From positions 186,001-250,000 of the forward strand of contig NZ_FMZH01000005.1 in the NCBI RefSeq assembly GCF_900101435.1: a stretch of 64,000 bases of DNA, written 5' to 3'. Below, piece by piece: positions 1 to 64,000 of this stretch. Origin of the DNA: Pedobacter soli (GTDB lineage: Bacteria; Bacteroidota; Bacteroidia; Sphingobacteriales; Sphingobacteriaceae). How positions within the stretch are numbered: position 1 is the stretch's first letter; each line of letters starts with the position of its first letter. Under the pieces are notes generated by a model that was given only the letters and a program-made list of their open reading frames with translations, did not search any database and was not told the DNA's origin. The translations under genes and the position numbers were made by a program.

Positions 1-48
1 TTCCAAAACCTTCCAACCATCCAACCTTCCAACCTTCCAACCTCATTA
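1..48. repeat. Octamer tandem array upstream of thrC
   Basis: Six 8-bp units based on CCTTCCAA run up to 4 bp before the thrC start codon. The upstream neighbour lies outside the window. It resembles the 7-bp-period arrays elsewhere in the window but has period 8. No promoter can be seen within it, so thrC is probably read from an upstream gene. Confidence 0.7.
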
Positions 49-52
49 AATA

Positions 53-1360
53 ATGAAACTATATTCAACCAACAATAAAGATTTACGTGTTTCTTTTAAA
101 GAAGCCGTGTTTAACAGCATGCCACAAGATAAAGGTTTGTACATGCCGGTAGAAATTCCGCAGCTGGATGCTGCTTTTATCGAAAATATTGAGCAATACA
201 CCTTACCAGAAATTGCTTACAAAGTAGCCTCTACCCTGCTAAAAGATGAAATTCCGGCTGATGATTTAAAAGCACTGATTAACGATGCCATTAATTTTGA
301 AGCACCGGCAGTGAAACTGGACGATAGAACCTTTGTGCTGGAGCTTTTCCACGGACCATCTTTAGCCTTTAAAGATTTTGGAGCTCGCTTTATGAGCCGG
401 GTGATGGCCTATTTTTTAAAAGATGGTGAGCAACTGCTTGATGTATTGGTAGCCACCTCAGGTGATACCGGCGGCGCTGTAGCACTCGGCTTTTTAGGCG
501 TACCCAATACCCGCGTTACCATTTTATATCCTGAAGGCAAGGTGAGTCCGATACAGGAACTGCAGCTGACTACCAACGGACACAACATCCGCGCCATTGA
601 AGTAAAAGGCACTTTTGACGATTGCCAGGCTTTGGTTAAACAAGCTTTTGCCGATGCCGATCTGAATGCGAAATTCCGCCTTACCTCGGCCAACTCCATT
701 AATATTTCGAGGTTAATTCCACAAACGTTCTATTATTTCAACACTTACGCACAGCTGAAAAAACAAGGGCTTAGCGATGTGGTTTTCTCGGTACCAAGTG
801 GAAACTTCGGCAATATTGGTGCAGGTTTGCTGGCTTACAAACTGGGATTACCGGCAAAACAGTTTATTGCTGCCACAAATGTTAACGATACTGTTCCACG
901 CTTTTTAGAAACCGGCAACTATGAAACCAAACCTTCTACGCAAACCTATTCGAACGCGATGGATGTTGGTGCACCAAGCAATTGGGTAAGGATTATGGAT
1001 TTGTTTAACCAAGATGTAGAAGCTTTGAAGAAAGTGGTTACTGCTTACCGTTTCACTGACGAAGAAACGCTGGCCGGAATTAAAGCACTCGATAATCAGT
1101 TTAATTATGTAGCTTGTCCGCATACTGCCATTGCCTATTTAGCAGTAGAAAAATACAGAAATGAAAATCCGGCAGACGAAAGTGCCGCCGTATTTTTATC
1201 TACGGCGCATGCCTGCAAATTCCCGGATATTTTTCCGGAAGCGATTGCTGCAAAAATCGAAATCCCGGAGCAGGTTACCGCTTTAGAAAGCAAACCTAAA
1301 CAGGCCGACCAATTAGGTGTAGATTTTGAAGGATTTAAGGCTTATTTGCTAAGAGGATAA
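53..1360 (+). CDS. thrC: Threonine synthase
   Basis: Threonine synthase (PLP-dependent, fold type II) converts O-phospho-L-homoserine to threonine in the cytoplasm, the last step of threonine biosynthesis. The 435 aa fit the bacterial ThrC length. The N-terminal MKLYSTNN and a GLYMPVEIP segment are typical. The PLP lysine lies in the LAFKDFGARF motif near residue 107, and VATSGDTGGAVALGF is the phosphate-binding loop region. A PSGNFGNIGAGLLAYK segment near residue 250 is also characteristic. The start is the ATG right after an octamer array; thrA and thrB would be expected upstream, outside the window. A strong terminator follows the stop. Confidence 0.96.
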   Translation: MKLYSTNNKDLRVSFKEAVFNSMPQDKGLYMPVEIPQLDAAFIENIEQYTLPEIAYKVASTLLKDEIPADDLKALINDAINFEAPAVKLDDRTFVLELFHGPSLAFKDFGARFMSRVMAYFLKDGEQLLDVLVATSGDTGGAVALGFLGVPNTRVTILYPEGKVSPIQELQLTTNGHNIRAIEVKGTFDDCQALVKQAFADADLNAKFRLTSANSINISRLIPQTFYYFNTYAQLKKQGLSDVVFSVPSGNFGNIGAGLLAYKLGLPAKQFIAATNVNDTVPRFLETGNYETKPSTQTYSNAMDVGAPSNWVRIMDLFNQDVEALKKVVTAYRFTDEETLAGIKALDNQFNYVACPHTAIAYLAVEKYRNENPADESAAVFLSTAHACKFPDIFPEAIAAKIEIPEQVTALESKPKQADQLGVDFEGFKAYLLRG

Positions 1361-1385
1361 AACTTATCTAATTACGAGCATATAA

Positions 1386-1418
1386 ATGGATTCGGGCTTA
1401 AGCCTGAATCCATTTTTT
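1386..1418 (+). terminator. Intrinsic terminator of thrC
   Basis: The stem ATGGATTC/GAATCCAT encloses the palindrome GGCTTAAGCC and is followed by six T residues, 26 bp after the thrC stop codon. It should end the threonine transcript. Confidence 0.85.
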
Positions 1419-1427
1419 GTTTATGTT

Positions 1428-1475
1428 AGTCCGGATTTTTAATCCGGACTACTGAACCCAGGATTTTTAATCCTG
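1428..1475. repeat. Two REP-like hairpins upstream of RAYT gene
   Basis: Two perfect hairpins with 3-nt loops: AGTCCGGATT-TTT-AATCCGGACT (1428-1450) and CAGGATT-TTT-AATCCTG (1459-1475). Both share the core GGATT-NNN-AATCC. The same two hairpin types recur downstream of the adjacent transposase gene, which suggests that they are its substrates. Confidence 0.85.
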
Positions 1476-1558
1476 ATCCAGCCCCCATTTATGATTTGCT
1501 GCCAGAATAATTGATATTAGGGATGAAATCCTTATATTATGTATTTAATTCGTGGATT

Positions 1559-2101
1559 ATGGCTTTCAAGTACACCGTTACCGATCAGAATGAAATTTAT
1601 TTCATTACCACAACTGTAGTGGGTTGGATTGATGCATTTACGAGAAAAGAACTTGTGGAGGTTATTATTGAAAGCCTTAAATATTGTCAATCGGAAAAGG
1701 GATTAATTATTTATGCCTGGTGTTTAATGCCCAGTCATTTACATATGATTGTAAGTGCCACTGAAGGCAAAAAGCTTTCAGATATCATCAGAGATTTCAA
1801 AAAATTCACTTCAAAGAAAATCATCAAAACCCTGGGCGAAATTAACGAAAGCCGGGAGTGGCTTTTAGATAAATTTGCATTTGCTGCCCGAACAAATATT
1901 AAAAATAAGGACTACAAATTCTGGCAGGACGGGTTTCACCCAATTATCCTATATTCAAATGAGTTCAAGGATCAAAAATTGGATTATATCCACAACAATC
2001 CTATTGAAGCAGGAATTGTAACTGAAGCAGAATATTACAATTACAGCTCAGCTATAAATTATGCGGGAGGAATGGGTTTATTGGAAGTTGTTTATATGTG
2101 A
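1559..2101 (+). CDS. REP-associated tyrosine transposase (RAYT, Y1 family)
   Basis: Single-domain Y1/HUH nuclease of the RAYT type, 180 aa. The HUH metal-binding motif is in CLMPSHLHMIVS, and the nucleophilic tyrosine is in the family signature DYIHNNPIEAG near residue 153. RAYTs are domesticated relatives of IS200/IS605 transposases that nick at REP hairpins and are held responsible for REP spread. Here the gene is flanked on both sides by near-identical hairpins with 3-nt loops. I chose the ATG at 1559 (MAFKYTV...) because the family normally begins with a short basic or aromatic segment; longer in-frame starts upstream are possible. It sits alone between thrC and a minus-strand gene. Confidence 0.9.
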   Translation: MAFKYTVTDQNEIYFITTTVVGWIDAFTRKELVEVIIESLKYCQSEKGLIIYAWCLMPSHLHMIVSATEGKKLSDIIRDFKKFTSKKIIKTLGEINESREWLLDKFAFAARTNIKNKDYKFWQDGFHPIILYSNEFKDQKLDYIHNNPIEAGIVTEAEYYNYSSAINYAGGMGLLEVVYM

Positions 2102-2111
2102 GTTTAACTAC

Positions 2112-2308
2112 TTCGGATTAAAAATCCGAAAAACGATAGGTCCGGATTGCAAATCCGGACCAACTAAGGGCTGCCTGAATCCGTTTATTGCTATATAATC
2201 TGCTGAGAGACCCTGAAATAAATCCGATAGCTATCGGATCAGGGTGACGATCTCATGTTAGTCCGGATTTGTAATCCGGACTCCTGGACCCAGGATTTAA
2301 AATCCTGG
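2112..2308. repeat. REP-like hairpin cluster downstream of RAYT gene
   Basis: Four perfect hairpins with 3-nt loops: TTCGGATT-AAA-AATCCGAA (2112-2130), GTCCGGATT-GCA-AATCCGGAC (2140-2160), AGTCCGGATT-TGT-AATCCGGACT (2260-2282) and CCAGGATT-TAA-AATCCTGG (2290-2308). The last pair repeats the order and spacing of the upstream pair. Between them lies an 18-bp palindrome, ATCCGATAGCTATCGGAT (2222-2239), embedded in a CCCTGAAATAA...CAGGGTGACG repeat. Confidence 0.85.
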
Positions 2309-2311
2309 ATG

Positions 2312-2725
2312 CTATTTAGAACGCTGCGCCCTTAAAGCTTTAATTTCGCGCTTTAATTCTTCAATTTGTTGCTGTTGCTCTTTAATGCTACCAACTAAAA
2401 GTGGTACTAAACTTTCGTAATCTACCTTGGTTATGGTTGCGGTTTTAAAAGCATTTTTACCAAAAGAATAATCTTTTGCCTGTACCGAAACGATATCTGG
2501 AACAGCTTTTTTAGCCTCAGCGCCTACAAATCCAATTTGAGGATTAGCCGATAAGCGAAGTTTTTCGGCCCAGGCTTTATCGTAATTAAAACTTACAGGC
2601 TGTAATTTGGTAACCTGACTTAGTGCGTTTTCGATAGGTTTAACATTATTCTGCACAACTTCCTGTGCACTGATTTTTAAAGAAGCAGCGATTAAAAACA
2701 CTGCAAATGAAATTGCTCGTTTCAT
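2312..2725 (-). CDS. Secreted protein with S74-type intramolecular chaperone-like (tail-fibre) domain
   Basis: 137-aa protein with a signal peptide (MKRAISFAVFLIAASLKISA, cut after the first ~20 residues). The body matches the C-terminal chaperone domain of the endosialidase/tail-fibre family (Peptidase_S74): LQPVSFNYD, then IGFVGAEAKKAVPDIV, then VDYESLVPLLVGSIKEQQQQIEELK. The last ~30 residues form a coiled coil (IEELKREIKALRAQ). In the larger family this domain trimerises and autocleaves at the end of a fibre or adhesin; here it stands almost alone, as is common for small exported Bacteroidetes proteins. Its role here is unknown. The next gene leftward is the RAYT, in opposite orientation. 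Confidence 0.75.
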   Translation of the reverse strand: MKRAISFAVFLIAASLKISAQEVVQNNVKPIENALSQVTKLQPVSFNYDKAWAEKLRLSANPQIGFVGAEAKKAVPDIVSVQAKDYSFGKNAFKTATITKVDYESLVPLLVGSIKEQQQQIEELKREIKALRAQRSK

Positions 2726-2803
2726 ATAGAATGGTTTTTGAATTTTTAATAATAGACAATGGGTTTCACCTTTTAGTAAAACCTGATACTTGTAATAGAT
2801 GTA

Positions 2804-3106
2804 TTATATAGAAGGAGGAGGTGTTAAAACCTCAGGAAAGTACGCTAATCTAAAAGAATAATCAGGAACAATTAACTTCTTAGCCGTTAGCATGGGAAAA
2901 TAAGACTGGATATTTGAGACAAATTGCGGTATAGCATATTCGGTTTCCAGCTTTTTCTCCTCTTTTTCAGAGGCATCATCATGCATCGACAATACTTCGG
3001 TGTTATCGCCAGAATAACTTAAATACGAAACCACATGACTTACTTTTATCAAAAAAGTAAGCGCAATGCAGGTTACAAGTATATATTTAAGGGTATCCAG
3101 CTTCAT
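2804..3106 (-). CDS. Small hypothetical membrane protein
   Basis: 100-aa protein read from ATG 3106 (MKLDTLKYILV...). One N-terminal membrane segment spans about residues 5-25. A charged stretch follows (DDASEKEEKKLETEY), then a C-terminal tail rich in aromatics and prolines. An in-frame extension upstream would run into the convergently read region of the next gene and start at TTG, so I prefer the ATG. No family recognised. It lies 46 bp downstream of the decarboxylase gene and could be co-transcribed with it. Confidence 0.55.
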   Translation of the reverse strand: MKLDTLKYILVTCIALTFLIKVSHVVSYLSYSGDNTEVLSMHDDASEKEEKKLETEYAIPQFVSNIQSYFPMLTAKKLIVPDYSFRLAYFPEVLTPPPSI

Positions 3107-3152
3107 TATTGCAAATATAAGCGCTACGCTTTTAAAACAATAATACCCTCGG

Positions 3153-4544
3153 TTAAAGTTCTGTAAGAATTTCGAGCATAGCAGCTGTGACAAAATTTAC
3201 ATCAGCTACTGAGGTACGCCAGTTTACAAAGGCTGCCCGGATTCCTTTTTTGCCATTGTAGAAAGTTGGTGTCATGAAGACTTTGCCGGTTGCATTGAGT
3301 TTATTCAGAAACTCCTGCACATGATTTTCTTCCTTTAAAGTAAAACAAACGGTATTTAAACGCACCGGAGCCAGTAATTCGAAGGCCGGATGATTATTAA
3401 TGAAATCAGCAAATAGCAAAGCCATTTCTACATTGCTTTCAACAATTTCCTGATAACCCTGCTTTCCGTAACTGGTTAAGGTAAACCAGGCTGGTAAGGC
3501 TTTTAAACGCCTTGAGTTTTCGGGCAGGAAATTGAGGTAGCTGAAGTTTTCCATTGGATCGCCCAAGTAAGCTGCATTCGAATTTTGGAAAGTTTCCACC
3601 TGCAATAGCTGATGCGCCTCCTTAACCAGAAACACTGCACTTTCGTAGGGAACATTCAGCCATTTGTGGCAATCGACCGTAATACTATCGGCGTTTTCCC
3701 AACCTTTTACCAAATGGTTGTACTCAGGTGAGCAAGCGGCAAAGCCACCAAAAGCAGCATCGATGTGCCACCAGAAATTATATTTTTGTTTTAATTGGTT
3801 AATGGCTTCAAAATCGTCGAAATCGACTGTATTTACCGTTCCGGCACTTGAAATTAATATAAAAGGAGCCCCATTTAGTGCTTGTATATTCAATTCTAAA
3901 TCGGCAATATCCAAAGCTTCGCGATTACCCTGCATTACTTTTACAGGGATAATGTTATTACTGCCCAAACCCAGCATCGCCAGCGATTTAACCGACGATG
4001 AATGAGGAGTTGCCGATAAAACATTTACCTTGCCTGTAATGCCCTCACGCGCAAAATCTTTCCCCTCCTGTTTACCAATCCACTGCCGTGCTACTGCCAA
4101 ACAGGTAAAGTTAGAGAGGGTTGCCCCGGTTACAAAGCCGCCAAAAAACTGATGGGGTAAATTAAAAAGCGACAGCAAAAGCTGTATGGTTTCCAGCTCA
4201 ATCAAAGCAGAAATATCGCCATTTCCTTTTGCTGATTGGGTATTCTGATCGTAAATGGTAGCCAGCCAATCGCCGGCAATAGCTGCAGGCGTTGTACCAC
4301 CGGTTACAAAGCCCCAATAGCGCGGCCCTGATGAGGCTACAATAATGGGCTCGAAGCGTTCGTTAAATTGTTTTAAAGCACCTTCTGCGCCAACTCCTTC
4401 AGCAGCTAAACTATTTATCAATTCTACGCCACCACTACTCGCCGTAGCGCGTTCATGAATCTGATTTAAATAAGCCATCCCCTGCTCTTTTACATCGGTT
4501 AAGATGTTATCGAGGTTTTGCTGGTCTTTATTTAAATGATTCAT
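3153..4544 (-). CDS. PLP-dependent group II amino-acid decarboxylase
   Basis: 463-aa decarboxylase of the glutamate/aromatic amino-acid decarboxylase family (fold type I). The PLP lysine is K294 in the family motif DCHKWLNVP. ISSAGTVNTVDFDDFEAI and WWHIDAAFGGFAA carry the cofactor-binding Thr and Asp; PRYWGFVTGG near residue 80 is the usual substrate-loop region. The substrate (tyrosine, aspartate, diaminobutyrate, etc.) cannot be told from the sequence. A TTG two codons upstream is in frame, but ATG 4544 gives the natural start. A hairpin repeat (4579-4607) separates it from metF. Confidence 0.85.
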   Translation of the reverse strand: MNHLNKDQQNLDNILTDVKEQGMAYLNQIHERATASSGGVELINSLAAEGVGAEGALKQFNERFEPIIVASSGPRYWGFVTGGTTPAAIAGDWLATIYDQNTQSAKGNGDISALIELETIQLLLSLFNLPHQFFGGFVTGATLSNFTCLAVARQWIGKQEGKDFAREGITGKVNVLSATPHSSSVKSLAMLGLGSNNIIPVKVMQGNREALDIADLELNIQALNGAPFILISSAGTVNTVDFDDFEAINQLKQKYNFWWHIDAAFGGFAACSPEYNHLVKGWENADSITVDCHKWLNVPYESAVFLVKEAHQLLQVETFQNSNAAYLGDPMENFSYLNFLPENSRRLKALPAWFTLTSYGKQGYQEIVESNVEMALLFADFINNHPAFELLAPVRLNTVCFTLKEENHVQEFLNKLNATGKVFMTPTFYNGKKGIRAAFVNWRTSVADVNFVTAAMLEILTEL

Positions 4545-4578
4545 AGTCAATAGAGTTTAATTGTGCGGAAACATTCGG

Positions 4579-4607
4579 ACCTCGCAACTTTATAAAACCT
4601 GCGAGGT
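4579..4607. repeat. Intergenic hairpin, ACCTCGCA family
   Basis: Inverted repeat ACCTCGCA...TGCGAGGT with a 13-nt loop, between metF and the decarboxylase gene. The same arms occur at 45863-45893, so this is a dispersed hairpin family in this genome. Confidence 0.7.
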
Positions 4608-4620
4608 TGCTTAAGATCTG

Positions 4621-5574
4621 TTAAAAAATCGCCCTGGCAATTTCTTTGGTTTGCTCAGGTCGGCCCATGGTGTAAAAATGTAGCACAGGTGCGCCGAATT
4701 CCATCAATTCTTTACACTGTTTAATCATGGCTGCCGTACCTATTTCTTTGGCCTCAGCATTGTTCTTAGCATACGATAACGCCTCGGTTAGCTCGTTTGG
4801 CAAATCGAGGTGGAAAATTTTAGGTAAAACTGTTAACTGTTTTAAGGTACTAATTGGCTTTAAACCTGGAATAATTGGCACATTGATGTCGTTCTCCCTG
4901 CATTTTTTAACAAAATCGAAATATTTCTGATTATCAAAAAACATCTGGGTAACAATAAACTCGGCGCCCATATCAACTTTCTTTTTCAGGTATTTAAAGT
5001 CGGCATTTAAATTAGGTGCTTCAAAATGTTTTTCCGGATAACCTGCTACACCAATACAGAAATCGCTTTTATAGGTATCGATATCTTCGTGCAGAAACTT
5101 ACCGTTATTATGGTCTTTAATATGCTGAATCAAATCGGTAGCATAGTGGTGGCCGCCTTTGGTAGGGATAAAAGAAGCTTCGGCCTGACGCGCATCACCA
5201 CGTAAAGCCAGTACATTATCAATCCCTAAAAACTGCAGGTCAATCAGTGCGTTCTCGGTTTCTTCTTTGGTAAAACCACCACAAATTAAATGCGGTACCG
5301 CATCAATCTTGTATTTATGAATAATGGCCGCACAAATGGCAATAGTACCCGGACGCTTGCGGTATGATACTTTTTGCAATAAACCGTTTTCCTGCTCTTT
5401 ATAAATGTAATCTTCGCGTAGGGAAGTTACATCAATAAATGGCGGATTAAACTCCAGCAAAGGATCGATAGCATCGTAAACCCACTGGATACTCTGCCCC
5501 TTCATTGGTGGCAATAACTCGAAAGAGAATAAGGTTTTACCCTTTGCGTTTTTTATATGGTCTGTAATCTTCAT
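4621..5574 (-). CDS. metF: 5,10-methylenetetrahydrofolate reductase
   Basis: 317-aa MetF. It reduces 5,10-methylene-THF to 5-methyl-THF, the methyl donor used by MetH. The N-terminal FSFELLPPMKG carries the conserved active-site Glu (family FE-hP motif). HLICGGFTKEE, LALRGD and IGVAGYPEKH are conserved strand ends of the TIM barrel; GAEFIVTQMFFDN and PIIPGLKPI complete the family pattern. Length is normal. It lies downstream of metH on the same strand, separated by a 140-bp spacer made of an intergenic inverted repeat. The pair supplies methyl-folate and methionine. A shared transcript is possible but not shown. Confidence 0.95.
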   Translation of the reverse strand: MKITDHIKNAKGKTLFSFELLPPMKGQSIQWVYDAIDPLLEFNPPFIDVTSLREDYIYKEQENGLLQKVSYRKRPGTIAICAAIIHKYKIDAVPHLICGGFTKEETENALIDLQFLGIDNVLALRGDARQAEASFIPTKGGHHYATDLIQHIKDHNNGKFLHEDIDTYKSDFCIGVAGYPEKHFEAPNLNADFKYLKKKVDMGAEFIVTQMFFDNQKYFDFVKKCRENDINVPIIPGLKPISTLKQLTVLPKIFHLDLPNELTEALSYAKNNAEAKEIGTAAMIKQCKELMEFGAPVLHFYTMGRPEQTKEIARAIF

Positions 5575-5586
5575 AACCTGGTTTAG

Positions 5587-5705
5587 TTGTCATGCTGAAT
5601 GCTAATGAAGCATCTCAAAAACAATAGCAGTCCCTATCTTTTTATGACTGCAACATCAAAATATGTCCTCCACTTTGAGATCCTTCGTTATACTCAGGAT
5701 GACAA
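5587..5705. repeat. Imperfect long inverted repeat (GTCATnCTGA family) in metH-metF spacer
   Basis: The left arm begins TTGTCATGCTGA and contains GAAGCATCTCAAA. The right arm contains TTTGAGATCCTTC and ends TCAGGATGACAA. The arms pair imperfectly over about 30 bp. Related GGTGACG-type pieces occur at 2241-2250 and in 36181-36350, so this looks like a dispersed intergenic unit. Confidence 0.7.
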
Positions 5706-5714
5706 AGCGGGGGG

Positions 5715-8700
5715 TTAATAAGCTAAATTCGGACTTAACCACCGCTCTACTTCTTCAACCGGCATATTTTTCCTGGTGGCATAATCTTCAATCTGATCTT
5801 TGGTTATTTTACCTAATCCAAAGTATTTCGAATCGGGATGTGCGAAATAGAACCCGCTTACCGCAGCAGTTGGATACATGGCGTAACTTTCTGTCAGGCG
5901 TAAACCAATTTTATTTTCGGCATCAAGCAAAGCGAATAATGTTCCTTTTTCGGTATGCTCAGGACAAGCCGGATAACCCGGCGCTGGCCGAATACCTGCA
6001 TATTCTTCTTTTATTAATTCCTGATTGCTTAGATTTTCATCTTTGGCATAACCCCAGTATTCCCTACGTACGCGCTCGTGCATCCGCTCGGCAAAGGCCT
6101 CGGCTAAACGATCGGCCAATGCTTTGGCCATAATGCTGTTATAATCATCGTGGTTAGCTTCAAACTCATTCACCAGTTCATCAATACCAATACCAGTTGT
6201 TACCGCAAAACCTCCGAAATAATCCTGAATACCGCTTTCTTTTGGCGCAATAAAATCAGATAAAGCATAATAAGGTTGTCCGTCTACTTTTTCGGCTTGT
6301 TGGCGGAGGGTGTGTATGGTTATCAGTTGGGAGTTTTCAGTTTTCAGTTCGGAGTTATTTACCAACTGATTACTGTCAGCTGTTAACTGAATATCGTCTC
6401 CAACTGCATTTGCAGGCCAGAAACCAATGACACCTCTTGCGGTTAACAATTTCTCGTCGAGGATGCGTTTTAACAAAGTCTGTGCATCATCGAATAGTTT
6501 TTTAGCTTCGTCACCTACGTTTTTATCGTCGAAAATTTTCGGATAACTTCCACGCAGCTCCCAGGTATGGAAAAATGGCGTCCAATCGATGTAAGGCACC
6601 AGTTCTTCTAATGGATAATTATCAAAAACTTTCGTACCCGTAAATTCAGGAACCGGCAGATCAGCTTTAAAATCGATCTTAAACTTGTTTTCGCGAGCCT
6701 CTTCTAAAGTTTTAAAGCGCTTATCAGAACGCTTGTTCAAATGTGCTTCACGTGCTTTATCATATTCGGCTTTAATACCAGCCACATATTCGTCCTTCGT
6801 ATCAGGGTTCATTAAGGTACTGCATACCGTAACACTTCTGGAAGCATCCAAAACATGAATAGCAGGGCCAGAATAGTTTGGTGCAACTTTTACGGCTGCA
6901 TGAATACGTGATGTAGTTGCTCCACCGATAATTAAAGGAATGGTAAAACCTTCGCGTTCCATTTCTTTGGCAAAGTGAACCATCTCATCAAGCGATGGCG
7001 TAATTAATCCACTTAAACCAATAATATCGGCATTTATTTCTTTGGCTTTTTTGATGATATCCTGTGCAGGAACCATCACGCCCATATCTATAATTTCGAA
7101 GTTATTACAAGCCAGTACCACACCCACAATATTTTTACCGATATCGTGTACATCGCCTTTCACCGTAGCCATCAACACTTTTCCGGCCGAAGAATTCTGG
7201 TCCTGATCTGGATTATCAAGTTTTTCCTGTTCGATAAAGGGCAATAAATAAGCAACCGCTTTTTTCATAACCCTGGCCGATTTTACTACCTGGGGCAGGA
7301 ACATTTTTCCGGCACCAAACAAATCGCCCACGATATTCATCCCGTCCATCAATGGCCCCTCAATTACCTGAATCGGGCGGTCGTATTTCTGACGTGCTTC
7401 TTCTACATCATCATCCAGGTATTCTACAATTCCCTTTACCAAAGAATGAGACAGCCTTTCTTCTACAGAGCCCTTTCTCCATTCCTCATCCTTTACCACT
7501 TCTTTACCTTTTGATTTTACGGTATCGGCATATTCAACCAGGCGTTCGGTTGCATCTTCCCTCCGGTTTAACAGTACATCTTCTACCCTCTCTAACAATT
7601 CTGGTGGAATTTCCTGATAAACCTCAAGCATCCCGGCGTTTACGATGCCCATATCCAAACCAGCCTGAATAGCATGGTAAAGGAATGCAGAGTGCATGGC
7701 TTCGCGAACAACATTATTTCCCCTGAAAGAGAAAGAAATATTGGAAACCCCACCACTTACCTTGGCATGAGGCAGGTTTTCTTTAATCCAGCGGGTAGCA
7801 TTAATAAAATCGACCGCGTAATTGTTGTGCTCCTCCAGTCCGGTGGCCACAGTTAAAATATTCGGGTCGAAAATAATATCTTCTGGCGGGAAACCGATTT
7901 CATTTACCAGGATATCGTAGCTGCGTTTACAGATTTCTACCCTTCTTTGGTAATTATCTGCTTGTCCCTGCTCATCAAAAGCCATTACCACTACAGCTGC
8001 CCCATATTGCATAATTTTACGGGCACTTTCGCGGAATTTATCTTCACCTTCTTTTAAAGAAATGGAATTTACAATCCCTTTTCCCTGCAGGCATTTTAAT
8101 CCATTTTCAATTACCGACCACTTCGATGAATCGACCATGATGGGCAATTTCGCAATATCGGGCTCAGAGGCAATCAGGTTTAGGAATTTGGTCATGGCAG
8201 CTTCCGAATCAAGCATCCCCTCATCCATATTCACATCAATAACCTGCGCACCACCTTCTACCTGCTGCAATGCAACAGCTAATGCAGCTTCGTAATCACC
8301 ACCCAAAATCAGTTTAGAAAACTTAGGCGATCCGGTAATGTTGGTCCTTTCGCCAATGTTTACGAAAATACTATCTGGTGTAATGGTTACCGGCTCAAGC
8401 CCGCTTAAACGCATGTAAGGCTCAAGTACAGGTAATTTTCTTGGTTCGGCTTTTCGTGCATTTTTAGCAATGCAGCCAATGTGATCTGGCGTGGTACCAC
8501 AACAGCCCCCAACAATATTTACAAAGCCCGAGGCAATAAAATCATCAACCAGATGGGCAGTTTCGTGCGGTTGCTCATCATAAGCACCAAACTCGTTTGG
8601 TAAACCCGCATTCGGATAAGCCGAAACATAACAGCCTGCTTTTGCAGCAAGCTCTTCAATATGCGGACGCATTTCTTTAGCTCCCAATGCACAGTTAAAA

Positions 8701-9416
8701 CCAATGCTCAAAGGCTTAGCATGCATTACTGAATTTAAGAAAGCCTCGGCAGTTTGGCCTGATAGTGTTCTACCAGAAGCATCGGTAATGGTACCCGAAA
8801 TCATAATCTCGAGCTTACGACCAATTACTTCTTCATATTTTTTAATGGCAACAATGGCCACTTTGGCATTTAAAGTATCGAAAATAGTTTCAATCAACAA
8901 TACATCCGATCCACCATCTACCAAGCCGCGTACCTGCTCGTAATAAGCAGCTTCAAGCTCATCGAAATAAACCGCCCTGAAACCCGGATCGTTTACATTG
9001 GGCGACATTGAAAGGGTACGGTTGGTTGGGCCAATGGCACCGGCAACAAAGCACTTGCGATCGGGATTAGCCGCCATAAACTCATTTGCCGCTTCTTTGG
9101 CTACCCTTGCGCCTTCGAAACTCATTTCGTAAGAGAGGTCTTCCATCTGGTAATCGGCCATCGAAATACGCTGCGTACTAAAAGTATTGGTTTCGATAAT
9201 ATCGGCACCGGCAGCCAGGTATTCGAGGTGTATGGTTTTGATAATATCGGGGCGCGTAATGTTAAGCAAATCGTTATTGCCTTTTACATCGCAGGGATGA
9301 TCTTTAAAGCGCTCCCCTCTAAAATCTTCTTCGGTTAGGGTATATCGCTGAATCATGGTACCCATAGCACCATCAATCACCAAAATACGTTTTTCTAATT
9401 CTTCTCTTATGCTCAT
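5715..9416 (-). CDS. metH: Cobalamin-dependent methionine synthase
   Basis: 1233-aa MetH. It transfers the methyl group from 5-methyl-THF to homocysteine via cobalamin. Domains in order: homocysteine-binding barrel (about 1-325, zinc ligands in [10 protein letters not shown] and GGCCGTTP), pterin-binding barrel (about 350-610, FVNIGERTN), cap and B12-binding domains with DVHDIGKNI (cobalt-ligand His757), and the C-terminal SAM reactivation domain ([12 protein letters not shown], then [15 protein letters not shown]). ATG 9416 gives [20 protein letters not shown]; an in-frame TTG further upstream lies in a heptad repeat and is rejected. Unusual: residues ~1009-1031 are encoded by a ten-unit 7-bp array. 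No cobalamin or SAM riboswitch was recognised in the leader. Confidence 0.97.
6324..6393. repeat. Ten-unit heptad array inside metH
   Basis: On the plus strand the units read CAGTTGG, GAGTTTT, CAGTTTT, CAGTTCG, GAGTTAT, TTACCAA, CTGATTA, CTGTCAG, CTGTTAA, CTGAATA. The first half is YAGTTNN-like; the second half reads as its inverted form. In the metH frame it encodes a polar Ser/Asn/Leu-rich stretch between ANAVGDDIQ and HTLRQQAEK. The same heptads make up the spacer at 45213-45275. Confidence 0.85.
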
Positions 9417-9433
9417 TCTTGTTGTGATAATAA

Positions 9434-9551
9434 GTATCAAGTAGCGGGAATCGAGTATCAAGATTACTCCTAATAAATGATAACACTACAAAAAGCAAGG
9501 TAATAAAACAGTTATGTCTTGATACCTGATACTTTATTCGTAATACTCAAA
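9434..9551. repeat. Heptad arrays upstream of metH
   Basis: 9434-9468 reads GTATCAA, GTAGCGG, GAATCGA, GTATCAA, GATTACT. 9517-9551 reads TCTTGAT, ACCTGAT, ACTTTAT, TCGTAAT, ACTCAAA. The second array is roughly the inverse of the first (GTATCAA versus TTGATAC), so the two can pair. They occupy most of the metH leader and promoter region. Confidence 0.75.
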
Positions 9552-9555
9552 AAGC

Positions 9556-9780
9556 TTATCTAAAAAGTTGGTACGAGAATCGTAATCCTAAACTTATCTT
9601 TCCCCGAATAAAATCGAGATAGAATTTAGCACCTTGTGTGGCACAGGTTGCTAAGACTTCGTTGGGTCTAATCCCTCCGTCTTTCTTAATAAGCATACAA
9701 AAATGCAACAAAGCGGCATCATTTCCAAAAATTATCGCTTCGCAGCCAAATAAAATTACAAAGGCCATGCAAAACTGCAC
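9556..9780 (-). CDS. Doubtful 74-aa reading frame, possibly a gene remnant
   Basis: An open frame of 74 codons with a GTG start, in the 394-bp gap between metH and the Bax-inhibitor-like gene. It begins with a hydrophobic segment (CMAFVILFGCEAIIFG) and ends with KISLGLRFSYQLF, which resembles the last strand of an outer-membrane beta-barrel. No family recognised. It may be a remnant of a larger gene or non-coding. Nothing else is seen in this gap apart from the heptad arrays near metH. Confidence 0.2.
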   Translation of the reverse strand: MQFCMAFVILFGCEAIIFGNDAALLHFCMLIKKDGGIRPNEVLATCATQGAKFYLDFIRGKISLGLRFSYQLFR

Positions 9781-9810
9781 AGCCTTAAGAATATTGTTCG
9801 GTATTTAAGC

Positions 9811-10566
9811 TTACTTTCTGTTTCCGAAAATACGCAGTAAATAAAGGAATATGTTTAAGAAATCAAGATATAACGATAATGCAGCTACGATAGCCATTTT
9901 TTTGGTTTCAACCTGAAGCACCTGCTCGCCGCTAGCCTCGATCCCTTCTCCAATCCTTTTAATTTTTTGCACATCGTAAGCTGTTAAAGCAGTAAAGATC
10001 GCTATACCAATAAAAGCCATAAACAAGCTAAATTGCTCACTTTGAACAAACATATTAATTACGCTCGCAATTACTAAACCAATTACCCCTACCATAAGAA
10101 TAGGTCCAAATTTGCTTAAATCGACATTTGTAGTATAGCCCATAAAAGCCATAATACCGAAAATACCGGCAGCACCAGCAAAACAGCTTACTACTGAACC
10201 AGAAGTATAAGCCAATAAGATAAAGCTTAAACTCACTCCGGTTAATACAGAATAAAGCACAAATACACCAATTAACGCAGGTAATGATAAACGGCTTAAA
10301 CCAAATCCCATTAATAAAACCAACCCAAGCGGAGCAAACATGGCGATATAGCCAAAGATTGACATCCCTACCTTGCCAGTATTAGGATTAATATTGATAA
10401 GGTATTGCATTAGCTGTTCGTTGGTACCAAACAGATATGCCGCTACTGTAGATAAGCTCAGTGCGACGAACATCCATAGGAAGACGTTGGCAAAGAATTT
10501 TTTAGAAACAGACTTTTCCTGAACGAAAACACTGTTGTCCTGATATTGATAATTTTGTTGTTCCAT
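9811..10566 (-). CDS. Bax inhibitor-1 / YccA family membrane protein
   Basis: 251-aa integral membrane protein with seven predicted membrane segments after a ~25-residue polar N-terminus rich in Gln, Tyr and Asn. Family hallmarks are the FIGIAIFTALTAYDVQKIKRI segment, with the conserved Asp in helix 6, and the C-terminal LYLDFLNIFLYLLRIFG. Homologues are pH-sensitive calcium leak channels or modulators of FtsH (YccA); the function in Bacteroidetes is not established. It lies 37 bp downstream of the 188-aa hypothetical gene on the same strand, so co-transcription is plausible. Confidence 0.92.
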   Translation of the reverse strand: MEQQNYQYQDNSVFVQEKSVSKKFFANVFLWMFVALSLSTVAAYLFGTNEQLMQYLININPNTGKVGMSIFGYIAMFAPLGLVLLMGFGLSRLSLPALIGVFVLYSVLTGVSLSFILLAYTSGSVVSCFAGAAGIFGIMAFMGYTTNVDLSKFGPILMVGVIGLVIASVINMFVQSEQFSLFMAFIGIAIFTALTAYDVQKIKRIGEGIEASGEQVLQVETKKMAIVAALSLYLDFLNIFLYLLRIFGNRK

Positions 10567-10603
10567 TTTAATTTTTTGTGTGATAAATTATAAAAATAAA
10601 CAT

Positions 10604-11170
10604 TTAGTTTAATCTTTTTGTCAAGAGTTCTTCAACTTTTTTAAAGAACTGTAATGGCTTTAAGGTACGCCATGGCAGATTATCGAAATCGCCGCCAAAG
10701 TTAATGTAATAATCGATGTTGTTATCGCGAAACTCGGCAATTACGTGTTCCTGAAAGTTCACACCCACAATCCAGCCATCTTCTACCTCCTGAAACCATT
10801 CTTCATAATAACTGTCATCAGACGCATGGAAATTCAGCACATTTTCTCCAATAAGGATAAATTTATTGATGCCTTCATCCATCATCAGCTCAACCACATC
10901 GCGTTTAAGCAACATGATATCGTTGTTAATGGCATCGTTCCACTCGCCAATTAATTCGATAATGGCGTAACTGCGGTCGTAATCGGCATAAAGTATTTTC
11001 AGATAGAGGGTACCCGAACCAAAATCATCCCACTGTGGGTGTAGCAAAAAGTTATAAATCTGTTTATCGAAGTAAAGCTCTGAGTATTCGGTATTGTAAA
11101 ACGGCGAGCGTTCGTCTTCTGCCGAGATATAATCATCTCTCCATTGGTAATAAGGCTCAATCTCGTGCAT
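10604..11170 (-). CDS. Conserved hypothetical protein, acidic
   Basis: 188-aa soluble protein rich in Asp, Glu, Tyr and Trp. It has no signal peptide or membrane segment. Features seen: an N-terminal HEIEPYYQWRDDYISAEDERSPF, a central segment YAIIELIGEWNDAINNDIMLLKR, and the C-terminal LPWRTLKPLQFFKKVEELLTKR. No catalytic motif recognised. It sits 19 bp after murQ and 37 bp before the Bax-inhibitor gene on the same strand, so the three may form one transcript. Function unknown. Confidence 0.7.
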   Translation of the reverse strand: MHEIEPYYQWRDDYISAEDERSPFYNTEYSELYFDKQIYNFLLHPQWDDFGSGTLYLKILYADYDRSYAIIELIGEWNDAINNDIMLLKRDVVELMMDEGINKFILIGENVLNFHASDDSYYEEWFQEVEDGWIVGVNFQEHVIAEFRDNNIDYYINFGGDFDNLPWRTLKPLQFFKKVEELLTKRLN

Positions 11171-11189
11171 ATTCTCTTATCTTCATCCT

Positions 11190-11999
11190 TTATAAATGTT
11201 GCCCCGCTTCTACTGCCTTACGCACGCTTCCATAACGGTTGAGCAGCTCGGCAGCTTCTTCGTAACCAATACGCAGCTCGTCTGCCACCATTTGTGTTCC
11301 GCGATCAACCAGCTTATGATTGGTTAATTGCATATCGACCATTTTATTACCCACCACACGTCCAAGCTGCACCATAACAGTGGTACTCAACATGTTCAAA
11401 ACCAGTTTTTGTGCGGTACCCGATTTCATGCGCGTAGAGCCGGTAATAAACTCTGGACCTACTACTACTTCAACCGGAAAATCTGATTCGGCTGCAATTG
11501 GTCCGCCGGTATTGCAAACAATGCAACCGGTTAAAACGCCATGCTTACGGGCGGTATTTAAGCCTCCAATAACATAAGGGGTTGTGCCTGATGCGGCCAG
11601 GCCAACCAGACAGTCTTTTTCGTTGATATTGAACTCTTGTAAATCTTTCCAGGCCTGTTCAGCATCATCCTCGGCAAATTCTACCGCTCTTCTGATCGCG
11701 GTATCGCCACCGGCAATAATCCCAACAACCCAATCAAATGGCACACCATAAGTTGGCGGGCATTCTGAAGCATCTACCACCCCGAGGCGCCCGCTCGTTC
11801 CTGCTCCGATATAAAAAAGACGACCACCTTTTTTCATTCTTTCGGCAACTGCCGAAGTTAATTTTTCGATCTGAGGCAAAGATTTTTCTACGGCAAAAGC
11901 CACAGTTTTATCTTCGTTATTAATGCCCTGCAAAACTTCCAACACCGACATCTTATCGATGTGGCTATAGTTAGATTCCTGCTCGGTAACTCTGTTCAT
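11190..11999 (-). CDS. murQ: N-acetylmuramic acid 6-phosphate etherase
   Basis: 269-aa MurQ. It cleaves the lactyl ether of MurNAc-6-phosphate to give GlcNAc-6-phosphate in peptidoglycan recycling. The N-terminal VTEQESNYSHIDKMSVLEVL is the family start. GAGTSGRLGVVDASECPPTYG is the SIS-domain sugar-phosphate loop (about 61-81), and EVVVGPEFITGSTRMKSGTA is the second conserved motif. The length is a little shorter than the ~300 aa of the E. coli enzyme, mainly at the C-terminus, as is common in Bacteroidetes. ATG 11999 is clear. No kinase or transporter for MurNAc is beside it in this window. Confidence 0.95.
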   Translation of the reverse strand: MNRVTEQESNYSHIDKMSVLEVLQGINNEDKTVAFAVEKSLPQIEKLTSAVAERMKKGGRLFYIGAGTSGRLGVVDASECPPTYGVPFDWVVGIIAGGDTAIRRAVEFAEDDAEQAWKDLQEFNINEKDCLVGLAASGTTPYVIGGLNTARKHGVLTGCIVCNTGGPIAAESDFPVEVVVGPEFITGSTRMKSGTAQKLVLNMLSTTVMVQLGRVVGNKMVDMQLTNHKLVDRGTQMVADELRIGYEEAAELLNRYGSVRKAVEAGQHL

Positions 12000-12170
12000 A
12001 AATTTAATTTTGATAAAATTCGGTAAATTCTTTCTAAATACCCCCCTAAAAATTCAAAAATATGCAGCACAAAATTCAATCAGCACATTCTTCAGGTTAA
12101 TTTATGTTAAAAATTATAAACAAAAGACAAGAAAATGCAGTTAAAAAATATATCAACCCGCTAATTTTCA

Positions 12171-12178
12171 TAAATTTG
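12171..12178 (+). promoter_or_regulatory. Bacteroidetes -7 element (TAAATTTG)
   Basis: TAAATTTG fits the TAnnTTTG consensus and ends 11 nt before the ATG of the S41 protease gene. No good -33 TTTG lies at the expected distance. Confidence 0.45.
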
Positions 12179-12189
12179 CAGTAACGCTG

Positions 12190-13797
12190 ATGAAAAAAAA
12201 CACCCGTAATAATATACTGATCGCTATAAGCTATTCTGTAATCTTAATAGCAGGTATGTTCTTGGGCATAAAATTCATTAAAGACCAGGGCTTTGGCGTC
12301 AAGAGAAGTCCACAGCTGGCCAATAACAGCGACGAGAAACTCAACGAAATCCTCCACATCATCAACGGCAACTACGTTGATGATATCAATACCGATTCGC
12401 TTCAAAATTTACCTATCGACAGCGTGCTACACCAGCTCGATCCGCATAGCGTATACCTTCCTCCCACAGATGCACAAGACATGAGCGATAACCTGGAAGG
12501 AAACTTTGAAGGTGTTGGTATAGAATATTACATGCTTAATGATACCATGATGGTTACAGGTGTTGTTAAGGATGGTCCGGCTGCACAGGCGGGCATAAAA
12601 CTGGGTGATAAAATCCTGAGTATCGATACCGCAGTAGTTAGCGGGCGGAATTTACCAAAAGACCAGCTTACCGGACGTTTTAAAGGTAAAGCCGGAACTG
12701 GCGTAAGCGTGGTTCTATTACATCCGGGCCTTACGCAAAGCAACCGTATTATGGTTACCAGGGGTAAGGTAAACATCAGTAGTATCGATGCAGCTTACAT
12801 GATTAACAACGAAACGGGTTATGTACGCATCAGTAAATTTGGAGCCAATACTGATAATGATTTTGCAGCAGCCGCGAACAACCTGAAAGCGAAAGGTATG
12901 AAAAAACTGATTCTTGATCTGCGCGATAACGGTGGTGGTTATTTTACCGCGGCAACCGGTTTAGCTGATCAGTTCTTACCCGAAAATAAGTTAATTGTTT
13001 ACACCCAGGGCAAACATGAGCCGCGTACCGATTATTTCTCTACCGGAACCGGAGCTTTTCAAAATGGTAAACTGGCTGTCCTGATTAATGAAAATACGGC
13101 CTCCGCTAGTGAAATTGTTGCCGGAGCCATTCAGGATTTGGGCAGAGGTATTATTGTTGGCCGCCGCTCATTTGGTAAAGGCCTGGTACAAGAACAATTT
13201 GCCTTTGGCGATGGTTCTGCATTAAACCTTACCATTGCCCGCTACTACACCCCTTCTGGACGCAGTATTCAAAAATCTTATAAAAAAGGTTACGATGCCT
13301 ATAAGCATGAGCTGGATGAACGCATGATGGATGGCGAATTAACCGGCGACCGGACTTCTTTCCAGGATTCGATTGAAAAAACAGAGGGTGTAAATCCCCA
13401 ACCCACTAAAAGATTTAAGCCGGCAGGTGGTATACAGCCTGATGTTTTTGTACGACTGGACACTACCGGATACAATAAATTTTACAGCAACCTGGTGAGT
13501 AAAAAAGTACTTTCTGATTATGTATTTAATGTTTTAACCAACAGATACAGCGCCAGCTTTGTAGAACAGAATATTAATATTTTTACCATTACCGATAACG
13601 ATTTTAAAGATTTTATCGGTTTTATACAGCGTAAAAATGTGCCGATTGATCGTTTTCAACTATATAATGCTAAAACTATAATCCAAAACGACCTGAAAGC
13701 ATTGCTTTGCCGTTATTATTTGGGAGATGTAGGTTACTACAAAGCCGCTAACCAAACCGACAATGCGGTAAGGCAGGCACTAGTCAACCTGCAATAG
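12190..13797 (+). CDS. S41 family C-terminal processing protease
   Basis: 535-aa exported serine protease. An N-terminal membrane anchor or signal (about 8-28, NILIAISYSVILIAGMFLG) precedes a short helical region. The PDZ domain (about 95-180) contains FEGVGIEYY and AAQAGIKLGDKILSID. The S41 catalytic core follows: NENTASASEIVAGA gives nucleophile Ser305, and SFGKGLVQ gives the general base Lys330, 25 residues later as in CtpA. The C-terminal ~150 residues are an extension often seen in Bacteroidetes homologues. Such proteases trim periplasmic or secreted proteins; the substrate is unknown. It is monocistronic, with its own promoter element upstream. Confidence 0.93.
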   Translation: MKKNTRNNILIAISYSVILIAGMFLGIKFIKDQGFGVKRSPQLANNSDEKLNEILHIINGNYVDDINTDSLQNLPIDSVLHQLDPHSVYLPPTDAQDMSDNLEGNFEGVGIEYYMLNDTMMVTGVVKDGPAAQAGIKLGDKILSIDTAVVSGRNLPKDQLTGRFKGKAGTGVSVVLLHPGLTQSNRIMVTRGKVNISSIDAAYMINNETGYVRISKFGANTDNDFAAAANNLKAKGMKKLILDLRDNGGGYFTAATGLADQFLPENKLIVYTQGKHEPRTDYFSTGTGAFQNGKLAVLINENTASASEIVAGAIQDLGRGIIVGRRSFGKGLVQEQFAFGDGSALNLTIARYYTPSGRSIQKSYKKGYDAYKHELDERMMDGELTGDRTSFQDSIEKTEGVNPQPTKRFKPAGGIQPDVFVRLDTTGYNKFYSNLVSKKVLSDYVFNVLTNRYSASFVEQNINIFTITDNDFKDFIGFIQRKNVPIDRFQLYNAKTIIQNDLKALLCRYYLGDVGYYKAANQTDNAVRQALVNLQ

Positions 13798-13871
13798 CCA
13801 TATTATATTTTTTAGCAAACCTCTCCGATCAAACCAAAAAGAGCTATAATTTTAAATCACACAACAAAAAC

Positions 13872-13913
13872 AATATAATATTCTTATTTAAACCAAAACA
13901 GCGATATTATATT
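13872..13913. repeat. Inverted repeat AATATAATAT/ATATTATATT before hdc
   Basis: The arms AATATAATAT (13872-13881) and ATATTATATT (13904-13913) are perfect inverses 22 bp apart; a third copy of the latter lies at 13800-13809. They are just upstream of the -7 element of the histidine decarboxylase gene. They could be an operator, but AT-rich arms can arise by chance. Confidence 0.4.
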
Positions 13914-13923
13914 TCTATTTACA

Positions 13924-13931
13924 TAATTTTG
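13924..13931 (+). promoter_or_regulatory. Bacteroidetes -7 element (TAATTTTG) of hdc
   Basis: TAATTTTG fits TAnnTTTG and lies 19 nt before the hdc ATG. The -33 box is not obvious. Confidence 0.45.
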
Positions 13932-13950
13932 CCCGCATATCTAATCAGTT

Positions 13951-15084
13951 ATGACATCAGGCAATTTATCAGCAACAGACCAACATACATTAAGCAATTT
14001 ATTAGAAAAAGTAAAGAACCAAACCGATTTGTTCCTCGGCTATCCGGTTGCTAAAGATTTCGATTATCAGGAGCTAACCGACTTTTTGAAATACCCGATG
14101 AATAATCTCGGCGATCCATTTGTTACTTCTACTTATGGAGTGGGTTCGCGCGAACTGGAAAAGGAAGTAGTAGCTTTCTTTGCCAATCTTTTCCGGGCGC
14201 CTGAAGATAACTGGTGGGGTTACGTAACCAATGGTGGTTCGGAAGGAAACCTTTATGGCCTGTACCTGGCCCGCGAGCTTCATCCGAAAGGTATGGTCTA
14301 TTACTCTGAAGCTACCCATTACAGTGTTCAGAAAAATCTCCATCTGCTTAACATGCCAAACATTGTCATCCGCACGCAGGAGAATGGTGAAATTGATTAT
14401 GATGATCTGGAGTACACGATCAGGATGAACCGTCACATGCCGGTTATCATTATGGCCAATATCGGCACCACCATGACGGAAGCACGCGATGATGTTGCCA
14501 AAATTAAAGCGATTTTAAAAAAACTGGCCATTCAGCATTACTATATCCATGCCGATGCGGCGCTTTCAGGCACTTACAGCGCATTGATTGAACCCCGCCC
14601 TGCATTTGATTTTGAAGATGGAGCTGATAGCATTGCCATTAGCGGACATAAATTTTTCGGTTCGCCAATGCCCTGCGGCGTGGTGATTGCTAAAAAATCA
14701 AACCGCGACAGGATTGCACGTTCGGTAGCCTATATTGGCAGTGTAGATACTACGATTACAGGCTCGAGGAATGGACATAGCCCACTGTTTTTGTGGCACA
14801 CCATTAAACGACTTGGAATAGCAGGTTTAAAAGCACGTGCGCTGCACAGCCTGGAAACTGCCACATACACGGAATTAAAACTTAAAGAAATGGGGATAGC
14901 TGCCTGGCGGAACACCAATGCCATTACCGTTAACTTCCCTGCTCCATCAGCCGCTATCTGTAAAAAATGGCAACTGGCTGCCGAAAATGGCCATTCACAC
15001 ATTATTTGCATGCCCAATGTTAATCAGACACATATTGATCTTTTTATAGCCGATTTAAAAGCCGAAATGGTGTTGCAACACTAA
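13951..15084 (+). CDS. hdc: PLP-dependent histidine decarboxylase
   Basis: 377-aa decarboxylase of the Gram-negative PLP-dependent histidine decarboxylase type (histidine to histamine plus CO2). NNLGDPFVTSTYGVGSRELE and WGYVTNGGSEGNLYGLYLAR match the family N-terminal half. YIHADAALSGTY carries the PLP-stacking and Asp residues. SGHKFFGSPMPCGVV carries PLP lysine K234, close to its position in the Morganella enzyme. Length matches (~378 aa). Serine decarboxylases of this subfamily are close relatives and cannot be fully excluded. It has no adjacent histidine/histamine antiporter, so an acid-resistance cassette is not suggested; histamine or ethanolamine could feed a product pathway elsewhere. 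Confidence 0.85.
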   Translation: MTSGNLSATDQHTLSNLLEKVKNQTDLFLGYPVAKDFDYQELTDFLKYPMNNLGDPFVTSTYGVGSRELEKEVVAFFANLFRAPEDNWWGYVTNGGSEGNLYGLYLARELHPKGMVYYSEATHYSVQKNLHLLNMPNIVIRTQENGEIDYDDLEYTIRMNRHMPVIIMANIGTTMTEARDDVAKIKAILKKLAIQHYYIHADAALSGTYSALIEPRPAFDFEDGADSIAISGHKFFGSPMPCGVVIAKKSNRDRIARSVAYIGSVDTTITGSRNGHSPLFLWHTIKRLGIAGLKARALHSLETATYTELKLKEMGIAAWRNTNAITVNFPAPSAAICKKWQLAAENGHSHIICMPNVNQTHIDLFIADLKAEMVLQH

Positions 15085-15159
15085 TTGTTTTTCAAAAACA
15101 TTTGTTTGATCTTTATGTTTAACAACCATACTCAATAAGTTAAACTTAAATAATCAACA

Positions 15160-15756
15160 ATGATCATTATAGTTGTAGGCGCAACCGGGACTTTGGGCAA
15201 AAAAGTTAGTGATGCTTTTGCCCAAAAACACAAAGTGATACGTGTAGGTAATACCAAAGGAGATGTACAGGTTGATATTACCAATGAAGCATCGATTAAA
15301 GCCATGTTCGAAAAAATAGGCCCTTTTGATGCCTTGATTAGCACCAGCGGCAAAGGCCCTTTTGCCCCCGTTAAAGAAATGACAGGTGAAACGTTTAAGA
15401 AAGGCCTGCTGGATAAATTACTGGGCCAGGTTAATTTGGTACTCCTAGGGCAGCACTACATTAATAAAGGAGGTTCTTTTACCCTAACATCTGGCATCCT
15501 GGCCGATCATCCGGTAGCAGCTGGCTCGGCATTAAGTGCTATAAATGGCGGTTTAAACTCATTTGTAATTGCAGCAGCACCTGAGCTAGAAAACGGCGTA
15601 CGCATTAATGCAGTTAGCCCAAATGTGGTTGAAGATTCGCCTGCTTATTTCGATTCTTTTCCAGGTGAAATACCAGTTACTATGGATAAGGTTGTAAAAG
15701 CATTTGAAAAAAGCCTGCTTGGTATTATTACAGGGCAAGTGATTAAAGTTTATTAA
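15160..15756 (+). CDS. Atypical short-chain dehydrogenase/reductase, degenerate active site
   Basis: 198-aa Rossmann-fold protein. The N-terminal nucleotide-binding motif is VVGATGTLGKKV (residues ~5-16), and DVQVDITNEASIKAMF follows the usual SDR pattern. The catalytic YxxxK is not present: the equivalent position reads GSALSAINGGLNSFV, with Leu for Tyr and Asn for Lys. The Ser at the end of strand 5 (TLTSG) is kept. The protein is shorter than classical SDRs (~250 aa). This form is common as 'short chain dehydrogenase' in many bacteria and may be a binding or regulatory protein or use another mechanism. It lies 75 bp after hdc on the same strand. Confidence 0.85.
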   Translation: MIIIVVGATGTLGKKVSDAFAQKHKVIRVGNTKGDVQVDITNEASIKAMFEKIGPFDALISTSGKGPFAPVKEMTGETFKKGLLDKLLGQVNLVLLGQHYINKGGSFTLTSGILADHPVAAGSALSAINGGLNSFVIAAAPELENGVRINAVSPNVVEDSPAYFDSFPGEIPVTMDKVVKAFEKSLLGIITGQVIKVY

Positions 15757-15827
15757 CATAACCTTGTTTTGAAAAACCTTGATTTTAATGGCTAAAGCAT
15801 TATATTGAGCCCATTAACCAGCCCGAC

Positions 15828-16334
15828 ATGATAGAAACACCACGCCTCATTTTAAAGCCCCTAACCCATAACCAACTATTAAAATACATTAAAGACGATC
15901 ATTCTTTAGAAAAAGAATTTAACCTACTGCCCACCAAGAAAAACATTGCACCCGAGCTGCAGGAAGCCTTACAGCACACCATTTTACCCAATGTTTTCGA
16001 TAAAGACAAAGATTACCTTTACCACACCCTCTGGACCATTGTTTCTAAACCTGACAACCGCATGGTGGGCGATATTTGTTTCGTTGGTGAACCCGATCCA
16101 AATGGAGAAATTGAAATTGGATATGGCACTTACGAAGAATTCAGAGGCCGGGGTTTTATGACAGAAGCTGTTGGCCGGATTTTGGAATGGGCCAAAGCAC
16201 AGCCAAAAGTACGATCGGTTTTTGCAGCTACTACGAAAGACAATGTAGCTTCTTACTCCATCTTAGAAAAAAACGGTTTTACCCATATTGGCGAAGTGGA
16301 TGATATGTTAAGCTGGAAGATAGAGCTGAAATAG
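15828..16334 (+). CDS. GNAT acetyltransferase, RimJ/RimL-like
   Basis: 168-aa GNAT enzyme of the RimJ/RimL type (acetyl-CoA dependent N-acetylation). The start METPRLILKPLT-like segment, MIETPRLILKPL, is typical. The acetyl-CoA binding motif A is GYGTYEEFRGRGFMTEAVG (R-G-R-G-F), and a C-terminal NVASYSILEKNGFTHIG is motif B. The substrate is unknown. It is 71 bp after the SDR on the same strand and is the last plus-strand gene before a convergent GNAT gene. Confidence 0.9.
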   Translation: MIETPRLILKPLTHNQLLKYIKDDHSLEKEFNLLPTKKNIAPELQEALQHTILPNVFDKDKDYLYHTLWTIVSKPDNRMVGDICFVGEPDPNGEIEIGYGTYEEFRGRGFMTEAVGRILEWAKAQPKVRSVFAATTKDNVASYSILEKNGFTHIGEVDDMLSWKIELK

Positions 16335-16359
16335 TATGGGATTCGTCATTCCCAACTCG

Positions 16360-16377
16360 ATCCGATAGCTATCGGAT
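16360..16377. repeat. 18-bp palindrome ATCCGATAGCTATCGGAT
   Basis: Perfect palindrome, identical to those at 2222-2239 and 58550-58567. It lies between two convergent GNAT genes, in a context like that of a GGGAATCTT-type dispersed repeat. Confidence 0.85.
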
Positions 16378-16419
16378 GGGAATCTTAAAGCGTACTGGAT
16401 AAGATTCCTCTTTTAAATT

Positions 16420-16929
16420 CTACAGCGCAATTTCAAATAAGCTCAGACTAATTCCCTCGTAATGTTTAGGCAAGCCATCGGTCTTTTGCATGGTTACCAC
16501 GCCAACATAATCGAAACCACAGCTGGTATAATAATCCAAAAGCTTTTCGTTATCAGCCCAGGTGTCCATCCGGATATATTTTAAATCATTATCCAGACAA
16601 AATTGCCGGGCCCATTTAATAATTTCTTTTACAAAAGCATAGCCCCTGAAACCGGGATGGGTTACAATCCGGTGAATATAAATCGAGTCATGATCGCGGT
16701 CGCCCCAGATGAGTGGATCGTTAAAGGTTACTGCAAAAACACAGGCTACTTCGCCGTTAACCAAAATTTTATACTGACGGTTTTCTGCAATTTCAGTTTG
16801 TACCAGCTCGCGGCTAAAACCCTGCCAATGCTTGTTAAAAACTTTCTTTTGGTGGGCAACAGCCAGGTCGTAAAAATCGAAAATAACATCAATATCTGTT
16901 AACTGGCTATTTAATACTTGAATTTGCAT
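16420..16929 (-). CDS. GNAT family N-acetyltransferase
   Basis: 169-aa GNAT protein, not closely similar to the convergent neighbour. The acetyl-CoA motif is IHRIVTHPGFRGYAFVKEIIKWA, where the usual R-G-x-G is R-G-Y-A, a slightly degenerate loop. The C-terminal KLLDYYTSCGFDYVGVV is motif B. The start MQIQVLNSQLTDIDVIF is the clear ATG at 16929. Substrate unknown. It stands alone between two intergenic regions. The 264-bp spacer to its right holds the der terminator and a CCACAGATAAA/GAACACAGATTTAAA-type dispersed repeat fragment but no gene. Confidence 0.85.
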   Translation of the reverse strand: MQIQVLNSQLTDIDVIFDFYDLAVAHQKKVFNKHWQGFSRELVQTEIAENRQYKILVNGEVACVFAVTFNDPLIWGDRDHDSIYIHRIVTHPGFRGYAFVKEIIKWARQFCLDNDLKYIRMDTWADNEKLLDYYTSCGFDYVGVVTMQKTDGLPKHYEGISLSLFEIAL

Positions 16930-17097
16930 GCAACAAAGTTAATTTTTTACCACAGATAAAAATGATGAACACAGATTTAAAACACCCCAAATCTTTAAAC
17001 CATATAAGACATCTAAATTCATAAAAGCTTAAATGTTCTGACATGACTTATATGGTGCAAATAACCACGGTCCAGAATTAAGCACTACAGCAAAAAT

Positions 17098-17132
17098 AAA
17101 AAAAGGGCTAATTCACTATGGAATGTAGCCCT
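17098..17132 (-). terminator. Intrinsic terminator of der
   Basis: Read on the minus strand, the stem AGGGCTA/TAGCCCT with a 15-nt loop is followed by seven T residues. It lies 62 bp beyond the der stop codon. Confidence 0.75.
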
Positions 17133-17193
17133 GTTTTAAATATTATGGTTTGATGTTTCGGCTTTAAACCTTACGCCTTTAAACCTGCTTAAA

Positions 17194-18495
17194 TTACTTC
17201 TGTCTGAAGAAAATCTGGATAGGTGAACCCGCGAAATCAAAATTCTCTCTCAGTTTATTTTCGATAAAACGTTTATAAGGATCTTTAATGTATTGCGGCA
17301 AATTACAGAAGAAAGCAAACATTGGCGATGTTCCGTTAATCTGTGTAATGTATTTGATTTTGATGTGCTTGCCTTTTAATGCCGGTGGCGGGTAACTCTC
17401 GATCAAAGGCAGCATAACATCGTTTAACTTAGAAGTAGGAATCTTTTTGCCTCTGTTGTGATATACTTCTAAAGCAGCTTCAACAGCTTTAAAAATACGC
17501 TGTTTATTCAGTACCGAAGTAAAAATGATTGGCACATCGGTAAACGGACGGATACGCTCTTTAATCTCATCTTCGAAAGCTTTCATGGTTTTGGTATTCT
17601 TTTCAATCAAATCCCATTTATTAACCAGAATTACAATACCTTTTTTATTCTTTTCGGCCAGGTGGAAGATATTGATATCCTGACTCTCGAGACCTTCCTG
17701 CGCATCGATCATCAATACTACCACATCTGCTTCTTCCAAAGCTTTGATGGTACGCATTACCGAATAAAACTCAAGATTTTCTTTCACCTTGGTTTTCTTA
17801 CGTAATCCCGCAGTATCAATTAACATAAACTCATGGCCAAACTGGTTGTAGTGAATTTTAATCGAATCGCGCGTAGTACCCGCATTGGCGGTAACAATAT
17901 TTCTTTCTTTACCGATTAAAGCATTAACCAAAGAAGATTTACCCACATTCGGGCGACCTGCAATGGTAATTTTCGGCAACTGGCTTTCTTCCTCCGGAGT
18001 ATCGTCAAATTTTTTAATGATTTCATCCAGCAGCTCTCCCGTTCCGGAGCCCGTCATTGATGACAGCGGATAAACCTCACCTAAACCAAAACCATAAAAA
18101 GTATGGATTTCGTTGTATAACGCGGTGTTATCTACTTTATTTGCAGCAACAAAAACCGGTTTATCGCTTCTGCGCAATACCTGAGCAATATCGTCGTCTA
18201 AATCGGTAATGCCTGTAGTTACGTCAACCATAAAAATCAGCACACTGGCTTCTTCAATGGCAATTAATACCTGCTCGCGGATTGCGGCTTCGTAAACATC
18301 TTCCGAATTGGCTACATAACCACCTGTATCAATTACGGTAAACTGTTTGTCAGTCCACTCACCCACTCCGTAATGCCTGTCGCGGGTTACTCCGCTCATG
18401 TCATCAACAATGGCTTTACGGCTTTCGGTTAACCGGTTAAAAAGGGTGCTCTTGCCTACGTTTGGCCTGCCTACGATGGCTATAATATTACTCAT
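17194..18495 (-). CDS. der: Ribosome biogenesis GTPase Der (EngA)
   Basis: 433-aa tandem-GTPase essential for 50S subunit maturation. First G domain: [12 protein letters not shown] (about 8-19), DTGG and NKVD. Second G domain: [12 protein letters not shown] (about 180-191), DTAGLRKK and NKWD. A C-terminal KH-like domain (about 350-433) contains the conserved [16 protein letters not shown] segment. Length is normal. Upstream on the same strand are a TlpA-like gene and era, so two ribosome-assembly GTPases lie in one minus-strand run, with a 153-bp spacer of heptad repeats before der. Confidence 0.97.
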
Positions 18496-18508
18496 GGGTG
18501 TTCTTTTG

Positions 18509-18593
18509 ATAGTTAATGGCTTATAGTTAATGGTCGTTGTGTTTAGGCCGCTGCTTAAACTATTTGGCTATCAGCCATTGACTATCAACTACT
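18509..18593. repeat. Heptad arrays between tlpA-like gene and der
   Basis: 18509-18536 is ATAGTTA, ATGGCTT, ATAGTTA, ATGGTCG, effectively a 14-bp tandem repeat. 18566-18593 is GGCTATC, AGCCATT, GACTATC, AACTACT, the inverse type. The two halves can pair across a ~30-nt loop. Confidence 0.75.
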
Positions 18594-18648
18594 AACCGAT
18601 TTATTTCGGGCTGCAAAGGTACGGTTAATTTTCGTAACCTCAGTGATA

Positions 18649-19155
18649 TTAATTTTTATACTTTTCTAAAAGTCCTTTCAGTACTTCTTCAGTAAGTTCG
18701 TTATCCTTTAGCAATGGAAAACCCTCCCAACGCACAATCCCTTTCGGATCGATTAAAATCGCGTGCGGAATACCTTTAACTTCCAGCTGATTTTTCACTG
18801 TGCCTTTGGTATCAATTGCTTCGGAATAGTTAATTTTCGGATTATTAAAAGCTTCCACTTTTTCAGCAGACTCATCAGAAACCCCGATAATTACTACTTT
18901 ATCGGCATATTTCTTTTGCATATCGTTTAACGAAGGGATGTACGCCCTGCACGGACCACACCAGGTTGCCCAAAAATCAATCAATACAAATTTACCTTTG
19001 GTATCGGGCTGTTTCGAAATCCATTTTTCTACTACCAGTTCGGGCGCTTTTTCGTTCAGGATTGATTTGGCCCACAATTTTTTACCGTTATTCGATTCCT
19101 GGGCAACAACCACAGCGCTTACGAATAACAACAAGATCGTTATGCTTTTCTTCAT
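18649..19155 (-). CDS. TlpA-family thioredoxin-like disulfide oxidoreductase
   Basis: 168-aa exported thiol-disulfide protein. The signal peptide is MKKSITILLLFVSAVVVA. The thioredoxin active site is FWATWCGPCRAYIPSLNDM (CGPC, near residue 65-68), with the conserved cis-Pro in VKGIPHAILIDPKG. This is the periplasmic TlpA/ResA type, probably reducing cysteines of cytochrome c or other envelope proteins. It lies 15 bp downstream of era on the same strand, so likely co-transcribed with it. Confidence 0.9.
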   Translation of the reverse strand: MKKSITILLLFVSAVVVAQESNNGKKLWAKSILNEKAPELVVEKWISKQPDTKGKFVLIDFWATWCGPCRAYIPSLNDMQKKYADKVVIIGVSDESAEKVEAFNNPKINYSEAIDTKGTVKNQLEVKGIPHAILIDPKGIVRWEGFPLLKDNELTEEVLKGLLEKYKN

Positions 19156-19170
19156 CCTTAAAAATCGAAA

Positions 19171-20067
19171 TTAATTATCGTATCCGAAACTTTTCAGGTA
19201 GTTCTTTTTACTTCTCCAATCCGGGATCACCTTAACAAACAGCTCCAGAAATACTTTGGCATCTAAAAACTTTTCGATTTCGAGCCTGGCTTCAGTACCA
19301 ACTTTCTTTAACATACTGCCACCAGTACCAATCAGGATATTCTTCTGCGAATCGCGCTCTACCACAACTTCGGCACTGATGCGTACCATTAAACCCTTAC
19401 CATTTTTAAGAGGTTCTTCTTTAAAACTCTTCACAATTACCTCTGTACTATAAGGAATTTCTTTCTGATAGTTTAAAAAGATCTTCTCGCGTACGATTTC
19501 TGAAACAAAGAAACGCTCAGAACGGTCGGTTAAATCTTCCTTATCGTAATATGGTGGATGCTCTGGCAACATTTCCAAAACGCGGTCAAGCAAACCATCC
19601 ACATTGTGTTTATGCAAAGCAGAAATGGCATAAATGGCAACTGGCTTTAATTTTTCGTTCCAGTAAGCAATTTTCTCATCCACCTGCTCTTGTGTAGCCT
19701 GGTCTATCTTATTAATTAAGACAATTGTTGGAATATCTTTATTTAAAATTTTATCCAAAACATCGTCTTCATCATGCGATTCATTAATATCAGTTACAAA
19801 TAAAAGCACATCAGCATCGGTTAATGAGCCGTTAACGAAGCTCATCATACTCTCCTGTAAACTGTATTTTGGCTTAATTATCCCTGGAGTATCAGAAAAA
19901 ACAATCTGATATTCTGCTTCATTTACAATTCCTAAAATACGGTGTCTTGTGGTTTGAGCCTTAGGGGTAATAATACTAAGTCGCTCGCCTACAAGCACAT
20001 TCATCAAGGTAGATTTACCTACATTGGGCTTACCTACTATACTAACAAAACCTGCTTTATGCGTCAT
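19171..20067 (-). CDS. era: GTPase Era
   Basis: 298-aa GTPase for 16S rRNA 3'-end processing and 30S assembly. G1 [12 protein letters not shown] (about 11-22), G3 DTPGI, G4 NKID. The C-terminal KH domain is seen in EVIVKSFKEEP, then SQKNILIGTGGSMLKKVG, where GTGG is the RNA-binding GxxG loop. Length matches E. coli Era (301). ATG 20067 follows an AT-rich region. The gene is divergent from the first tRNA cassette: its start is only 115 bp from the tRNA, and the tRNA promoter lies between. Confidence 0.97.
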   Translation of the reverse strand: MTHKAGFVSIVGKPNVGKSTLMNVLVGERLSIITPKAQTTRHRILGIVNEAEYQIVFSDTPGIIKPKYSLQESMMSFVNGSLTDADVLLFVTDINESHDEDDVLDKILNKDIPTIVLINKIDQATQEQVDEKIAYWNEKLKPVAIYAISALHKHNVDGLLDRVLEMLPEHPPYYDKEDLTDRSERFFVSEIVREKIFLNYQKEIPYSTEVIVKSFKEEPLKNGKGLMVRISAEVVVERDSQKNILIGTGGSMLKKVGTEARLEIEKFLDAKVFLELFVKVIPDWRSKKNYLKSFGYDN

Positions 20068-20089
20068 TGAAATATTTTTTTAAAAAAAA

Positions 20090-20121
20090 TTTGCAGTACA
20101 AAGAAACGAATTATATCTTTG
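20090..20121 (+). promoter_or_regulatory. Promoter of first tRNA cassette
   Basis: TTTG (20090-20093) and TATCTTTG (20114-20121) are separated by 20 bp, a full match to the Bacteroidetes sigma consensus TTTG-N19/20-TAnnTTTG. It lies 62 bp before tRNA-fMet. Confidence 0.8.
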
Positions 20122-20182
20122 CATTCCAATTCGGAAACAGGGTTAAGGATTTAATTCAAGAGAAAAAACGAGTTGTATAGAG

Positions 20183-20258
<76 letters not shown>

Positions 20259-20285
20259 AAAGAGTTGAAAGACACTCTAAAAAAT

Positions 20286-20357
20286 GGCCCGTTCGTCTAG
20301 GGGTGAGGACGCCAGATTTTCATTCTGGAAACAGGGGTTCGATTCCCCTACGGGCTA
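20286..20357 (+). tRNA. tRNA-Glu (TTC), copy 1
   Basis: 72 nt without CCA. The anticodon stem-loop is CCAGA-TTTTCAT-TCTGG, the acceptor is GGCCCGT/ACGGGCT and the T arm is AGGGG-TTCGATT-CCCCT. The D loop reads AGGGGTGA, differing by one base from copy 2 (AGGGGTTA). It lies 27 bp after tRNA-fMet, so the pair forms one transcript. Confidence 0.95.
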
Positions 20358-20358
20358 C

Positions 20359-20385
20359 AAAAAGCGATCAGAAATGGTCGCTTTT
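20359..20385 (+). terminator. Terminator of first tRNA cassette
   Basis: A-rich stem AAAAGCGATC/GGTCGCTTTT with a 6-nt loop and one G-T pair, directly after tRNA-Glu. A short T-rich tail (TTTTGTTGTTT) follows. Confidence 0.75.
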
Positions 20386-20543
20386 GTTGTTTATGGCGAT
20401 TTGCTAAATCTCCTCCACCCACTGAAACAGGCAATTCCACTGCTATTTATAATTTATTTACAAAATTTACATTTTTATTTACAGTCCAAACCGTGCAGTC
20501 CGGAAAGCATCAGGGTAGATTTGTTCAATCAATTTCAAAGGAT

Positions 20544-21092
20544 ATGAAAAATAAAAAAAATGTAATCTATGCGATGATCCTCTCGCTGGTTGTAGTGAGC
20601 GGAGTCTTATTCGCCAATCGTGAATTTAGAACCGAAAGATCACCGAGGCTGTTATCTATTAACGAAAAGAAAGCACTCCTGGAGGCCAGAAAAAAATGGG
20701 AGGCATCACCTGACGGTATAAAGTTCAAAAAATGGGAGATTTCACCTGAAGGCAAAAAAGTACGCGCAAGTCATGATAAAATAAAGAAATACATAAATGA
20801 CTTTGCCAATATGGAGGCTGTGGTAACCTCAGTTACTTTTCAGCGTGCAAATGTAAAATCAGGACCAAAATGGCTTATAGTCAGAATTGACAGCGAACAA
20901 TACATGATGCAATTTATCCCTAAGGATTTTCAGCAATTAAAAAGCCTGAAAGTTAATGACAGAATAATTATTAGAAGTCGCAGCGCAGGGTATTCTCCTA
21001 ATCATCCCTATCTGATTCTATCAGGCGACTACATTGAACAAAATAGCAGGATACTTTTTAAACGCGATTTCAGCAAAAATAACGGTTGCTAA
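20544..21092 (+). CDS. Hypothetical exported/anchored protein between duplicated tRNA cassettes
   Basis: 182-aa protein with an N-terminal membrane segment (VIYAMILSLVVVSGVLFA, about 6-23). A Lys/Glu-rich helical segment with a near-repeat follows (ARKKWEASPDGIKFKKWEISPEGKKVRAS). The C-terminal half may be a small OB-fold-like beta domain (KWLIVRIDSEQYMMQFIP ... VNDRIIIRSRSAG ... YLILSGDYIE). No family recognised with confidence. It starts at ATG 20544 after AAAGGAT. It is the only gene between the two tRNA cassettes and may have come in with the duplication. Confidence 0.65.
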   Translation: MKNKKNVIYAMILSLVVVSGVLFANREFRTERSPRLLSINEKKALLEARKKWEASPDGIKFKKWEISPEGKKVRASHDKIKKYINDFANMEAVVTSVTFQRANVKSGPKWLIVRIDSEQYMMQFIPKDFQQLKSLKVNDRIIIRSRSAGYSPNHPYLILSGDYIEQNSRILFKRDFSKNNGC

Positions 21093-21560
21093 AGATTAGC
21101 CAATAATAAAAAAACTGACTCCAATGCCACCACGAAGCGCTAACAGCAATCAAAAAATTTTTCTTTAGAATTACTAAAGCCATCAAAGATTTGATGTTTT
21201 GATCCTAAATGTATTAAACTAGACTATTTTTTGCGCCTGATTTACCCGCATCAGATAACAATGCGGGTAAACAGGTCTTTTAATCAACATAACTAACCAA
21301 ATATATATTGAGATAAAAATTGAAGTCTAAAGACAGAAGAGAAATGAGTTATTCTTATTTAGACTAATTTTAAACAAAGAAACGAAGCAATAGCGAATAT
21401 TCCAAATGTTTTCAAGTAAAATAATTTTGCTTAAAAAAGTGAAAAATATTTTAATCGACTTAACAGGCTTTAAGCTATTCATTTTAAATTATTTAGCCTT
21501 GTTTTAAAAACAAAGGAAGCCAGACAATTAAATTTTAATTCGATTTTTTTCTTGAAAGGG
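21093..21560. other. Gene-free AT-rich spacer between the tRNA cassettes
   Basis: No coding frame seen in this stretch. It holds one strong perfect hairpin (21241-21271) and otherwise AT-rich sequence up to the promoter of the second tRNA cassette. Confidence 0.6.
21241..21271. repeat. Perfect 11-bp-stem hairpin
   Basis: TTTACCCGCAT and ATGCGGGTAAA flank a 9-nt loop. No long T run follows (ACAGGTCTTTT), so it is a weak terminator candidate for the 182-aa gene 149 bp upstream, or a structured RNA element. Confidence 0.7.
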
Positions 21561-21591
21561 TTTGTATTTTCAAAAATAAATTCTACTTTTG
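21561..21591 (+). promoter_or_regulatory. Promoter of second tRNA cassette
   Basis: TTTG (21561-21564) and TACTTTTG (21584-21591) are separated by 19 bp, matching the Bacteroidetes consensus. It lies 38 bp before the second tRNA-fMet; the sequence differs from the first cassette's promoter. Confidence 0.8.
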
Positions 21592-21629
21592 CACTCCCTC
21601 AAACGGATATTTGGGGCGAAAAAATAGAG

Positions 21630-21705
<76 letters not shown>

Positions 21706-21738
21706 AAGGAGTTGAAAAGACACTCTTTTATTAATAAT

Positions 21739-21810
21739 GGCCCGTTCGTCTAGGGGTTAGGACGCCAGATTTTCATTCTGGAAACAGGGGTTCGATTCCC
21801 CTACGGGCTA
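21739..21810 (+). tRNA. tRNA-Glu (TTC), copy 2
   Basis: 72 nt, differing from copy 1 by one base in the D loop (GGGGTTAGG against GGGGTGAGG). CCA is not encoded. The spacer from tRNA-fMet is 33 bp, against 27 bp in copy 1. Confidence 0.95.
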
Positions 21811-21821
21811 CGAATACAAAT

Positions 21822-21860
21822 AAAAAAAGCCTGCAAATTTAAAATTTGCAGGCTTTTTTT
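21822..21860 (+). terminator. Terminator of second tRNA cassette
   Basis: A 12-bp stem GCCTGCAAATTT/AAATTTGCAGGC with an A run before and seven T residues after. Strong, and different in sequence from the first cassette's terminator. Confidence 0.92.
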
Positions 21861-21973
21861 ATTTACAAGATTTAAATGAGGATTTCGGCGAAAGTCATCA
21901 AACGTTTCGCTGCAAGCCTGGCACAACCTGCTCATATATCTCTTCCCCGTTTTACAAGCGATTTATCCGTTAA

Positions 21974-22321
21974 CTATTCAGTAACTTTTTCATATTCCAG
22001 GGTGCCTGTTTTATTGCTGCTTATAATGCGTTTTTTGGCATCGAAATAATCAACTGAGAAAGCGATTGAAACCACACTGATTTTAATGGTTAATTGTTTA
22101 TTATCGGCCGATAATTTCCATTTCCCCTTTCTGGATTTATCTCCATTAATCCCATTAAATACCCCATCCTCACTAAAAACCTGATAGGTATTTTCGGGGG
22201 TAGATACGATGCCGTTATTGGTTTGCTTTACAAGTTTCCATTTTCCAACGAGCTCTTTGGCAGTTTGTGCGTGGCTCGAATAGCAGGCCAGGCAAATGAT
22301 CAAAGTAATTAAGAATTTCAT
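21974..22321 (-). CDS. Lipocalin-like secreted protein
   Basis: 115-aa protein with a signal peptide (MKFLITLIICLACYSSHA, ~18 residues). It has the lipocalin-like pattern of small Bacteroidetes proteins: an early ELVGKWKLVKQTNNG, a middle YQVFSEDGVFNG, then KGKWKLSADNKQLTI and a last strand GTLEYEKV. The ligand is unknown. It is monocistronic, convergent with the second tRNA cassette and divergent from the next gene. Confidence 0.8.
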   Translation of the reverse strand: MKFLITLIICLACYSSHAQTAKELVGKWKLVKQTNNGIVSTPENTYQVFSEDGVFNGINGDKSRKGKWKLSADNKQLTIKISVVSIAFSVDYFDAKKRIISSNKTGTLEYEKVTE

Positions 22322-22532
22322 AGTCTAGTTTTTAGCTAATTTAGCAAATAATTCTAATCTGCATTCAAGTGAAAGACTGATACCGCAAAAAATAAGTTAA
22401 TAAACATTTACCCCTGAAGTGTAGGTTTAATACCTGCTATTTATTTTTCGAAATTACAATCAGCATTGTTAAAAGATAAAAAGTGTCTTGTATTTTAGCA
22501 TCCCTGATTTATCGACAGGAAAACCGACCATT

Positions 22533-23015
22533 ATGCTCATCAAACAAATCACTTTCAGTTTCTCTATTGCTTTTATTTCCTGGATTGCCGGCATGTTATT
22601 GAATGCCTTCTTCACAAAAATGAATTTATACCATCCGCGCATAACGCACCTTAACTTCATAAAAAATGAGAAGGTTAACAAATTATTGGGACTGAATGTA
22701 TTTAAATATATCATTTTGCATTCTTTCTTTAAATTTTTCAACCCTAAGCTCTCTATGAAGAAAAAAATCAGGGTCAGCGAGTTAAATGAATACAGAAAAG
22801 AAATGAACCTGGCTGAGCTTAACCATTTACTGGCTTTTGGTTTTATGTCTGTGTTTATTTTTATTAAAATATTTAAAGGTTTGTACCTTTTTGCGGTGGT
22901 AATGACTTTGGTGAATATCCTGATGAACATCTATCCCGCCCTGTTGCAACAGCAAAACAAGAGGCGCATTGATAAATATTTGAATATTTTATCGCTAAAG
23001 AGCAGGCAAAACTAA
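22533..23015 (+). CDS. Hypothetical membrane protein, possibly CrtO-type acyltransferase family
   Basis: 160-aa protein with an N-terminal membrane helix (FSFSIAFISWIAGMLLNAFF) and a C-terminal hydrophobic hairpin (FGFMSVFIFIKIFKGLYLFAVVMTLVNIL). It ends NIYPALLQQQNKRRIDKYL. That ending resembles the glycosyl-4,4'-diaponeurosporenoate acyltransferase-like family, but the similarity is recalled, not tested. ATG 22533 is chosen over an upstream in-frame TTG. Single gene; function unknown. Confidence 0.6.
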   Translation: MLIKQITFSFSIAFISWIAGMLLNAFFTKMNLYHPRITHLNFIKNEKVNKLLGLNVFKYIILHSFFKFFNPKLSMKKKIRVSELNEYRKEMNLAELNHLLAFGFMSVFIFIKIFKGLYLFAVVMTLVNILMNIYPALLQQQNKRRIDKYLNILSLKSRQN

Positions 23016-23106
23016 AGCGCTCTGAATAAAGCTATTCCTGAACTGTTGAATCTAAAACCCCTTAGGTTATGCAACTACTTAGCCGGCTGCATCGTCTTTG
23101 CGGTAT

Positions 23107-24774
23107 ATGATAAAGATCCCTTACTGTTTTAAAAGGCTGTTTTTAACTTTTGCAGCCTTATTTACATTATTCAATGCCACGGCACAATATATTTTAACCG
23201 GTAGCATCAAAGATACTCAGCAACATCCTATCTCCTATTGTTCAATAGGAATTAAAAATAGCAGGGTTGCTACTGTTGCAGGTGAAGACGGTTCTTTCAA
23301 ACTGGTTATCCCCGATAGTCTTGCCGGCAGTAGTGTAACATTCAGTGCCATCGGTTTTATGGATCGGCAGGTTCAGCAAAATGAACTTAAACCGGGTATC
23401 GTCGTTACACTCAAAGAAAAGATATTTGATATGGCCGAAGTGCTTATCAAAGGAACGAAATTGAAAGAACGGATTGTAGGGCAGCAATCCAGACCCATGA
23501 TTACTTTTTCTAAAATGTTCGATAAGAACGTTCCAAGCATAGAACAGGGAAATATCTTCGAAATATACAACCGGACGGTGCTTAAAGCCTATAATTTCTA
23601 TATCATGCCCAGCTCAAGGTTTTCTGCGATCACCTTAAAGCTTAATGTTTATACCGTAAAAAATAATTTACCAGACAGTAATGTTTTACGTAAAAACATC
23701 ACTTATCGTACCACCACTACTGGCTGGCAACATATAGACCTTGCAGCTCATCAGCTCAATTTTGATGGTCTGGATAAGATCGCTGTGACCCTGCAACTGG
23801 TTACCTATGTACCAGATAGCAGCAATAATTTTGTTTTTGGTGTTTCGGCAAAGAAAACGGTAGCTAAAGATTTGCTGTTCAGATACCAAAGTCAGGGAAA
23901 CTGGGAAAGTAATGCCGGAACTTTCATCGCCAATTTAGATCTTAAATACAGCAAGGAAGCAGACAAACCAGGGCTGGCTGAAAAGCCTTTAACAGTTGAA
24001 AAGCCAGAGATAACTGCACTGACCAATTATTACCGTTACAAGCAGGCTGCCCAACAAAGTGGATATGGTAAAAACAAAAATGGCAAATATATTGACCTGG
24101 GAGATGCCAGAATTTACACAGAAGAATATGGTAAAGGAGAGCCCCTGGTACTTTTGCATGGCAATAACGGAAGTATAGCAGATTTCTATCAGCAAATTCC
24201 TGTTTTTGCAAAGCATTTCAGGGTAATTGCGATCGATACGCGAGGTCAGGGCAGAAGTACAGATTTATCTTCAGGAGCTTATAGTTACGATGGCTTTGCC
24301 AATGATCTGTATAAGGTACTTACAGCAATGGAGCTGAAAAAAGTAAATATTGTTGGCTGGAGTGATGGCGGCAATACTGCGCTAAGCTTCAATATTACCC
24401 ATCCGGAACTGGTAAACAATATCGTAACCATTGGTTCAAACCTCGATCCATCGGGCGTAGCAGATAGTTTACTCACCGCTTTCAGCAATCAGCTTAAGGC
24501 CCAAAGCCCACCAAAAAACTCCCATTTAATTAGTCTGATTCTGGAACAGCCCCATATCACAACAAAACAGCTGCAGCAGATTGCCAATCCTGTATTGGTT
24601 ATTGCAGGAAGTGATGATGTTATTAAGCCAGCGCATACGAGATTAATTGCGGCTAACATTAGCAAGTCTCAGTTACAAATCATTCCCAATGCAACACATT
24701 ACGTTCCTTTTGAAAAACCAGATGATCTGAATAAGGTTATTCTTGATTTTTTGAGTCCTCCAATAAATAAATAA
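23107..24774 (+). CDS. Exported alpha/beta hydrolase with N-terminal carboxypeptidase-regulatory-like domain
   Basis: 555-aa protein. A signal peptide covers about 1-26. A carboxypeptidase regulatory-like beta domain follows (about 27-110; YILTGSIKDTQQHPI, then TVAGEDGSFKLVIP and VTLKEKIFDMAEVLIKG), the type normally found before TonB-dependent receptors. Residues ~120-285 form a beta-rich region of unknown family. From ~310 to 555 it is an alpha/beta hydrolase: PLVLLHGNNGS oxyanion region, nucleophile Ser419 in GWSDGG, acid Asp503 or Asp504 in GSDDVIKP, His531 in ATHYVPFEKP. Esterase, lactonase or peptidase activity in the periplasm is likely; the substrate is unknown. Confidence 0.85.
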   Translation: MIKIPYCFKRLFLTFAALFTLFNATAQYILTGSIKDTQQHPISYCSIGIKNSRVATVAGEDGSFKLVIPDSLAGSSVTFSAIGFMDRQVQQNELKPGIVVTLKEKIFDMAEVLIKGTKLKERIVGQQSRPMITFSKMFDKNVPSIEQGNIFEIYNRTVLKAYNFYIMPSSRFSAITLKLNVYTVKNNLPDSNVLRKNITYRTTTTGWQHIDLAAHQLNFDGLDKIAVTLQLVTYVPDSSNNFVFGVSAKKTVAKDLLFRYQSQGNWESNAGTFIANLDLKYSKEADKPGLAEKPLTVEKPEITALTNYYRYKQAAQQSGYGKNKNGKYIDLGDARIYTEEYGKGEPLVLLHGNNGSIADFYQQIPVFAKHFRVIAIDTRGQGRSTDLSSGAYSYDGFANDLYKVLTAMELKKVNIVGWSDGGNTALSFNITHPELVNNIVTIGSNLDPSGVADSLLTAFSNQLKAQSPPKNSHLISLILEQPHITTKQLQQIANPVLVIAGSDDVIKPAHTRLIAANISKSQLQIIPNATHYVPFEKPDDLNKVILDFLSPPINK

Positions 24775-24895
24775 TACCGATTTAATGCTATAAAAAGACC
24801 GAAAAACATCTCTTAGAAGATAAAATGTAGCGTTTCCCTAAACTTTATCGTTTCCTTAAGAAAACTAAATTAACCAAAACCACATCAAAGCTTTT

Positions 24896-25504
24896 ATGAG
24901 AAAACTTGCCTTGTTTTTATTGACCCTTTCTTTTTTATCGTGCAAAAAAGACCCCAGTTACGGGCCGCATAACTTAAAAAACGGCCAGGAAGTTGAATTA
25001 CTGGTCGATCACCGCTATGGCGCTGAAAAAGATATTTTAATTAAGCTGCCCGAAAATGTTCCTGCCGGCGCCTATCTGGCTGGTTTTGAACAAAGAGAAC
25101 CTGGCTTTAGTTATCGGGTAAGGGCAAAATTTCACCATGACGACGATCCTCCGCAAGATAGCTCGTCTGATTCTTTTGAATTTTTAAGAATTACGAGTAA
25201 GGAACAATACAAAGGAACTGAATCTTTCGATATCCAGCTGATTGTATCTTACGTACCAGGCGGACCAACGATCAGATTAAACAAAACAGGAAACGATTAT
25301 TATTTTATTCCCGATAAATTACAATTGAATGCTGCCAACAATACTGTAGCAGGGCAGTTGGAAGAAATCTGGCAGAATGTTAAAGAAATACGTGCCGACT
25401 GGAAGTTAAAACCAAAGTGGAAGGCCATTAAAGCAACAGTTACGCATAATCCTCAAAAATTTGGGAAAGCTTACCTGGTGCAACAAATTCAGTTTACACT
25501 TTAA
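24896..25504 (+). CDS. Hypothetical lipoprotein
   Basis: 202-aa protein with a lipoprotein signal: MRKLALFLLTLSFLSCKKD, lipidated Cys16, followed by Lys-Lys-Asp. The mature part is polar and rich in beta strands (VELLVDHRYGAEKDILIKLP, FDIQLIVSYVPGG). No domain recognised. It has its own terminator 24 bp after the stop. Function unknown. Confidence 0.7.
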   Translation: MRKLALFLLTLSFLSCKKDPSYGPHNLKNGQEVELLVDHRYGAEKDILIKLPENVPAGAYLAGFEQREPGFSYRVRAKFHHDDDPPQDSSSDSFEFLRITSKEQYKGTESFDIQLIVSYVPGGPTIRLNKTGNDYYFIPDKLQLNAANNTVAGQLEEIWQNVKEIRADWKLKPKWKAIKATVTHNPQKFGKAYLVQQIQFTL

Positions 25505-25527
25505 TTTAATTCGTCCCAACTAAATAC

Positions 25528-25558
25528 AAAGCATCAATCAAGCGATTGATGCTTTTTT
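25528..25558 (+). terminator. Intrinsic terminator after the lipoprotein gene
   Basis: Stem AAAGCATCAATC/GATTGATGCTTT with a 4-nt loop, followed by T residues. Confidence 0.92.
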
Positions 25559-25617
25559 GTTCAGCCTGATCTCAACTAATAAATTAATCGTTATTTTAGT
25601 ACAAAAAATTAACGCTT

Positions 25618-25827
25618 ATGGAACTTATCTTCGTTTTTATTGTTATTCCAGCACTTATTTCCTTGCTGGCCGCAGCTTTTATCACAACGCTTACACGAAA
25701 AAAGCTAATTGCAAGTAATAATCAGTATGTAACTGCCATTTCTATCGGTGTTTTTATATTGAGCAGCATTGTTATTTTTAGTGCTATTGCCGCTTTAATC
25801 TTGTACAATATTCGTTTTGAACGTTAG
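25618..25827 (+). CDS. Small two-helix membrane protein
   Basis: 69-aa protein with two predicted membrane helices (about 2-24 and 40-64) joined by a basic loop (TRKKLIASNNQ). No family recognised. Its last 33 bp overlap the 3' end of the convergent DUF2306 gene, so each coding end lies within the other. Confidence 0.6.
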   Translation: MELIFVFIVIPALISLLAAAFITTLTRKKLIASNNQYVTAISIGVFILSSIVIFSAIAALILYNIRFER

Positions 25828-26409
25828 TTTTCGCCTCCTTGATCGAATCAGCCATTCAGCAAACAACAAATTAGGCACAAAACCCAGCCAGGCATTAATC
25901 ATATAAAGTGGTAAAGGATCTACCTGTACAAAACTTAAAATAACGATTTTCCAAAACCTTAACGAAACAGCCGATAAGGTTAGTGCATAACTGCGGATCA
26001 TGAATTCCTTGTGCGCAGAAACATGGCCGCTCCGAATCTCAACCACCGCTTTATAAGTAAACCAAAACCACAAACAATCTAGCAGGATAAAAGCCATTTT
26101 GGTAGGTAAAAGGCCATTGGCATAAATCCCCATCACAAAAGCCACCGGGAAGTTCAGAAAAATATCGTAAACATAAATTTTGCCCATTATGCGGTGCAAC
26201 CTTTTATGTTTAGCCAATATCGTTGTCGAAAACTGGGTGAAGCCAGCCAACAGGGCGAAAATAATGGTAAACACATGCGTGTAAAAAGCAATTTTCCAGG
26301 GTAGAATATCCAGGTATTCTTGTTTAAACTGCAAAAAGCCAATATCATCACGCAGCGGATAATAACGGATAATGCCAATCAGCATCAGATAAGTGATGAT
26401 GGCTAGCAA
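25795..26409 (-). CDS. DUF2306 membrane protein
   Basis: About 204 aa, with six or more membrane segments and a family-typical FALLAGFTQF, then HKRLHRIMGKIYVYDI. EIRSGHVSAHKEFMIRSYALTLSAV follows, with conserved histidines that suggest a cytochrome-b561-like heme protein. Start uncertain: the frame is open upstream to about 26449 with no ATG. A TTG at 26409 is the first usable codon, and an upstream start would add residues completing the first helix. The first ATG (residue 9) would cut that helix. Convergent overlap with the small membrane protein gene. Confidence 0.8.
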   Translation of the reverse strand: MLAIITYLMLIGIIRYYPLRDDIGFLQFKQEYLDILPWKIAFYTHVFTIIFALLAGFTQFSTTILAKHKRLHRIMGKIYVYDIFLNFPVAFVMGIYANGLLPTKMAFILLDCLWFWFTYKAVVEIRSGHVSAHKEFMIRSYALTLSAVSLRFWKIVILSFVQVDPLPLYMINAWLGFVPNLLFAEWLIRSRRRKLTFKTNIVQD

Positions 26410-26543
26410 CAGGTAAACGGCTACATTTCGGGCGATATACTTAACAATATCCAGAACTTTCTACAATTTAATGGCTTACTTATGCTAAATTTATAAATAA
26501 ATGCTCACTGGCAGGTTAAAATGGCTAAGTAAATCATAAAGAT

Positions 26544-27326
26544 ATGGAAATTGAAAAAACAGCTGGTACAAAATCCGTTAACGGGATCAGTATGTATTAC
26601 GAGATTTATGGCGAAGGTGAAATTCCTTTGGTATTGATTCATGGTGGAGGCTCTACCATCCCATCCAACTTTGGCAACTTTATTCCTTATCTGGCCCAAA
26701 ACAATAAATTGATTGCTGTAGAATTGCAGGCGCACGGACGTACCAGCGACCGCGATGCACCCGAATCTTTTGAACAGGATGCGAATGATGTAGTTACCTT
26801 ACTCGAGCAATTGGATATTGCAAAAGCAAATTTTCTCGGCTTTAGCAACGGGGGCACCACAACACTGCACATTGCGGTGCGTTATCCTATTGTGGTAAAT
26901 AAAATCGTGGTCATTTCTGCCAATTATCAAAAAACAGGATTAATAGATGGTTTTTATGATGGTTTCGGTGCAGCAACTTTAGACCACATGCCCGAAGGCC
27001 TGAAAAAGTCCTATCTGGAGCTGGACCCCGATCCTGCCGGATTGCAAAATATGTTTGAGAAAGATAAACAGCGTATGATGAACTTCGTCGACCTCAGTGA
27101 TGATGAAATTGCCGGAATTAAAGCTGAGGCTCTGTTAATGCTGGCCGATCGCGACGTGATTACTCCCGAACATCTGGTTAAAACATCTAGATTGATTAAA
27201 AATTCGCGCCTCGTAATTTTACCAGGTATACATGGAAGCATGATTGGCGAAATATGCGCGCCTGATATCGATCCAAAAACACTCGGATTTACCGCAGGTT
27301 TAATCGAATCATTTTTACATTCGTAG
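26544..27326 (+). CDS. Alpha/beta hydrolase
   Basis: 260-aa soluble alpha/beta hydrolase. The oxyanion region is PLVLIHGGGSTIPSNF. Nucleophile Ser101 sits in GFSNGG, the acid is Asp in LMLADRDVITPEH, and the catalytic His230 is in PGIHGSM. It is the short esterase/lactonase type with no signal peptide. Substrate unknown. Its own transcription unit; 68 bp before a GNAT gene with its own promoter element. Confidence 0.88.
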   Translation: MEIEKTAGTKSVNGISMYYEIYGEGEIPLVLIHGGGSTIPSNFGNFIPYLAQNNKLIAVELQAHGRTSDRDAPESFEQDANDVVTLLEQLDIAKANFLGFSNGGTTTLHIAVRYPIVVNKIVVISANYQKTGLIDGFYDGFGAATLDHMPEGLKKSYLELDPDPAGLQNMFEKDKQRMMNFVDLSDDEIAGIKAEALLMLADRDVITPEHLVKTSRLIKNSRLVILPGIHGSMIGEICAPDIDPKTLGFTAGLIESFLHS

Positions 27327-27382
27327 TACACGACACCATAGGTATTTGTCCCAGCTCAACAAGAATTTAATAGCCAATTGAA

Positions 27383-27390
27383 TATCTTTG
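27383..27390 (+). promoter_or_regulatory. -7 element TATCTTTG, 4 nt before ATG
   Basis: TATCTTTG matches TAnnTTTG; four bases separate it from the ATG of the next gene. The transcript would start at or within a base or two of the start codon, giving a leaderless mRNA. No clear -33 TTTG. Confidence 0.5.
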
Positions 27391-27394
27391 TTGC

Positions 27395-28105
27395 ATGGAA
27401 CACCTGTTAGATAACCCAATATTTCATGCCTTAAATACTGCGCATGGGCATTTTGCAAAAGGTACTGATGAGGTTAAATACTACCTGAAAGATATTGCTG
27501 CATTTGCAGGCTTAAAAGATAATTCCGCAGAAAACCTGCAAACGCTTTACGAGATCAGTGAGCCAGATAGCCTGTTTGTAGTCTTTTCAAAAACACCTTT
27601 AACAATAGCCGCCCCGTGGACGCTACTGTTGCAAATTGACATGTTTCAGTTGGTTTATGAGGGCCCGAATGTAACAGAAGGTGCAAATAAAGAGCTGGCA
27701 GACCTTAACCACAGCCACATTACCGAAATGGCAGCATTGGTTGAGCTTACCAAACCAGGCCCGTTTTTGTCCAAAACAATCGAATTGGGTAACTACACCG
27801 GTATATTTGCCGAAAACCAATTAATCGCCATGGCAGGCCACAGGTTCTTCCCTGCCCCATACCGCGAAGTGAGTGCAGTTTGCACTCATCCCGATCATTT
27901 AGGGAAAGGGCACGCCTTTAAAATTTTACAGGAACAGATCCGCAGGATACTTAACCGTAAAGAAATTCCTTTTTTACATGTTAAAAACGACAATCTGGGC
28001 GCCATCAAACTATATGAGAAACTAGGCTTTAAGATTAGAACCGAAATGACTGCCTATGTGATTAAAAAGGTAGAAGATGGCGAACCAGAGAATGTTTCTA
28101 AATAG
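27395..28105 (+). CDS. GNAT acetyltransferase with N-terminal extension
   Basis: 236-aa protein. The C-terminal half is a GNAT domain of FR47 type: VSAVCTHPDHLGKGHAFKIL is the acetyl-CoA motif A (G-K-G-H-A), and NDNLGAIKLYEKLGFKIRTEM is motif B. The N-terminal ~100 residues (HALNTAHGHFAKGTDEVKYY...) are a partner domain without a recognised motif, similar in position to the N-terminal half of two-domain GNATs. Substrate unknown. The start codon lies 4 nt after a -7 promoter element. Confidence 0.85.
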   Translation: MEHLLDNPIFHALNTAHGHFAKGTDEVKYYLKDIAAFAGLKDNSAENLQTLYEISEPDSLFVVFSKTPLTIAAPWTLLLQIDMFQLVYEGPNVTEGANKELADLNHSHITEMAALVELTKPGPFLSKTIELGNYTGIFAENQLIAMAGHRFFPAPYREVSAVCTHPDHLGKGHAFKILQEQIRRILNRKEIPFLHVKNDNLGAIKLYEKLGFKIRTEMTAYVIKKVEDGEPENVSK

Positions 28106-28137
28106 AAAACAGATCTCAGATTGCGGGAAGTATGTTT

Positions 28138-28145
28138 TAGCTTTG
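28138..28145 (+). promoter_or_regulatory. -7 element TAGCTTTG before CDGSH gene
   Basis: TAGCTTTG matches TAnnTTTG and ends 19 nt before the ATG. No -33 box at the usual spacing. Confidence 0.45.
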
Positions 28146-28164
28146 CAGCAAACTAACAAAACAC

Positions 28165-28389
28165 ATGTCTAAAACAAAACTTACCATTAACAATAATGGC
28201 TCCGTTAAAATAGAAGGCGATTTCGAAATTGTAGATAGAAACGGAAATACTTATGGCTTACAAGGTAGAGAAGTAGTATCAATCTGTCGCTGTGGCTTAT
28301 CAAAAAATAAACCTTTTTGCGATGGCTCACACAAAGATCATTTCGAGCATGAAGCCATTGCCTTCGATCTTCCACCAAAAAAAGTTTAA
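28165..28389 (+). CDS. CDGSH iron-sulfur domain protein
   Basis: 74-aa protein with one CDGSH domain: CRCGLSKNKPFCDGSH (about 43-58) contains the C-x-C-x2-S-x3-P-x-C-D-G-x-H ligands of a 2Fe-2S cluster (3 Cys, 1 His), as in mitoNEET relatives. There is no membrane anchor, so it is cytoplasmic. Such proteins carry or sense redox and iron; the partner here is unknown. A terminator follows 8 bp after the stop. Confidence 0.93.
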   Translation: MSKTKLTINNNGSVKIEGDFEIVDRNGNTYGLQGREVVSICRCGLSKNKPFCDGSHKDHFEHEAIAFDLPPKKV

Positions 28390-28397
28390 CTTATTTT

Positions 28398-28423
28398 AAA
28401 GCATCAGTTTTGATGCTTTTTTT
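28398..28423 (+). terminator. Terminator of CDGSH gene
   Basis: Stem AAAGCATC/GATGCTTT with loop AGTTTT and a run of seven T residues. Confidence 0.9.
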
Positions 28424-28553
28424 GTTTCTAATTGCCCCTTAAAACCAACCCACTCTTATATTTATCGACTCAAATTAACCATTCGTAGAGTCTTAACATT
28501 TCGGCGCAGGCAATCGCGATAAATTCATCCCGTTTTATTAACGATTTTAAAAG

Positions 28554-30479
28554 ATGAGGATATTTAAACTTTTACCCGCCTTAACCTGTTGCGTGGCATT
28601 AACCTGTTTGTTTGCCTGTAAAAAAAGCAGTAGCGACGAAGAAACCACCACCACAACCGAAACAGCCGTAACTTACGGCACCATTGTTACCAACAGCAAA
28701 GATACCACGGTAGCTAATGCCATAACCATTGCTTATGCCAATAACGTGGCTACAATTACCAATCCTTATGCCAACAGCGGGGTTACCATTTTGAATAGCA
28801 ATGGGGTGGTAATCATCACCTCTACCCTCTCTGGTACAGAATTAAACTATGTGGTTTCGGGCAGTACAACCAGTGGATCGGTAAAAATATACAGCGATTA
28901 TAAATTCGGATTGATCTTAAACGGCGCAGATATATTGAGTACTAATGGGCCGGCAATTAATATCCAATCGGGCAAAAAAGCAACCGTTACCTTGGTCGGA
29001 GGCACTACCAACCGGTTAATTGATGGCACCACCTACACCGCTAACGGATCGGAAGATATGAAAGGTACTTTTTTCAGTAACGGACAGCTCATTCTGACAG
29101 GTAATGGCCGCTTAATTGTTAAAGGTAATTACAAACACGCCATCTGCAGCGATGATTACGTAGACATACAGGGGGGAACGATATCCATTACGGGTGCAGT
29201 TTCTGATGGAATTCATGCCAACGATTATTTTCTGATGGAAGGTGGTTCTTTGGACATTACCTCAGCCGGAGACGGCATAGAAGTAGAGGAAGGTTATTTG
29301 CAAACTACTGCCGGTTCAATCACCATCAACAGTGTAGATGATGGTCTGGTAGCTTCGTACGAGGGAACCGATACAAGCATCGATCCATCAGTTAAAATAA
29401 ATGGCGGCACACTAACCGTAACTACCACCGGCGAAAAAGCAATGGGCATAAAAAGCGAAGGCGCCACAATTATCAACAGTACCGATGCCATTAAGGTAAA
29501 CGTTTCGGGTAAAGGTGCTAAGGGCCTCAGCAGCGGCAAAGATTTTACCATCACCAATGCGAATGCGAGCATTACCACCTCTGGCGCTGCATTTTACGAT
29601 ACCGATGATAAAGATATTTCATCTGCTGCAGGTATAAAAGCAGGCGGTAATTTCAAAATGGATAAAGGCACGGTTAACATCACCAGTACCGGAACAGGTG
29701 GTAAGGGCATTAATGTTGATGGTACACTGGTTATTAATGATGGAACCATAAATGTATCAACCACTGGTGGCAAATTTACCTATGGTAGCGACGATACCTC
29801 CGCAAAAGGGATTAAAAGTGATGGCAACCTAACCATCTATGGCGGAAACATAAGTGTTAAAACTACTGGTGTTGAAGCAGAAGGTATAGAAAGCAAGAGC
29901 ATTTTAACCATTAACGGTGGCACAGTGCAATCTGTAGCATACGACGATGGCCTTAATGCCACGACACAAATTGTAATTAATGGCGGTAACATTTACGCCT
30001 ACAGCACCACTAATGACGGGATAGATTCGAACGGAACTTTAACAATTACCGGCGGATTAATTGTATCTTCAGGATCAACAGCACCCGAAGAGGGCTTCGA
30101 TTGCGACAACAACCAGTTTAAAATTACCGGTGGAACATTAATTGGTGTGGGCGGGGCAACCAGCAACCCAACCACCAGTGTAACAACACAACGTGCAGTA
30201 ATATTTACCAGCTCAGCAACTGCAAACCAGCTTGTTCATGTAGAATCGGCAACAGGAACAGATATTTTTACTTTTGTAATACCACGAGCGTATTCAAAAA
30301 TGACCATGTTATTTAGCAGCCCAACCCTGGCAGCGGGAACTACCTATTCAATTTATACCGGAGGTAGCGTAAGTGGTGGATCGAATTTCTATGGTTTGTA
30401 CACTGGTGCAACCTATACCAAAGGTACCGCAGCAACCACTTTTACAACGAGCAGTATTTTAACCATGGTAAGCAAATAA
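28554..30479 (+). CDS. Carbohydrate-binding DUF4353-type lipoprotein with repeated beta-helix-like body
   Basis: 641-aa exported lipoprotein: the lipobox CLFACKKSS gives lipidated Cys22. A Thr-rich linker follows (ETTTTTETA). The body is built of many short strands with G-T-x-N/D patterns ([35 protein letters not shown]), which look like a right-handed beta-helix of about 20-residue rungs. Families with this body are annotated as carbohydrate-binding (DUF4353), but the ligand is unknown. Asp-Gly pairs ([40 protein letters not shown]) recur about once per two rungs and could bind calcium. It is monocistronic, with a terminator after. Confidence 0.8.
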
Positions 30480-30498
30480 TACTTTTTTTATTTTTCTT

Positions 30499-30530
30499 AA
30501 AGCACCGGTCGTAACTGACAGGTGCTTTTT
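30499..30530 (+). terminator. Terminator after DUF4353-type gene
   Basis: Stem AAAGCACC/GGTGCTTT with a 14-nt loop, followed by T residues. It lies 20 bp after the stop. Confidence 0.85.
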
Positions 30531-30573
30531 GTTTGTTATGCCTTTTCTTCCTAAATCCGCGATATTAGCCTTC

Positions 30574-31380
30574 TCAGGCTATTGCACCAATCCTCGATGG
30601 CGCAACACCATAAGCTTTTTTAAAGGCGAAAGAAAAATGCGATAAATCTTTAAACCCCACTTCCAGGTATACGTCTGATGATTTCCAGCCCTTTTCGCTG
30701 ATCAGGTAATGTGCATCGGCAAGGCGTTTTTGCTGTAACCAACGGTTAGGCGAAGTATTAAAAATCTTCTGGAAATCGCGCTTAAAAGCAGCCAGACTTC
30801 GGCCTGTTAAGTAAGCAAAACGGTTAATATCTACATTAAACTTATAATGTTCATTCATGTAGGCCTCCAGATCCAGCTTTCCGGGTTCAGAAAAATCGAA
30901 TAGTACGTTTTTTAATTCCGGATTGGTTTCGAGCAGTACCATTACCGCTTCCTTAACCTTTAAATTGGTTAAGCCTTTGTTAAATTGGTTATTGCCATCC
31001 AAATAAGGTCCTAAAGAATCGATATAATTCTTTAACAGGTTATTGGGTGCCAGTAGCATCGCCCCTGGTCCATTATCCAAGCCCGTAGCCTTAAGGTTGT
31101 ACTCTTCGCTAATGCTATGCAGTGTATCCTGATCTATCGAAATAGAAATAGACCGGTACTCGCCTCCTGCCGGCGGAAATTTAGTCCACCTGGTTAACTG
31201 ATTCCTTTTAAAAAAACGAAAATCGCCGGGTTTGAAAACAAATTTTTCACCACCAATAAAATGCTCCGAGCTCCCCGAAATCATGAAACCTAAATTATGC
31301 TGGGCAATAAACTGCTCTCCTTCGCTATTTTTTTGCGAATAACAAGAGTAAAGGATATTGGGCTTTTTGTTTGCTTGCAT
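30574..31380 (-). CDS. AraC family transcriptional regulator
   Basis: 268-aa regulator with an N-terminal cupin-like sensor domain (about 1-120: FIAQHNLGFMISGSSEHFIGG, FVFKPGDFRFFKRNQLTRW). The C-terminal AraC DNA-binding domain of two helix-turn-helices (about 170-265) contains FAYLTGRSLAAFKRDFQKIFNTSPNRWLQQKRL and EVGFKDLSHFSFAFKKAYGVAPS. ATG 31380 is preferred to an in-frame TTG ten codons upstream. It probably controls the SDR oxidoreductase gene 101 bp upstream on the same strand, a common pairing in this group; the inducer is unknown. Confidence 0.9.
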   Translation of the reverse strand: MQANKKPNILYSCYSQKNSEGEQFIAQHNLGFMISGSSEHFIGGEKFVFKPGDFRFFKRNQLTRWTKFPPAGGEYRSISISIDQDTLHSISEEYNLKATGLDNGPGAMLLAPNNLLKNYIDSLGPYLDGNNQFNKGLTNLKVKEAVMVLLETNPELKNVLFDFSEPGKLDLEAYMNEHYKFNVDINRFAYLTGRSLAAFKRDFQKIFNTSPNRWLQQKRLADAHYLISEKGWKSSDVYLEVGFKDLSHFSFAFKKAYGVAPSRIGAIA

Positions 31381-31481
31381 GTAATCAAATTTATAAAATA
31401 AAAAAAGCAATTGCAGCTTTAGAACCGGATTTTAAAGCAGAACACAGCTATTGGGCCATACCTGTGTTCAACCTATTCTGC

Positions 31482-32354
31482 CTACCTTTTTAAAAAGCTT
31501 TTACCTAAATCTGAAGTGAGGAAATTATTGGCTTCATCGTGATCGGTTGATATACTTACGGCCATCCATTTTTCCATTTCGACAGTGCGCGCTTCATCTG
31601 CATTTTTTAACATGCCAATAGCTTCGCTTCCCAAAACCAGATGTACAGGAGGTTCCGGGCTATCCACTAAATCCAACATTACTTTGGCTGCTTTTGCCGG
31701 ATCGCCCATGGGTACAAACCCTCCGTTTTTAAAATATTCAGCCCTTTGTTCTACTTTTTCGTAACCTTCAATATGCGCGGCATAAGTTATTGAATCGCCG
31801 GCCCAATCCGTTCTGAAACCACCAGGTTCTACACTGGTTACGTAAATCCCAAAATCAACCACTTCTTTGGCCAGTACTTCGCTAAAGCCACTCAATCCAA
31901 ATTTTGCTGCCTGATAAATACCAATACCCGCATTACCTACACGGCCACCTATTGAGCTGATTTGTAAAATACGACCCGAACGTTGTTTACGCATAAAAGG
32001 TAAAACTGCTCTTGTAATTTCAATGGGTGCGTAGAGGTTGGTTTCCAGTTGACTTCTCACCTGCTCATCGGTAAATGCTTCGGCGGCACCTACAATACCA
32101 AAACCCGCATTGTTTACCAGTACATCAATCCGGCCAAAATGTGTTATTGCCGATTCAACTGCCAAATGAACCTGATCGTAATCGGTTACATCTAATTGGA
32201 TAGGCAAAACCTGACCGGGGTATTTTTCAACCAGATCTTGTAGCGCATTTATATTTCTTGCTGTTGCGGCAACTTTATCGCCATGTTCTAAAACTGCTTC
32301 TGTTAGGTTACGACCCAAACCACGGGCACTACCTGTTATAAACCAAATTTTCAT
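31482..32354 (-). CDS. SDR family oxidoreductase
   Basis: 290-aa classical SDR. Cofactor motif: TGSARGLGRNL (TGxxxGxG, residues ~7-17). NNAG motif: VNNAGFGIVG. Catalytic: Ser in ISSIGGRVG and Tyr/Lys in YQAAKFGL (Y-x-x-x-K). Cofactor preference is not clear (TARNINAL after strand 2 hints at NADP). The C-terminus is longer than the minimal fold. ATG 32354 is preferred to an upstream in-frame extension. The neighbour on the same strand is an AraC regulator. Confidence 0.92.
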   Translation of the reverse strand: MKIWFITGSARGLGRNLTEAVLEHGDKVAATARNINALQDLVEKYPGQVLPIQLDVTDYDQVHLAVESAITHFGRIDVLVNNAGFGIVGAAEAFTDEQVRSQLETNLYAPIEITRAVLPFMRKQRSGRILQISSIGGRVGNAGIGIYQAAKFGLSGFSEVLAKEVVDFGIYVTSVEPGGFRTDWAGDSITYAAHIEGYEKVEQRAEYFKNGGFVPMGDPAKAAKVMLDLVDSPEPPVHLVLGSEAIGMLKNADEARTVEMEKWMAVSISTDHDEANNFLTSDLGKSFLKR

Positions 32355-32509
32355 ATTCTTTCTGTTTTTATTTAACTCAAAGGTAGATCGATTATGACTG
32401 AAGCGCTTTGCTACATAGCTCAAACTACTTTGTTAAAAAGCTCACCTACCACTTTGCCGGAACTTTTTTACTGATTTCATGTTGAATAAGCACAGCAATT
32501 CAATACATT

Positions 32510-32686
32510 ATGGCAAAAGCAAAGAAAAAGGGCAAAAAGAAACTTAAGAAAAATAAACTTGGTGTTAAAAATTCGCTGGTAAACAACATTAACGCACGGA
32601 AGAAGAAAGGGAAATCGCGATCAAAAAAGAGATCTAAAATCAGCAAAAAAGCCTATAAGAAAATGCAAAAAGGCTGGAAGGATTAA
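32510..32686 (+). CDS. Lysine-rich 58-aa basic protein
   Basis: Short ORF starting ATG GCA AAA GCA AAG, with 58 residues of which about 25 are Lys and Arg. It begins MAKAKKKGKKKLKKNK and ends KKMQKGWKD. The composition suggests DNA, RNA or ribosome binding, like other small lysine-rich proteins in this phylum; this is inference from charge alone. It has no close operon partner. The 3' end forms one arm (AGGCTGGAA, 32671-32679) of an inverted repeat with TTCCAGCCT (32706-32714), a possible weak terminator. Confidence 0.65.
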   Translation: MAKAKKKGKKKLKKNKLGVKNSLVNNINARKKKGKSRSKKRSKISKKAYKKMQKGWKD

Positions 32687-32740
32687 CCGGATATGGGTCA
32701 ATGCTTTCCAGCCTCTTATCGCTAAATTAATATTTAATGG

Positions 32741-34438
32741 CTATTTTTTCGGCAGCACATGGTTTTCTTTTGCCCAGGCCTGCCATTTGGCATTTAATGC
32801 CTTTACGCGATCAGGGTTTTGGCTAGCCAGATCTTTTAATTCGGTTTTATCGTTTTTAATATTGTACAAATGCCAGGTCGAATCACCGGCCAGGTTAACC
32901 AGTTTCCAATCGCCCGCACGTACATAACGTGCATTAAAGTGCTCATTAAATAATTCATGGTGCCCTACAACTTGCTTTCCTTTAAGCGCAGGCACTAAAC
33001 TGGCACCCTGCATAGGCTTAATGGTATTGCCTTTATACTGGGTTGGATAACTGGCTTTTCCAAGCTCGGCAAAAGTGCGCATAAAATCCATTACATGACC
33101 AACCTGATCGCTGTAACTTCCCTTCTTAGCAGTAATCCCCTTAGGCCAGAAAGCAATCATTGGTGTATGTACACCACCCTCATATGATTGCGCTTTAGCC
33201 AACTGATAAGGCGTATTGGCTACATTAGCCCAAATGGGGCCGATAGAGGTATAACTGGTTTGCGGGCCGGGCATTACTTTTTTATAAATGGGGTAAGCAA
33301 TTTTTTCGCCGGCGCGGGTTTGACTTGGCCTGTCGAAACCGGGGCCATAACGCATGGCATCTTCCGGACTTGCGCCATTATCACTTAAAAATACAATCAG
33401 AGTGTTATCCAGCTGGTTGGTTTCCTTTAAAGTTTTAATAATCCGTCCAATACCCTGGTCCATGCGGTCAATCATGGCTGCATGCACGGCCATGGCCATT
33501 TCATCGAACTGTTTGGTTGGGTTATTTTCCCAGTTCACGCTGCTCTTTCTTCGCGAAAGCGGGGCTGTTTTAGGGTCGATTAAACCCATAGCCACCATTC
33601 TTTTGTAACGGGCTTCGCGAATGGCATCCCAGCCCACATTATAGGTATCTTTATATTTGGCAATATCTTCTGGTTTTGCCTGCAATGGCCAATGCGGTGC
33701 ATTTTCGGCTACGTATAAGAAAAATGGCTTATCGCCTTTACTAAATTCGCGGATATAGGTTGAAGCCGTATCATTAATGGCATCGGTATGGTAATAATCT
33801 TTGGGCACCTCGGTTATTGGCGTAGTGCCACTCACCAGACTAAAAGGATCAAAAAAATCGACCACGCCCCAAAGCGTACCAAAAAACTTTTCGAACCCCC
33901 GGTTGGTTGGGTATTGGTCAATCGGCGAAAACAACGGAAAACTGGTTTTATGGTTTAACCAATCCTGCTGTGCCTGAGGTGTAGGCTGCTCAACTGTGTT
34001 TGAAACATGCCACTTACCCGACATGGCCGTACGGTAACCAGCATCTTTTAGAACCTCGGCAAGGGTAACCGCATTTTTGGTTAAAGCGCCGCGATACCCC
34101 TCAATATTGCGATCCTGGGTCATTTCGCCAATGCCTGCATTGTGATTGTAAAGGCCGGTTAGGAGCGCAGCTCGTGTGGGGCAACAACGCGAAGTATTAT
34201 AGAAATTTCTAAAACGAATGCCCTGACTGGCCAGATAATCAATATTTGGCGTTTTAATTTCACCACCATAGCAACCGATATCCGAGAACCCCAGATCATC
34301 GGCAAGAATGACGATGATATTTGGTCGCTGGTCTGCTTTAACCTCCTTCTTTTGTGGTTTACCACCATCTTTAAATGCAGTAAAAAAGGCCATCGAAGCA
34401 AATAAAGCGAGGGCCGAATATTTGGTATAGATTTTCAT
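32741..34438 (-). CDS. Arylsulfatase-family sulfatase
   Basis: 565-aa exported sulfatase: a signal peptide spans about 1-24 (YSALALFASMAFFTAF). The active-site signature C-x-P-x-R is RCCPTRAALLTG, with Cys85 expected to be converted to formylglycine, followed by GLYNHNAGIG. Metal ligands include the N-terminal DD (residues 47-48, ILADDLGFSDIG). A second region is YVAENAPHWPLQAKPEDI, and the late FLSDNGASPED also fits. It hydrolyses sulfate esters, probably of polysaccharides or aryl sulfates. No adjacent sulfatase-maturing enzyme or SusCD pair. Length is normal. Confidence 0.92.
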   Translation of the reverse strand: MKIYTKYSALALFASMAFFTAFKDGGKPQKKEVKADQRPNIIVILADDLGFSDIGCYGGEIKTPNIDYLASQGIRFRNFYNTSRCCPTRAALLTGLYNHNAGIGEMTQDRNIEGYRGALTKNAVTLAEVLKDAGYRTAMSGKWHVSNTVEQPTPQAQQDWLNHKTSFPLFSPIDQYPTNRGFEKFFGTLWGVVDFFDPFSLVSGTTPITEVPKDYYHTDAINDTASTYIREFSKGDKPFFLYVAENAPHWPLQAKPEDIAKYKDTYNVGWDAIREARYKRMVAMGLIDPKTAPLSRRKSSVNWENNPTKQFDEMAMAVHAAMIDRMDQGIGRIIKTLKETNQLDNTLIVFLSDNGASPEDAMRYGPGFDRPSQTRAGEKIAYPIYKKVMPGPQTSYTSIGPIWANVANTPYQLAKAQSYEGGVHTPMIAFWPKGITAKKGSYSDQVGHVMDFMRTFAELGKASYPTQYKGNTIKPMQGASLVPALKGKQVVGHHELFNEHFNARYVRAGDWKLVNLAGDSTWHLYNIKNDKTELKDLASQNPDRVKALNAKWQAWAKENHVLPKK

Positions 34439-34504
34439 ATCAAACCCAAAATAAAATAAAAACCCGAGAGTTTATATTTCATCATTAATTTGTTGCAATA
34501 CAAT

Positions 34505-34888
34505 CTAAATCGTTTTATTAGTTTGACGCTTACCTTTATGATAAGCAAAATAAGATACGGCTAAAACCACTAAAAAAATCAAGGGTGCACTGGCGTGACC
34601 AATTGTATCGCCCGAAGCCAGGTGCGCAATACATGCCGAAATAAATACAATTGTAAACCCGGCATAAGCCCACTCCTTAATCAAACCTTTTACCGGTAGC
34701 AATAAAATAATGGCTCCCAACAATTTCGCTATTCCCAATTCTATCCTGAAATAATCTGGAAAACCTACATGCTGAAAACCTTGCTTAACCTCCGGGTTGG
34801 TGAAATAGGAATAAGCTGAAAAAACCATCATCAACGCAACCAATGCTGTTGATACCCAATACGTAATTTGAATTGCTTTTGTGTTCAT
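34505..34888 (-). CDS. DoxX family membrane protein
   Basis: 127-aa protein with four predicted membrane helices and the DoxX-like pattern: ITYWVSTALVALMMVFSAYSYF, then FRIELGIAKLLGAIILLLP, then IKEWAYAGFTIVFISACIAHLASGD. DoxX-type proteins are membrane components linked to thiol or quinone redox balance in other bacteria; the role here is not known. Its start is 99 bp from the start of a divergent HxlR regulator, with an inverted repeat between, so HxlR control is likely. Confidence 0.85.
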   Translation of the reverse strand: MNTKAIQITYWVSTALVALMMVFSAYSYFTNPEVKQGFQHVGFPDYFRIELGIAKLLGAIILLLPVKGLIKEWAYAGFTIVFISACIAHLASGDTIGHASAPLIFLVVLAVSYFAYHKGKRQTNKTI

Positions 34889-34923
34889 ATTTTTTTTGAG
34901 GCAAACTTAGATACTTTTACTAT

Positions 34924-34965
34924 CTAAATGATACTACTTTCCCAAAGGATAGCGGTATCATTTAG
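34924..34965. promoter_or_regulatory. Inverted repeat in doxX/hxlR divergent promoter (likely HxlR operator)
   Basis: Perfect arms CTAAATGATA (34924-34933) and TATCATTTAG (34956-34965), with centres 32 bp apart. A smaller GATA-N7-TATC (34910-34924) lies beside it. The -7 element of the HxlR gene is 10 bp further on. A self-regulating dimer site for the HxlR-type regulator is the simplest reading. Confidence 0.6.
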
Positions 34966-34974
34966 GAAAGCATG

Positions 34975-34982
34975 TAACTTTG
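34975..34982 (+). promoter_or_regulatory. -7 element TAACTTTG of hxlR-type gene, 4 nt before ATG
   Basis: TAACTTTG matches TAnnTTTG and lies 4 bp before the ATG, implying a leaderless or nearly leaderless transcript. Confidence 0.5.
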
Positions 34983-34986
34983 CAAC

Positions 34987-35397
34987 ATGGGACCAAAAGA
35001 TAAACACCACGATAAATCTGCCTGCACCGCTAGCATGAACGCAATAAAAGATGCGCTCTATGTATTGAACGGTAAATGGAAGCTCCCCCTGATTTTGAGC
35101 TTGCAGGAAAGGCCGCTCCGTTTTAACGAAATTCAAAAATCACTGGGAGAAATTACCCCAAAAATCCTTTCGAAAGAATTAAAAGAACTCGAACTGAATG
35201 AGTTTGTAATTAGGAAAGTGTTCCACACCACACCTGTTACCGTAACTTACGAGTTAACCGAGTACAGCGGAACATTGGATAGTGTAATTAACGAACTGCG
35301 CGAATGGGGTATGCAGCATCGCGAACGTTTGGTAAAGAACAGAAGAAAAGATGTTACATTAGAAGAAACCAATGCTAACCCTGGCATTTCGGCCTAA
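34987..35397 (+). CDS. HxlR family winged-helix regulator
   Basis: 136-aa MarR-like HxlR regulator. The family core is ALYVLNGKWKLPLILSLQERPLRFNEIQKSLGEITPKILSKELKELELNEFV (about 24-75), a winged helix with the typical NGKWK and LRFNEL-like motif. One Cys (residue ~13) could be redox-sensing; this is not shown. It faces the DoxX gene across a shared promoter. ATG 34987 sits 4 nt after a -7 element. The gene ahead on the same strand (35454) has its own promoter element. Confidence 0.92.
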   Translation: MGPKDKHHDKSACTASMNAIKDALYVLNGKWKLPLILSLQERPLRFNEIQKSLGEITPKILSKELKELELNEFVIRKVFHTTPVTVTYELTEYSGTLDSVINELREWGMQHRERLVKNRRKDVTLEETNANPGISA

Positions 35398-35430
35398 AAA
35401 AGCAAAAACCTGAATATGATAAAATTCGGC

Positions 35431-35438
35431 TATCTTTG
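35431..35438 (+). promoter_or_regulatory. -7 element TATCTTTG
   Basis: TATCTTTG lies 15 bp before ATG 35454. It decides that start: an in-frame TTG within the element itself (35436) cannot be the start codon of this transcript. Confidence 0.5.
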
Positions 35439-35453
35439 CAGAAAATAAAATCG

Positions 35454-35921
35454 ATGGCGATATTACATAGAAAAGAAGAAAAAATACAGGCAGTGCTGGG
35501 CAGGCTGCCTAAAAAATATACAGACGAACAGTTTTTAGAAATGTTCATCAAACTTTATTCAAAAGACTGGGGCAAAATTAAATCGGCTTATACTAAACAA
35601 GCGCAGGATAAAGAACCAGGTACGGTAATCAACATGCCCAAACCGGATGTTTATTTAAAACAATTACTGGCCATTTATTTACAAAATACTGCAACTCCTA
35701 AAGCTGCAGAAGTAAAAGAAGAAGTGGTAGCCGAACCTGTTGCTGAAGTTAAAAAAGCTAAAGCACTAGCTAAAAAGAAAGAAACTCTAGTAGAAGCTGA
35801 TAAAGCTGAACCTAAAAAAACAAAAGCACCTGCTACCAAAAAGGCTGCGCCAGCTGCAGACATTGAAGCTGCGCCGAAGAAGCCAAAAGCCGCTGCAAAG
35901 AAGGCTGCAGAAAAAAAATAA
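35454..35921 (+). CDS. Hypothetical protein with Ala/Lys/Pro-rich histone-like tail
   Basis: 155-aa protein. The folded part (about 1-75) starts MAILHRKEEKIQAVLGRLPKKYTDEQF and has a WGKIKSAYTKQAQ helix; it looks DNA- or protein-binding, but no family was recognised. The C-terminal half (about 85-155) is a low-complexity Ala/Lys/Pro/Glu tail (KKAKALAKKKETL, PKKTKAPATKKAAPA) like histone H1 tails. Nucleoid binding is inference from composition. Last gene before a 550-bp gene-free stretch of repeats. Confidence 0.65.
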   Translation: MAILHRKEEKIQAVLGRLPKKYTDEQFLEMFIKLYSKDWGKIKSAYTKQAQDKEPGTVINMPKPDVYLKQLLAIYLQNTATPKAAEVKEEVVAEPVAEVKKAKALAKKKETLVEADKAEPKKTKAPATKKAAPAADIEAAPKKPKAAAKKAAEKK

Positions 35922-36437
35922 AAAAAATTTTCACTGCTATATAATAAATCGCCCTTTTGGTTGTTTATATATATGAGAGCGTTAATTTAGATGACGGGGA
36001 TAGGTCGGTATGATTTATCCCCGTTCTTTTTTGCCCACAATTTTGAAATTACTGGTATAGTCGGAGGTCAGGAGTCGTAAGTCCTGAAATTTAGTGCTAA
36101 AAGCAATTGCTTCCAACCTACTCTATGCCCATTGCGCCTTTCTCTGTGTACGCTGTGGTTAAAAACAAGAGATTCTGGCCTGCGCCAGGGTGACGGCATA
36201 ACAGCTTTGCGTCCTTCTTTACTCACGCTGCAGTTAAATTAATGTTAAAGAAATTGGTTCTTCCCTTCTCTGTGTCTTCAGTGCCTTCTTCTGAGTGCGC
36301 TGTGGTTAAAAAACAGAGATTCTGCCCTGCGCCAGAATGACGACATAACAGCTTTGCGACCTTTGCGCCTTTCTCCGTGCACTCTGCGGTTAAAATGCCC
36401 GGAATCAAACATCCAAATGTAAATTTCAATCTTTTAA
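35922..36437. repeat. Gene-free repeat region with 147-bp-period direct repeat and heptads
   Basis: 36060-36087 is a heptad array (GTCGGAG, GTCAGGA, GTCGTAA, GTCCTGA). Two ~60-bp copies starting GCTGTGGTTAAAAA and ending AACAGCTTTGCG lie at 36152-36211 and 36299-36358, 147 bp apart. They contain AGATTCTG...CTGCGCCAG...TGACG, pieces of a dispersed intergenic repeat. No gene is supported here. Confidence 0.75.
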
Positions 36438-36442
36438 TTGGC

Positions 36443-36462
36443 ATATCGGGAAAAGTCGATAT
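36443..36462. promoter_or_regulatory. ArsR-type operator (ATATCG-N8-CGATAT)
   Basis: Perfect inverted repeat ATATCG (36443-36448) and CGATAT (36457-36462). Its right arm touches the -7 element TACATTTG (36462-36469). The gene downstream is an ArsR-family repressor, and such regulators bind dyads at their own promoter. Confidence 0.65.
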
Positions 36463-36469
36463 ACATTTG
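36462..36469 (+). promoter_or_regulatory. -7 element TACATTTG of arsR-type gene, 4 nt before ATG
   Basis: TACATTTG matches TAnnTTTG, separated by CATC from ATG 36474. A near -33 box (TTGG) lies 20 bp upstream. Expected transcript is leaderless. Confidence 0.55.
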
Positions 36470-36473
36470 CATC

Positions 36474-36776
36474 ATGGATCAGGTAGAGATATTTAAAGCC
36501 CTTTCAAATAAAACCCGTTTGCAAATTTTAAACTGGTTAAAAGAACCCGAGAAAAATTTCCCGGAACAACCTAATGCCGATTTTGAAAACGTTGGCGTTT
36601 GCGTGGGGCAAATTCAATATAAGGCGGGCTTATCTCAAAGTACCATTTCCGAATACCTTTCTATTTTACAACGTGCCGATCTGGTATGCGCCACCCGTGT
36701 TGGGCAATGGACCTATTACAAACGCAATAAAGCAGGTATAGAAAAGTTAAGTCAAATCATCAATTCAACATTATAA
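36474..36776 (+). CDS. ArsR family transcriptional repressor
   Basis: 100-aa winged helix: MDQVEIFKALSNKTRLQILNWL is the family start, and AGLSQSTISEYLSILQRADLVCATRVGQWTYYKRN is the recognition helix and wing. It lacks the classical ELCVCDL metal-binding motif, so it likely senses a small molecule or redox state. ATG 36474 is chosen because a -7 element ends 4 nt before it. Nine bp before an OYE-type reductase: a repressor-enzyme operon for electrophile or nitro-compound response is likely. Confidence 0.92.
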   Translation: MDQVEIFKALSNKTRLQILNWLKEPEKNFPEQPNADFENVGVCVGQIQYKAGLSQSTISEYLSILQRADLVCATRVGQWTYYKRNKAGIEKLSQIINSTL

Positions 36777-36785
36777 TCCACGGAT

Positions 36786-37886
36786 ATGAACACAGATAGT
36801 TTATTCAGGCCATTTAGCCTTAAAACATTAAATACAAAAAACAGAATCGTAATGGCTCCTATGACCCGCTCATTTTCTCCGGGCGGCGTACCAACAGCTG
36901 ATGTAGCCACCTATTATACCAAAAGAGCGGCTGGTGAGGTCGGCTTAATCCTCTCAGAAGGAACGGTAATTAACAGGCCATCTTCTTCTGCCGATCCGAA
37001 CATTCCACATTTTTATGGAACCGAAGCACTAGCAGGATGGGAAAATGTAATTAAAGGAGTGCATAGTGCTGGTGGGCAAATGGGACCACAAATCTGGCAC
37101 CAGGGTATTCATGCCAATCATGCTTCTGGTTGGCTACCAAGTGCTCCATTTGAAGGGCCTTCATCTTTTAACAGTCCGGGATTTGAAAACGGCGTAGCGA
37201 TGACAGATGCCGCCATTGCCGATACCATTGCTGCTTTCGGGCAGGCAGCTGCTGATGCCAAAGCTCTTGGTTTTGATACTGTTGAAATACATGGTGCACA
37301 TCAATATTTAATCGACCAGTTTTTCTGGGATGCAACCAACAACCGCACCGATATTTATGGTGGTAAAACCTTAGCCGAGCGTACCCGTTTTGGCGTAGAA
37401 GTAATTAAAGAAGTACGTAAAAGAGTTGGTGAAGATTTTGCGGTAATTATTCGTTTATCGCAGTTTAAACCCGCAGTTTACGACTTTAAACTGGCCAAAA
37501 ACGAGCAGGAAATGGAACAATGGTTAACGCCACTGGCCGATGCCGGCATCGATATTTTCCACTGTTCGCAACGCCGTTTCTGGGAGCCAGAGTTTGAAGG
37601 TTCTGACCTTAACTTTGCAGGCTGGGCTAAAAAATTAACCGGCAAAGCTACCATTTCGGTTGGCTCGGTTGGTTTAGATGGCGATTTCTTTGGCGCTTTT
37701 GCCGGCCAAAGCTCACAACCCAGCTCTTTAGAAGAACTGGTACGCAGAATGGATCGCGGCGATTTTGACCTCGTAGCCGTTGGCCGACCGCTTTTAGCCG
37801 ATCCGAATTGGGTAGAAAAAATTAAAAACAATCGCACCGAAGAATTGAAAGGCTTTAGCAAAGAAGCTTTGATGCAATTGGTATAA
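36786..37886 (+). CDS. Old Yellow Enzyme family NADH:flavin oxidoreductase
   Basis: 366-aa FMN enzyme (NemA-like), reducing activated alkenes, quinones, nitro- or nitrate-ester compounds with NAD(P)H. MAPMTRSFSPGG is the FMN-binding start; IWHQGIHANHASGW, DTVEIHGAHQYLIDQFFWDATNNRTDIYGG and a late FDLVAVGRPLLADPNWVEK are family motifs. Length is right. Directly downstream of an ArsR-family repressor (9 bp), which probably controls it. Confidence 0.93.
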   Translation: MNTDSLFRPFSLKTLNTKNRIVMAPMTRSFSPGGVPTADVATYYTKRAAGEVGLILSEGTVINRPSSSADPNIPHFYGTEALAGWENVIKGVHSAGGQMGPQIWHQGIHANHASGWLPSAPFEGPSSFNSPGFENGVAMTDAAIADTIAAFGQAAADAKALGFDTVEIHGAHQYLIDQFFWDATNNRTDIYGGKTLAERTRFGVEVIKEVRKRVGEDFAVIIRLSQFKPAVYDFKLAKNEQEMEQWLTPLADAGIDIFHCSQRRFWEPEFEGSDLNFAGWAKKLTGKATISVGSVGLDGDFFGAFAGQSSQPSSLEELVRRMDRGDFDLVAVGRPLLADPNWVEKIKNNRTEELKGFSKEALMQLV

Positions 37887-38256
37887 CAAGCTTTATTTTT
37901 TCTTTTTAAGTTTAAAAAAGCACCTCGAAAGGGGTGTTTTTTTTGTGCTGTCAACTGTTAGGCTGTGGTGTCGGCTGTTACCAGCCGGCACATCTCAGTT
38001 CTATTAGATCAAGCTAATAAAATCTGTCGAATGGCAACATCTGACAGCACTCAGATTTTTAGCCTCGGAAAACACAGAAACCACGGAGATCGTTATGCTA
38101 TCGCCTGGTCCGTAATTTTGAGGAGGCTTTTTCAGCTGGAGGAATCCATTGATCTTTATAAAAGAAAATAAACTCGCCAATGACGAGAGATGTATAATTC
38201 TCCTCCAAATTCCATCGTTTTTCCGTAAATTCACCTCATCAAAAATCCCCATAATC
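37887..38256. other. Spacer with terminator and dispersed repeat fragment
   Basis: 37914-37945 holds the OYE terminator. 38065-38090 has an ACACAGAAACCACGGAGAT fragment of the dispersed intergenic repeat also present around 36120-36400. No gene is supported. Confidence 0.55.
37914..37945 (+). terminator. Terminator of the arsR-OYE operon
   Basis: A-rich stem with CACC/GGTG core and eight T residues, 27 bp after the stop codon. Confidence 0.8.
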
Positions 38257-39135
38257 ATGTCGAACATTAAACTCATTATCGAAGAACGCCCGGCCAATAT
38301 TGGCAATTTTATGGTTGGCAGATTACTGCCTTTCAGAGAGAAAAGAATGGTTGGTCCATTTTCTTTTATCGACCACATGGGCCCGGCAGCAATGAGCGAT
38401 CATGAAAACCTTGATGTTCCGCCGCATCCGCACATCGGCCTTTCTACTCTTACCTTTTTGTTTGAGGGCGAAATTACCCATAAAGATAGCCTGGGTTCTG
38501 ATGTGGTGATTAAACCCGGCCAGGTAAACTGGATGACTTCGGGAAGTGGCATTGTGCATTCGGAGCGTACACCAGAATATTTACGGCATACCGATAAAAT
38601 GCTACATGGCTTACAAATCTGGGTAGCCTTGCCAAAAGCACTTGAACAAATGGATCCGGAGTTTTTTCACGTCGAAGAAACCGATATCCCCGCATGGGAA
38701 CAAGATGGTGTTGCGATTAAATTAATTGCGGGCGAAGCTTTTGGCCGCAAATCACCTGTTCCGGTTTATAGTCCGCTGTATTTCCTAGAATTAAAAAGTA
38801 CAAGCCGCCAAAAAGTTAATATTGGCGATTCTCTTTTCGGCGAGAGTGCCCTGTACATTTTAGAAGGCGCCATAGAAAGCGATGGTCATATTTTTGAGCC
38901 ACGACAGATTTTAATTGCCAACGATGCCAAATTGTGTGAATTTACACTGCACGAAAACACAACCGTTTACATTTTTGGAGGTGAGCCTTTCCCCGAAGAA
39001 CGTTTCATTTACTGGAATTTTGTTGCATCGGATAAAGCGCTGATTGAAAAGGCTAAGCAAAAATGGCTGGAGCAAAGCTTCAAACCTGTACCAGGCGAAA
39101 CAGATTTTGTACCGCTACCGCAGCAAAGACAATAA
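38257..39135 (+). CDS. Pirin family protein
   Basis: 292-aa bicupin of the pirin family. The N-terminal cupin (about 20-130) has the metal ligands in VPPHPHIGLSTLTFLFEGEITHKDSLG and MTSGSGIVHSER. The C-terminal cupin is around 170-285. Pirins bind iron and some act as quercetinases or transcriptional cofactors; the role here is not defined. ATG 38257 (MSNIKLIIEER) is preferred to an upstream in-frame stretch. Single gene, followed by a convergent sigma/anti-sigma pair. Confidence 0.92.
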   Translation: MSNIKLIIEERPANIGNFMVGRLLPFREKRMVGPFSFIDHMGPAAMSDHENLDVPPHPHIGLSTLTFLFEGEITHKDSLGSDVVIKPGQVNWMTSGSGIVHSERTPEYLRHTDKMLHGLQIWVALPKALEQMDPEFFHVEETDIPAWEQDGVAIKLIAGEAFGRKSPVPVYSPLYFLELKSTSRQKVNIGDSLFGESALYILEGAIESDGHIFEPRQILIANDAKLCEFTLHENTTVYIFGGEPFPEERFIYWNFVASDKALIEKAKQKWLEQSFKPVPGETDFVPLPQQRQ

Positions 39136-39142
39136 AACAGGA

Positions 39143-40330
39143 TTAATTTCCTTTTCCGAACAAATTCATATTTACCGAAACGGCCACGCCGGTTGATGAT
39201 AAGCGTGAATTTCCATAACCAATATCGGTTAGCGGGATTTTCATGAATGGTTTGGCGCTGATACTTAAATTGTTATTTATTTTGTGTTGAAATTCGACAC
39301 CTACATTGGCAATACCTAAATAATGCTGGTTGCGGCCCCTCACTTCATAATCCTGCGGTCCCTGGTAAGCACCATTGTAGCTATAACTGTATTTCTCTTT
39401 TAGCATGAGGTAACTCGAAAGCCCGGTACTTACCGAAATGCTATTCCGGCTGTTCCCAAAAACCTTATAGTTAACATTTAAAGGAATATCAATCACATCA
39501 CAATTGGCATGGATATTTGAGGGTATAATTTTAAAAACGTAATTGCTATTCGGTTTATACAAGCTAAAGTCCGAATCGTAAATTTTCTTAGCATAGGTGG
39601 CCCCGGTAGTGATACTGAGTTTTTTGGTTAAACTATAAGTTGCTTCTACGCCAAAACCACCACTTAAACTGCTCATACCCGATTTTTGCACACTCGTTAA
39701 ATCGGGTGCAGCTAAAATACTCAATACCAACCGTGGTTTTTTATTCAAAACCGGTTGCTTAATCCGCTCTGGCTTACCGGTAGCTACAGAGGCAATCAGC
39801 TTTTGATCTTTAAAAGCTACCGGATCAAATTCAGTATGGAGCGCAGGTTGATAAACCATATCAGCCAATAAATTTGCGCGATCAGCATCCACCAAAACTA
39901 ACTTTGGCGTATTTGTTCCGCTCAAAACATTTTTCCCGACAGGTCTCTGTACAAATGGGTTCCTGTTAGCTTTATTAGCCACTAACCCTGCCGGATCAGT
40001 ATTTACTATCGGATCATTTGGTTTTAAATGTGTTTCTGTAACCTTAGTTGCATTATTTTCGGGATTAGCTTTGTTTTTATCGCGCCCACTGTTTTTCACT
40101 AAAGGATTAACACCAGCCGGTCCTTCAGTTGGTTTTACCAATAAAAATACAATCAATAGCATCGCTGCAATTGCCGCCGCAGCAGCAAGCCAAACCACAG
40201 GTATTACCCTTCGTTTTGGTTTCGGATGCAATCTTTCCTCCAGATCATCCCAATCTAAATCATTAAAAGGCAGATCGGGGTTCTCCAGTCCGTCCTTAAA
40301 CAATTTATCTATATCTTTTCCCTCTTTCAT
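39143..40330 (-). CDS. Anti-sigma-like membrane protein with C-terminal outer-membrane barrel-like domain
   Basis: 395-aa protein. N-terminal acidic cytoplasmic segment (MKEGKDIDKLFKDGLENPD, WDDLEERL). One membrane helix (about 45-66). A Lys/Asn/Pro-rich linker (about 67-160). The C-terminal part (about 195-395) has porin/PorT-like beta-strand patterns (TKKLSITTGATYAKKIYD, NSISVSTGLSSYLMLKEKYSY, LSISAKPFMKIPLTDIGYGN). The pairing of an inner-membrane anti-sigma-like start with a barrel-like end is odd but seen in Bacteroidetes. Its start codon overlaps the sigma gene by 4 bp (translational coupling). Confidence 0.75.
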   Translation of the reverse strand: MKEGKDIDKLFKDGLENPDLPFNDLDWDDLEERLHPKPKRRVIPVVWLAAAAAIAAMLLIVFLLVKPTEGPAGVNPLVKNSGRDKNKANPENNATKVTETHLKPNDPIVNTDPAGLVANKANRNPFVQRPVGKNVLSGTNTPKLVLVDADRANLLADMVYQPALHTEFDPVAFKDQKLIASVATGKPERIKQPVLNKKPRLVLSILAAPDLTSVQKSGMSSLSGGFGVEATYSLTKKLSITTGATYAKKIYDSDFSLYKPNSNYVFKIIPSNIHANCDVIDIPLNVNYKVFGNSRNSISVSTGLSSYLMLKEKYSYSYNGAYQGPQDYEVRGRNQHYLGIANVGVEFQHKINNNLSISAKPFMKIPLTDIGYGNSRLSSTGVAVSVNMNLFGKGN

Positions 40331-40950
40331 TGCATGTTTGTGTTTAACCTAACCTGTAAAAGGTTTCTATCTACTTCCGAATTTCTTACCTCGTAAGTTT
40401 TCGCTTCGGTAGCTTTTAACATTTCCTGTAATTTTTGTCTGGCTTTAAACAAATTCGATTTTGATGTGCCAACCGATATTTCCAGCATTTCGGCAATTTC
40501 TTCATGGCTGTACCCATCTATGGCAAAAAGGTTAAAAACCGTTCGGTAAGCCGGACTCAAGTTCTGCACCAGTGCCAGCAGATCATGATAGGCCAGTTTA
40601 TCGTATACAGAACTTACCTGCACAATGTTTTCGTGATCCTGAATATCAACATGATCGGCAAATTTTAAATTGGCACGGTAATAATCTATTGCAGTATTGG
40701 TTATAATCCGCCCAAGCCAGGGCATAAACGCTTTAGAAGTTTCGTATTTTGAAATATTTTTAAATGCTTTAAAAAAGCCATCATTCAGTATCCCCGCAGC
40801 ATCCAGCCGATCGCTAGTGTATCGCAAACAAATTCCCATAGCAAAGCTATAGAAATGTTTGTATAGTGCTTTCTGACTATCTCTATCATTTCTAATACAG
40901 CCCTGAATATGCTTTTGTATAGTATGTTCGGTATCGCTACTAGCGGTCAC
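40327..40950 (-). CDS. ECF-type RNA polymerase sigma factor
   Basis: 207-aa sigma-70 family factor. Region 2: DSQKALYKHFYSFAMGICLRY to PWLGRIITNTAIDYYR (about 30-100). Region 4: LVQNLSPAYRTVFNLFAIDGYSHEEIAEMLEISVGTSKSNLFKARQKLQEML (about 130-185). Start decided by the RBS: AAAGGAG precedes a GTG at 40950 (TASSDTEHTIQ...), so GTG is preferred to an upstream TTG. It overlaps the anti-sigma-like gene by 4 bp. Target promoters unknown. Confidence 0.9.
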   Translation of the reverse strand: MTASSDTEHTIQKHIQGCIRNDRDSQKALYKHFYSFAMGICLRYTSDRLDAAGILNDGFFKAFKNISKYETSKAFMPWLGRIITNTAIDYYRANLKFADHVDIQDHENIVQVSSVYDKLAYHDLLALVQNLSPAYRTVFNLFAIDGYSHEEIAEMLEISVGTSKSNLFKARQKLQEMLKATEAKTYEVRNSEVDRNLLQVRLNTNMQ

Positions 40951-41139
40951 ATGTTCTCCTTTCAAAACACATTACGGTAACCGATTACAAAAGGTTGCCT
41001 TTAAAATTTATTTTTTTGAAATTATTTTTATTTCGCTGGTTTTCACAAAAAATGTTGTTTCCGGAAGCAACTATTTACAAAGCCATGGCGTAATAGCAGC
41101 ATATTATTTTATTAAAGTTAAAACTAAAAACGAAATCTT

Positions 41140-42009
41140 ATGCTAATCTACTTAAAAAGAAACCTGTTGGCCTTAGCTTGTATGGCCCTGGTTATTACAG
41201 CCTGCAAAAAGAACAGTGCCGACGAACCCACTCCTGAACCTGTACCACAGAAAAAAGGGATCCAGCTGGCAACCAGTACCACATTTGGAGCGGTATTAAC
41301 AGATAAGGATGGAAAAACGCTTTACTTTTTTGCTTCTGATGTAGCAGGTACGCCAACCTGCAGTGGTGGCTGCGAAACAACCTGGCCAATATATTATTCG
41401 GCTGATGCCAGCACCGACCTCAACTTAAACAAAGCCGAAGTGGGCGAAGTAACCCGTGCCGATGGACGTAAGCAAAGTACTTACCGCGGCTATCCCTTAT
41501 ATTACTATGCCAGCGATGCTGTCGCCGGAGAAATTAAAGGTGATGGTGTGGGTGGAATCTGGTTTGTGGCCAAGCCTGATTATTCATTAATGATAGCCAA
41601 TGCCCAGTTAATTGGTGCTAATGGCAAAAGCTACACCAGTGCTTATGTAGAAGGAACCGGCAATACCAAATATTTTACCGATGCCTTTGGCAGAACGCTT
41701 TATGCTTTTGGACCCGATAAAAATGGGGTTAACAATTACACCAAAGGCGTTACCCAGGAAGGAATCTGGCCGGTTTATCAATCTGAAGTATTGATTGCAC
41801 CATCAGCTATTGCAAAAACTGATCTTGCTGTAATTACAGTCGCTGCAATTGGCAAAAAACAACTTACTTACAAGGGCTGGCCATTGTATTATTACGTACC
41901 TGATGCGAAAAGAGGCGATAATAAAGGTATTACTGTTCCAGGAACTGCAGCCCCGGGTTCAGTTTGGCCGTATGTGTATACCACAACTGCAGTTGCTCCG
42001 GCACCATAA
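41140..42009 (+). CDS. Lipoprotein with two secreted-repeat (COG4315) domains
   Basis: 289-aa lipoprotein: lipobox LVITACKKN, Cys in signal near residue 22. Two tandem repeats follow, each with GKTLYFFASD- or GRTLYAFGPD-like and CxxGCETTWP/GIWPVYQ-like segments, ending in YRGYPLYYYASDA and YKGWPLYYYVPDA. The first has the Cys pair (PTCSGGCETTWP). The repeats match the 'secreted repeat of unknown function' family (PF03640). Possible electron-transfer or ligand-binding role; unknown. Strong terminator after it. Confidence 0.88.
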   Translation: MLIYLKRNLLALACMALVITACKKNSADEPTPEPVPQKKGIQLATSTTFGAVLTDKDGKTLYFFASDVAGTPTCSGGCETTWPIYYSADASTDLNLNKAEVGEVTRADGRKQSTYRGYPLYYYASDAVAGEIKGDGVGGIWFVAKPDYSLMIANAQLIGANGKSYTSAYVEGTGNTKYFTDAFGRTLYAFGPDKNGVNNYTKGVTQEGIWPVYQSEVLIAPSAIAKTDLAVITVAAIGKKQLTYKGWPLYYYVPDAKRGDNKGITVPGTAAPGSVWPYVYTTTAVAPAP

Positions 42010-42036
42010 AAAATTTGAGGGTTAGGCGGGTAGAAT

Positions 42037-42070
42037 GGTCGGCTGGCAAATTTGCAGCCGACCTTTTTTT
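42037..42070 (+). terminator. Terminator of the secreted-repeat lipoprotein gene
   Basis: Nine-bp stem GGTCGGCTG/CAGCCGACC with a 9-nt loop and seven T residues; the tail reaches the stop codon of the convergent HIT gene. Confidence 0.93.
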
Positions 42071-42467
42071 ATGCTTCGAGTAAAGCCTGCCTGATTTTCG
42101 CAGCAGCTTCTGCCAATTCTTCGGTGGTAGGCTTTAGCTTTTCTTTGCTAAAGTTCATATCGCTCACATTGTTCATCGGAATTAAATGGATGTGTGCATG
42201 AGGCACCTCTAATCCAATTACCGAAACACCAACCTTTTTACAAGGGAAAGCAATTTTTACCCCTTTAGCTACAATTTTGGCAAACATCCAAAGCCCAACA
42301 TAATGATCCTCTTCCATATCGAAAATATAATCGACTTCGATTTTCGGAATTACCAGCACATGGCCAGCAGTTAATGGAGAAACATCTAAAAAGGCTAAAT
42401 ATTCAGCAGTTTCGGCTACAACATGTGCGCTGATTTCTCCTGCAACGATTTTTGAAAATATAGTCAT
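42069..42467 (-). CDS. HIT family protein
   Basis: 132-aa HIT-domain hydrolase or transferase of nucleotide phosphoramidates or dinucleotides. FSKIVAGEISAHVVAETAEYLAFLDVSPLTAGHVLVIPK is the family start; the histidine triad is VPHAHIHLIPM. ATG 42467 is selected; in-frame upstream sequence is a heptad array (42473-42514). Downstream of greA on the same strand. Confidence 0.93.
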   Translation of the reverse strand: MTIFSKIVAGEISAHVVAETAEYLAFLDVSPLTAGHVLVIPKIEVDYIFDMEEDHYVGLWMFAKIVAKGVKIAFPCKKVGVSVIGLEVPHAHIHLIPMNNVSDMNFSKEKLKPTTEELAEAAAKIRQALLEA

Positions 42468-42472
42468 TAAGG

Positions 42473-42546
42473 TAAAGGGTATAAAGGTTAGCGTTAAGCG
42501 TATGGCGCGAAGCGGTTTACCCATCTATCGCCATACGCCATATACT
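42473..42546. repeat. Heptad array between greA and HIT gene
   Basis: TAAAGGG, TATAAAG, GTTAGCG, TTAAGCG, TATGGCG, CGAAGCG (42473-42514), then an inverted copy (TATCGCC, ATACGCC, ATATACT, 42526-42546). The two halves pair through GGCG/CGCC. Confidence 0.75.
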
Positions 42547-43019
42547 TATCTCGAGATCTCGAGTACTTCGAATTGCATTTTACCTGCAGGCACTTCGATT
42601 TCGGCAAATTCGCCAACCGATTTACCCAGTAAGCCTTGCGCAATAGGCGATTTAACAGAAATTTTTCCTGTTTTTAAATCAGCTTCACTCTCGGCCACCA
42701 ATTGATAAGTCATGGTAGCACCGTTTTTAACATTTTTTATTTTAACGATAGATAATGCAAGCACTTTCGATAAATCTAATCTCGACTCATCAATTAAACG
42801 TGCATTGGCCAACGTATTTTGTAATTTGGCTATTTTTGCTTCATGCAACCCCTGTGCCTCTTTAGCTGCATCGTATTCTGCATTCTCCGATAAATCACCT
42901 TTATCCCTTGCTTCTGCAATTGCTTTAGATATAAGCTGACGACCGGTTGTAGTTAGATAATGTACTTCTTCTTTCAATTTATCCAACCCCTCTTGGGTAT
43001 AGTATGTTACCTCTGTCAT
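42546..43019 (-). CDS. greA: Transcription elongation factor GreA
   Basis: 157-aa GreA. N-terminal coiled coil (about 10-75: GLDKLKEEVHYLTTTGRQLISKAIAEARDKGDLSENAEYDAAKEAQG) with the conserved acidic tip (GDLSENAEY). The C-terminal FKBP-like part contains TYQLVAESEAD, then SVKSPIAQGLLGKSVGE. It stimulates RNA cleavage by backtracked RNA polymerase. Its leader carries a hairpin followed by a T-rich run (43050-43092), so attenuation is possible. Confidence 0.96.
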   Translation of the reverse strand: MTEVTYYTQEGLDKLKEEVHYLTTTGRQLISKAIAEARDKGDLSENAEYDAAKEAQGLHEAKIAKLQNTLANARLIDESRLDLSKVLALSIVKIKNVKNGATMTYQLVAESEADLKTGKISVKSPIAQGLLGKSVGEFAEIEVPAGKMQFEVLEISR

Positions 43020-43049
43020 TGCTCTTTTAATTTTTATTCAAACGCTATA

Positions 43050-43092
43050 AAAAACAAACAAGACTACATAGTTGGTTTGCTACATAGTCTTG
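43050..43092 (-). promoter_or_regulatory. Terminator-like hairpin in greA leader
   Basis: On the minus strand, CAAGACTA and TAGTCTTG (arms 43085-43092 and 43059-43066) flank a loop containing a direct repeat ACTATGTAG, followed by TTTGTTTTTT. It lies ~40 bp upstream of the greA start codon and could attenuate or stop transcription before greA. Confidence 0.5.
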
Positions 43093-43334
43093 CTTCAATT
43101 ATAACGAAGATAAATTGTGGAAATTACAAAAGCAAATAAATTACCATGATTTTTCAGTTTACCCATGTTTGAGTAAGATTATGGAATTAGCTTAAACATT
43201 ATTTCAATCCTTCAAAACTTAAAAATCCAATCATTTTACCAATATGCGAAGCTCACCAAATCGTAACATTCAGTCATACACCCCTCCGAAATTCAATCAT
43301 TAATTCTATTTTTAGCTTAAAATTATTCGTAAAA

Positions 43335-45215
43335 ATGAAAAAGTTACTTTCTATAGCCCTGCTGATCGGCCTGGGCGGCTATGCAGCTTCTGCACAAGAG
43401 CTTTATATGCCACGGAATATTAAAGCGGCCTATACAAAGGGTACGCGCTCGGCAAGCGGAAAACCGGGGCCAAATTACTGGCAAAACCATGGTAAATATA
43501 ACATGGATATTAAGGTAAATGCCGAAACAAAGGTGGTTAGCGGCGAGGAAGAAATTTTGTACAGCAACAACAGTACTGATACCTTAAGAAACCTGGCTAT
43601 TCGTTTTGTAAATAACCTGCATAAACCAACTTCGCCAAGAGGCGGTGCGGTAAGTGAAGATTTTTTAAGCTCGGGTTTAAATATTTCTGCTTTTTCAGTT
43701 GATGGCGAAACCTATAACGTAAACAGTAAAGATTGGGGAACCGTTGGTAATGTAAAGTTAAAAAAGCCTTTATTGCCCAAATCAAAAATCACAGTTAAAA
43801 TAACCTGGGATTATCCCTTATCAAAAGAAAGTGGCAGAGAAGGACAAATTGATCCCAATTCTTTTTTTGTAGCCTATAGTTATCCCCGCATTTCAGTTTT
43901 CGACGATTATAACGGCTGGGATCGCATTCCACATACCGACCGGGCAGAGTTTTACAACGATTTTAACGATTATGAATTCTCGATCAAAGCGCCTAAAAAT
44001 TATGTAGTTTATGCTACGGGCGATTTCCTAAATCCGGATGAAGTGCTGCAACCTGAAATTTCGGCACGTTTAAAAAAATCGTACAATGGCGATGAGGTAA
44101 TCCACATTGCAACCGAGCAGGAAATGAAAGACGGTAAGGTTACTGCACAAAAAGACTGGAATACCTGGAAATTTGCCGTACAGCACATTACCGATGTTAC
44201 TTTTGCCTTGAGTAACCATTACGTATGGGATGGCGCCAGTGTAATTGTAGATAAAAAGACCAATCGCAGGGCCAGTACACAAGCCGCTTATAACCCAACC
44301 ACCGGTACCGATTTTGTAAATTCAGTTAAATACAACCTGAATGCTTTAGACTGGTTTTCGAACAACTGGCCAGGCATTCCTTACCCTTATGTCAAAACCA
44401 TCGCCTTCCAGGGTTTTGCCGATATGGAATACCCGATGATGGTAAACGATTCGCAATTTGGCGACCCGGTTTTTGCGCAACTGGTGCAAGACCATGAGGT
44501 GGCGCACACCTACTTTCCATTTTACATGGGTATTAACGAAACCCGTTATGCCTACATGGACGAAGGATGGGCAACTACTTTTGAATACCTGATTGGCATT
44601 GCCGAACACGGTAAAGAAGCAGCCGATAAATTTTACAAAAACTTTAGGGTTGATAAGTACATTAACGATAAATCAGCAGAAGAAGATCAGCCGGTAATTT
44701 CGATGTCCGATCAGGTTTCGGGAGCTGGTTACGGCAATAACTCTTACGGTAAAGCTTCTTTATCTTACCTGGCACTGAAAGATATGCTGGGTGATGAGTT
44801 ATTTAAAAAAGCATTGCACACCTACATGAGCAACTGGAACGGCAAACACCCTATTCCGTGGGATTACTTTAATTCGATGAACTCAGGATCGGGACAAAAC
44901 CTGAACTGGTTTTTCCAGAACTGGTTCTTCACCAACAATTACCTCGATTTAGCCGTTACCAAAGTGAGTTCTACAGCTGGTAAAGCTACCGTAACGATTA
45001 AAAATGTGGGCGGTTTTGCCATTCCGTTTGATGTGGTAGTTACCTATACCGATGGAAAAACAGATACGATCCATAAAACGCCTGCGGTTTGGAAAGCAAA
45101 CCAGAAAGAAATTAATGTAACATTTAATGCAGGCAAAAAGATAAAATCAGTTTCGCTGGATAATGGCATTTATATGGATGCCACTCCTGCTGATAATGTT
45201 TGGGCAACCAAATAG
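43335..45215 (+). CDS. Secreted M1-family metallopeptidase
   Basis: 626-aa exported aminopeptidase-like protein: signal peptide about 1-20 (LLSIALLIGLGGYAASA). Gluzincin site: HEVAH (His387, Glu388, His391) and third ligand Glu410 in YMDEGWATTFEY, 19 residues after His391 as in M1 enzymes. The upstream substrate-binding loop reads GFADMEYPMM in place of GAMEN. The ERAP-like C-terminal domain is absent; the end (~540-626) is a beta domain (KATVTIKNVGGFAIPFDVVVTY). Probably peptide processing in the periplasm or outside the cell. Confidence 0.92.
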   Translation: MKKLLSIALLIGLGGYAASAQELYMPRNIKAAYTKGTRSASGKPGPNYWQNHGKYNMDIKVNAETKVVSGEEEILYSNNSTDTLRNLAIRFVNNLHKPTSPRGGAVSEDFLSSGLNISAFSVDGETYNVNSKDWGTVGNVKLKKPLLPKSKITVKITWDYPLSKESGREGQIDPNSFFVAYSYPRISVFDDYNGWDRIPHTDRAEFYNDFNDYEFSIKAPKNYVVYATGDFLNPDEVLQPEISARLKKSYNGDEVIHIATEQEMKDGKVTAQKDWNTWKFAVQHITDVTFALSNHYVWDGASVIVDKKTNRRASTQAAYNPTTGTDFVNSVKYNLNALDWFSNNWPGIPYPYVKTIAFQGFADMEYPMMVNDSQFGDPVFAQLVQDHEVAHTYFPFYMGINETRYAYMDEGWATTFEYLIGIAEHGKEAADKFYKNFRVDKYINDKSAEEDQPVISMSDQVSGAGYGNNSYGKASLSYLALKDMLGDELFKKALHTYMSNWNGKHPIPWDYFNSMNSGSGQNLNWFFQNWFFTNNYLDLAVTKVSSTAGKATVTIKNVGGFAIPFDVVVTYTDGKTDTIHKTPAVWKANQKEINVTFNAGKKIKSVSLDNGIYMDATPADNVWATK

Positions 45216-45275
45216 TTGGTAATTCACAGTTTTCAGTTGGCAATTATTAAAACTGCCAACTGAAAACTAATAACT
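45213..45275. repeat. Nine-unit heptad array between M1 and osmC genes
   Basis: TAGTTGG, TAATTCA, CAGTTTT, CAGTTGG, CAATTAT, TAAAACT, GCCAACT, GAAAACT, AATAACT. Within it AGTTTTCAGTTGGCA (45228-45242) and TGCCAACTGAAAACT (45254-45268) are perfect inverses with an 11-nt loop, so the convergent genes share a large hairpin that may terminate both. It is of the same family as the array inside metH. Confidence 0.88.
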
Positions 45276-45283
45276 TATTATTC

Positions 45284-45760
45284 CTAAGCGTTCTCTGCTT
45301 TGCAGCTTGCTTCGTGTTTTACCGGAAAATTGAGTGAATTAGCTATAAAACACATTTTATTGGCTTCTTTATGTAATGCTTCTGCCAGCTCGTAATGTGC
45401 CTTATCTGCAATTAAAACCTGCGGGTGCAACGTAACTTCCCTAAAACGTCCACTTCCATCAGCCGATTCTTCCATGGTGCCTACCGCCTCATCTTTATAA
45501 TCGATTACCACAATTTCATTTTTAGAACAAAGGTGTAAATACCACAACATGTGGCAGCTCGATATAGAAGCCAATAACAGATCTTCGGGGTTATATTTAG
45601 ATTTATCGCCTAAAAAAGCCGAGTCTGACGAACCCGAAATATCGGCTTTACCTTTTATTGAAATAACATAATCGCGATCGTACGAGCGATAATCCATTGT
45701 ACCAGAGCCTTTATTGCCCGTCCAGGTTACTGTAGTTGAATATAAGTGATCTTTCGGCAT
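45284..45760 (-). CDS. OsmC family peroxiredoxin-like protein
   Basis: 158-aa OsmC-type protein reducing organic hydroperoxides. The peroxidatic Cys lies in LLASISSCHMLWYLHLC (typical SCH) and the resolving Cys in ANKMCFIANSLNFPV. N-terminal half YSTTVTWTGNKGSGTMDY fits the family. Convergent with the M1 gene; a heptad-repeat hairpin lies between. Confidence 0.9.
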   Translation of the reverse strand: MPKDHLYSTTVTWTGNKGSGTMDYRSYDRDYVISIKGKADISGSSDSAFLGDKSKYNPEDLLLASISSCHMLWYLHLCSKNEIVVIDYKDEAVGTMEESADGSGRFREVTLHPQVLIADKAHYELAEALHKEANKMCFIANSLNFPVKHEASCKAENA

Positions 45761-45862
45761 GATAAATTGAGTTAAATTTTCTAACTCAATTTAAACATTA
45801 TGATTGAATTGAGGCAAAAAATATCAACTGTTTTTTACACGCAGCTAATTTATAATGCTTCA

Positions 45863-45893
45863 AACCTCGCAGTTTTTTGAAACCTGCGAGGTT
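45863..45893. repeat. Intergenic hairpin, ACCTCGCA family (second copy)
   Basis: AACCTCGCAG/CTGCGAGGTT with an 11-nt loop. It shares its arms with the hairpin at 4579-4607. Confidence 0.75.
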
Positions 45894-45905
45894 ATATACT
45901 TAAGC

Positions 45906-45993
45906 CAACGCTAGTTTCTAACGAGCGTTGAATAATTTATCGTTTACAAACGATAGAATCGTATAGCTATTTATGCACTCGTTTGGAAACGAG
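45906..45993. repeat. Three REP-like hairpins
   Basis: CAACGCTAGTT-TCT-AACGAGCGTTG (45906-45930, one internal mismatch), ATCGTTTACAAACGAT (45939-45954) and CTCGTTTGGAAACGAG (45978-45993). The common core is CGTTT/AAACG. No transposase gene of matching context is beside them. Confidence 0.75.
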
Positions 45994-46033
45994 CGCAAAC
46001 GTTTTTATTTTAAATCTTGCAGATATTGTATAT

Positions 46034-46960
46034 CTAAAATTTAATCCCGCTTAATTTCTCAGCCAATACTTCAGATATTTTACGATAAGAATCAAATGTC
46101 CAGCCACCAACGTGCGGGGTTAAGATCACCTTATCGTTATTTTTAAGTTCATTATACCAGGACTGTTCGCCCAGGGCTGGAAATTTTTCTGTTTGCAGTA
46201 CGTCAAGTCCGGCACCTAATATTTTACCTGCTTTAATGGCGTTTAATACCGCATCAATTTTAACAATTTCGCCACGGGCAGTATTGATGAAGAAAATCGG
46301 TTTTTTAAAGTGAAAGAAATATTCATCATCTACCATCAGCCTGGTTTCGGTAGTTAACGGAATGTGCAGGCTCAACACATCACTGTGTTTTACAATTTCT
46401 TCCATGCTTACCTCGCGTGCAAATGCATCACTAAAGCCGGTTTTATATTTATCGTAAGCCATAACATCAACCTCAAAACCCGCCAGCTTTTTAGCAAAAC
46501 TCTGCCCCATAAAGCCATAACCAATAATTCCAACCTTTTTGCCTTTCAGCTCATAACCACGATTCCCTTCGCGGTCCCAAAGGCCATTTCTGATTTCGAT
46601 ATCTGCTCTCCTGAAATTATTCATCAGCGAAAGCAACAAACCGGTAGCATGTTCGCCCACAGCATCGCAATTGCCTTCCGGTGCATTAATCAATTCGATA
46701 TTTCTTTCAAAAGCAATCTGATCGTCGATATTATCTAAACCTGCCCCAGCCCGGGCCACAAATTTTAAATTGGGTGCCGCGGCAAAAATTTCGGCATCAA
46801 TCCTGAATTTAGTCCGCACAGCAATACCGGTATAATCTTTTATTTTCCCGAGTGTTTGTTGACGGGTAATTTGCGGTTCATCATCAACCTCATATCCCAT
46901 AGCAATAGCCCGTTCTTTAAATACAGGGTGCAAATCATCAACAATCAATATTTTTTTCAT
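46034..46960 (-). CDS. D-2-hydroxyacid dehydrogenase (phosphoglycerate dehydrogenase-like)
   Basis: 308-aa NAD-dependent D-isomer-specific 2-hydroxyacid dehydrogenase. Rossmann motif KVGIIGYGFMGQSFAKKL (about 140-157); catalytic Arg in FINTARGEIVKIDAV, Glu and His toward VILTPHVGGWT. It lacks the ACT domain of regulatory phosphoglycerate dehydrogenase, so it could be PGDH without feedback control, glyoxylate/hydroxypyruvate reductase or another member. Alone between intergenic repeats; no serC or serB is beside it. Confidence 0.87.
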   Translation of the reverse strand: MKKILIVDDLHPVFKERAIAMGYEVDDEPQITRQQTLGKIKDYTGIAVRTKFRIDAEIFAAAPNLKFVARAGAGLDNIDDQIAFERNIELINAPEGNCDAVGEHATGLLLSLMNNFRRADIEIRNGLWDREGNRGYELKGKKVGIIGYGFMGQSFAKKLAGFEVDVMAYDKYKTGFSDAFAREVSMEEIVKHSDVLSLHIPLTTETRLMVDDEYFFHFKKPIFFINTARGEIVKIDAVLNAIKAGKILGAGLDVLQTEKFPALGEQSWYNELKNNDKVILTPHVGGWTFDSYRKISEVLAEKLSGIKF

Positions 46961-47051
46961 CTGTTATTTTATGCTCAATGTGATAAACAAAAGTAACATT
47001 TTGAAGATCGTTCAATTGTAATATTCCACCATTGTTTTCCACGAAAGGGAA

Positions 47052-47079
47052 AACTGCCAATTGCTAACTGTAAATCGAT
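47052..47079. repeat. Short heptad array upstream of TonB-dependent receptor
   Basis: AACTGCC, AATTGCT, AACTGTA, AATCGAT; same family as 45213-45275. Confidence 0.6.
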
Positions 47080-47202
47080 TTATAACCAACAAAAATATTA
47101 CCATAAAATGGCTGTAATAAAATGGTTACGCCTCCTTAATTAAACTTCCTTGCCGTTACTTTGTCTCCCTTTATAAAAATACACGACAAAAACTAACTTT
47201 TA

Positions 47203-49689
47203 ATGAGACTCTTACATTCGAGAACAATACCAATTACCTTATTGCTTCTAACCCTTGCTTTTAATCTTTTTGCCCAAACCGGCGGAAGTGCAAAAATTAC
47301 GGGGGTACTTAAAGACGCTAAAACACAAGAAACCATTCCATTTGCAACAGCAGTTTTAATCGATAAATCTACAGGAAAAAATGCCAAAATTGCCCAAACA
47401 GATGTAAACGGAGCGTTTACGATGACCAATATTCCAAAAGGAAACTTTACGTTTAAAATCAGCTTTGTGGGTTACCAAACCATGGTTCGCGATAACGTAG
47501 CCATTACAGCCGCCACGGGTGCATTAAACTTCGGCGAGATAAAAATGAATGCTGCCAAGGGCAATGTACTGAGCGAGGTTACCGTTACAGGCCAAAAAGC
47601 CGCTATGCAGATGGGAATTGACAAGAAAATATTTTCTGTTGACCAGAGTTTGGTGAGCGAAGGTGGTTCGGCCGGCGATTTATTGCAAAATGTACCTTCG
47701 GTTTCTACCGATATGGACGGAAATGTGAGTTTACGCGGATCGACCGGGGTTAAGGTTTTAATTGATGGTAAACCTTCTTTAATCGCCGGCGGAAATGTGG
47801 CGCAGATTTTAGCCTCTATTCCGGCAAGTTCGATCGAAAGTGTTGAAGTAATTACCAATCCATCGGCTAAATACGATGCAGAGGGCCAATCGGGTATCAT
47901 TAACATTGTATTAAAGAAAAATACCAGACTTGGCTTTAACGGTTCGGTTGCAGCAACAGCTGGTAACCGCGATAACTACAATGCCAACACCAATTTAAGC
48001 TTCCAAAACAGTAAAGTAAACATTTATGGTAACTACAGCTACCGTTATGGTAACCGTGTTGGTGGCGGTTTTCAAGATATTACTTATAAATCAGATGAGG
48101 CTACAACGCGTTTTGCCAGTCAAAATACCGTTTCAAAATCGTTAGATAAAGGCCATAATGCCAAAGCAGGTATCGATTATTATGTGGCGCCTAAAAGTGT
48201 AATCAGTTTATCAGGAGGTTTTAATTCAAGGGCAAACGACCGGAATGAGCTGCTTGATATCAGACAATTAAACCTTGCTCAAGCACCGGTTTTACTGAGC
48301 ACCAGAACCAATACTACTGATGGTTATGGCAACAGTTACGATGCCAACCTCGATTTTGTACAGAAGTTTAAAAAACCGAAAGAAGAGCTAACCTTTAACT
48401 TTGGTTACTCGTATGGCACCAATAACAACGACCAGAATTACAGTACCACCACTACAAACCGCAATGGTACGCCAATAAACGAAACGTTAAGTTTGCAACG
48501 TGTATTTAATACCGGCAACAACACCAATTACAATATTCAAACTGATTATGCTTTGCCGGTTGGTAAAGCAGGTAAAATTGAGGTAGGTTACCGCAGCCAG
48601 ATCCGTTTAGGAAATAACGATCAATATGCAGATTCGATCCCTACAAACACCAATATTTTTATCCAGAACAATAAACTGATTAATGGTTTCGATAGCAAAG
48701 ACCAGGTACATGCACTTTATTTTAACTACCAGAACCAGATTAAAGATTTTGGTTATCAGATTGGTTTAAGGGGCGAAGATGCGCGCTTAGATACGCACCT
48801 GGAAGGTTATACCAATAACGTGCTAACCACTAGCGAAGGCAACATCCATTACAAAAGGATATACCCTAGCGTTTTCTTAACGCAAAAATTGAAAGGCGAA
48901 AACCAGCTTCAGTTAAGCTATACCCGTCGTGTAAACCGTCCACGCCCGTGGGATACCAACCCGTTTTTAGATGTTTCTGATCCGTTAAACTACAGAGGCG
49001 GTAATCCGAACCTGATACCGGAAGATGTGCACTCATTTGAGTTGGGCTATAGCAAATACTGGAAGAAAGTAACTTTAACTTCGAGCTTATATTTCCGTCA
49101 AACCAACGATGTGATCCAAAGGGTAAGAAGCACGCCAGTTAATGGTATCATTACTTCAACCCCTCAAAACTTATCGCACCAGATTAATAGCGGGGTAGAA
49201 TTAATTGGTCGTTTTGATCTGATTAAACCGTTAAATTTTACCACTAACGTTAACTTATATCAGGCTAAGTTTGCTGGCGATGCAAGATTTGATATCCCTT
49301 CTAGCAGCGGTTTTAGCTGGAATGCGAACCTTACCGCAAACTTAACCGTAGTTAAAAACCTGTCGTTACAGCTGCGTGGCGATTACCGTGCCCCTGAAGT
49401 AATGGCTCAAGGTAAGCGTAATGCCATGTATGGTGTAGACGGAGGTGCTAAATATGATTTCCCGAACAAAAAAGCTTCGTTAAGTTTCAATGTGAGGGAT
49501 GTGTTTAACACCAGAAGATGGAGCATGACTACAGAAGATAAAGCCACCATTGTTGATTTTGAACGCCAGTTTCAGGGAACTATGGGTAACTTAACCTTCT
49601 CTTACCGTTTTGGTAAAACTACATTTACAGGTACTAAAAAACAAAAAAGAGAAGATCAGGATAACCGACCTGATGAAGGATCATTTTAA
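47203..49689 (+). CDS. TonB-dependent outer-membrane receptor (outer membrane beta-barrel family)
   Basis: 828-aa outer-membrane protein. Signal peptide about 1-24. A carboxypeptidase regulatory-like domain (about 28-110: KITGVLKDAKTQETIPFATAVL). A plug-like domain (about 120-230: AGDLLQNVPSVSTDMDGNVSLRGSTGVKVLIDGKPSL), followed by a large beta-barrel to the C-terminal region (SLSFNVRDVFNTRRWS ... LTFSYRFGKTTF). It is of the outer-membrane beta-barrel (TonB receptor-like) family without a SusD partner. Substrate unknown. The strong terminator right after it separates it from the paralogous next gene. Confidence 0.92.
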   Translation: MRLLHSRTIPITLLLLTLAFNLFAQTGGSAKITGVLKDAKTQETIPFATAVLIDKSTGKNAKIAQTDVNGAFTMTNIPKGNFTFKISFVGYQTMVRDNVAITAATGALNFGEIKMNAAKGNVLSEVTVTGQKAAMQMGIDKKIFSVDQSLVSEGGSAGDLLQNVPSVSTDMDGNVSLRGSTGVKVLIDGKPSLIAGGNVAQILASIPASSIESVEVITNPSAKYDAEGQSGIINIVLKKNTRLGFNGSVAATAGNRDNYNANTNLSFQNSKVNIYGNYSYRYGNRVGGGFQDITYKSDEATTRFASQNTVSKSLDKGHNAKAGIDYYVAPKSVISLSGGFNSRANDRNELLDIRQLNLAQAPVLLSTRTNTTDGYGNSYDANLDFVQKFKKPKEELTFNFGYSYGTNNNDQNYSTTTTNRNGTPINETLSLQRVFNTGNNTNYNIQTDYALPVGKAGKIEVGYRSQIRLGNNDQYADSIPTNTNIFIQNNKLINGFDSKDQVHALYFNYQNQIKDFGYQIGLRGEDARLDTHLEGYTNNVLTTSEGNIHYKRIYPSVFLTQKLKGENQLQLSYTRRVNRPRPWDTNPFLDVSDPLNYRGGNPNLIPEDVHSFELGYSKYWKKVTLTSSLYFRQTNDVIQRVRSTPVNGIITSTPQNLSHQINSGVELIGRFDLIKPLNFTTNVNLYQAKFAGDARFDIPSSSGFSWNANLTANLTVVKNLSLQLRGDYRAPEVMAQGKRNAMYGVDGGAKYDFPNKKASLSFNVRDVFNTRRWSMTTEDKATIVDFERQFQGTMGNLTFSYRFGKTTFTGTKKQKREDQDNRPDEGSF

Positions 49690-49696
49690 TTTTATC

Positions 49697-49734
49697 AAAG
49701 GTGCTTAGTAAATTTGCTAAGCACCTTTTTTTTT
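49697..49734 (+). terminator. Strong terminator between the two receptor genes
   Basis: 12-bp stem AAAGGTGCTTAG/CTAAGCACCTTT with an 8-nt loop and nine T residues, ending only 13 bp before the next gene's start codon. Confidence 0.94.
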
Positions 49735-49747
49735 AAATAATTAGCGC

Positions 49748-52174
49748 TTGAAAAAACCTTTACCTAAACTTGGTCTTATATTTTTTCTATTCTTCTACTC
49801 CTTTACAACCTTTGCGGCCGAAAAAGGTGTAATTAGTGGAAAAGTGGTCGAAGAAGTTGGTGGATTACCCGTTCCATCTGCAGTAATATCGGTTTACCTC
49901 GATAACTCTGAACAGCCGGTAATTACCTCAGCTACCGACGAAGACGGCCGCTTTAGCATTAAAAACCTAAAGCCAGGCAATTACAGCATCCGTGTAAGTT
50001 TTGTTGGCTACGCCCCGTTAAAAGTAAACGGCATTACCCTGACCGAGAAAGATTACGATAAAAACCTGGGAGCGTTAAAACTTAGCTCCGAACAAAATTC
50101 GCTGCAGGAAGTTACCATTACCGTACAAAAACCACCCATCGAATTTGGTGCCGATGGCGTTACCTATAATGTAGGCTCTACCCTACTGGCCGAAGGCAGC
50201 ACTGCCACCGATGTACTTAAAAATGTACCTATGATACAGGTTGATATTGATGGCAATGCCACCATAGCAGGCAAAAGAAATACCCGGATCTTTATAGATG
50301 GTAAACCATCTGATTATATGACCTCGAACATTGCCGACCTGCTCAATGTACTTCCTTCAGATGCGATTGATAAAATAGAGGTACTAACCAACCCTCCTTC
50401 CAAATACAGCGGCGATGGCGAAGGCATCATTAATATTGTGATGAAAAAAGGTTTTAAAGTTGGCTTTAATGGCAATGTTGGCATTGCAGGTGGCTTACAG
50501 GGCAACGGCAACACCAATGCAAACGCTTCTTACCGGGGTAAATCGTACGCGCTTAATGGCAGTGCCGCTTACCGCTACAATGTAAGCAAAGGTGATAGCC
50601 ATAATTTCCGCGAGAATTTCTTTCCCGATACCACTTTCTATTACGATCAGTACGGAGGCTACAAAAACCATAATAACGGCGGTAATTTCAGGCTGGGTTT
50701 AGATTGGACCATTAGCCCCAAACAAAGTTTGCGCCTGTCAACCAATTACAACCTCAACCATACCAACTCCAATTCTTCTACCGATCTGCACTATTTAAAT
50801 GAAAATTATATAGAAAGCCGCTTGCGTAACCAGCTCAATACCGGTAACGGGAACAGCAACAATTTTGTTTTTAATACCGATTACGATCTACAAACCGACA
50901 CCAGCGGCGGAAAAATATCACTAGGACTAAATTTCAACACCAATAAAAATATCGATTTCCGCAGCTACAGTACCACCTATGCCCAGCCTAGTACACTAAA
51001 TCCCAGCTTGCAGCAAAACAATAACCACACTGGCAACCGCGGATTAAATGTAACTTTGGATTACGAAAAGTCCATATTTAAAAAGCGCGACAGGATAGAG
51101 GCAGGCCTGGCTTTTAGCTATAGAAAAAATGATAACAATCTGCTTATTGAAAACTTCAATTTTGCTTCCCAGCAATTTTTGCGGAACAACAAATTATCAA
51201 ACCAATTTTTATACAACGAAAACATTGGTGCTGCTTATGCCTCTTACAATTACCGTAACGTAGGCTGGGGCGTAAAAACCGGTGTCAGAGCAGAGCTTAC
51301 GGATGTTGCCTTCGATTTATCGACAGGAGAAAATTATAATGTAAAGCCCTATTTAAGTGTTTTCCCTAATCTCTCACTCAACCGTTTTTACCGCAAACGC
51401 TACAATATTGGTGCTACCTACAGCATCCGCATTAATCGCCCGCGTGAAAATACATTAAACCCTCAGGTAAATAATGTAGATACACTGAACATTTCTTACG
51501 GAAATCCCAATTTATCGCCTGCTTATACCCACCAGTTCGATATCAATTTCGGAGCATTCGGGCAGAAATGGTCTTTTAACCCAAGGCTATCGTATTCTAC
51601 AAGTCAGGGTGTGATAGAACGTTACCGTACGGTTACCCTAATTCCGGGTTCGAACACGGCGCGATCTGAAAACACCTACGATAATGTGGGCACCAATCGT
51701 GCGCTATCGCTCATTTTAATCGGCAATTACCGCCCAACCAATAAAATATCGGCCAACGGAAATTTTAGTGTTATCCAAAGCAATTATAAATCGCAGCTCA
51801 ATAGCTCTTTAAACCGTGATGGGATTAGCTTCAGGGCTGCAGTTGGCCTGTCTATGCAATTGCCATTTAAAACAGCTTTTGAGTCGAATTTAAATTATGC
51901 CAACAATGCCAATGCTCAGGGCCGCAACAAAGGCTCTATGACTTCCAATTTCTCGGCGAGGAAGGTCTTTTTCGCTAACCGGTTAAACCTGCGCGTAACC
52001 ATCAACGATATTTTAGGTAACCGCACCAATACCTTTTTTAACGAAGGTCAGAATTTCAGGGTAGAGAATTATTCGACTAACAATACCCAAAATTTCACCT
52101 TTAGCCTCAATTATCGTTTTACTAAAATCAAGGTGAATAAAATTCCGCCACCACCACCGGCAAAACCGCAATAA
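49748..52174 (+). CDS. TonB-dependent receptor, second copy, TTG start
   Basis: 808-aa paralogue of the previous receptor. Signal peptide MKKPLPKLGLIFFLFFYSF, regulatory-like domain (about 30-110), plug (about 130-230: DVLKNVPMIQVDIDGNATIAGKRNTRIFIDGKPS), barrel to the C-terminus (FTFSLNYRFTKIKVNKIPPPPP). The start is TTG: an in-frame TAG two codons upstream closes off any other. It starts 13 bp after a strong terminator, so its own promoter is not visible; transcription may depend on read-through or a start inside the terminator. Substrate unknown. Confidence 0.9.
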   Translation: MKKPLPKLGLIFFLFFYSFTTFAAEKGVISGKVVEEVGGLPVPSAVISVYLDNSEQPVITSATDEDGRFSIKNLKPGNYSIRVSFVGYAPLKVNGITLTEKDYDKNLGALKLSSEQNSLQEVTITVQKPPIEFGADGVTYNVGSTLLAEGSTATDVLKNVPMIQVDIDGNATIAGKRNTRIFIDGKPSDYMTSNIADLLNVLPSDAIDKIEVLTNPPSKYSGDGEGIINIVMKKGFKVGFNGNVGIAGGLQGNGNTNANASYRGKSYALNGSAAYRYNVSKGDSHNFRENFFPDTTFYYDQYGGYKNHNNGGNFRLGLDWTISPKQSLRLSTNYNLNHTNSNSSTDLHYLNENYIESRLRNQLNTGNGNSNNFVFNTDYDLQTDTSGGKISLGLNFNTNKNIDFRSYSTTYAQPSTLNPSLQQNNNHTGNRGLNVTLDYEKSIFKKRDRIEAGLAFSYRKNDNNLLIENFNFASQQFLRNNKLSNQFLYNENIGAAYASYNYRNVGWGVKTGVRAELTDVAFDLSTGENYNVKPYLSVFPNLSLNRFYRKRYNIGATYSIRINRPRENTLNPQVNNVDTLNISYGNPNLSPAYTHQFDINFGAFGQKWSFNPRLSYSTSQGVIERYRTVTLIPGSNTARSENTYDNVGTNRALSLILIGNYRPTNKISANGNFSVIQSNYKSQLNSSLNRDGISFRAAVGLSMQLPFKTAFESNLNYANNANAQGRNKGSMTSNFSARKVFFANRLNLRVTINDILGNRTNTFFNEGQNFRVENYSTNNTQNFTFSLNYRFTKIKVNKIPPPPPAKPQ

Positions 52175-52202
52175 GCTAAAAGGATAATCCCTATATTGCA
52201 GT

Positions 52203-52757
52203 ATGGAAGAGATTAATCCCTGGAAAACGCTGCAAAGTGATGTAAAATACGATAACAACTGGATCCGCGTAACCGAGCATCAGGTAATTAACCCCACTGG
52301 CGGAAAAGGTATTTATGGTGAGGTGCATTTTAAGAACCTGGCCATCGGGATTTTACCACTTGATGAGGATTATAATACCTGGCTGGTTGGTCAGTATCGT
52401 TACCCCATAAAAGCTTACAGCTGGGAAATTCCTGAGGGTGGTGGCCCTTTCCACGAAGTACCTTTAGATAGTGCCAGAAGGGAATTACTGGAAGAAACCG
52501 GTATGAGCGCTCAAAACTGGAAAGAAATTTTAAGGTTGCACCTCTCCAATTCGGTAAGCGATGAACTGAGCATTGTTTATGTGGCTACCGGCCTGATTAA
52601 GGGTATTGCCATGCCTGAAGAAACGGAGGAACTGATGCTTAAAAAATTACCTTTTGAAGCGGCATATCAAATGGTGCTCAATGGCGAAATAACCGATTCG
52701 ATAAGCGTAGCGGCAATTTTAAAAGCCAAAATAATGATGCAAAACGGCCAATTGTAA
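52203..52757 (+). CDS. NUDIX hydrolase (ADP-ribose pyrophosphatase-like)
   Basis: 184-aa hydrolase. The Nudix box is GGGPFHEVPLDSARRELLEETGM (G-x5-E-x7-R-E-x2-E-E-x-G; about 79-101). The N-terminal NPWKTLQSDVKYDNNWIRVTEHQVINPTG and WLVGQYRYPIKAYSWEIPEGG match ADP-ribose pyrophosphatase (NudF)-like enzymes. Substrate not certain. It lies 28 bp after the second receptor gene and may be read from the same transcript. Confidence 0.9.
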   Translation: MEEINPWKTLQSDVKYDNNWIRVTEHQVINPTGGKGIYGEVHFKNLAIGILPLDEDYNTWLVGQYRYPIKAYSWEIPEGGGPFHEVPLDSARRELLEETGMSAQNWKEILRLHLSNSVSDELSIVYVATGLIKGIAMPEETEELMLKKLPFEAAYQMVLNGEITDSISVAAILKAKIMMQNGQL

Positions 52758-52772
52758 TGCATACAATCACCA

Positions 52773-53024
52773 AATGTTCCTAACGGAACATTAAAAATAT
52801 TTCGCAATATTTTTCTACCGGGCAAATGTCCCTACGGGACATTATTCTAATTCACAAATTAAATGTTCCGTAGGAACAAATCCCGGGTAGAAAATTTAAA
52901 AAATATTTTGTAATTTAAATTAACGATTGCATTAATAAGAAATCATCCCCATATATTACCGGTTGCATATTAAGGGCAAATATTCCGGTAAAAATGGCGA
53001 TCGTTATGTCGTTCCATAGGAACG
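52773..53024. repeat. Hairpin cluster upstream of IS200-like transposase gene
   Basis: AATGTTCC-TAAC-GGAACATT (52773-52792), AATGTCCC-TAC-GGGACATT (52825-52843), TGTTCC-GTA-GGAACA (52864-52878) and CGTTCC-ATA-GGAACG (53010-53024). The second and third sit in a larger imperfect inverted repeat whose outer arms are TTTTCTACCGGG (52812 on) and CCCGGGTAGAAAA (to 52893). Confidence 0.85.
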
Positions 53025-53048
53025 TTTGATTTTTTAATTATATGCATT

Positions 53049-53510
53049 ATGCCAAATACCTATACCCAATTACACATTCAATTTGTTTTTGCCGTTAAAT
53101 ACAGGGCTTCATTAATTCAACCAGATTGGAAAGAAAGGCTTTTAAAATATATTACGGGTATTTTCCAGGCCAATGATCATAAAATGATCCAGATCAATTG
53201 TATGCCCGATCACATCCATATTTTTATCGGCCTGCGCCCACATCAATCAATTTCGGGCTTAATTCAAAATGTAAAAACCGAAAGCTCAAAATGGATAAAC
53301 AATCAGGGTTTCTGCAAGGTTAAATTTGCCTGGCAGGAGGGTTACGGTGCATTTTCATATGCAAAAAGCCAGGTTCCAAGGGTTATTCAATATATCCAGA
53401 ATCAAGAGCAACACCACAGAAAAGAAAATTTTATAAAAGAATATACAGGTCTTTTAAGAACCTTTGACGTACAATATGAAGAAAAGTACATCTTTAAAGA
53501 ACCCGAATAA
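53049..53510 (+). CDS. IS200/IS605-family TnpA-like transposase (Y1)
   Basis: 153-aa Y1 HUH transposase, the normal size of IS200 TnpA. HUH motif: NCMPDHIHIFIGL. Catalytic tyrosine in VIQYIQNQEQHHRK near residue 118. No tnpB beside it. IS200 ends are subterminal hairpins, and a cluster of hairpins lies upstream; whether this is a mobile copy or a domesticated RAYT-like gene cannot be decided here. It lies between NUDIX and plsC genes on the same strand, breaking no gene. Confidence 0.9.
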   Translation: MPNTYTQLHIQFVFAVKYRASLIQPDWKERLLKYITGIFQANDHKMIQINCMPDHIHIFIGLRPHQSISGLIQNVKTESSKWINNQGFCKVKFAWQEGYGAFSYAKSQVPRVIQYIQNQEQHHRKENFIKEYTGLLRTFDVQYEEKYIFKEPE

Positions 53511-53518
53511 TTTATTGT

Positions 53519-53526
53519 TATCTTTG
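53519..53526 (+). promoter_or_regulatory. -7 element TATCTTTG of plsC
   Basis: TATCTTTG matches TAnnTTTG, 20 nt before the plsC ATG. It marks the transition from the transposase to the chromosomal gene. Confidence 0.5.
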
Positions 53527-53546
53527 CCATCCATTAAATCAACCAG

Positions 53547-54311
53547 ATGAGCAAGCTTTTTGGCTATATTTTAAGCCCGATTTTCTATATCTTCTTCGGA
53601 TTATTCCTTTGCATCTTCCACCCTATTCAATGGTTATGCTATAAACTATCCGGTTATAAAGCGCATAAGGTTTCTGTTGATGTGCTGAATTTTTGTTTAA
53701 CCTATTGTCAGCTGTTTCTTTTTAATTCCATAAGCTTTAAAAACACCTACAATTTACCGACTGACAGGCCCATTATTTTTGCAGCGAACCACCAGAGCAT
53801 GTATGATATCCCATCGCTAATCTGGTTTTTAAGAAAATACAGCGCAAAGTTTATCTCCAAAATTGAACTTGCCAAAGGTATTCCATCTATATCCATCAAC
53901 CTGCGTTTAGGTGGTGGGGCCAACATTAACCGCAAAGACAATAAACAGGCCATATCTGAAATTATTAAACTTGGCCGCCGCATGAAAGAAAACAACTGGA
54001 GCACAGTAATCTTTCCTGAAGGTACTCGGGCTAAAGATGGACAGGTAAAAACCTTTCAGTTTGGCGGTATTGCAACGATTTTAAAAGTGGTACCCTATGC
54101 ACTCGTTGTTCCGGTAGCAATCGAAAACTCCTGGAAAATCGTACGTTTTGGAATGTTCCCTTTAACTACTGGAAATGCCCTTAAATGGACGGTTTTAAAA
54201 CCGATAGAACCAGAAGGAAAAACAGCAAACGAAATTACTTTCGAAGCCGAAAATGCAATCAGAAAAGTTTTAGGTCAGGAGCTTGAGGAAAACAAAGTAT
54301 CAGGTACTTAG
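53547..54311 (+). CDS. plsC: 1-acyl-sn-glycerol-3-phosphate acyltransferase
   Basis: 254-aa LPLAT-family enzyme making phosphatidic acid in membrane lipid synthesis. Motif I is AANHQSMYDIPSL (H-x4-D), motif III is VIFPEGTRAKDG. N-terminal membrane segment (about 5-28: YILSPIFYIFFGLFLCIFHP). The C-terminal tail is partly made of a heptad array (54297-54324). PlsC is inferred; other lysophospholipid acyltransferases share these motifs. Confidence 0.88.
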   Translation: MSKLFGYILSPIFYIFFGLFLCIFHPIQWLCYKLSGYKAHKVSVDVLNFCLTYCQLFLFNSISFKNTYNLPTDRPIIFAANHQSMYDIPSLIWFLRKYSAKFISKIELAKGIPSISINLRLGGGANINRKDNKQAISEIIKLGRRMKENNWSTVIFPEGTRAKDGQVKTFQFGGIATILKVVPYALVVPVAIENSWKIVRFGMFPLTTGNALKWTVLKPIEPEGKTANEITFEAENAIRKVLGQELEENKVSGT

Positions 54312-54384
54312 TATCAAGATCAGGAAGGGCCAAACGTTTAATTCCAGCTTTTGCTTACCGGCTCCGGACTTCAGACTCAGCACT
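54297..54384. repeat. Heptad arrays at the plsC-lytT border
   Basis: 54297-54324: GTATCAG, GTACTTA, GTATCAA, GATCAGG, spanning the plsC stop codon. 54357-54384: ACCGGCT, CCGGACT, TCAGACT, CAGCACT, reaching the stop codon of the convergent regulator gene. Two arrays of different consensus in one 75-bp spacer. Confidence 0.8.
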
Positions 54385-55132
54385 AAATATTCTTATTCCC
54401 GATTACCCTGAAAAATTCGTCGCGGTAAGTATCGCCCACCGGAATAATCTTCTGGTTAATGGTGATGCGGCTGCGCTCAATGCTTTCAATTTTATCTACA
54501 GCAACAATATACGATTTGTGTACGCGGATAAACTGGCTCTGCGGCAACGCCTCTTCCATTTTCTTCATGCTCTGTAACGTAATTACACGCTCATCTTTCG
54601 TAAAAATAGAAATGTAATCTTTTAAGCCTTCAATGTACAAGATATCGTGGAGGTAAATTTTTTGGATCTTATGCTCCGTTTTAACAAAAATATAATCCTG
54701 TACCGGGTTTGGTGTACCCGAAAACGGTGCTGGTGTAACCAAAGGTTGAGCAACACTTGCTGGGACCTCTACTGGCTTTACCTGGTTGTGTACCTTTTCT
54801 ACGGCCTTATAAAAACGATCGAAAGCAATTGGCTTTAACAGATAATCAGAAACATTCAGGTCGTAACTTTCAAGTGCATATTGCGGATAGGCCGTGGTTA
54901 AAATATAATGGCATTTGTTGCCTGCAATCTTCAAAAACTGTATGCCCGTTAATTCAGGCATCTGAATATCCAAAAACACCAGATCAATCCCCCCACCCTG
55001 CACAATTTGCAAGGCTTCAATGGGGTTTTCGCATCTTTTAACCATCGTTAAAAAGGGTACTTTTGAGATATAATCCTGTAAAATATCAAGCGCTAAAGGC
55101 TCATCATCAACAACAATACAGTTTAGGTTCAT
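54383..55132 (-). CDS. LytTR-family response regulator
   Basis: 249-aa regulator: REC domain (about 1-115) with phospho-acceptor Asp in DLVFLDIQMPE and Lys in LLKPIAFDRF. A Pro/Ala linker follows, then a C-terminal LytTR DNA-binding domain (about 150-249; FVKTEHKIQKIYLHDILYIEGLKDYISIFT, then FIRVHKSYIVAVDKIESIERSRI). It lies 60 bp downstream of a LytS-type kinase on the same strand, its probable partner. LytTR regulators bind pairs of ~9-bp direct repeats; a matching repeat is upstream of the kinase (56317-56349). Confidence 0.94.
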   Translation of the reverse strand: MNLNCIVVDDEPLALDILQDYISKVPFLTMVKRCENPIEALQIVQGGGIDLVFLDIQMPELTGIQFLKIAGNKCHYILTTAYPQYALESYDLNVSDYLLKPIAFDRFYKAVEKVHNQVKPVEVPASVAQPLVTPAPFSGTPNPVQDYIFVKTEHKIQKIYLHDILYIEGLKDYISIFTKDERVITLQSMKKMEEALPQSQFIRVHKSYIVAVDKIESIERSRITINQKIIPVGDTYRDEFFRVIGNKNI

Positions 55133-55192
55133 TTTAGATTTTAATTTTAATTCACGATTTAATGTATATCCGAGTGTATAAATCGCTCCCGG

Positions 55193-56218
55193 TTATATAT
55201 CAATCATCAGTTCGCAGGTGTAATGCGTAGCCGAATTTACAACATTTAATTTATATCTGTCAGGATAAACCAATTGTAAACGTCTTTCTACGTTGGTTAA
55301 ACCTACCCCACCCTGTGCATCTTTATTTAAATGGCTTTTTTTGTTAATTACACTAAAATGCAAAATCTTCTGGTTGGCAATAATATTTATTTTTACAGGC
55401 TCGGCCGGGTCGTTCACTACACCGTGTTTAAAGGCATTTTCAACAAACGAAATTAACATTAAGGGCACTATTTTCTGGTCGTCAATCTCGCCGTTCAGCG
55501 TAAGCTCAATGAAAGCACCATCTTTAAACCTGATTTTTTGCAGTTCGATATAATTGGTTAAATAATCTACCTCTTTACTTAATGAAACTGTTGGGGTATT
55601 GCTTTCATAAATCATGTAGCGCATAATTTCCGAGAGCTTCATAATTGCATCGGCAGTTTTATCCGATTTCTGATAAGCCAGCGAGTAAATATTATTTAAT
55701 GAATTGAACAGAAAATGTGGGTTTAACTGCGATTTTAAAAACTGGAGCTCCATTTCGCGGCGCTCGCTTTCTAAATTTCTTTGAATTCTTTCACTAGAGA
55801 ACCAATCGATGGTAAATTTAATAATGCAGCTGCTGATAATAAAAAAACCACCCACAAATGCCTTCCCGATAAAATATTCGTTTACATTATACTCGCTGCT
55901 GTGTCCCCGTACAATCATCATATCTGCAGGATTTAAGACTGCAATTATTGTTTTGACTAAAGCTGCAATCCCAATCATGAGAAAAAAAGCAATAACATAA
56001 AGCCAATACTTTTTTCTTTTCTTTATCAGTTCGGGGATTAAAAAAATATAATTAATGTAAAACACCGAAACATTCAAGATCCCAAAAACGCCAAAAGAGA
56101 TTAATTCCCTTTTAACAGTTACCTGCGAGGTACTTGTTATAAGAATAACCCCAGCACCTACTAAAATTATTGCCCAGAAAATACTATGTAATATTAGAAC
56201 TCCCTTATTTTCCTTCAT
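55193..56218 (-). CDS. LytS-like sensor histidine kinase
   Basis: 341-aa kinase. Four membrane helices in the first ~145 residues, with no extracellular domain, followed by a His_kinase (PF06580-type) domain. The phospho-accepting His is in LKSQLNPHFLFNSLNNIYSLAY (about 165-186), and the HATPase domain carries MLISFVENAFKHGV (N box) and GGVGLTNVERRLQL (G box). Such kinases with LytTR regulators typically respond to envelope stress, peptides or antibiotics. Divergent from a small membrane protein plus ABC transporter. Confidence 0.93.
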   Translation of the reverse strand: MKENKGVLILHSIFWAIILVGAGVILITSTSQVTVKRELISFGVFGILNVSVFYINYIFLIPELIKKRKKYWLYVIAFFLMIGIAALVKTIIAVLNPADMMIVRGHSSEYNVNEYFIGKAFVGGFFIISSCIIKFTIDWFSSERIQRNLESERREMELQFLKSQLNPHFLFNSLNNIYSLAYQKSDKTADAIMKLSEIMRYMIYESNTPTVSLSKEVDYLTNYIELQKIRFKDGAFIELTLNGEIDDQKIVPLMLISFVENAFKHGVVNDPAEPVKINIIANQKILHFSVINKKSHLNKDAQGGVGLTNVERRLQLVYPDRYKLNVVNSATHYTCELMIDI

Positions 56219-56316
56219 TTAAAATGTGTTTATCAATTAAAAGCGTAAAATCAATATTTGAGATAATCGCTTCATGCATCCAAAGTAAATAAACTTTCAA
56301 TTTAAACCGAACACAA

Positions 56317-56349
56317 TCTACCAACGGGCATTTTTTTTCTACCAACGGC
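56317..56349. promoter_or_regulatory. Direct repeat, likely LytTR operator
   Basis: TCTACCAACGG occurs at 56317-56327 and 56338-56348, exactly 21 bp apart, both followed by G/C-C. On the opposite strand each reads CCGTTGGT, close to the CGTT-type half-sites bound by LytTR domains (AgrA-like). Two helical turns apart on one face. It lies between lytS and the small gene of the ABC operon. Confidence 0.6.
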
Positions 56350-56476
56350 CCAATCGCCAAATTTTATCGACAAACGCCAAAAATGTCTGTTGATCTAGAA
56401 TCTTGAACACTTGGTATAATACATTTTAGCAGCTTGTTTTTCTTGACTTTCTTTGAATCATCAAAACGATAATAAC

Positions 56477-56734
56477 ATGAAAACTACATCAGCAATCAAC
56501 TTAAACAACCAGGCAGTAACTGCTGATGTCAGCTTCACTGTCTCTCAAATAAAACAATCGATCATGAAAAAGTTAGCAAACACATCACCATTTTTATTTT
56601 TATTATTTCCAGTATTTATGTTGATGATTTTAACCCTTACGTTTAACACCAACAAAAGCGATGCTGAAATTGTTGTAAAACCTGCTAAAGCTTCTACCAC
56701 AATTGTAAAACAAGTATCTGCTATTTTCAAATAG
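56477..56734 (+). CDS. Small membrane protein preceding ABC transporter
   Basis: 85-aa protein with one membrane helix (about 37-57: FLFLLFPVFMLMILTLTF) and a short polar tail. An internal ATG (MKKLANTSPFLFLL) could also serve as start. No family recognised. It is 6 bp before the ABC ATPase gene and divergent from the LytS/LytT pair: an accessory or target protein of the transporter is likely. Confidence 0.6.
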   Translation: MKTTSAINLNNQAVTADVSFTVSQIKQSIMKKLANTSPFLFLLFPVFMLMILTLTFNTNKSDAEIVVKPAKASTTIVKQVSAIFK

Positions 56735-56740
56735 GAAATA

Positions 56741-57649
56741 ATGGGTAATTACGCTATCGAAACTGTAGGCTTAAATTTCAACTTTGGCAATCAGGCCATT
56801 GTAAAAGACCTTTCGCTACAAGTACCCAAAGGCAGTATTTATGGTTTTTTAGGCCCTAATGGCGCTGGCAAAACCACTACCATTAAAATATTGCTCAACC
56901 TGTTAAAATCGCCTTCCGATCAGGTATTTATTTTCGGTAAGGAGATTAACAACAACCGGATAGCCATTTTAAAACGCGTGGGCGCCCTGGTAGAGCAGCC
57001 CGCTATTTATGGCCACCTAACTGGTAAAGAAAATTTAATAAACCGCTGTATATTACTCGGTATAAAAAAGAGCAAGGCCAGCGAAATGCTGGCCCTTGTT
57101 GGTTTAAGCGATGCTGCCGACAAAAAATCGAACAAGTATTCGCTGGGTATGAAACAGCGTCTAGGCATTGCCCTTGCACTCGTTTCCGATCCCGAATTAC
57201 TTTTGCTCGATGAACCCACCAATGGCCTCGATCCGAACGGCATTATCGAAGTGCGCAACCTCATGATAGACCTTGCCGTAAAACACCATAAAACTATCCT
57301 CGTTTCAAGCCATTTGCTGGCCGAAATAGAAAGAACAGCCACCCACGTTGGTATTATTAACAAAGGGCAGTTGCTGTTTCAGGGCACTATCGATGAGCTT
57401 CACCAACTTAGCAAACCCATGCTCGAAATTGAAGTTGATGATACTGAAAAAGCTGGCGCATTCATTTCAAAATCGGGTTATGAAATTGCAGGCCAAACCG
57501 ATAAAAAAATCACCATTCCATTTACCTCTGCGCAGGAAAGTGCTACTTTAAATGCATTATTGGTGCAAAATGGCTTTAAGGTAAGCAGCTTATATCAGCA
57601 GCGCAAAGATCTCGAAAATTTATTCCTCGATATTACCAAAACCAACTAA
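56741..57649 (+). CDS. ABC transporter ATP-binding protein (BcrA/lantibiotic-immunity type)
   Basis: 302-aa ATPase. Walker A GPNGAGKTTTIK (about 40-51), signature SLGMKQRLGIAL, Walker B LLLLDEPTNGLD, then the H-loop region SSHLLAEIERTATHVGIINKGQL. The C-terminal ~80 residues are an extension typical of BcrA-like ATPases. Pairs with the permease one base pair downstream. Exports or removes a peptide or hydrophobic molecule; substrate unknown. Confidence 0.93.
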   Translation: MGNYAIETVGLNFNFGNQAIVKDLSLQVPKGSIYGFLGPNGAGKTTTIKILLNLLKSPSDQVFIFGKEINNNRIAILKRVGALVEQPAIYGHLTGKENLINRCILLGIKKSKASEMLALVGLSDAADKKSNKYSLGMKQRLGIALALVSDPELLLLDEPTNGLDPNGIIEVRNLMIDLAVKHHKTILVSSHLLAEIERTATHVGIINKGQLLFQGTIDELHQLSKPMLEIEVDDTEKAGAFISKSGYEIAGQTDKKITIPFTSAQESATLNALLVQNGFKVSSLYQQRKDLENLFLDITKTN

Positions 57650-57650
57650 T

Positions 57651-58448
57651 ATGCGCTCTTTATACATCTCGTTAGTATCCGAATTTTACAAATCAAAGAA
57701 AACCCTGGCGTTTTGGGCAGCCATATTGTTACCGCTAATCATTTGCGGGCTCATTACTTTTGGTTTTTACTCGAGCTCCGAAAAAATTTTAAACTATCAT
57801 TATCCGCCCATAATGCTATGGGGGCAATACTGTGGGGCAGCGCTAAACGTAATGGGTTTACTGGTTATGCCATTCTATGTTATATTTATGGCTTTCTCGG
57901 TAAACAACATCGAACACAAAAACGATACCTGGAAAACCCTGTTTGCCCAGCCCTTAAACAAGTTTTCTATTTACACGGCGAAATACCTCTACGCAGTAGG
58001 CTTAATATTTATCTCCTTGTTTTTATTTGCCTCACTCACCTATGGTTTTGGGCATTTACTTCAGGTATTGGTGCCCAAATACAACTTTAATCAATATAAC
58101 CCGCTAAACATTTTAATCAACGCTTACACCAAATTATTCCTGTCATCGCTGGGTATTTTATCCCTGCAGTTTATCCTCAGTTTGGTGTGGGCCGATTTTC
58201 TTAAACCCATGGGCATAGGTTTTGTAGGCACCATTATGGGCATCATTACCGCCAATGTAGGCTGGAAATACGCTTATTTAATCCCTTACTGCCTGCCAAC
58301 CCTATCGTTAAGGATAACAAAAGTAAAAAAAGGTGCCAATCCCTTAGATTTTCCCGTTTTTACACAAGAAATATGGACCAGCTTAATTTATGCGCTCATT
58401 CTTTTTATCGTGGGTTATTTTATCGTGAGCAGAAAGAGCATTAAATAA
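57651..58448 (+). CDS. ABC transporter permease (BcrB-like)
   Basis: 265-aa integral membrane protein with six predicted helices. No catalytic motif. The helix pattern (AAILLPLIICGLITFGFY, then LVMPFYVIFMAFSVNNIEHKNDTWKTLFAQPLNKFSIYTAK) is that of ABC-2 permeases of the lantibiotic-immunity type. Its start codon comes one base after the ATPase stop, so the two are coupled. Confidence 0.88.
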   Translation: MRSLYISLVSEFYKSKKTLAFWAAILLPLIICGLITFGFYSSSEKILNYHYPPIMLWGQYCGAALNVMGLLVMPFYVIFMAFSVNNIEHKNDTWKTLFAQPLNKFSIYTAKYLYAVGLIFISLFLFASLTYGFGHLLQVLVPKYNFNQYNPLNILINAYTKLFLSSLGILSLQFILSLVWADFLKPMGIGFVGTIMGIITANVGWKYAYLIPYCLPTLSLRITKVKKGANPLDFPVFTQEIWTSLIYALILFIVGYFIVSRKSIK

Positions 58449-58549
58449 TAATTCGAAAAGCAATTTCAGCCTTTCATTTTAACGCCTCTCCTGCTTTACA
58501 TTACAAGTCCTCTCCCGATGAAAAATCGGGATTTCGGGCTTTTCATTTC

Positions 58550-58567
58550 ATCCGATAGCTATCGGAT
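58550..58567. repeat. 18-bp palindrome ATCCGATAGCTATCGGAT (third copy)
   Basis: Identical to 2222-2239 and 16360-16377. Just upstream is a CCCGAT...ATCGGG hairpin (58514-58530). Confidence 0.85.
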
Positions 58568-58720
58568 AAGATTTATTTAACTTCCGTCCGGTTAAAAAAA
58601 CACCTTTCCACGCAAAAAACGCCATATAAAAACAGCCTCCATGTAAAAATCTCATTGTAAAACGATTTGAAGGGCTTTTAAATGTATTTTTAAGTTAAAA
58701 TCACCTAACAAATTATTCTC

Positions 58721-60289
58721 ATGATCAAAAGATTTACCATTACCGCACTGGCTCTTGCCTTGTGCTTCCCGGCTTTTGCACAAGATACCCCCGATGCAGC
58801 CATAGTTCAAAAAATAAGGAAAGAAGGCCTTGAAAATTCGAAAGCAATGGACATTGCCTTTAACCTGACCGATGTAAGCGGTCCGCGTTTATCCAATTCG
58901 CCAGGCTTAAAAAAGGCACAAGATTGGGCAGTAAAACAATTAACAGACTGGGGCCTTAAAAATGCGCACCTTGAAGCCTGGGGAACTTTTGGTAAAGGCT
59001 GGCAAATCGATAAATATTATGCGGCAACTACACTCCCTTTTTACCATGCCATTATTGCTTCGCCAAAAGCCTGGACTCCCGGCACAAACGGGCCAATCAA
59101 ATCAGAAGTAATTTTAATCAAAGCCGATAGCGTTGCCGATTTAGCCAAATACAAAGGTAAACTGGCCGGCAAAATTATCATGATGGATCAGGGTGCTCCT
59201 TTAACCAGTGGTACAAAAGCAGATTTTGCTCGCTATGCCGATTCTACTTTAGCACAAATGGCTGCTGCAAAACCACAAGCTGCGGGAGCAAGACAACGCC
59301 CAACCGGTGGACCAATGGCCGATAGAATGGCACAAATGATGAAAATGCGCGAAATAAGAGCCGCCATGAATGCCATGTTTGTTGACGAAAAAGTTGGCCT
59401 CATTTTAACTTATGCCCGCGGTGGACAAGGTACCTTTTTTACCAGTAATGGCGCTTCTTATGCTTTAGATGCCAAACCCGTATCGCCCGAACTGGAGGTA
59501 GCAGCAGAAGATTTCTTACACATTTTACGTCTGTTACGCGCAGGCAAAAAGGTAGAAGTAGAAGCTGATATTAAAACTTCTTTCTACGATCAGGATCCTC
59601 AAGGCTACAATGTAATTGCCGAAATACCTGGTACCGATAAAAAATTAAAAGATGAGGTGGTAATGATTGGCGGCCACTTCGATTCGTGGCATGCCGCTAC
59701 CGGCGCCACCGATAATGCTGCCGGCTCTACCGTAATGATGGAAGCCATGCGCATTTTAAAAGCTATAGATTTTAAACCTAAACGTACCATCCGCATTGCC
59801 TTGTGGAGTTCGGAAGAGCAGGGTTTATTTGGTTCCAGAGGCTACGTGGCCAAACACTTCGGCGATCCGAAAACCATGGTATTAGCGCCTGATCAGAAGA
59901 AAATATCGGCCTATTACAACCTCGATAACGGAACCGGTAAAATACGTGGGATTTATTTACAGGGCAATACAGCCGCAGGGCCTATCTTTCAAAGCTGGTT
60001 AACTCCATTTAACGATTTGGGTGCTACTACCATTACCATAAATAACACTGGCGGTACCGATCACCAGGCTTTTGATGCCGTGGGTATCCCAGGTTTTCAG
60101 TTTATCCAGGATCCTGCCGATTACAATACCAGAACACACCACAGCAATATGGATACCTACGACAGGCTGGTAGAAGACGACTTAAAACAAGCCGCTACCA
60201 TTATAGCATCTTTTGTTTACAACACCTCACAACGCGAGGCACAAATACCAAGAAAAGAACTACCGGCGCCGCAGCCAGCAAGACCATAA
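58721..60289 (+). CDS. Secreted M28-family zinc peptidase
   Basis: 522-aa exported peptidase: signal peptide about 1-20 (FTITALALALCFPAFA). A PA-like insert lies around 120-260, then the M28 core (about 290-505): MIGGHFDSWHAATGATDNAAGSTVMMEAMRIL (metal His and Asp), SSEEQGLFGSRGY (catalytic and metal Glu), TDHQAFDAVGIPGFQFI and RTHHSNMDTYDRL (late His). It ends in a Pro-rich tail. Probably an aminopeptidase or carboxypeptidase outside the cytoplasm. Confidence 0.92.
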   Translation: MIKRFTITALALALCFPAFAQDTPDAAIVQKIRKEGLENSKAMDIAFNLTDVSGPRLSNSPGLKKAQDWAVKQLTDWGLKNAHLEAWGTFGKGWQIDKYYAATTLPFYHAIIASPKAWTPGTNGPIKSEVILIKADSVADLAKYKGKLAGKIIMMDQGAPLTSGTKADFARYADSTLAQMAAAKPQAAGARQRPTGGPMADRMAQMMKMREIRAAMNAMFVDEKVGLILTYARGGQGTFFTSNGASYALDAKPVSPELEVAAEDFLHILRLLRAGKKVEVEADIKTSFYDQDPQGYNVIAEIPGTDKKLKDEVVMIGGHFDSWHAATGATDNAAGSTVMMEAMRILKAIDFKPKRTIRIALWSSEEQGLFGSRGYVAKHFGDPKTMVLAPDQKKISAYYNLDNGTGKIRGIYLQGNTAAGPIFQSWLTPFNDLGATTITINNTGGTDHQAFDAVGIPGFQFIQDPADYNTRTHHSNMDTYDRLVEDDLKQAATIIASFVYNTSQREAQIPRKELPAPQPARP

Positions 60290-60312
60290 GTACATAAAAA
60301 TAATCAAAAACA

Positions 60313-60354
60313 AAAGCCTGCCGATTTGACTTTAGGGATCAAATTGCAGGCTTT
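60313..60354. terminator. Convergent terminator between M28 and LuxR-type genes
   Basis: AAAGCCTGC and GCAGGCTTT are nine-bp arms around an interior stem ATTTG/CAAAT. It sits between convergent genes and reads as a terminator in both directions; T and A runs are short. Confidence 0.75.
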
Positions 60355-60388
60355 GTAATTATTGAGAGGTTGTTATATCTTTTAGCCC

Positions 60389-60619
60389 TTATAAGGACAG
60401 TATTCTTTCTTTAAATGCCCATACAATCAACTGGTACGAATTTCTTAAATCGAGTTTTCTTACCATATTTCTCCGGTGGGTATTAACCGTGTGCTCGCTG
60501 ATAAAAAGCATTTCGCCAATTTCCTTACTGTTGTAACCCATTGATAACAGATGTACTATTTCAACTTCTCTTTCGCTTATTCCGCTATGATTTTCCTGAA
60601 GCAGGATATTATTTATCAT
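60389..60619 (-). CDS. Single-domain LuxR-type helix-turn-helix protein
   Basis: 76-aa protein that is almost only a LuxR/GerE DNA-binding domain: GISEREVEIVHLLSMGYNSKEIGEMLFISEHTVNTHRRNMVRKLDLRNSYQLIVWA (about 13-69). No receiver domain, so it could be a stand-alone regulator or depend on a partner. ATG 60619 is preferred to an upstream TTG. Targets unknown; the divergent operon to its right encodes another LuxR-type regulator. Confidence 0.88.
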   Translation of the reverse strand: MINNILLQENHSGISEREVEIVHLLSMGYNSKEIGEMLFISEHTVNTHRRNMVRKLDLRNSYQLIVWAFKERILSL

Positions 60620-60930
60620 TTTTAAAAGAATTAAAGGTTTAATCAAATTATGGTTTACAACTTGCTAAATAAACGGACAGTTTCTCCAAAACAGACCCTT
60701 TTTTAAACGGGTACAAAAACAGCATTTTGAGGATTCACGACTTTAGTATCTGGTAACGGCAATTTATTTGGTCATCATTGTAATACCAAAAGTAGTGGTA
60801 GTCGATAATTGGGCGATTGTGCAAAACGCCCTTATTAATAGGGTATTTTTACGGTATTTAAATTGCAGATTATTCTTGTGGGAACACTTATTATTATCGA
60901 ATTTTATCGCAAATCAAACAATACATTTTT
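60620..60930. other. Divergent intergenic region
   Basis: No gene supported in these 311 bases. It must hold the promoters of the minus-strand LuxR-type gene and of the plus-strand four-gene operon. TACATTTTTATG at the right end is a degenerate -7-like stretch right at the start codon. Confidence 0.5.
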
Positions 60931-61299
60931 ATGAGTCAAAATTTAAATTCGGAGCCTATCGATCCAAAGATCGCGCAGGCCATGGTTGATGCTTATGCTG
61001 TACAGGCAAGAAAATTCCCGGAATCATTTACCAAAGCCGTGTGGTTTCCGGCAGATCAAATCTTAGAAATCGCCAAATCAATGAGTGAAGGCAAATATGA
61101 TGGCCTTAGAGTTTACTTTTCCCAGTATACCGATGCCTTACCTGATGGCGTAAAAAGTGGAAATGTAGGCAAAAACACTTTGTTGCTGGTACCTACTATC
61201 TTAAACGTAGGAAATGGAGAAGACCATAAAGACGATTTGGATAATATTGGAAACCGTGGACAAGGTTGTCCTGACATTTGCGAGGGAACAAGTTTATAA
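60931..61299 (+). CDS. Conserved hypothetical protein, first gene of signalling operon
   Basis: 122-aa soluble protein without signal peptide. Central part FPESFTKAVWFPADQILEIAKSMSEGKYDGLRVYFSQY suggests a small alpha/beta fold, and the end GNRGQGCPDICEGTSL holds two Cys in a C-x3-C pattern that might bind metal. No family named. Three bp before the membrane-protein gene; part of a four-gene run with a kinase and regulator. Confidence 0.65.
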   Translation: MSQNLNSEPIDPKIAQAMVDAYAVQARKFPESFTKAVWFPADQILEIAKSMSEGKYDGLRVYFSQYTDALPDGVKSGNVGKNTLLLVPTILNVGNGEDHKDDLDNIGNRGQGCPDICEGTSL

Positions 61300-61302
61300 C
61301 CC

Positions 61303-61947
61303 ATGAGATTATCTCCCATAGTTATCGCCGAAACTGTATGTCTTATCTCTGCAGTTGCATTAGTATGGAAAGATAAATATGCTTTTTGGAAAGTAGTTAC
61401 CTGTTACATAGCAATAGCATTATTAACTGAGCAGTACGCAGCCTATCTTTCATCCAGGCATCAGCACAATTTATGGTTGTTTAATATCTTCCTTTTCTTT
61501 GAGATCAGTACGATATTATTCGGCCTTTACCATTGTATTAAGGCATATATTAACCCTAAGCCCATATTTGCTATTGGCGGCGGAATTATATGCCTTAGTT
61601 ATGTTATCTTTTTATTTAAGCAGCCTTTCAGCGAATCCAATAACCTGACCATAAGCGTAATGTCGGTAGTTTATGCGCTTTACTGCCTTTATTATTATTA
61701 CCTGCTGTTAAAAGACGAGAACTTTATCGAAATTAAAAACCATCCCGAATTCTGGTGGGTAACCGGTGTTTTATTCTATTATTTTGGCAGCACCATGGCC
61801 AATATTTTTGATGGTTTATTTAATGTGAAAATTATTGGATATGCCACTTTAAGATATTGTATTTACGTACTGTTAAATTATATTTTATACAGCCTTTGGA
61901 TTTACTCCTTTATATGCAGAATGAAACAACGAAAATTGCAATCTTAG
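61303..61947 (+). CDS. Multi-pass membrane protein, possible sensor
   Basis: 214-aa protein with about seven predicted membrane helices and no recognised domain (many Tyr/Phe in loops: YYYYLLLKDENFIEIKNHPEFWWVTG). It overlaps the next gene, a kinase without its own sensor domain, by 34 bp. It is therefore the likely membrane sensor part of a split receptor; this is inference from context. Confidence 0.65.
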   Translation: MRLSPIVIAETVCLISAVALVWKDKYAFWKVVTCYIAIALLTEQYAAYLSSRHQHNLWLFNIFLFFEISTILFGLYHCIKAYINPKPIFAIGGGIICLSYVIFLFKQPFSESNNLTISVMSVVYALYCLYYYYLLLKDENFIEIKNHPEFWWVTGVLFYYFGSTMANIFDGLFNVKIIGYATLRYCIYVLLNYILYSLWIYSFICRMKQRKLQS

Positions 61948-62705
61948 TTGCCATTTCAACACTTATATTTCTTTTAATGCCCATATTCTTATTGCTTTAT
62001 ATCAGGTCATATAACCGGCATAAGAAGAACCATGTACTCGAAAAGCAAAATATGCAGCAAAAGTTCGAAGCTGAAATGCTGCAGGCGCGTGTAGAGGTGC
62101 AAGACCAAACCATGCAGAGCATTGCTACCGAATTGCATGATAATGTAGGCCAGCTACTCAGCCTTACTACACTTACCCTCAATTCGGTAAATTTATCCGA
62201 TGAGGTTAAAGCCAAAAAGAAAATCGAGAATTCGCTACAACTGGTTAATAAATCTATTAAAGAACTGAGAGAACTGGCTAAACTCTTACATGGCGAGCAG
62301 CTGGTAGAAAACGGACTTGGTCATGCCATTGATCAGGAAATTAGCTGGCTCAGCAAAAGCGGTGCTTACGAGCTCCAGGTTAACAATACCTTATCAGAAT
62401 CAGATTACACCTCGCCTGATAAAGACTTGATTATCCTGCGTTTGCTCCAGGAAATCATCAACAACATGATTAAGCATGCACAGGCCACCCAGATCCAGAT
62501 CGACGCCTATCTTGCAACAAATGTGCTGCATTTAAAGGTAAAAGAAAATGGCGTGGGTTTTAACCCCGACGAAATTAAAGCCCGTAAATCAGGCATGGGC
62601 CTCAATTCTATTTATAAAAGAATTGAGATGATCAATGGAAAATTAATATTAAATTCGGCACCGGGAAAAGGTACTTCCATTTCAATAGAGATCCCCTATC
62701 CTTAA
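61914..62705 (+). CDS. Sensor histidine kinase (HisKA_3 type)
   Basis: 263-aa kinase with one N-terminal membrane helix (about 9-30) and no periplasmic or PAS domain. DHp domain: IATELHDNVGQLLSLTTLTLNSV with phospho-His; HATPase: LLQEIINNMIKHAQA (N box), VKENGVGFNPDEI, KSGMGLNSIYKRIEMINGKL (G box). ATG 61914 lies inside the preceding gene's 3' end. Partner regulator starts 4 bp downstream. Confidence 0.92.
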   Translation: MQNETTKIAILVAISTLIFLLMPIFLLLYIRSYNRHKKNHVLEKQNMQQKFEAEMLQARVEVQDQTMQSIATELHDNVGQLLSLTTLTLNSVNLSDEVKAKKKIENSLQLVNKSIKELRELAKLLHGEQLVENGLGHAIDQEISWLSKSGAYELQVNNTLSESDYTSPDKDLIILRLLQEIINNMIKHAQATQIQIDAYLATNVLHLKVKENGVGFNPDEIKARKSGMGLNSIYKRIEMINGKLILNSAPGKGTSISIEIPYP

Positions 62706-62709
62706 TAAT

Positions 62710-63351
62710 ATGCAACACCCTAATATCGCTATCGCTATCGTTGATGACCATACCCTTTTCCGCTCAGGGCTGGCCAGTTTATTGGAAGAATTTGATGAAA
62801 TAGAAGTAAAATTTGAGGCCATAAACGGAATCGACCTGCAATCTAAAATCAATAACCATCCAGATGTTCAGCTGGTATTAATGGATATTAACATGCCGGT
62901 TATGGATGGTTTTGCCGCTACTAAATGGGTTAAAACCAATTTCCCGAATGTACATGTACTTGCGCTGAGTATGCTGGAGGATGAAAAAGCCATTATTGGT
63001 ATGCTTAAGGCCGGGGCCGGGGGCTATATGCTTAAAGAGTCTACCCCATCCGATTTATTTGCAGCAATTAAAGTAATTGTAGAAAAAGGCTTTTTCGTAA
63101 ACGAACTGGTATCGGGCAGGCTTTTGGTTGCATTGAAAGATACCGATGCAAAACCCATATTTTCGGCGCGGGAGCTTACCTTCCTGCAGCACTGCAGCAC
63201 CGAACTTACCTACAAGGAAATTGCCGACATTATGAATGTGAGCCCGCGCACTGTTGATAACTACCGCGAATCGCTTTTTGCCAAACTCAACATCAAATCG
63301 CGCACCGGGCTGGTAGTGTATGGCATAAAAAACAACCTCATTACCATTTAG
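62710..63351 (+). CDS. NarL/LuxR-type response regulator
   Basis: 213-aa regulator: REC domain (about 1-120) with phospho-acceptor Asp in VLMDINMPVMDG and GAGGYMLKES. LuxR DNA-binding domain (about 145-210; FLQHCSTELTYKEIADIMNVSPRTVDNYRESLFAKLNIKSRTGLVVYG). Partner of the HisKA_3 kinase just upstream. Targets unknown. Confidence 0.94.
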   Translation: MQHPNIAIAIVDDHTLFRSGLASLLEEFDEIEVKFEAINGIDLQSKINNHPDVQLVLMDINMPVMDGFAATKWVKTNFPNVHVLALSMLEDEKAIIGMLKAGAGGYMLKESTPSDLFAAIKVIVEKGFFVNELVSGRLLVALKDTDAKPIFSARELTFLQHCSTELTYKEIADIMNVSPRTVDNYRESLFAKLNIKSRTGLVVYGIKNNLITI

Positions 63352-63540
63352 CCCGGCAAAAAAATACAAGCCAAACAACTCATTAACAATACATTAACGC
63401 CTCCTCCTTCAGTCTACTAACCGAATCAGTTGCCTCTTTATTTTTTTTCTAATAATTATCAAATAAAATTTGGATAACTAACCAATTAGTTTTAACTTTA
63501 GTTTAAGCAAATTATTTTGCCTGTCCTTATTATTATTACC

Positions 63541-63921
63541 ATGATGGAAATTAAAGATTTAACTAAAGCCGAAGAGCAGATTATGCAGGTTTTATGGCAA
63601 CTGGAAAAAGCATTCGTCAAAGAAGTAATTGACGAACTGCCATTACCTAAGCCAGCTTACAACACCGTTTCAACCATTATCAGAATCCTCGAAACCAAAG
63701 GATTTATTGGTCATGAAGCATTCGGGAAAGCACACCAGTACTACCCTTTAGTAAGCAGAGAAGAGTATAAGCGCCATGCAACAGAAAAACTGTTGGGCAA
63801 TTACTTCGAAAATTCAGTAGAGAGCATGTTCTCTTTCTTTGTTAAAGAAGAAAAACTGGATTTAAGTGATGTTGATGAGATTTTAAAAATGATCAATAAC
63901 ATTAAACACAAGCCAAAATGA
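63541..63921 (+). CDS. BlaI/MecI/CopY-family repressor
   Basis: 126-aa winged-helix repressor: IKDLTKAEEQIMQVLWQLEKAFVKEVIDELP and AYNTVSTIIRILETKGFIGHEAFGKAHQYYPLVSREEY are the DNA-binding half; the C-terminal half dimerises. The start is ATG 63541 or 63544 (adjacent codons); an upstream TTG frame lies in the probable promoter. Overlaps the next gene by 4 bp (ATGA), the typical blaI-blaR1 pair, in which proteolysis of the repressor derepresses target genes. Confidence 0.93.
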   Translation: MMEIKDLTKAEEQIMQVLWQLEKAFVKEVIDELPLPKPAYNTVSTIIRILETKGFIGHEAFGKAHQYYPLVSREEYKRHATEKLLGNYFENSVESMFSFFVKEEKLDLSDVDEILKMINNIKHKPK

Positions 63922-64000
63922 GTTTTGCCCACTACCTATTGCAGGTAAACTTATACTTGGTTGTTTTTTACGGTGTTTATAAATTACTGCTGGATAAGGA
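63918..64000 (+). CDS. BlaR1/M56-type membrane protease, truncated by window end
   Basis: The first 27 codons are visible: MSFAHYLLQVNLYLVVFYG then YKLLLDK. This is the first membrane helix of an M56-family sensor protease and starts in the 4-bp overlap with the repressor gene. The rest lies beyond the window. In Bacteroidetes these pairs are often not beta-lactam specific and may be fused to TonB-like C-termini. Confidence 0.75.
   Translation, partial: MSFAHYLLQVNLYLVVFYGVYKLLLDK

Follow-up and report, generated by a model that had tools for sequence, protein, structure and literature searches.

Here, we identify two LytTR-type direct-repeat elements, E1 and E2, between a two-component system and a divergent gene for a small membrane protein (SP) in Pedobacter soli. 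Very probably, judging from sequence, the 21-bp repeat of this locus forms half of a switch with two divergent operators that serves a LytTR response regulator (RR), which in its phosphorylated form would activate both the operon that it shares with its histidine kinase (HK) and the SP operon. E1 points at the HK-RR promoter and E2 at the SP promoter, both elements are conserved across genomes, and E2 moves with SP when SP sits away from the kinase. The window, i.e., the whole stretch of 64,000 nucleotides that was analyzed, has HK-RR on the minus strand at the left of the locus and SP, an ABC transporter ATPase and a permease on the plus strand at the right:

54383 to 55132, minus strand: LytTR response regulator (RR), with PF00072 (E 9.8e-17) and PF04397 (E 1.1e-19)
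55193 to 56218, minus strand: LytS-like histidine kinase (HK), with PF06580 (E 3.1e-28)
56281 to 56288, minus strand: -7-like element TTACTTTG of the HK-RR promoter, TTTG at +41 from the proximal E1 half
56317 to 56325, minus strand: E1 promoter-proximal half-site GTTGGTAGA
56338 to 56346, minus strand: E1 distal half-site GTTGGTAGA, 21 bp from the proximal half
56389 to 56397, plus strand: E2 distal half-site GTTGATCTA
56410 to 56418, plus strand: E2 promoter-proximal half-site CTTGGTATA, 21 bp from the distal half
56448 to 56455, plus strand: -7-like element TTTCTTTG of the SP/ABC promoter, TTTG at +42 from the proximal E2 half
56480 to 56734, plus strand: SP, a single-pass membrane protein of 84 aa; its last 56 aa, starting at the ATG at 56564, form the family core
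56741 to 57649, plus strand: ABC transporter ATPase (PF00005), an optional passenger of the operon
57651 to 58448, plus strand: ABC-2 type permease (PF12730), an optional passenger

The receiver domain, the LytTR domain and the PF06580 kinase expected of a LytTR two-component system all score above the Pfam cut-offs. By hydropathy, the HK N terminus has four hydrophobic segments; the receiver and LytTR parts of RR are kept across 14 aligned orthologues, and the LytTR domain gives weak alignments to ComE (4cbv, E 0.053) and AgrA (3bs1, E 0.62). An IS200-like Y1 transposase gene (53049-53510) lies close to the locus, and the window also holds a second two-component system with a HisKA_3-type kinase and a regulator-like gene (61857-63351) and, 5 kb past the permease, a BlaI-like gene (63517-63921). 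In one genome without the transporter, SP is followed by a BlaI-like repressor and an M56/TonB gene (L159, 3461-5721).

Two divergent elements and their promoters

The exact 21-bp repeat described in the initial annotation is borne out: TCTACCAACGG stands at 56317-56327 and again at 56338-56348, each copy reading CCGTTGGTAGA on the minus strand, on which the pair forms E1 (GTTGGTAGA-N12-GTTGGTAGA, 56317-56346). The same annotation listed a further half-site, TCTGTTGAT, at 56386-56394; these letters are present, but GTTGATCTA at 56389-56397 is the better unit, and its partner CTTGGTATA at 56410-56418 had been missed. Instead of one operator plus a stray half-site, the region thus holds two candidate operators, one per divergent promoter, and the further half-site is the first half of E2 (GTTGATCTA-N12-CTTGGTATA, plus strand, 56389-56418). 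Both elements have the two half-sites, the 21-bp period and the GTT core of LytTR operators, except that most Pedobacter loci have CTT in the proximal E2 half, where several other loci have GTT; this half reads GTTGGTCTA at several loci of other genera.

Bacteroidota promoters have a -7 element of the form TAnnTTTG, to which TTTCTTTG and TTACTTTG are imperfect matches. Counted from the promoter-proximal half-site, TTTG on the SP side lies at +42 in 61 of 61 Pedobacter sequences, at 9 of the 11 other-genus loci with SP adjacent and at 9 of 9 loci with unlinked SP, so that E2 has the fixed position just upstream of a promoter that is expected of an operator. On the HK side, 54 of 59 Pedobacter sequences have TTTG at +41 or +42, but only 3 of 20 from other genera do. 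In the passages of PMC6193735 considered here, LytTR activator repeats are mostly ~10 bp upstream of the -35 element and a Bacteroides promoter is given as TATCTTTG (Table 3); by analogy, the placement of E1 and E2 resembles that of these activator sites.

It is very unlikely that E2 is no more than a core promoter for the SP operon, kept for RNA polymerase, and E1 the sole regulator site. E2 does abut the promoter, and its halves share just 5-6 of 9 bases in the Pedobacter loci printed; however, the halves are 7/9 identical at five g37 loci and 9/9 identical in one Parapedobacter, where E2 is the perfect repeat GTTGGTCTA-N12-GTTGGTCTA (L256), they are always 21 bp apart, and a separate -7 element stands at +42. 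Offset 21 gives the best self-match of E2 in 76 of 88 motif hits (repeat fetches counted).

Several further features of the region were recorded. The leader ATCAAAACGA (56460-56469), directly past the -7 element, is nearly invariant across Pedobacter. A third half-site-like sequence, TCGACAAACGCC, lies at 56367-56378, 29 bp past the second E1 half, and two loci (L040 and L051) have ~20 extra bp in this region, with one more TCGACAAACGCC-like copy. No Rfam family reached its gathering score in 56150-56800, and a sigma-70-type scan was unhelpful (11 sites vs 7.6, sd 2.5, in shuffles).

Linkage is the reason for assigning the sites to RR, and two observations count against this assignment, i.e., the 25 LytTR matches in the P. 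soli genome (6.0 Mb) and similar repeats at some paralogue loci. When 23 of the 24 other LytTR loci were scored (L153 was without an upstream region), only few lay above a crude background; L152 and L154 have 21-bp GTT repeats of their own. It is nevertheless decidedly unlikely that another of these regulators binds E1 and E2 or that the regulator represses: while the sign of control is unreadable from sequence, E1 follows HK across genera, and a site just upstream of the promoter is LytTR activator geometry in the parts of PMC6193735 used here. Activation by the linked RR is thus the reading that we favor. Elsewhere in the same genome, 21-bp repeats with a third imperfect copy lie between Mfd-like and DUF2752 genes (L130 4996, G000 C10:361695), and four near-identical ATACCAACGG..CGACGAACGC copies of the type ACCAACGG..CGACGAACGC each stand upstream of a 198-aa ORF (L132 and L133, G000 C9 and C16); the one such ORF tested is DUF2807.

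Conservation of E1 and E2 across genomes

All 36 Pedobacter genomes searched have an HK orthologue (the G021 copy is partial, with one internal stop), and 25 have a permease match at E≤0.001, which was not found in the other 11. We compared the window and 24 orthologous transporter loci. HK is divergent at 22 of the other 24 loci, and RR was found at 21; those lacking RR are one contig end and two loci without both HK and RR (L048 and L050). E1 and E2 are present at 25 of 25 transporter loci, the window counted, with the consensus TCKACNAA-N13-TCTACNAA for E1 and, in opposite orientation, GTTNATCTA-N12-[CAT]TT[GT]GT[AC]TA for E2; the distance from E1 to E2 is 72-73 bp, except for 92 bp in L040 and L051. 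A further 13 HK loci are without an adjacent transporter (the 11 genomes without a permease match and 2 with a detached transporter). E1, E2, their spacing and the divergent SP are found at all 13, and the sequence retrieved around them shows no ABC homologue.

An alignment of 59 distinct intergenic regions from Pedobacter has invariant columns within each of the four half-sites and within the -7 element while the flanks have diverged, which is a strong argument against chance. The relaxed motif TCKACNAA-N13-TCKACNAA, with 2 exact matches in the 6.0-Mb genome, is rarer genome-wide than its backwards control when ≤1 mismatch is allowed (19 vs 38 matches), i.e., there is no enrichment and no hint of a large regulon. 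Although this is what a chance or low-complexity repeat would give, the invariance described above and the shuffles (1 match of the repeat pair in the window vs 0 in 100 dinucleotide shuffles) leave that explanation almost no probability.

To follow the elements further, we trained weight matrices on the 59 Pedobacter sequences only and applied them to 20 loci outside Pedobacter that were picked for spread, with uncorrected p-values from per-locus shuffles given out of 300. E1 is at p≤12/300 at 17 of these loci and not significant at L205, L211 and L218. For E2, the 11 loci with SP adjacent all give p≤2/300, and the 9 without it all give p≥47/300. In a named set, 36 of 80 returned loci were scanned. 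The first 15, at HK identity 42-76%, comprise 4 repeat genomes already used and 11 new ones (seven Mucilaginibacter, three Parapedobacter and one Pedobacter); E1 is at p≤10/300 in all 15 and E2 at p=0/300 in 14, the sole miss being Desertivirga, whose SP sits elsewhere. SP was detected by a first script at 7 of the 14 E2-positive loci and on a second reading at the other 7. The remaining 21 loci, at HK identity 31-41%, have scattered weaker repeats and no SP by script.

Absence of the repeat from orthologous loci would have spoken against an operator; it is kept at 25 of 25 loci with and 13 of 13 without the transporter and in other genera. The earlier proposal of a LytTR-type operator between the LytS-like kinase with its LytTR regulator and the divergent small-protein/ABC operon thus gains support from position and conservation, and the assignment of E1 and E2 as putative LytTR operators is strongly supported.

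The small membrane protein and its E2 element

SP is a single-pass membrane protein of ~56 residues with no accepted match to a known family. The core of the SP in the window has no matches in Pfam, NCBIfam or PHROGs; the 84-aa form has no Pfam match and reaches 18.7 bits with NCBIfam NF047665 against a cut-off of 90. Other members of our SP alignment (A2, 42 of 71 distinct SP sequences) reach only E≥0.0046 in Pfam and ≥0.022 in NCBIfam and have no PHROGs match at 0.001, and the best E among PDB sequences is 0.064. The motif is SPF-LLL-PV, in its family form MKKL-x-N-x-SPF-LLL-x-PV. Hydropathy gives one hydrophobic helix, and the AlphaFold model (mean pLDDT 70, tail low-confidence) shows a helix at 9-29 only. 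The median dN/dS is 0.17 (458 non-independent, equal-length pairs of 61 distinct sequences). Among 247 genomes sampled across the class, an SP profile hit 7, each of them in the family of P. soli (Sphingobacteriaceae). In P. soli and related genomes, SP has an in-frame 28-residue N-terminal extension (56480-56563); in some other genomes, the ATG of the core lies at the equivalent distance of +24/25 from TTTG.

Unlinked copies of SP are, at the sequence level, the strongest evidence for the switch. A profile of E2 plus promoter, built from 45 of 63 distinct sequences, finds one high-scoring site in the P. soli genome (E 2e-16; next 0.2). In all 60 Pedobacter genomes scanned, many of them training sources, it finds at least one site at E≤5.4e-9. 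Five Pedobacter genomes have a second site (E≤1.6e-12). In G023 and G024, this site precedes SP-ABC-permease; in G006, G013 and G019, it precedes an SP gene with no ABC or kinase nearby. Nine other-genus genomes, none of them in the training sets, lack SP beside HK and have it elsewhere (E 3.7e-10 to 3e-5), and each of these unlinked SP genes is directly preceded by a match to the E2-promoter profile (E 4.8e-9 to 0.0012), with TTTG at +42 and E2 at p=0/300 in 9 of 9. The idea that E2 is lost together with SP at these nine HK loci was therefore wrong: both sit elsewhere in the same genomes. In the eleven other-genus genomes with SP beside HK, SP and the E2-promoter occur together, but these were used in training.

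E1, by comparison, still stands at the kinase in the nine separated genomes, clearly so in six. The four g43 unlinked SP genes have no E1-like pair (p 134-242/300), while the five in g35 and g30 do (p≤4/300), which suggests that E1 may serve both promoters. This pattern indicates that E2 belongs to SP and E1 to HK-RR, and that E1 may also help SP. At three unlinked loci, the neighbors of SP are housekeeping or unrelated genes (a LacI-family regulator, a beta-CASP nuclease and aspartyl-tRNA synthetase). The sequence retrieved around HK from the two g35 genomes showed no RR homologue. In two g37 genomes (G289 and G216), a second E2-like promoter with TTTG at +42 precedes a secreted-looking protein of ~125-134 residues (L338 and L339), which is perhaps a target of another LytTR regulator.

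SP and HK do not coincide perfectly. Of 301 genomes drawn from the family, 201 have HK at E≤1e-75, and SP is found at E≤1e-4 in 8 of 20 genomes in which HK falls short of that threshold; one of the genomes below it, G095, has HK and RR beside SP, so that a comparison of the kind "no HK, no SP" is not clean. Ten SP loci from below-threshold genomes gave a clear E2 with TTTG at +42 in four (L344, L346, L347 and L349), a weak E2 in two (L341, p=11/300; L345, p=2/300) and no convincing E2 in three (L340, L342 and L343), the L342 hit (p=5/300) overlapping an upstream coding gene; the SP match of L348 falls inside a 484-residue frame. SP without a convincing E2 in these three genomes, all with HK short of E 1e-75, suggests that SP may also act outside the circuit.

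The initial annotation had taken the repeat as a tie between the two-component system and the divergent small protein plus transporter. A tie mainly to the transporter does not hold, since the 11 of 36 genomes without a permease match keep E1, E2 and SP, and unlinked SP genes carry E2. Because SP is kept at all 13 loci without the transporter, SP and not the transporter is the constant neighbor. For the same reasons, it is unlikely that a single operator couples peptide sensing to a BcrAB-like detoxification transporter as a LytTR counterpart of BceRS. The switched operon includes the transporter in 25 of the 36 Pedobacter genomes, as it does at 7 of the 11 loci from other genera that have SP beside HK, and the nearest curated relatives of its subunits include lantibiotic-protection and -immunity subunits; however, the scores stay below the curated cut-offs, both for TIGR03740 (ATPase, 228.9 vs 309.75 bits) and for TIGR03733 (40.5 vs 117.2). 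A BceRS-BceAB module consists of a BceS-type kinase, an OmpR-type regulator and an FtsX-type permease, whereas the matches here are PF06580, LytTR and PF12730. Judged by its distribution and profile scores, the transporter is an accessory of the switch that weakly resembles lantibiotic-immunity subunits.

Proposed circuit and comparison with known systems

We suggest the following model. Upon a stimulus, HK would autophosphorylate and pass the phosphate to RR, whose dimer would bind the paired half-sites, two helical turns apart, on one face of the DNA. At E1 and E2, phosphorylated RR would recruit RNA polymerase and activate both divergent promoters; E1 would thus confer positive autoregulation on HK-RR, and E2 would induce SP and, where present, the ABC transporter. 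SP would be the main conserved output. Because this output is one tiny membrane protein, we favor a role for SP in modulating HK or the membrane, with feedback on the kinase the preferred form. More tentatively, the system may be a near-private loop of the Sphingobacteriaceae, in which the only deeply conserved targets are the loop itself and an SP of a new family, SP feeds back on the four-helix kinase or relays its signal through the membrane, the transporter joins the loop as an accessory or drops out of it, and the SP-plus-E2 cassette duplicates and relocates while answering to the same regulator in trans; we consider this possible, with a less than even chance of being correct in full.

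AgrCA- and ComDE-type systems combine a LytTR response regulator with a 21-bp direct repeat. The system described here shares both but has a PF06580 kinase, and nothing marks SP as a secreted pheromone. MgrB-type proteins are small membrane feedback regulators. SP is likewise small, single-pass and apparently under two-component control, a likeness by description, and we hypothesize that SP could, like MgrB, bind and inhibit its kinase.

The closest described operators are those of HdrR and BrsR, for which the passages of PMC6193735 considered here give a pair of short direct repeats (9-12-9, a period of 21 bp) immediately upstream of the promoter. E1 and E2 share the direct repeats, the period and the promoter just downstream. 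In the table rows shown in that source, the -10 hexamer is mostly 41-42 nt from the proximal 9-mer by our own arithmetic, and the TAnnTTTG-like octamer here is at about 41 when the LytTR consensus is used to place the 9-mer. Unlike HdrR and BrsR as described in those passages, the regulator here has a receiver domain and a kinase partner and faces two divergent operators, with half-sites that resemble GTTSRTCTA and a promoter of the Bacteroidota TAnnTTTG type. The same passages define an LRS as a LytTR regulator encoded with an inhibitory membrane protein, distinct from two-component systems; here, a receiver domain and a kinase are present and SP is divergent. The Bacteroides 'LRS-like' operons of PMC6193735 (Table 3) are similar in their LytTR regulator, direct repeats, TATCTTTG promoter and phylum; they differ, as far as these passages go, in having 11-bp repeats at a spacing of 11 bp, a regulator that carries transmembrane segments and another membrane protein, and no kinase is mentioned in them, while one is present here.

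Literature searches found nothing on LytTR with Pedobacter or Mucilaginibacter or on the HK-RR/SP module; for LytTR with Sphingobacteriaceae, one Tenacibaculum study turned up. A LytTR mutation in Flavobacterium johnsoniae, its contribution unknown, is mentioned in a passage of PMC10197871. LytTR direct-repeat operators are known. As far as these searches reach, three things are new: the double divergent arrangement in the Sphingobacteriaceae, its constant spacing from a TAnnTTTG-like element, and the family to which SP belongs. Altogether, these findings provide a testable LytTR operator grammar for the family, i.e., GTTSRTCTA-N12-STTRGTCTA followed by TTTG at +42 from the second half, and they point to an unnamed family of small membrane proteins as what this LytTR system really controls.
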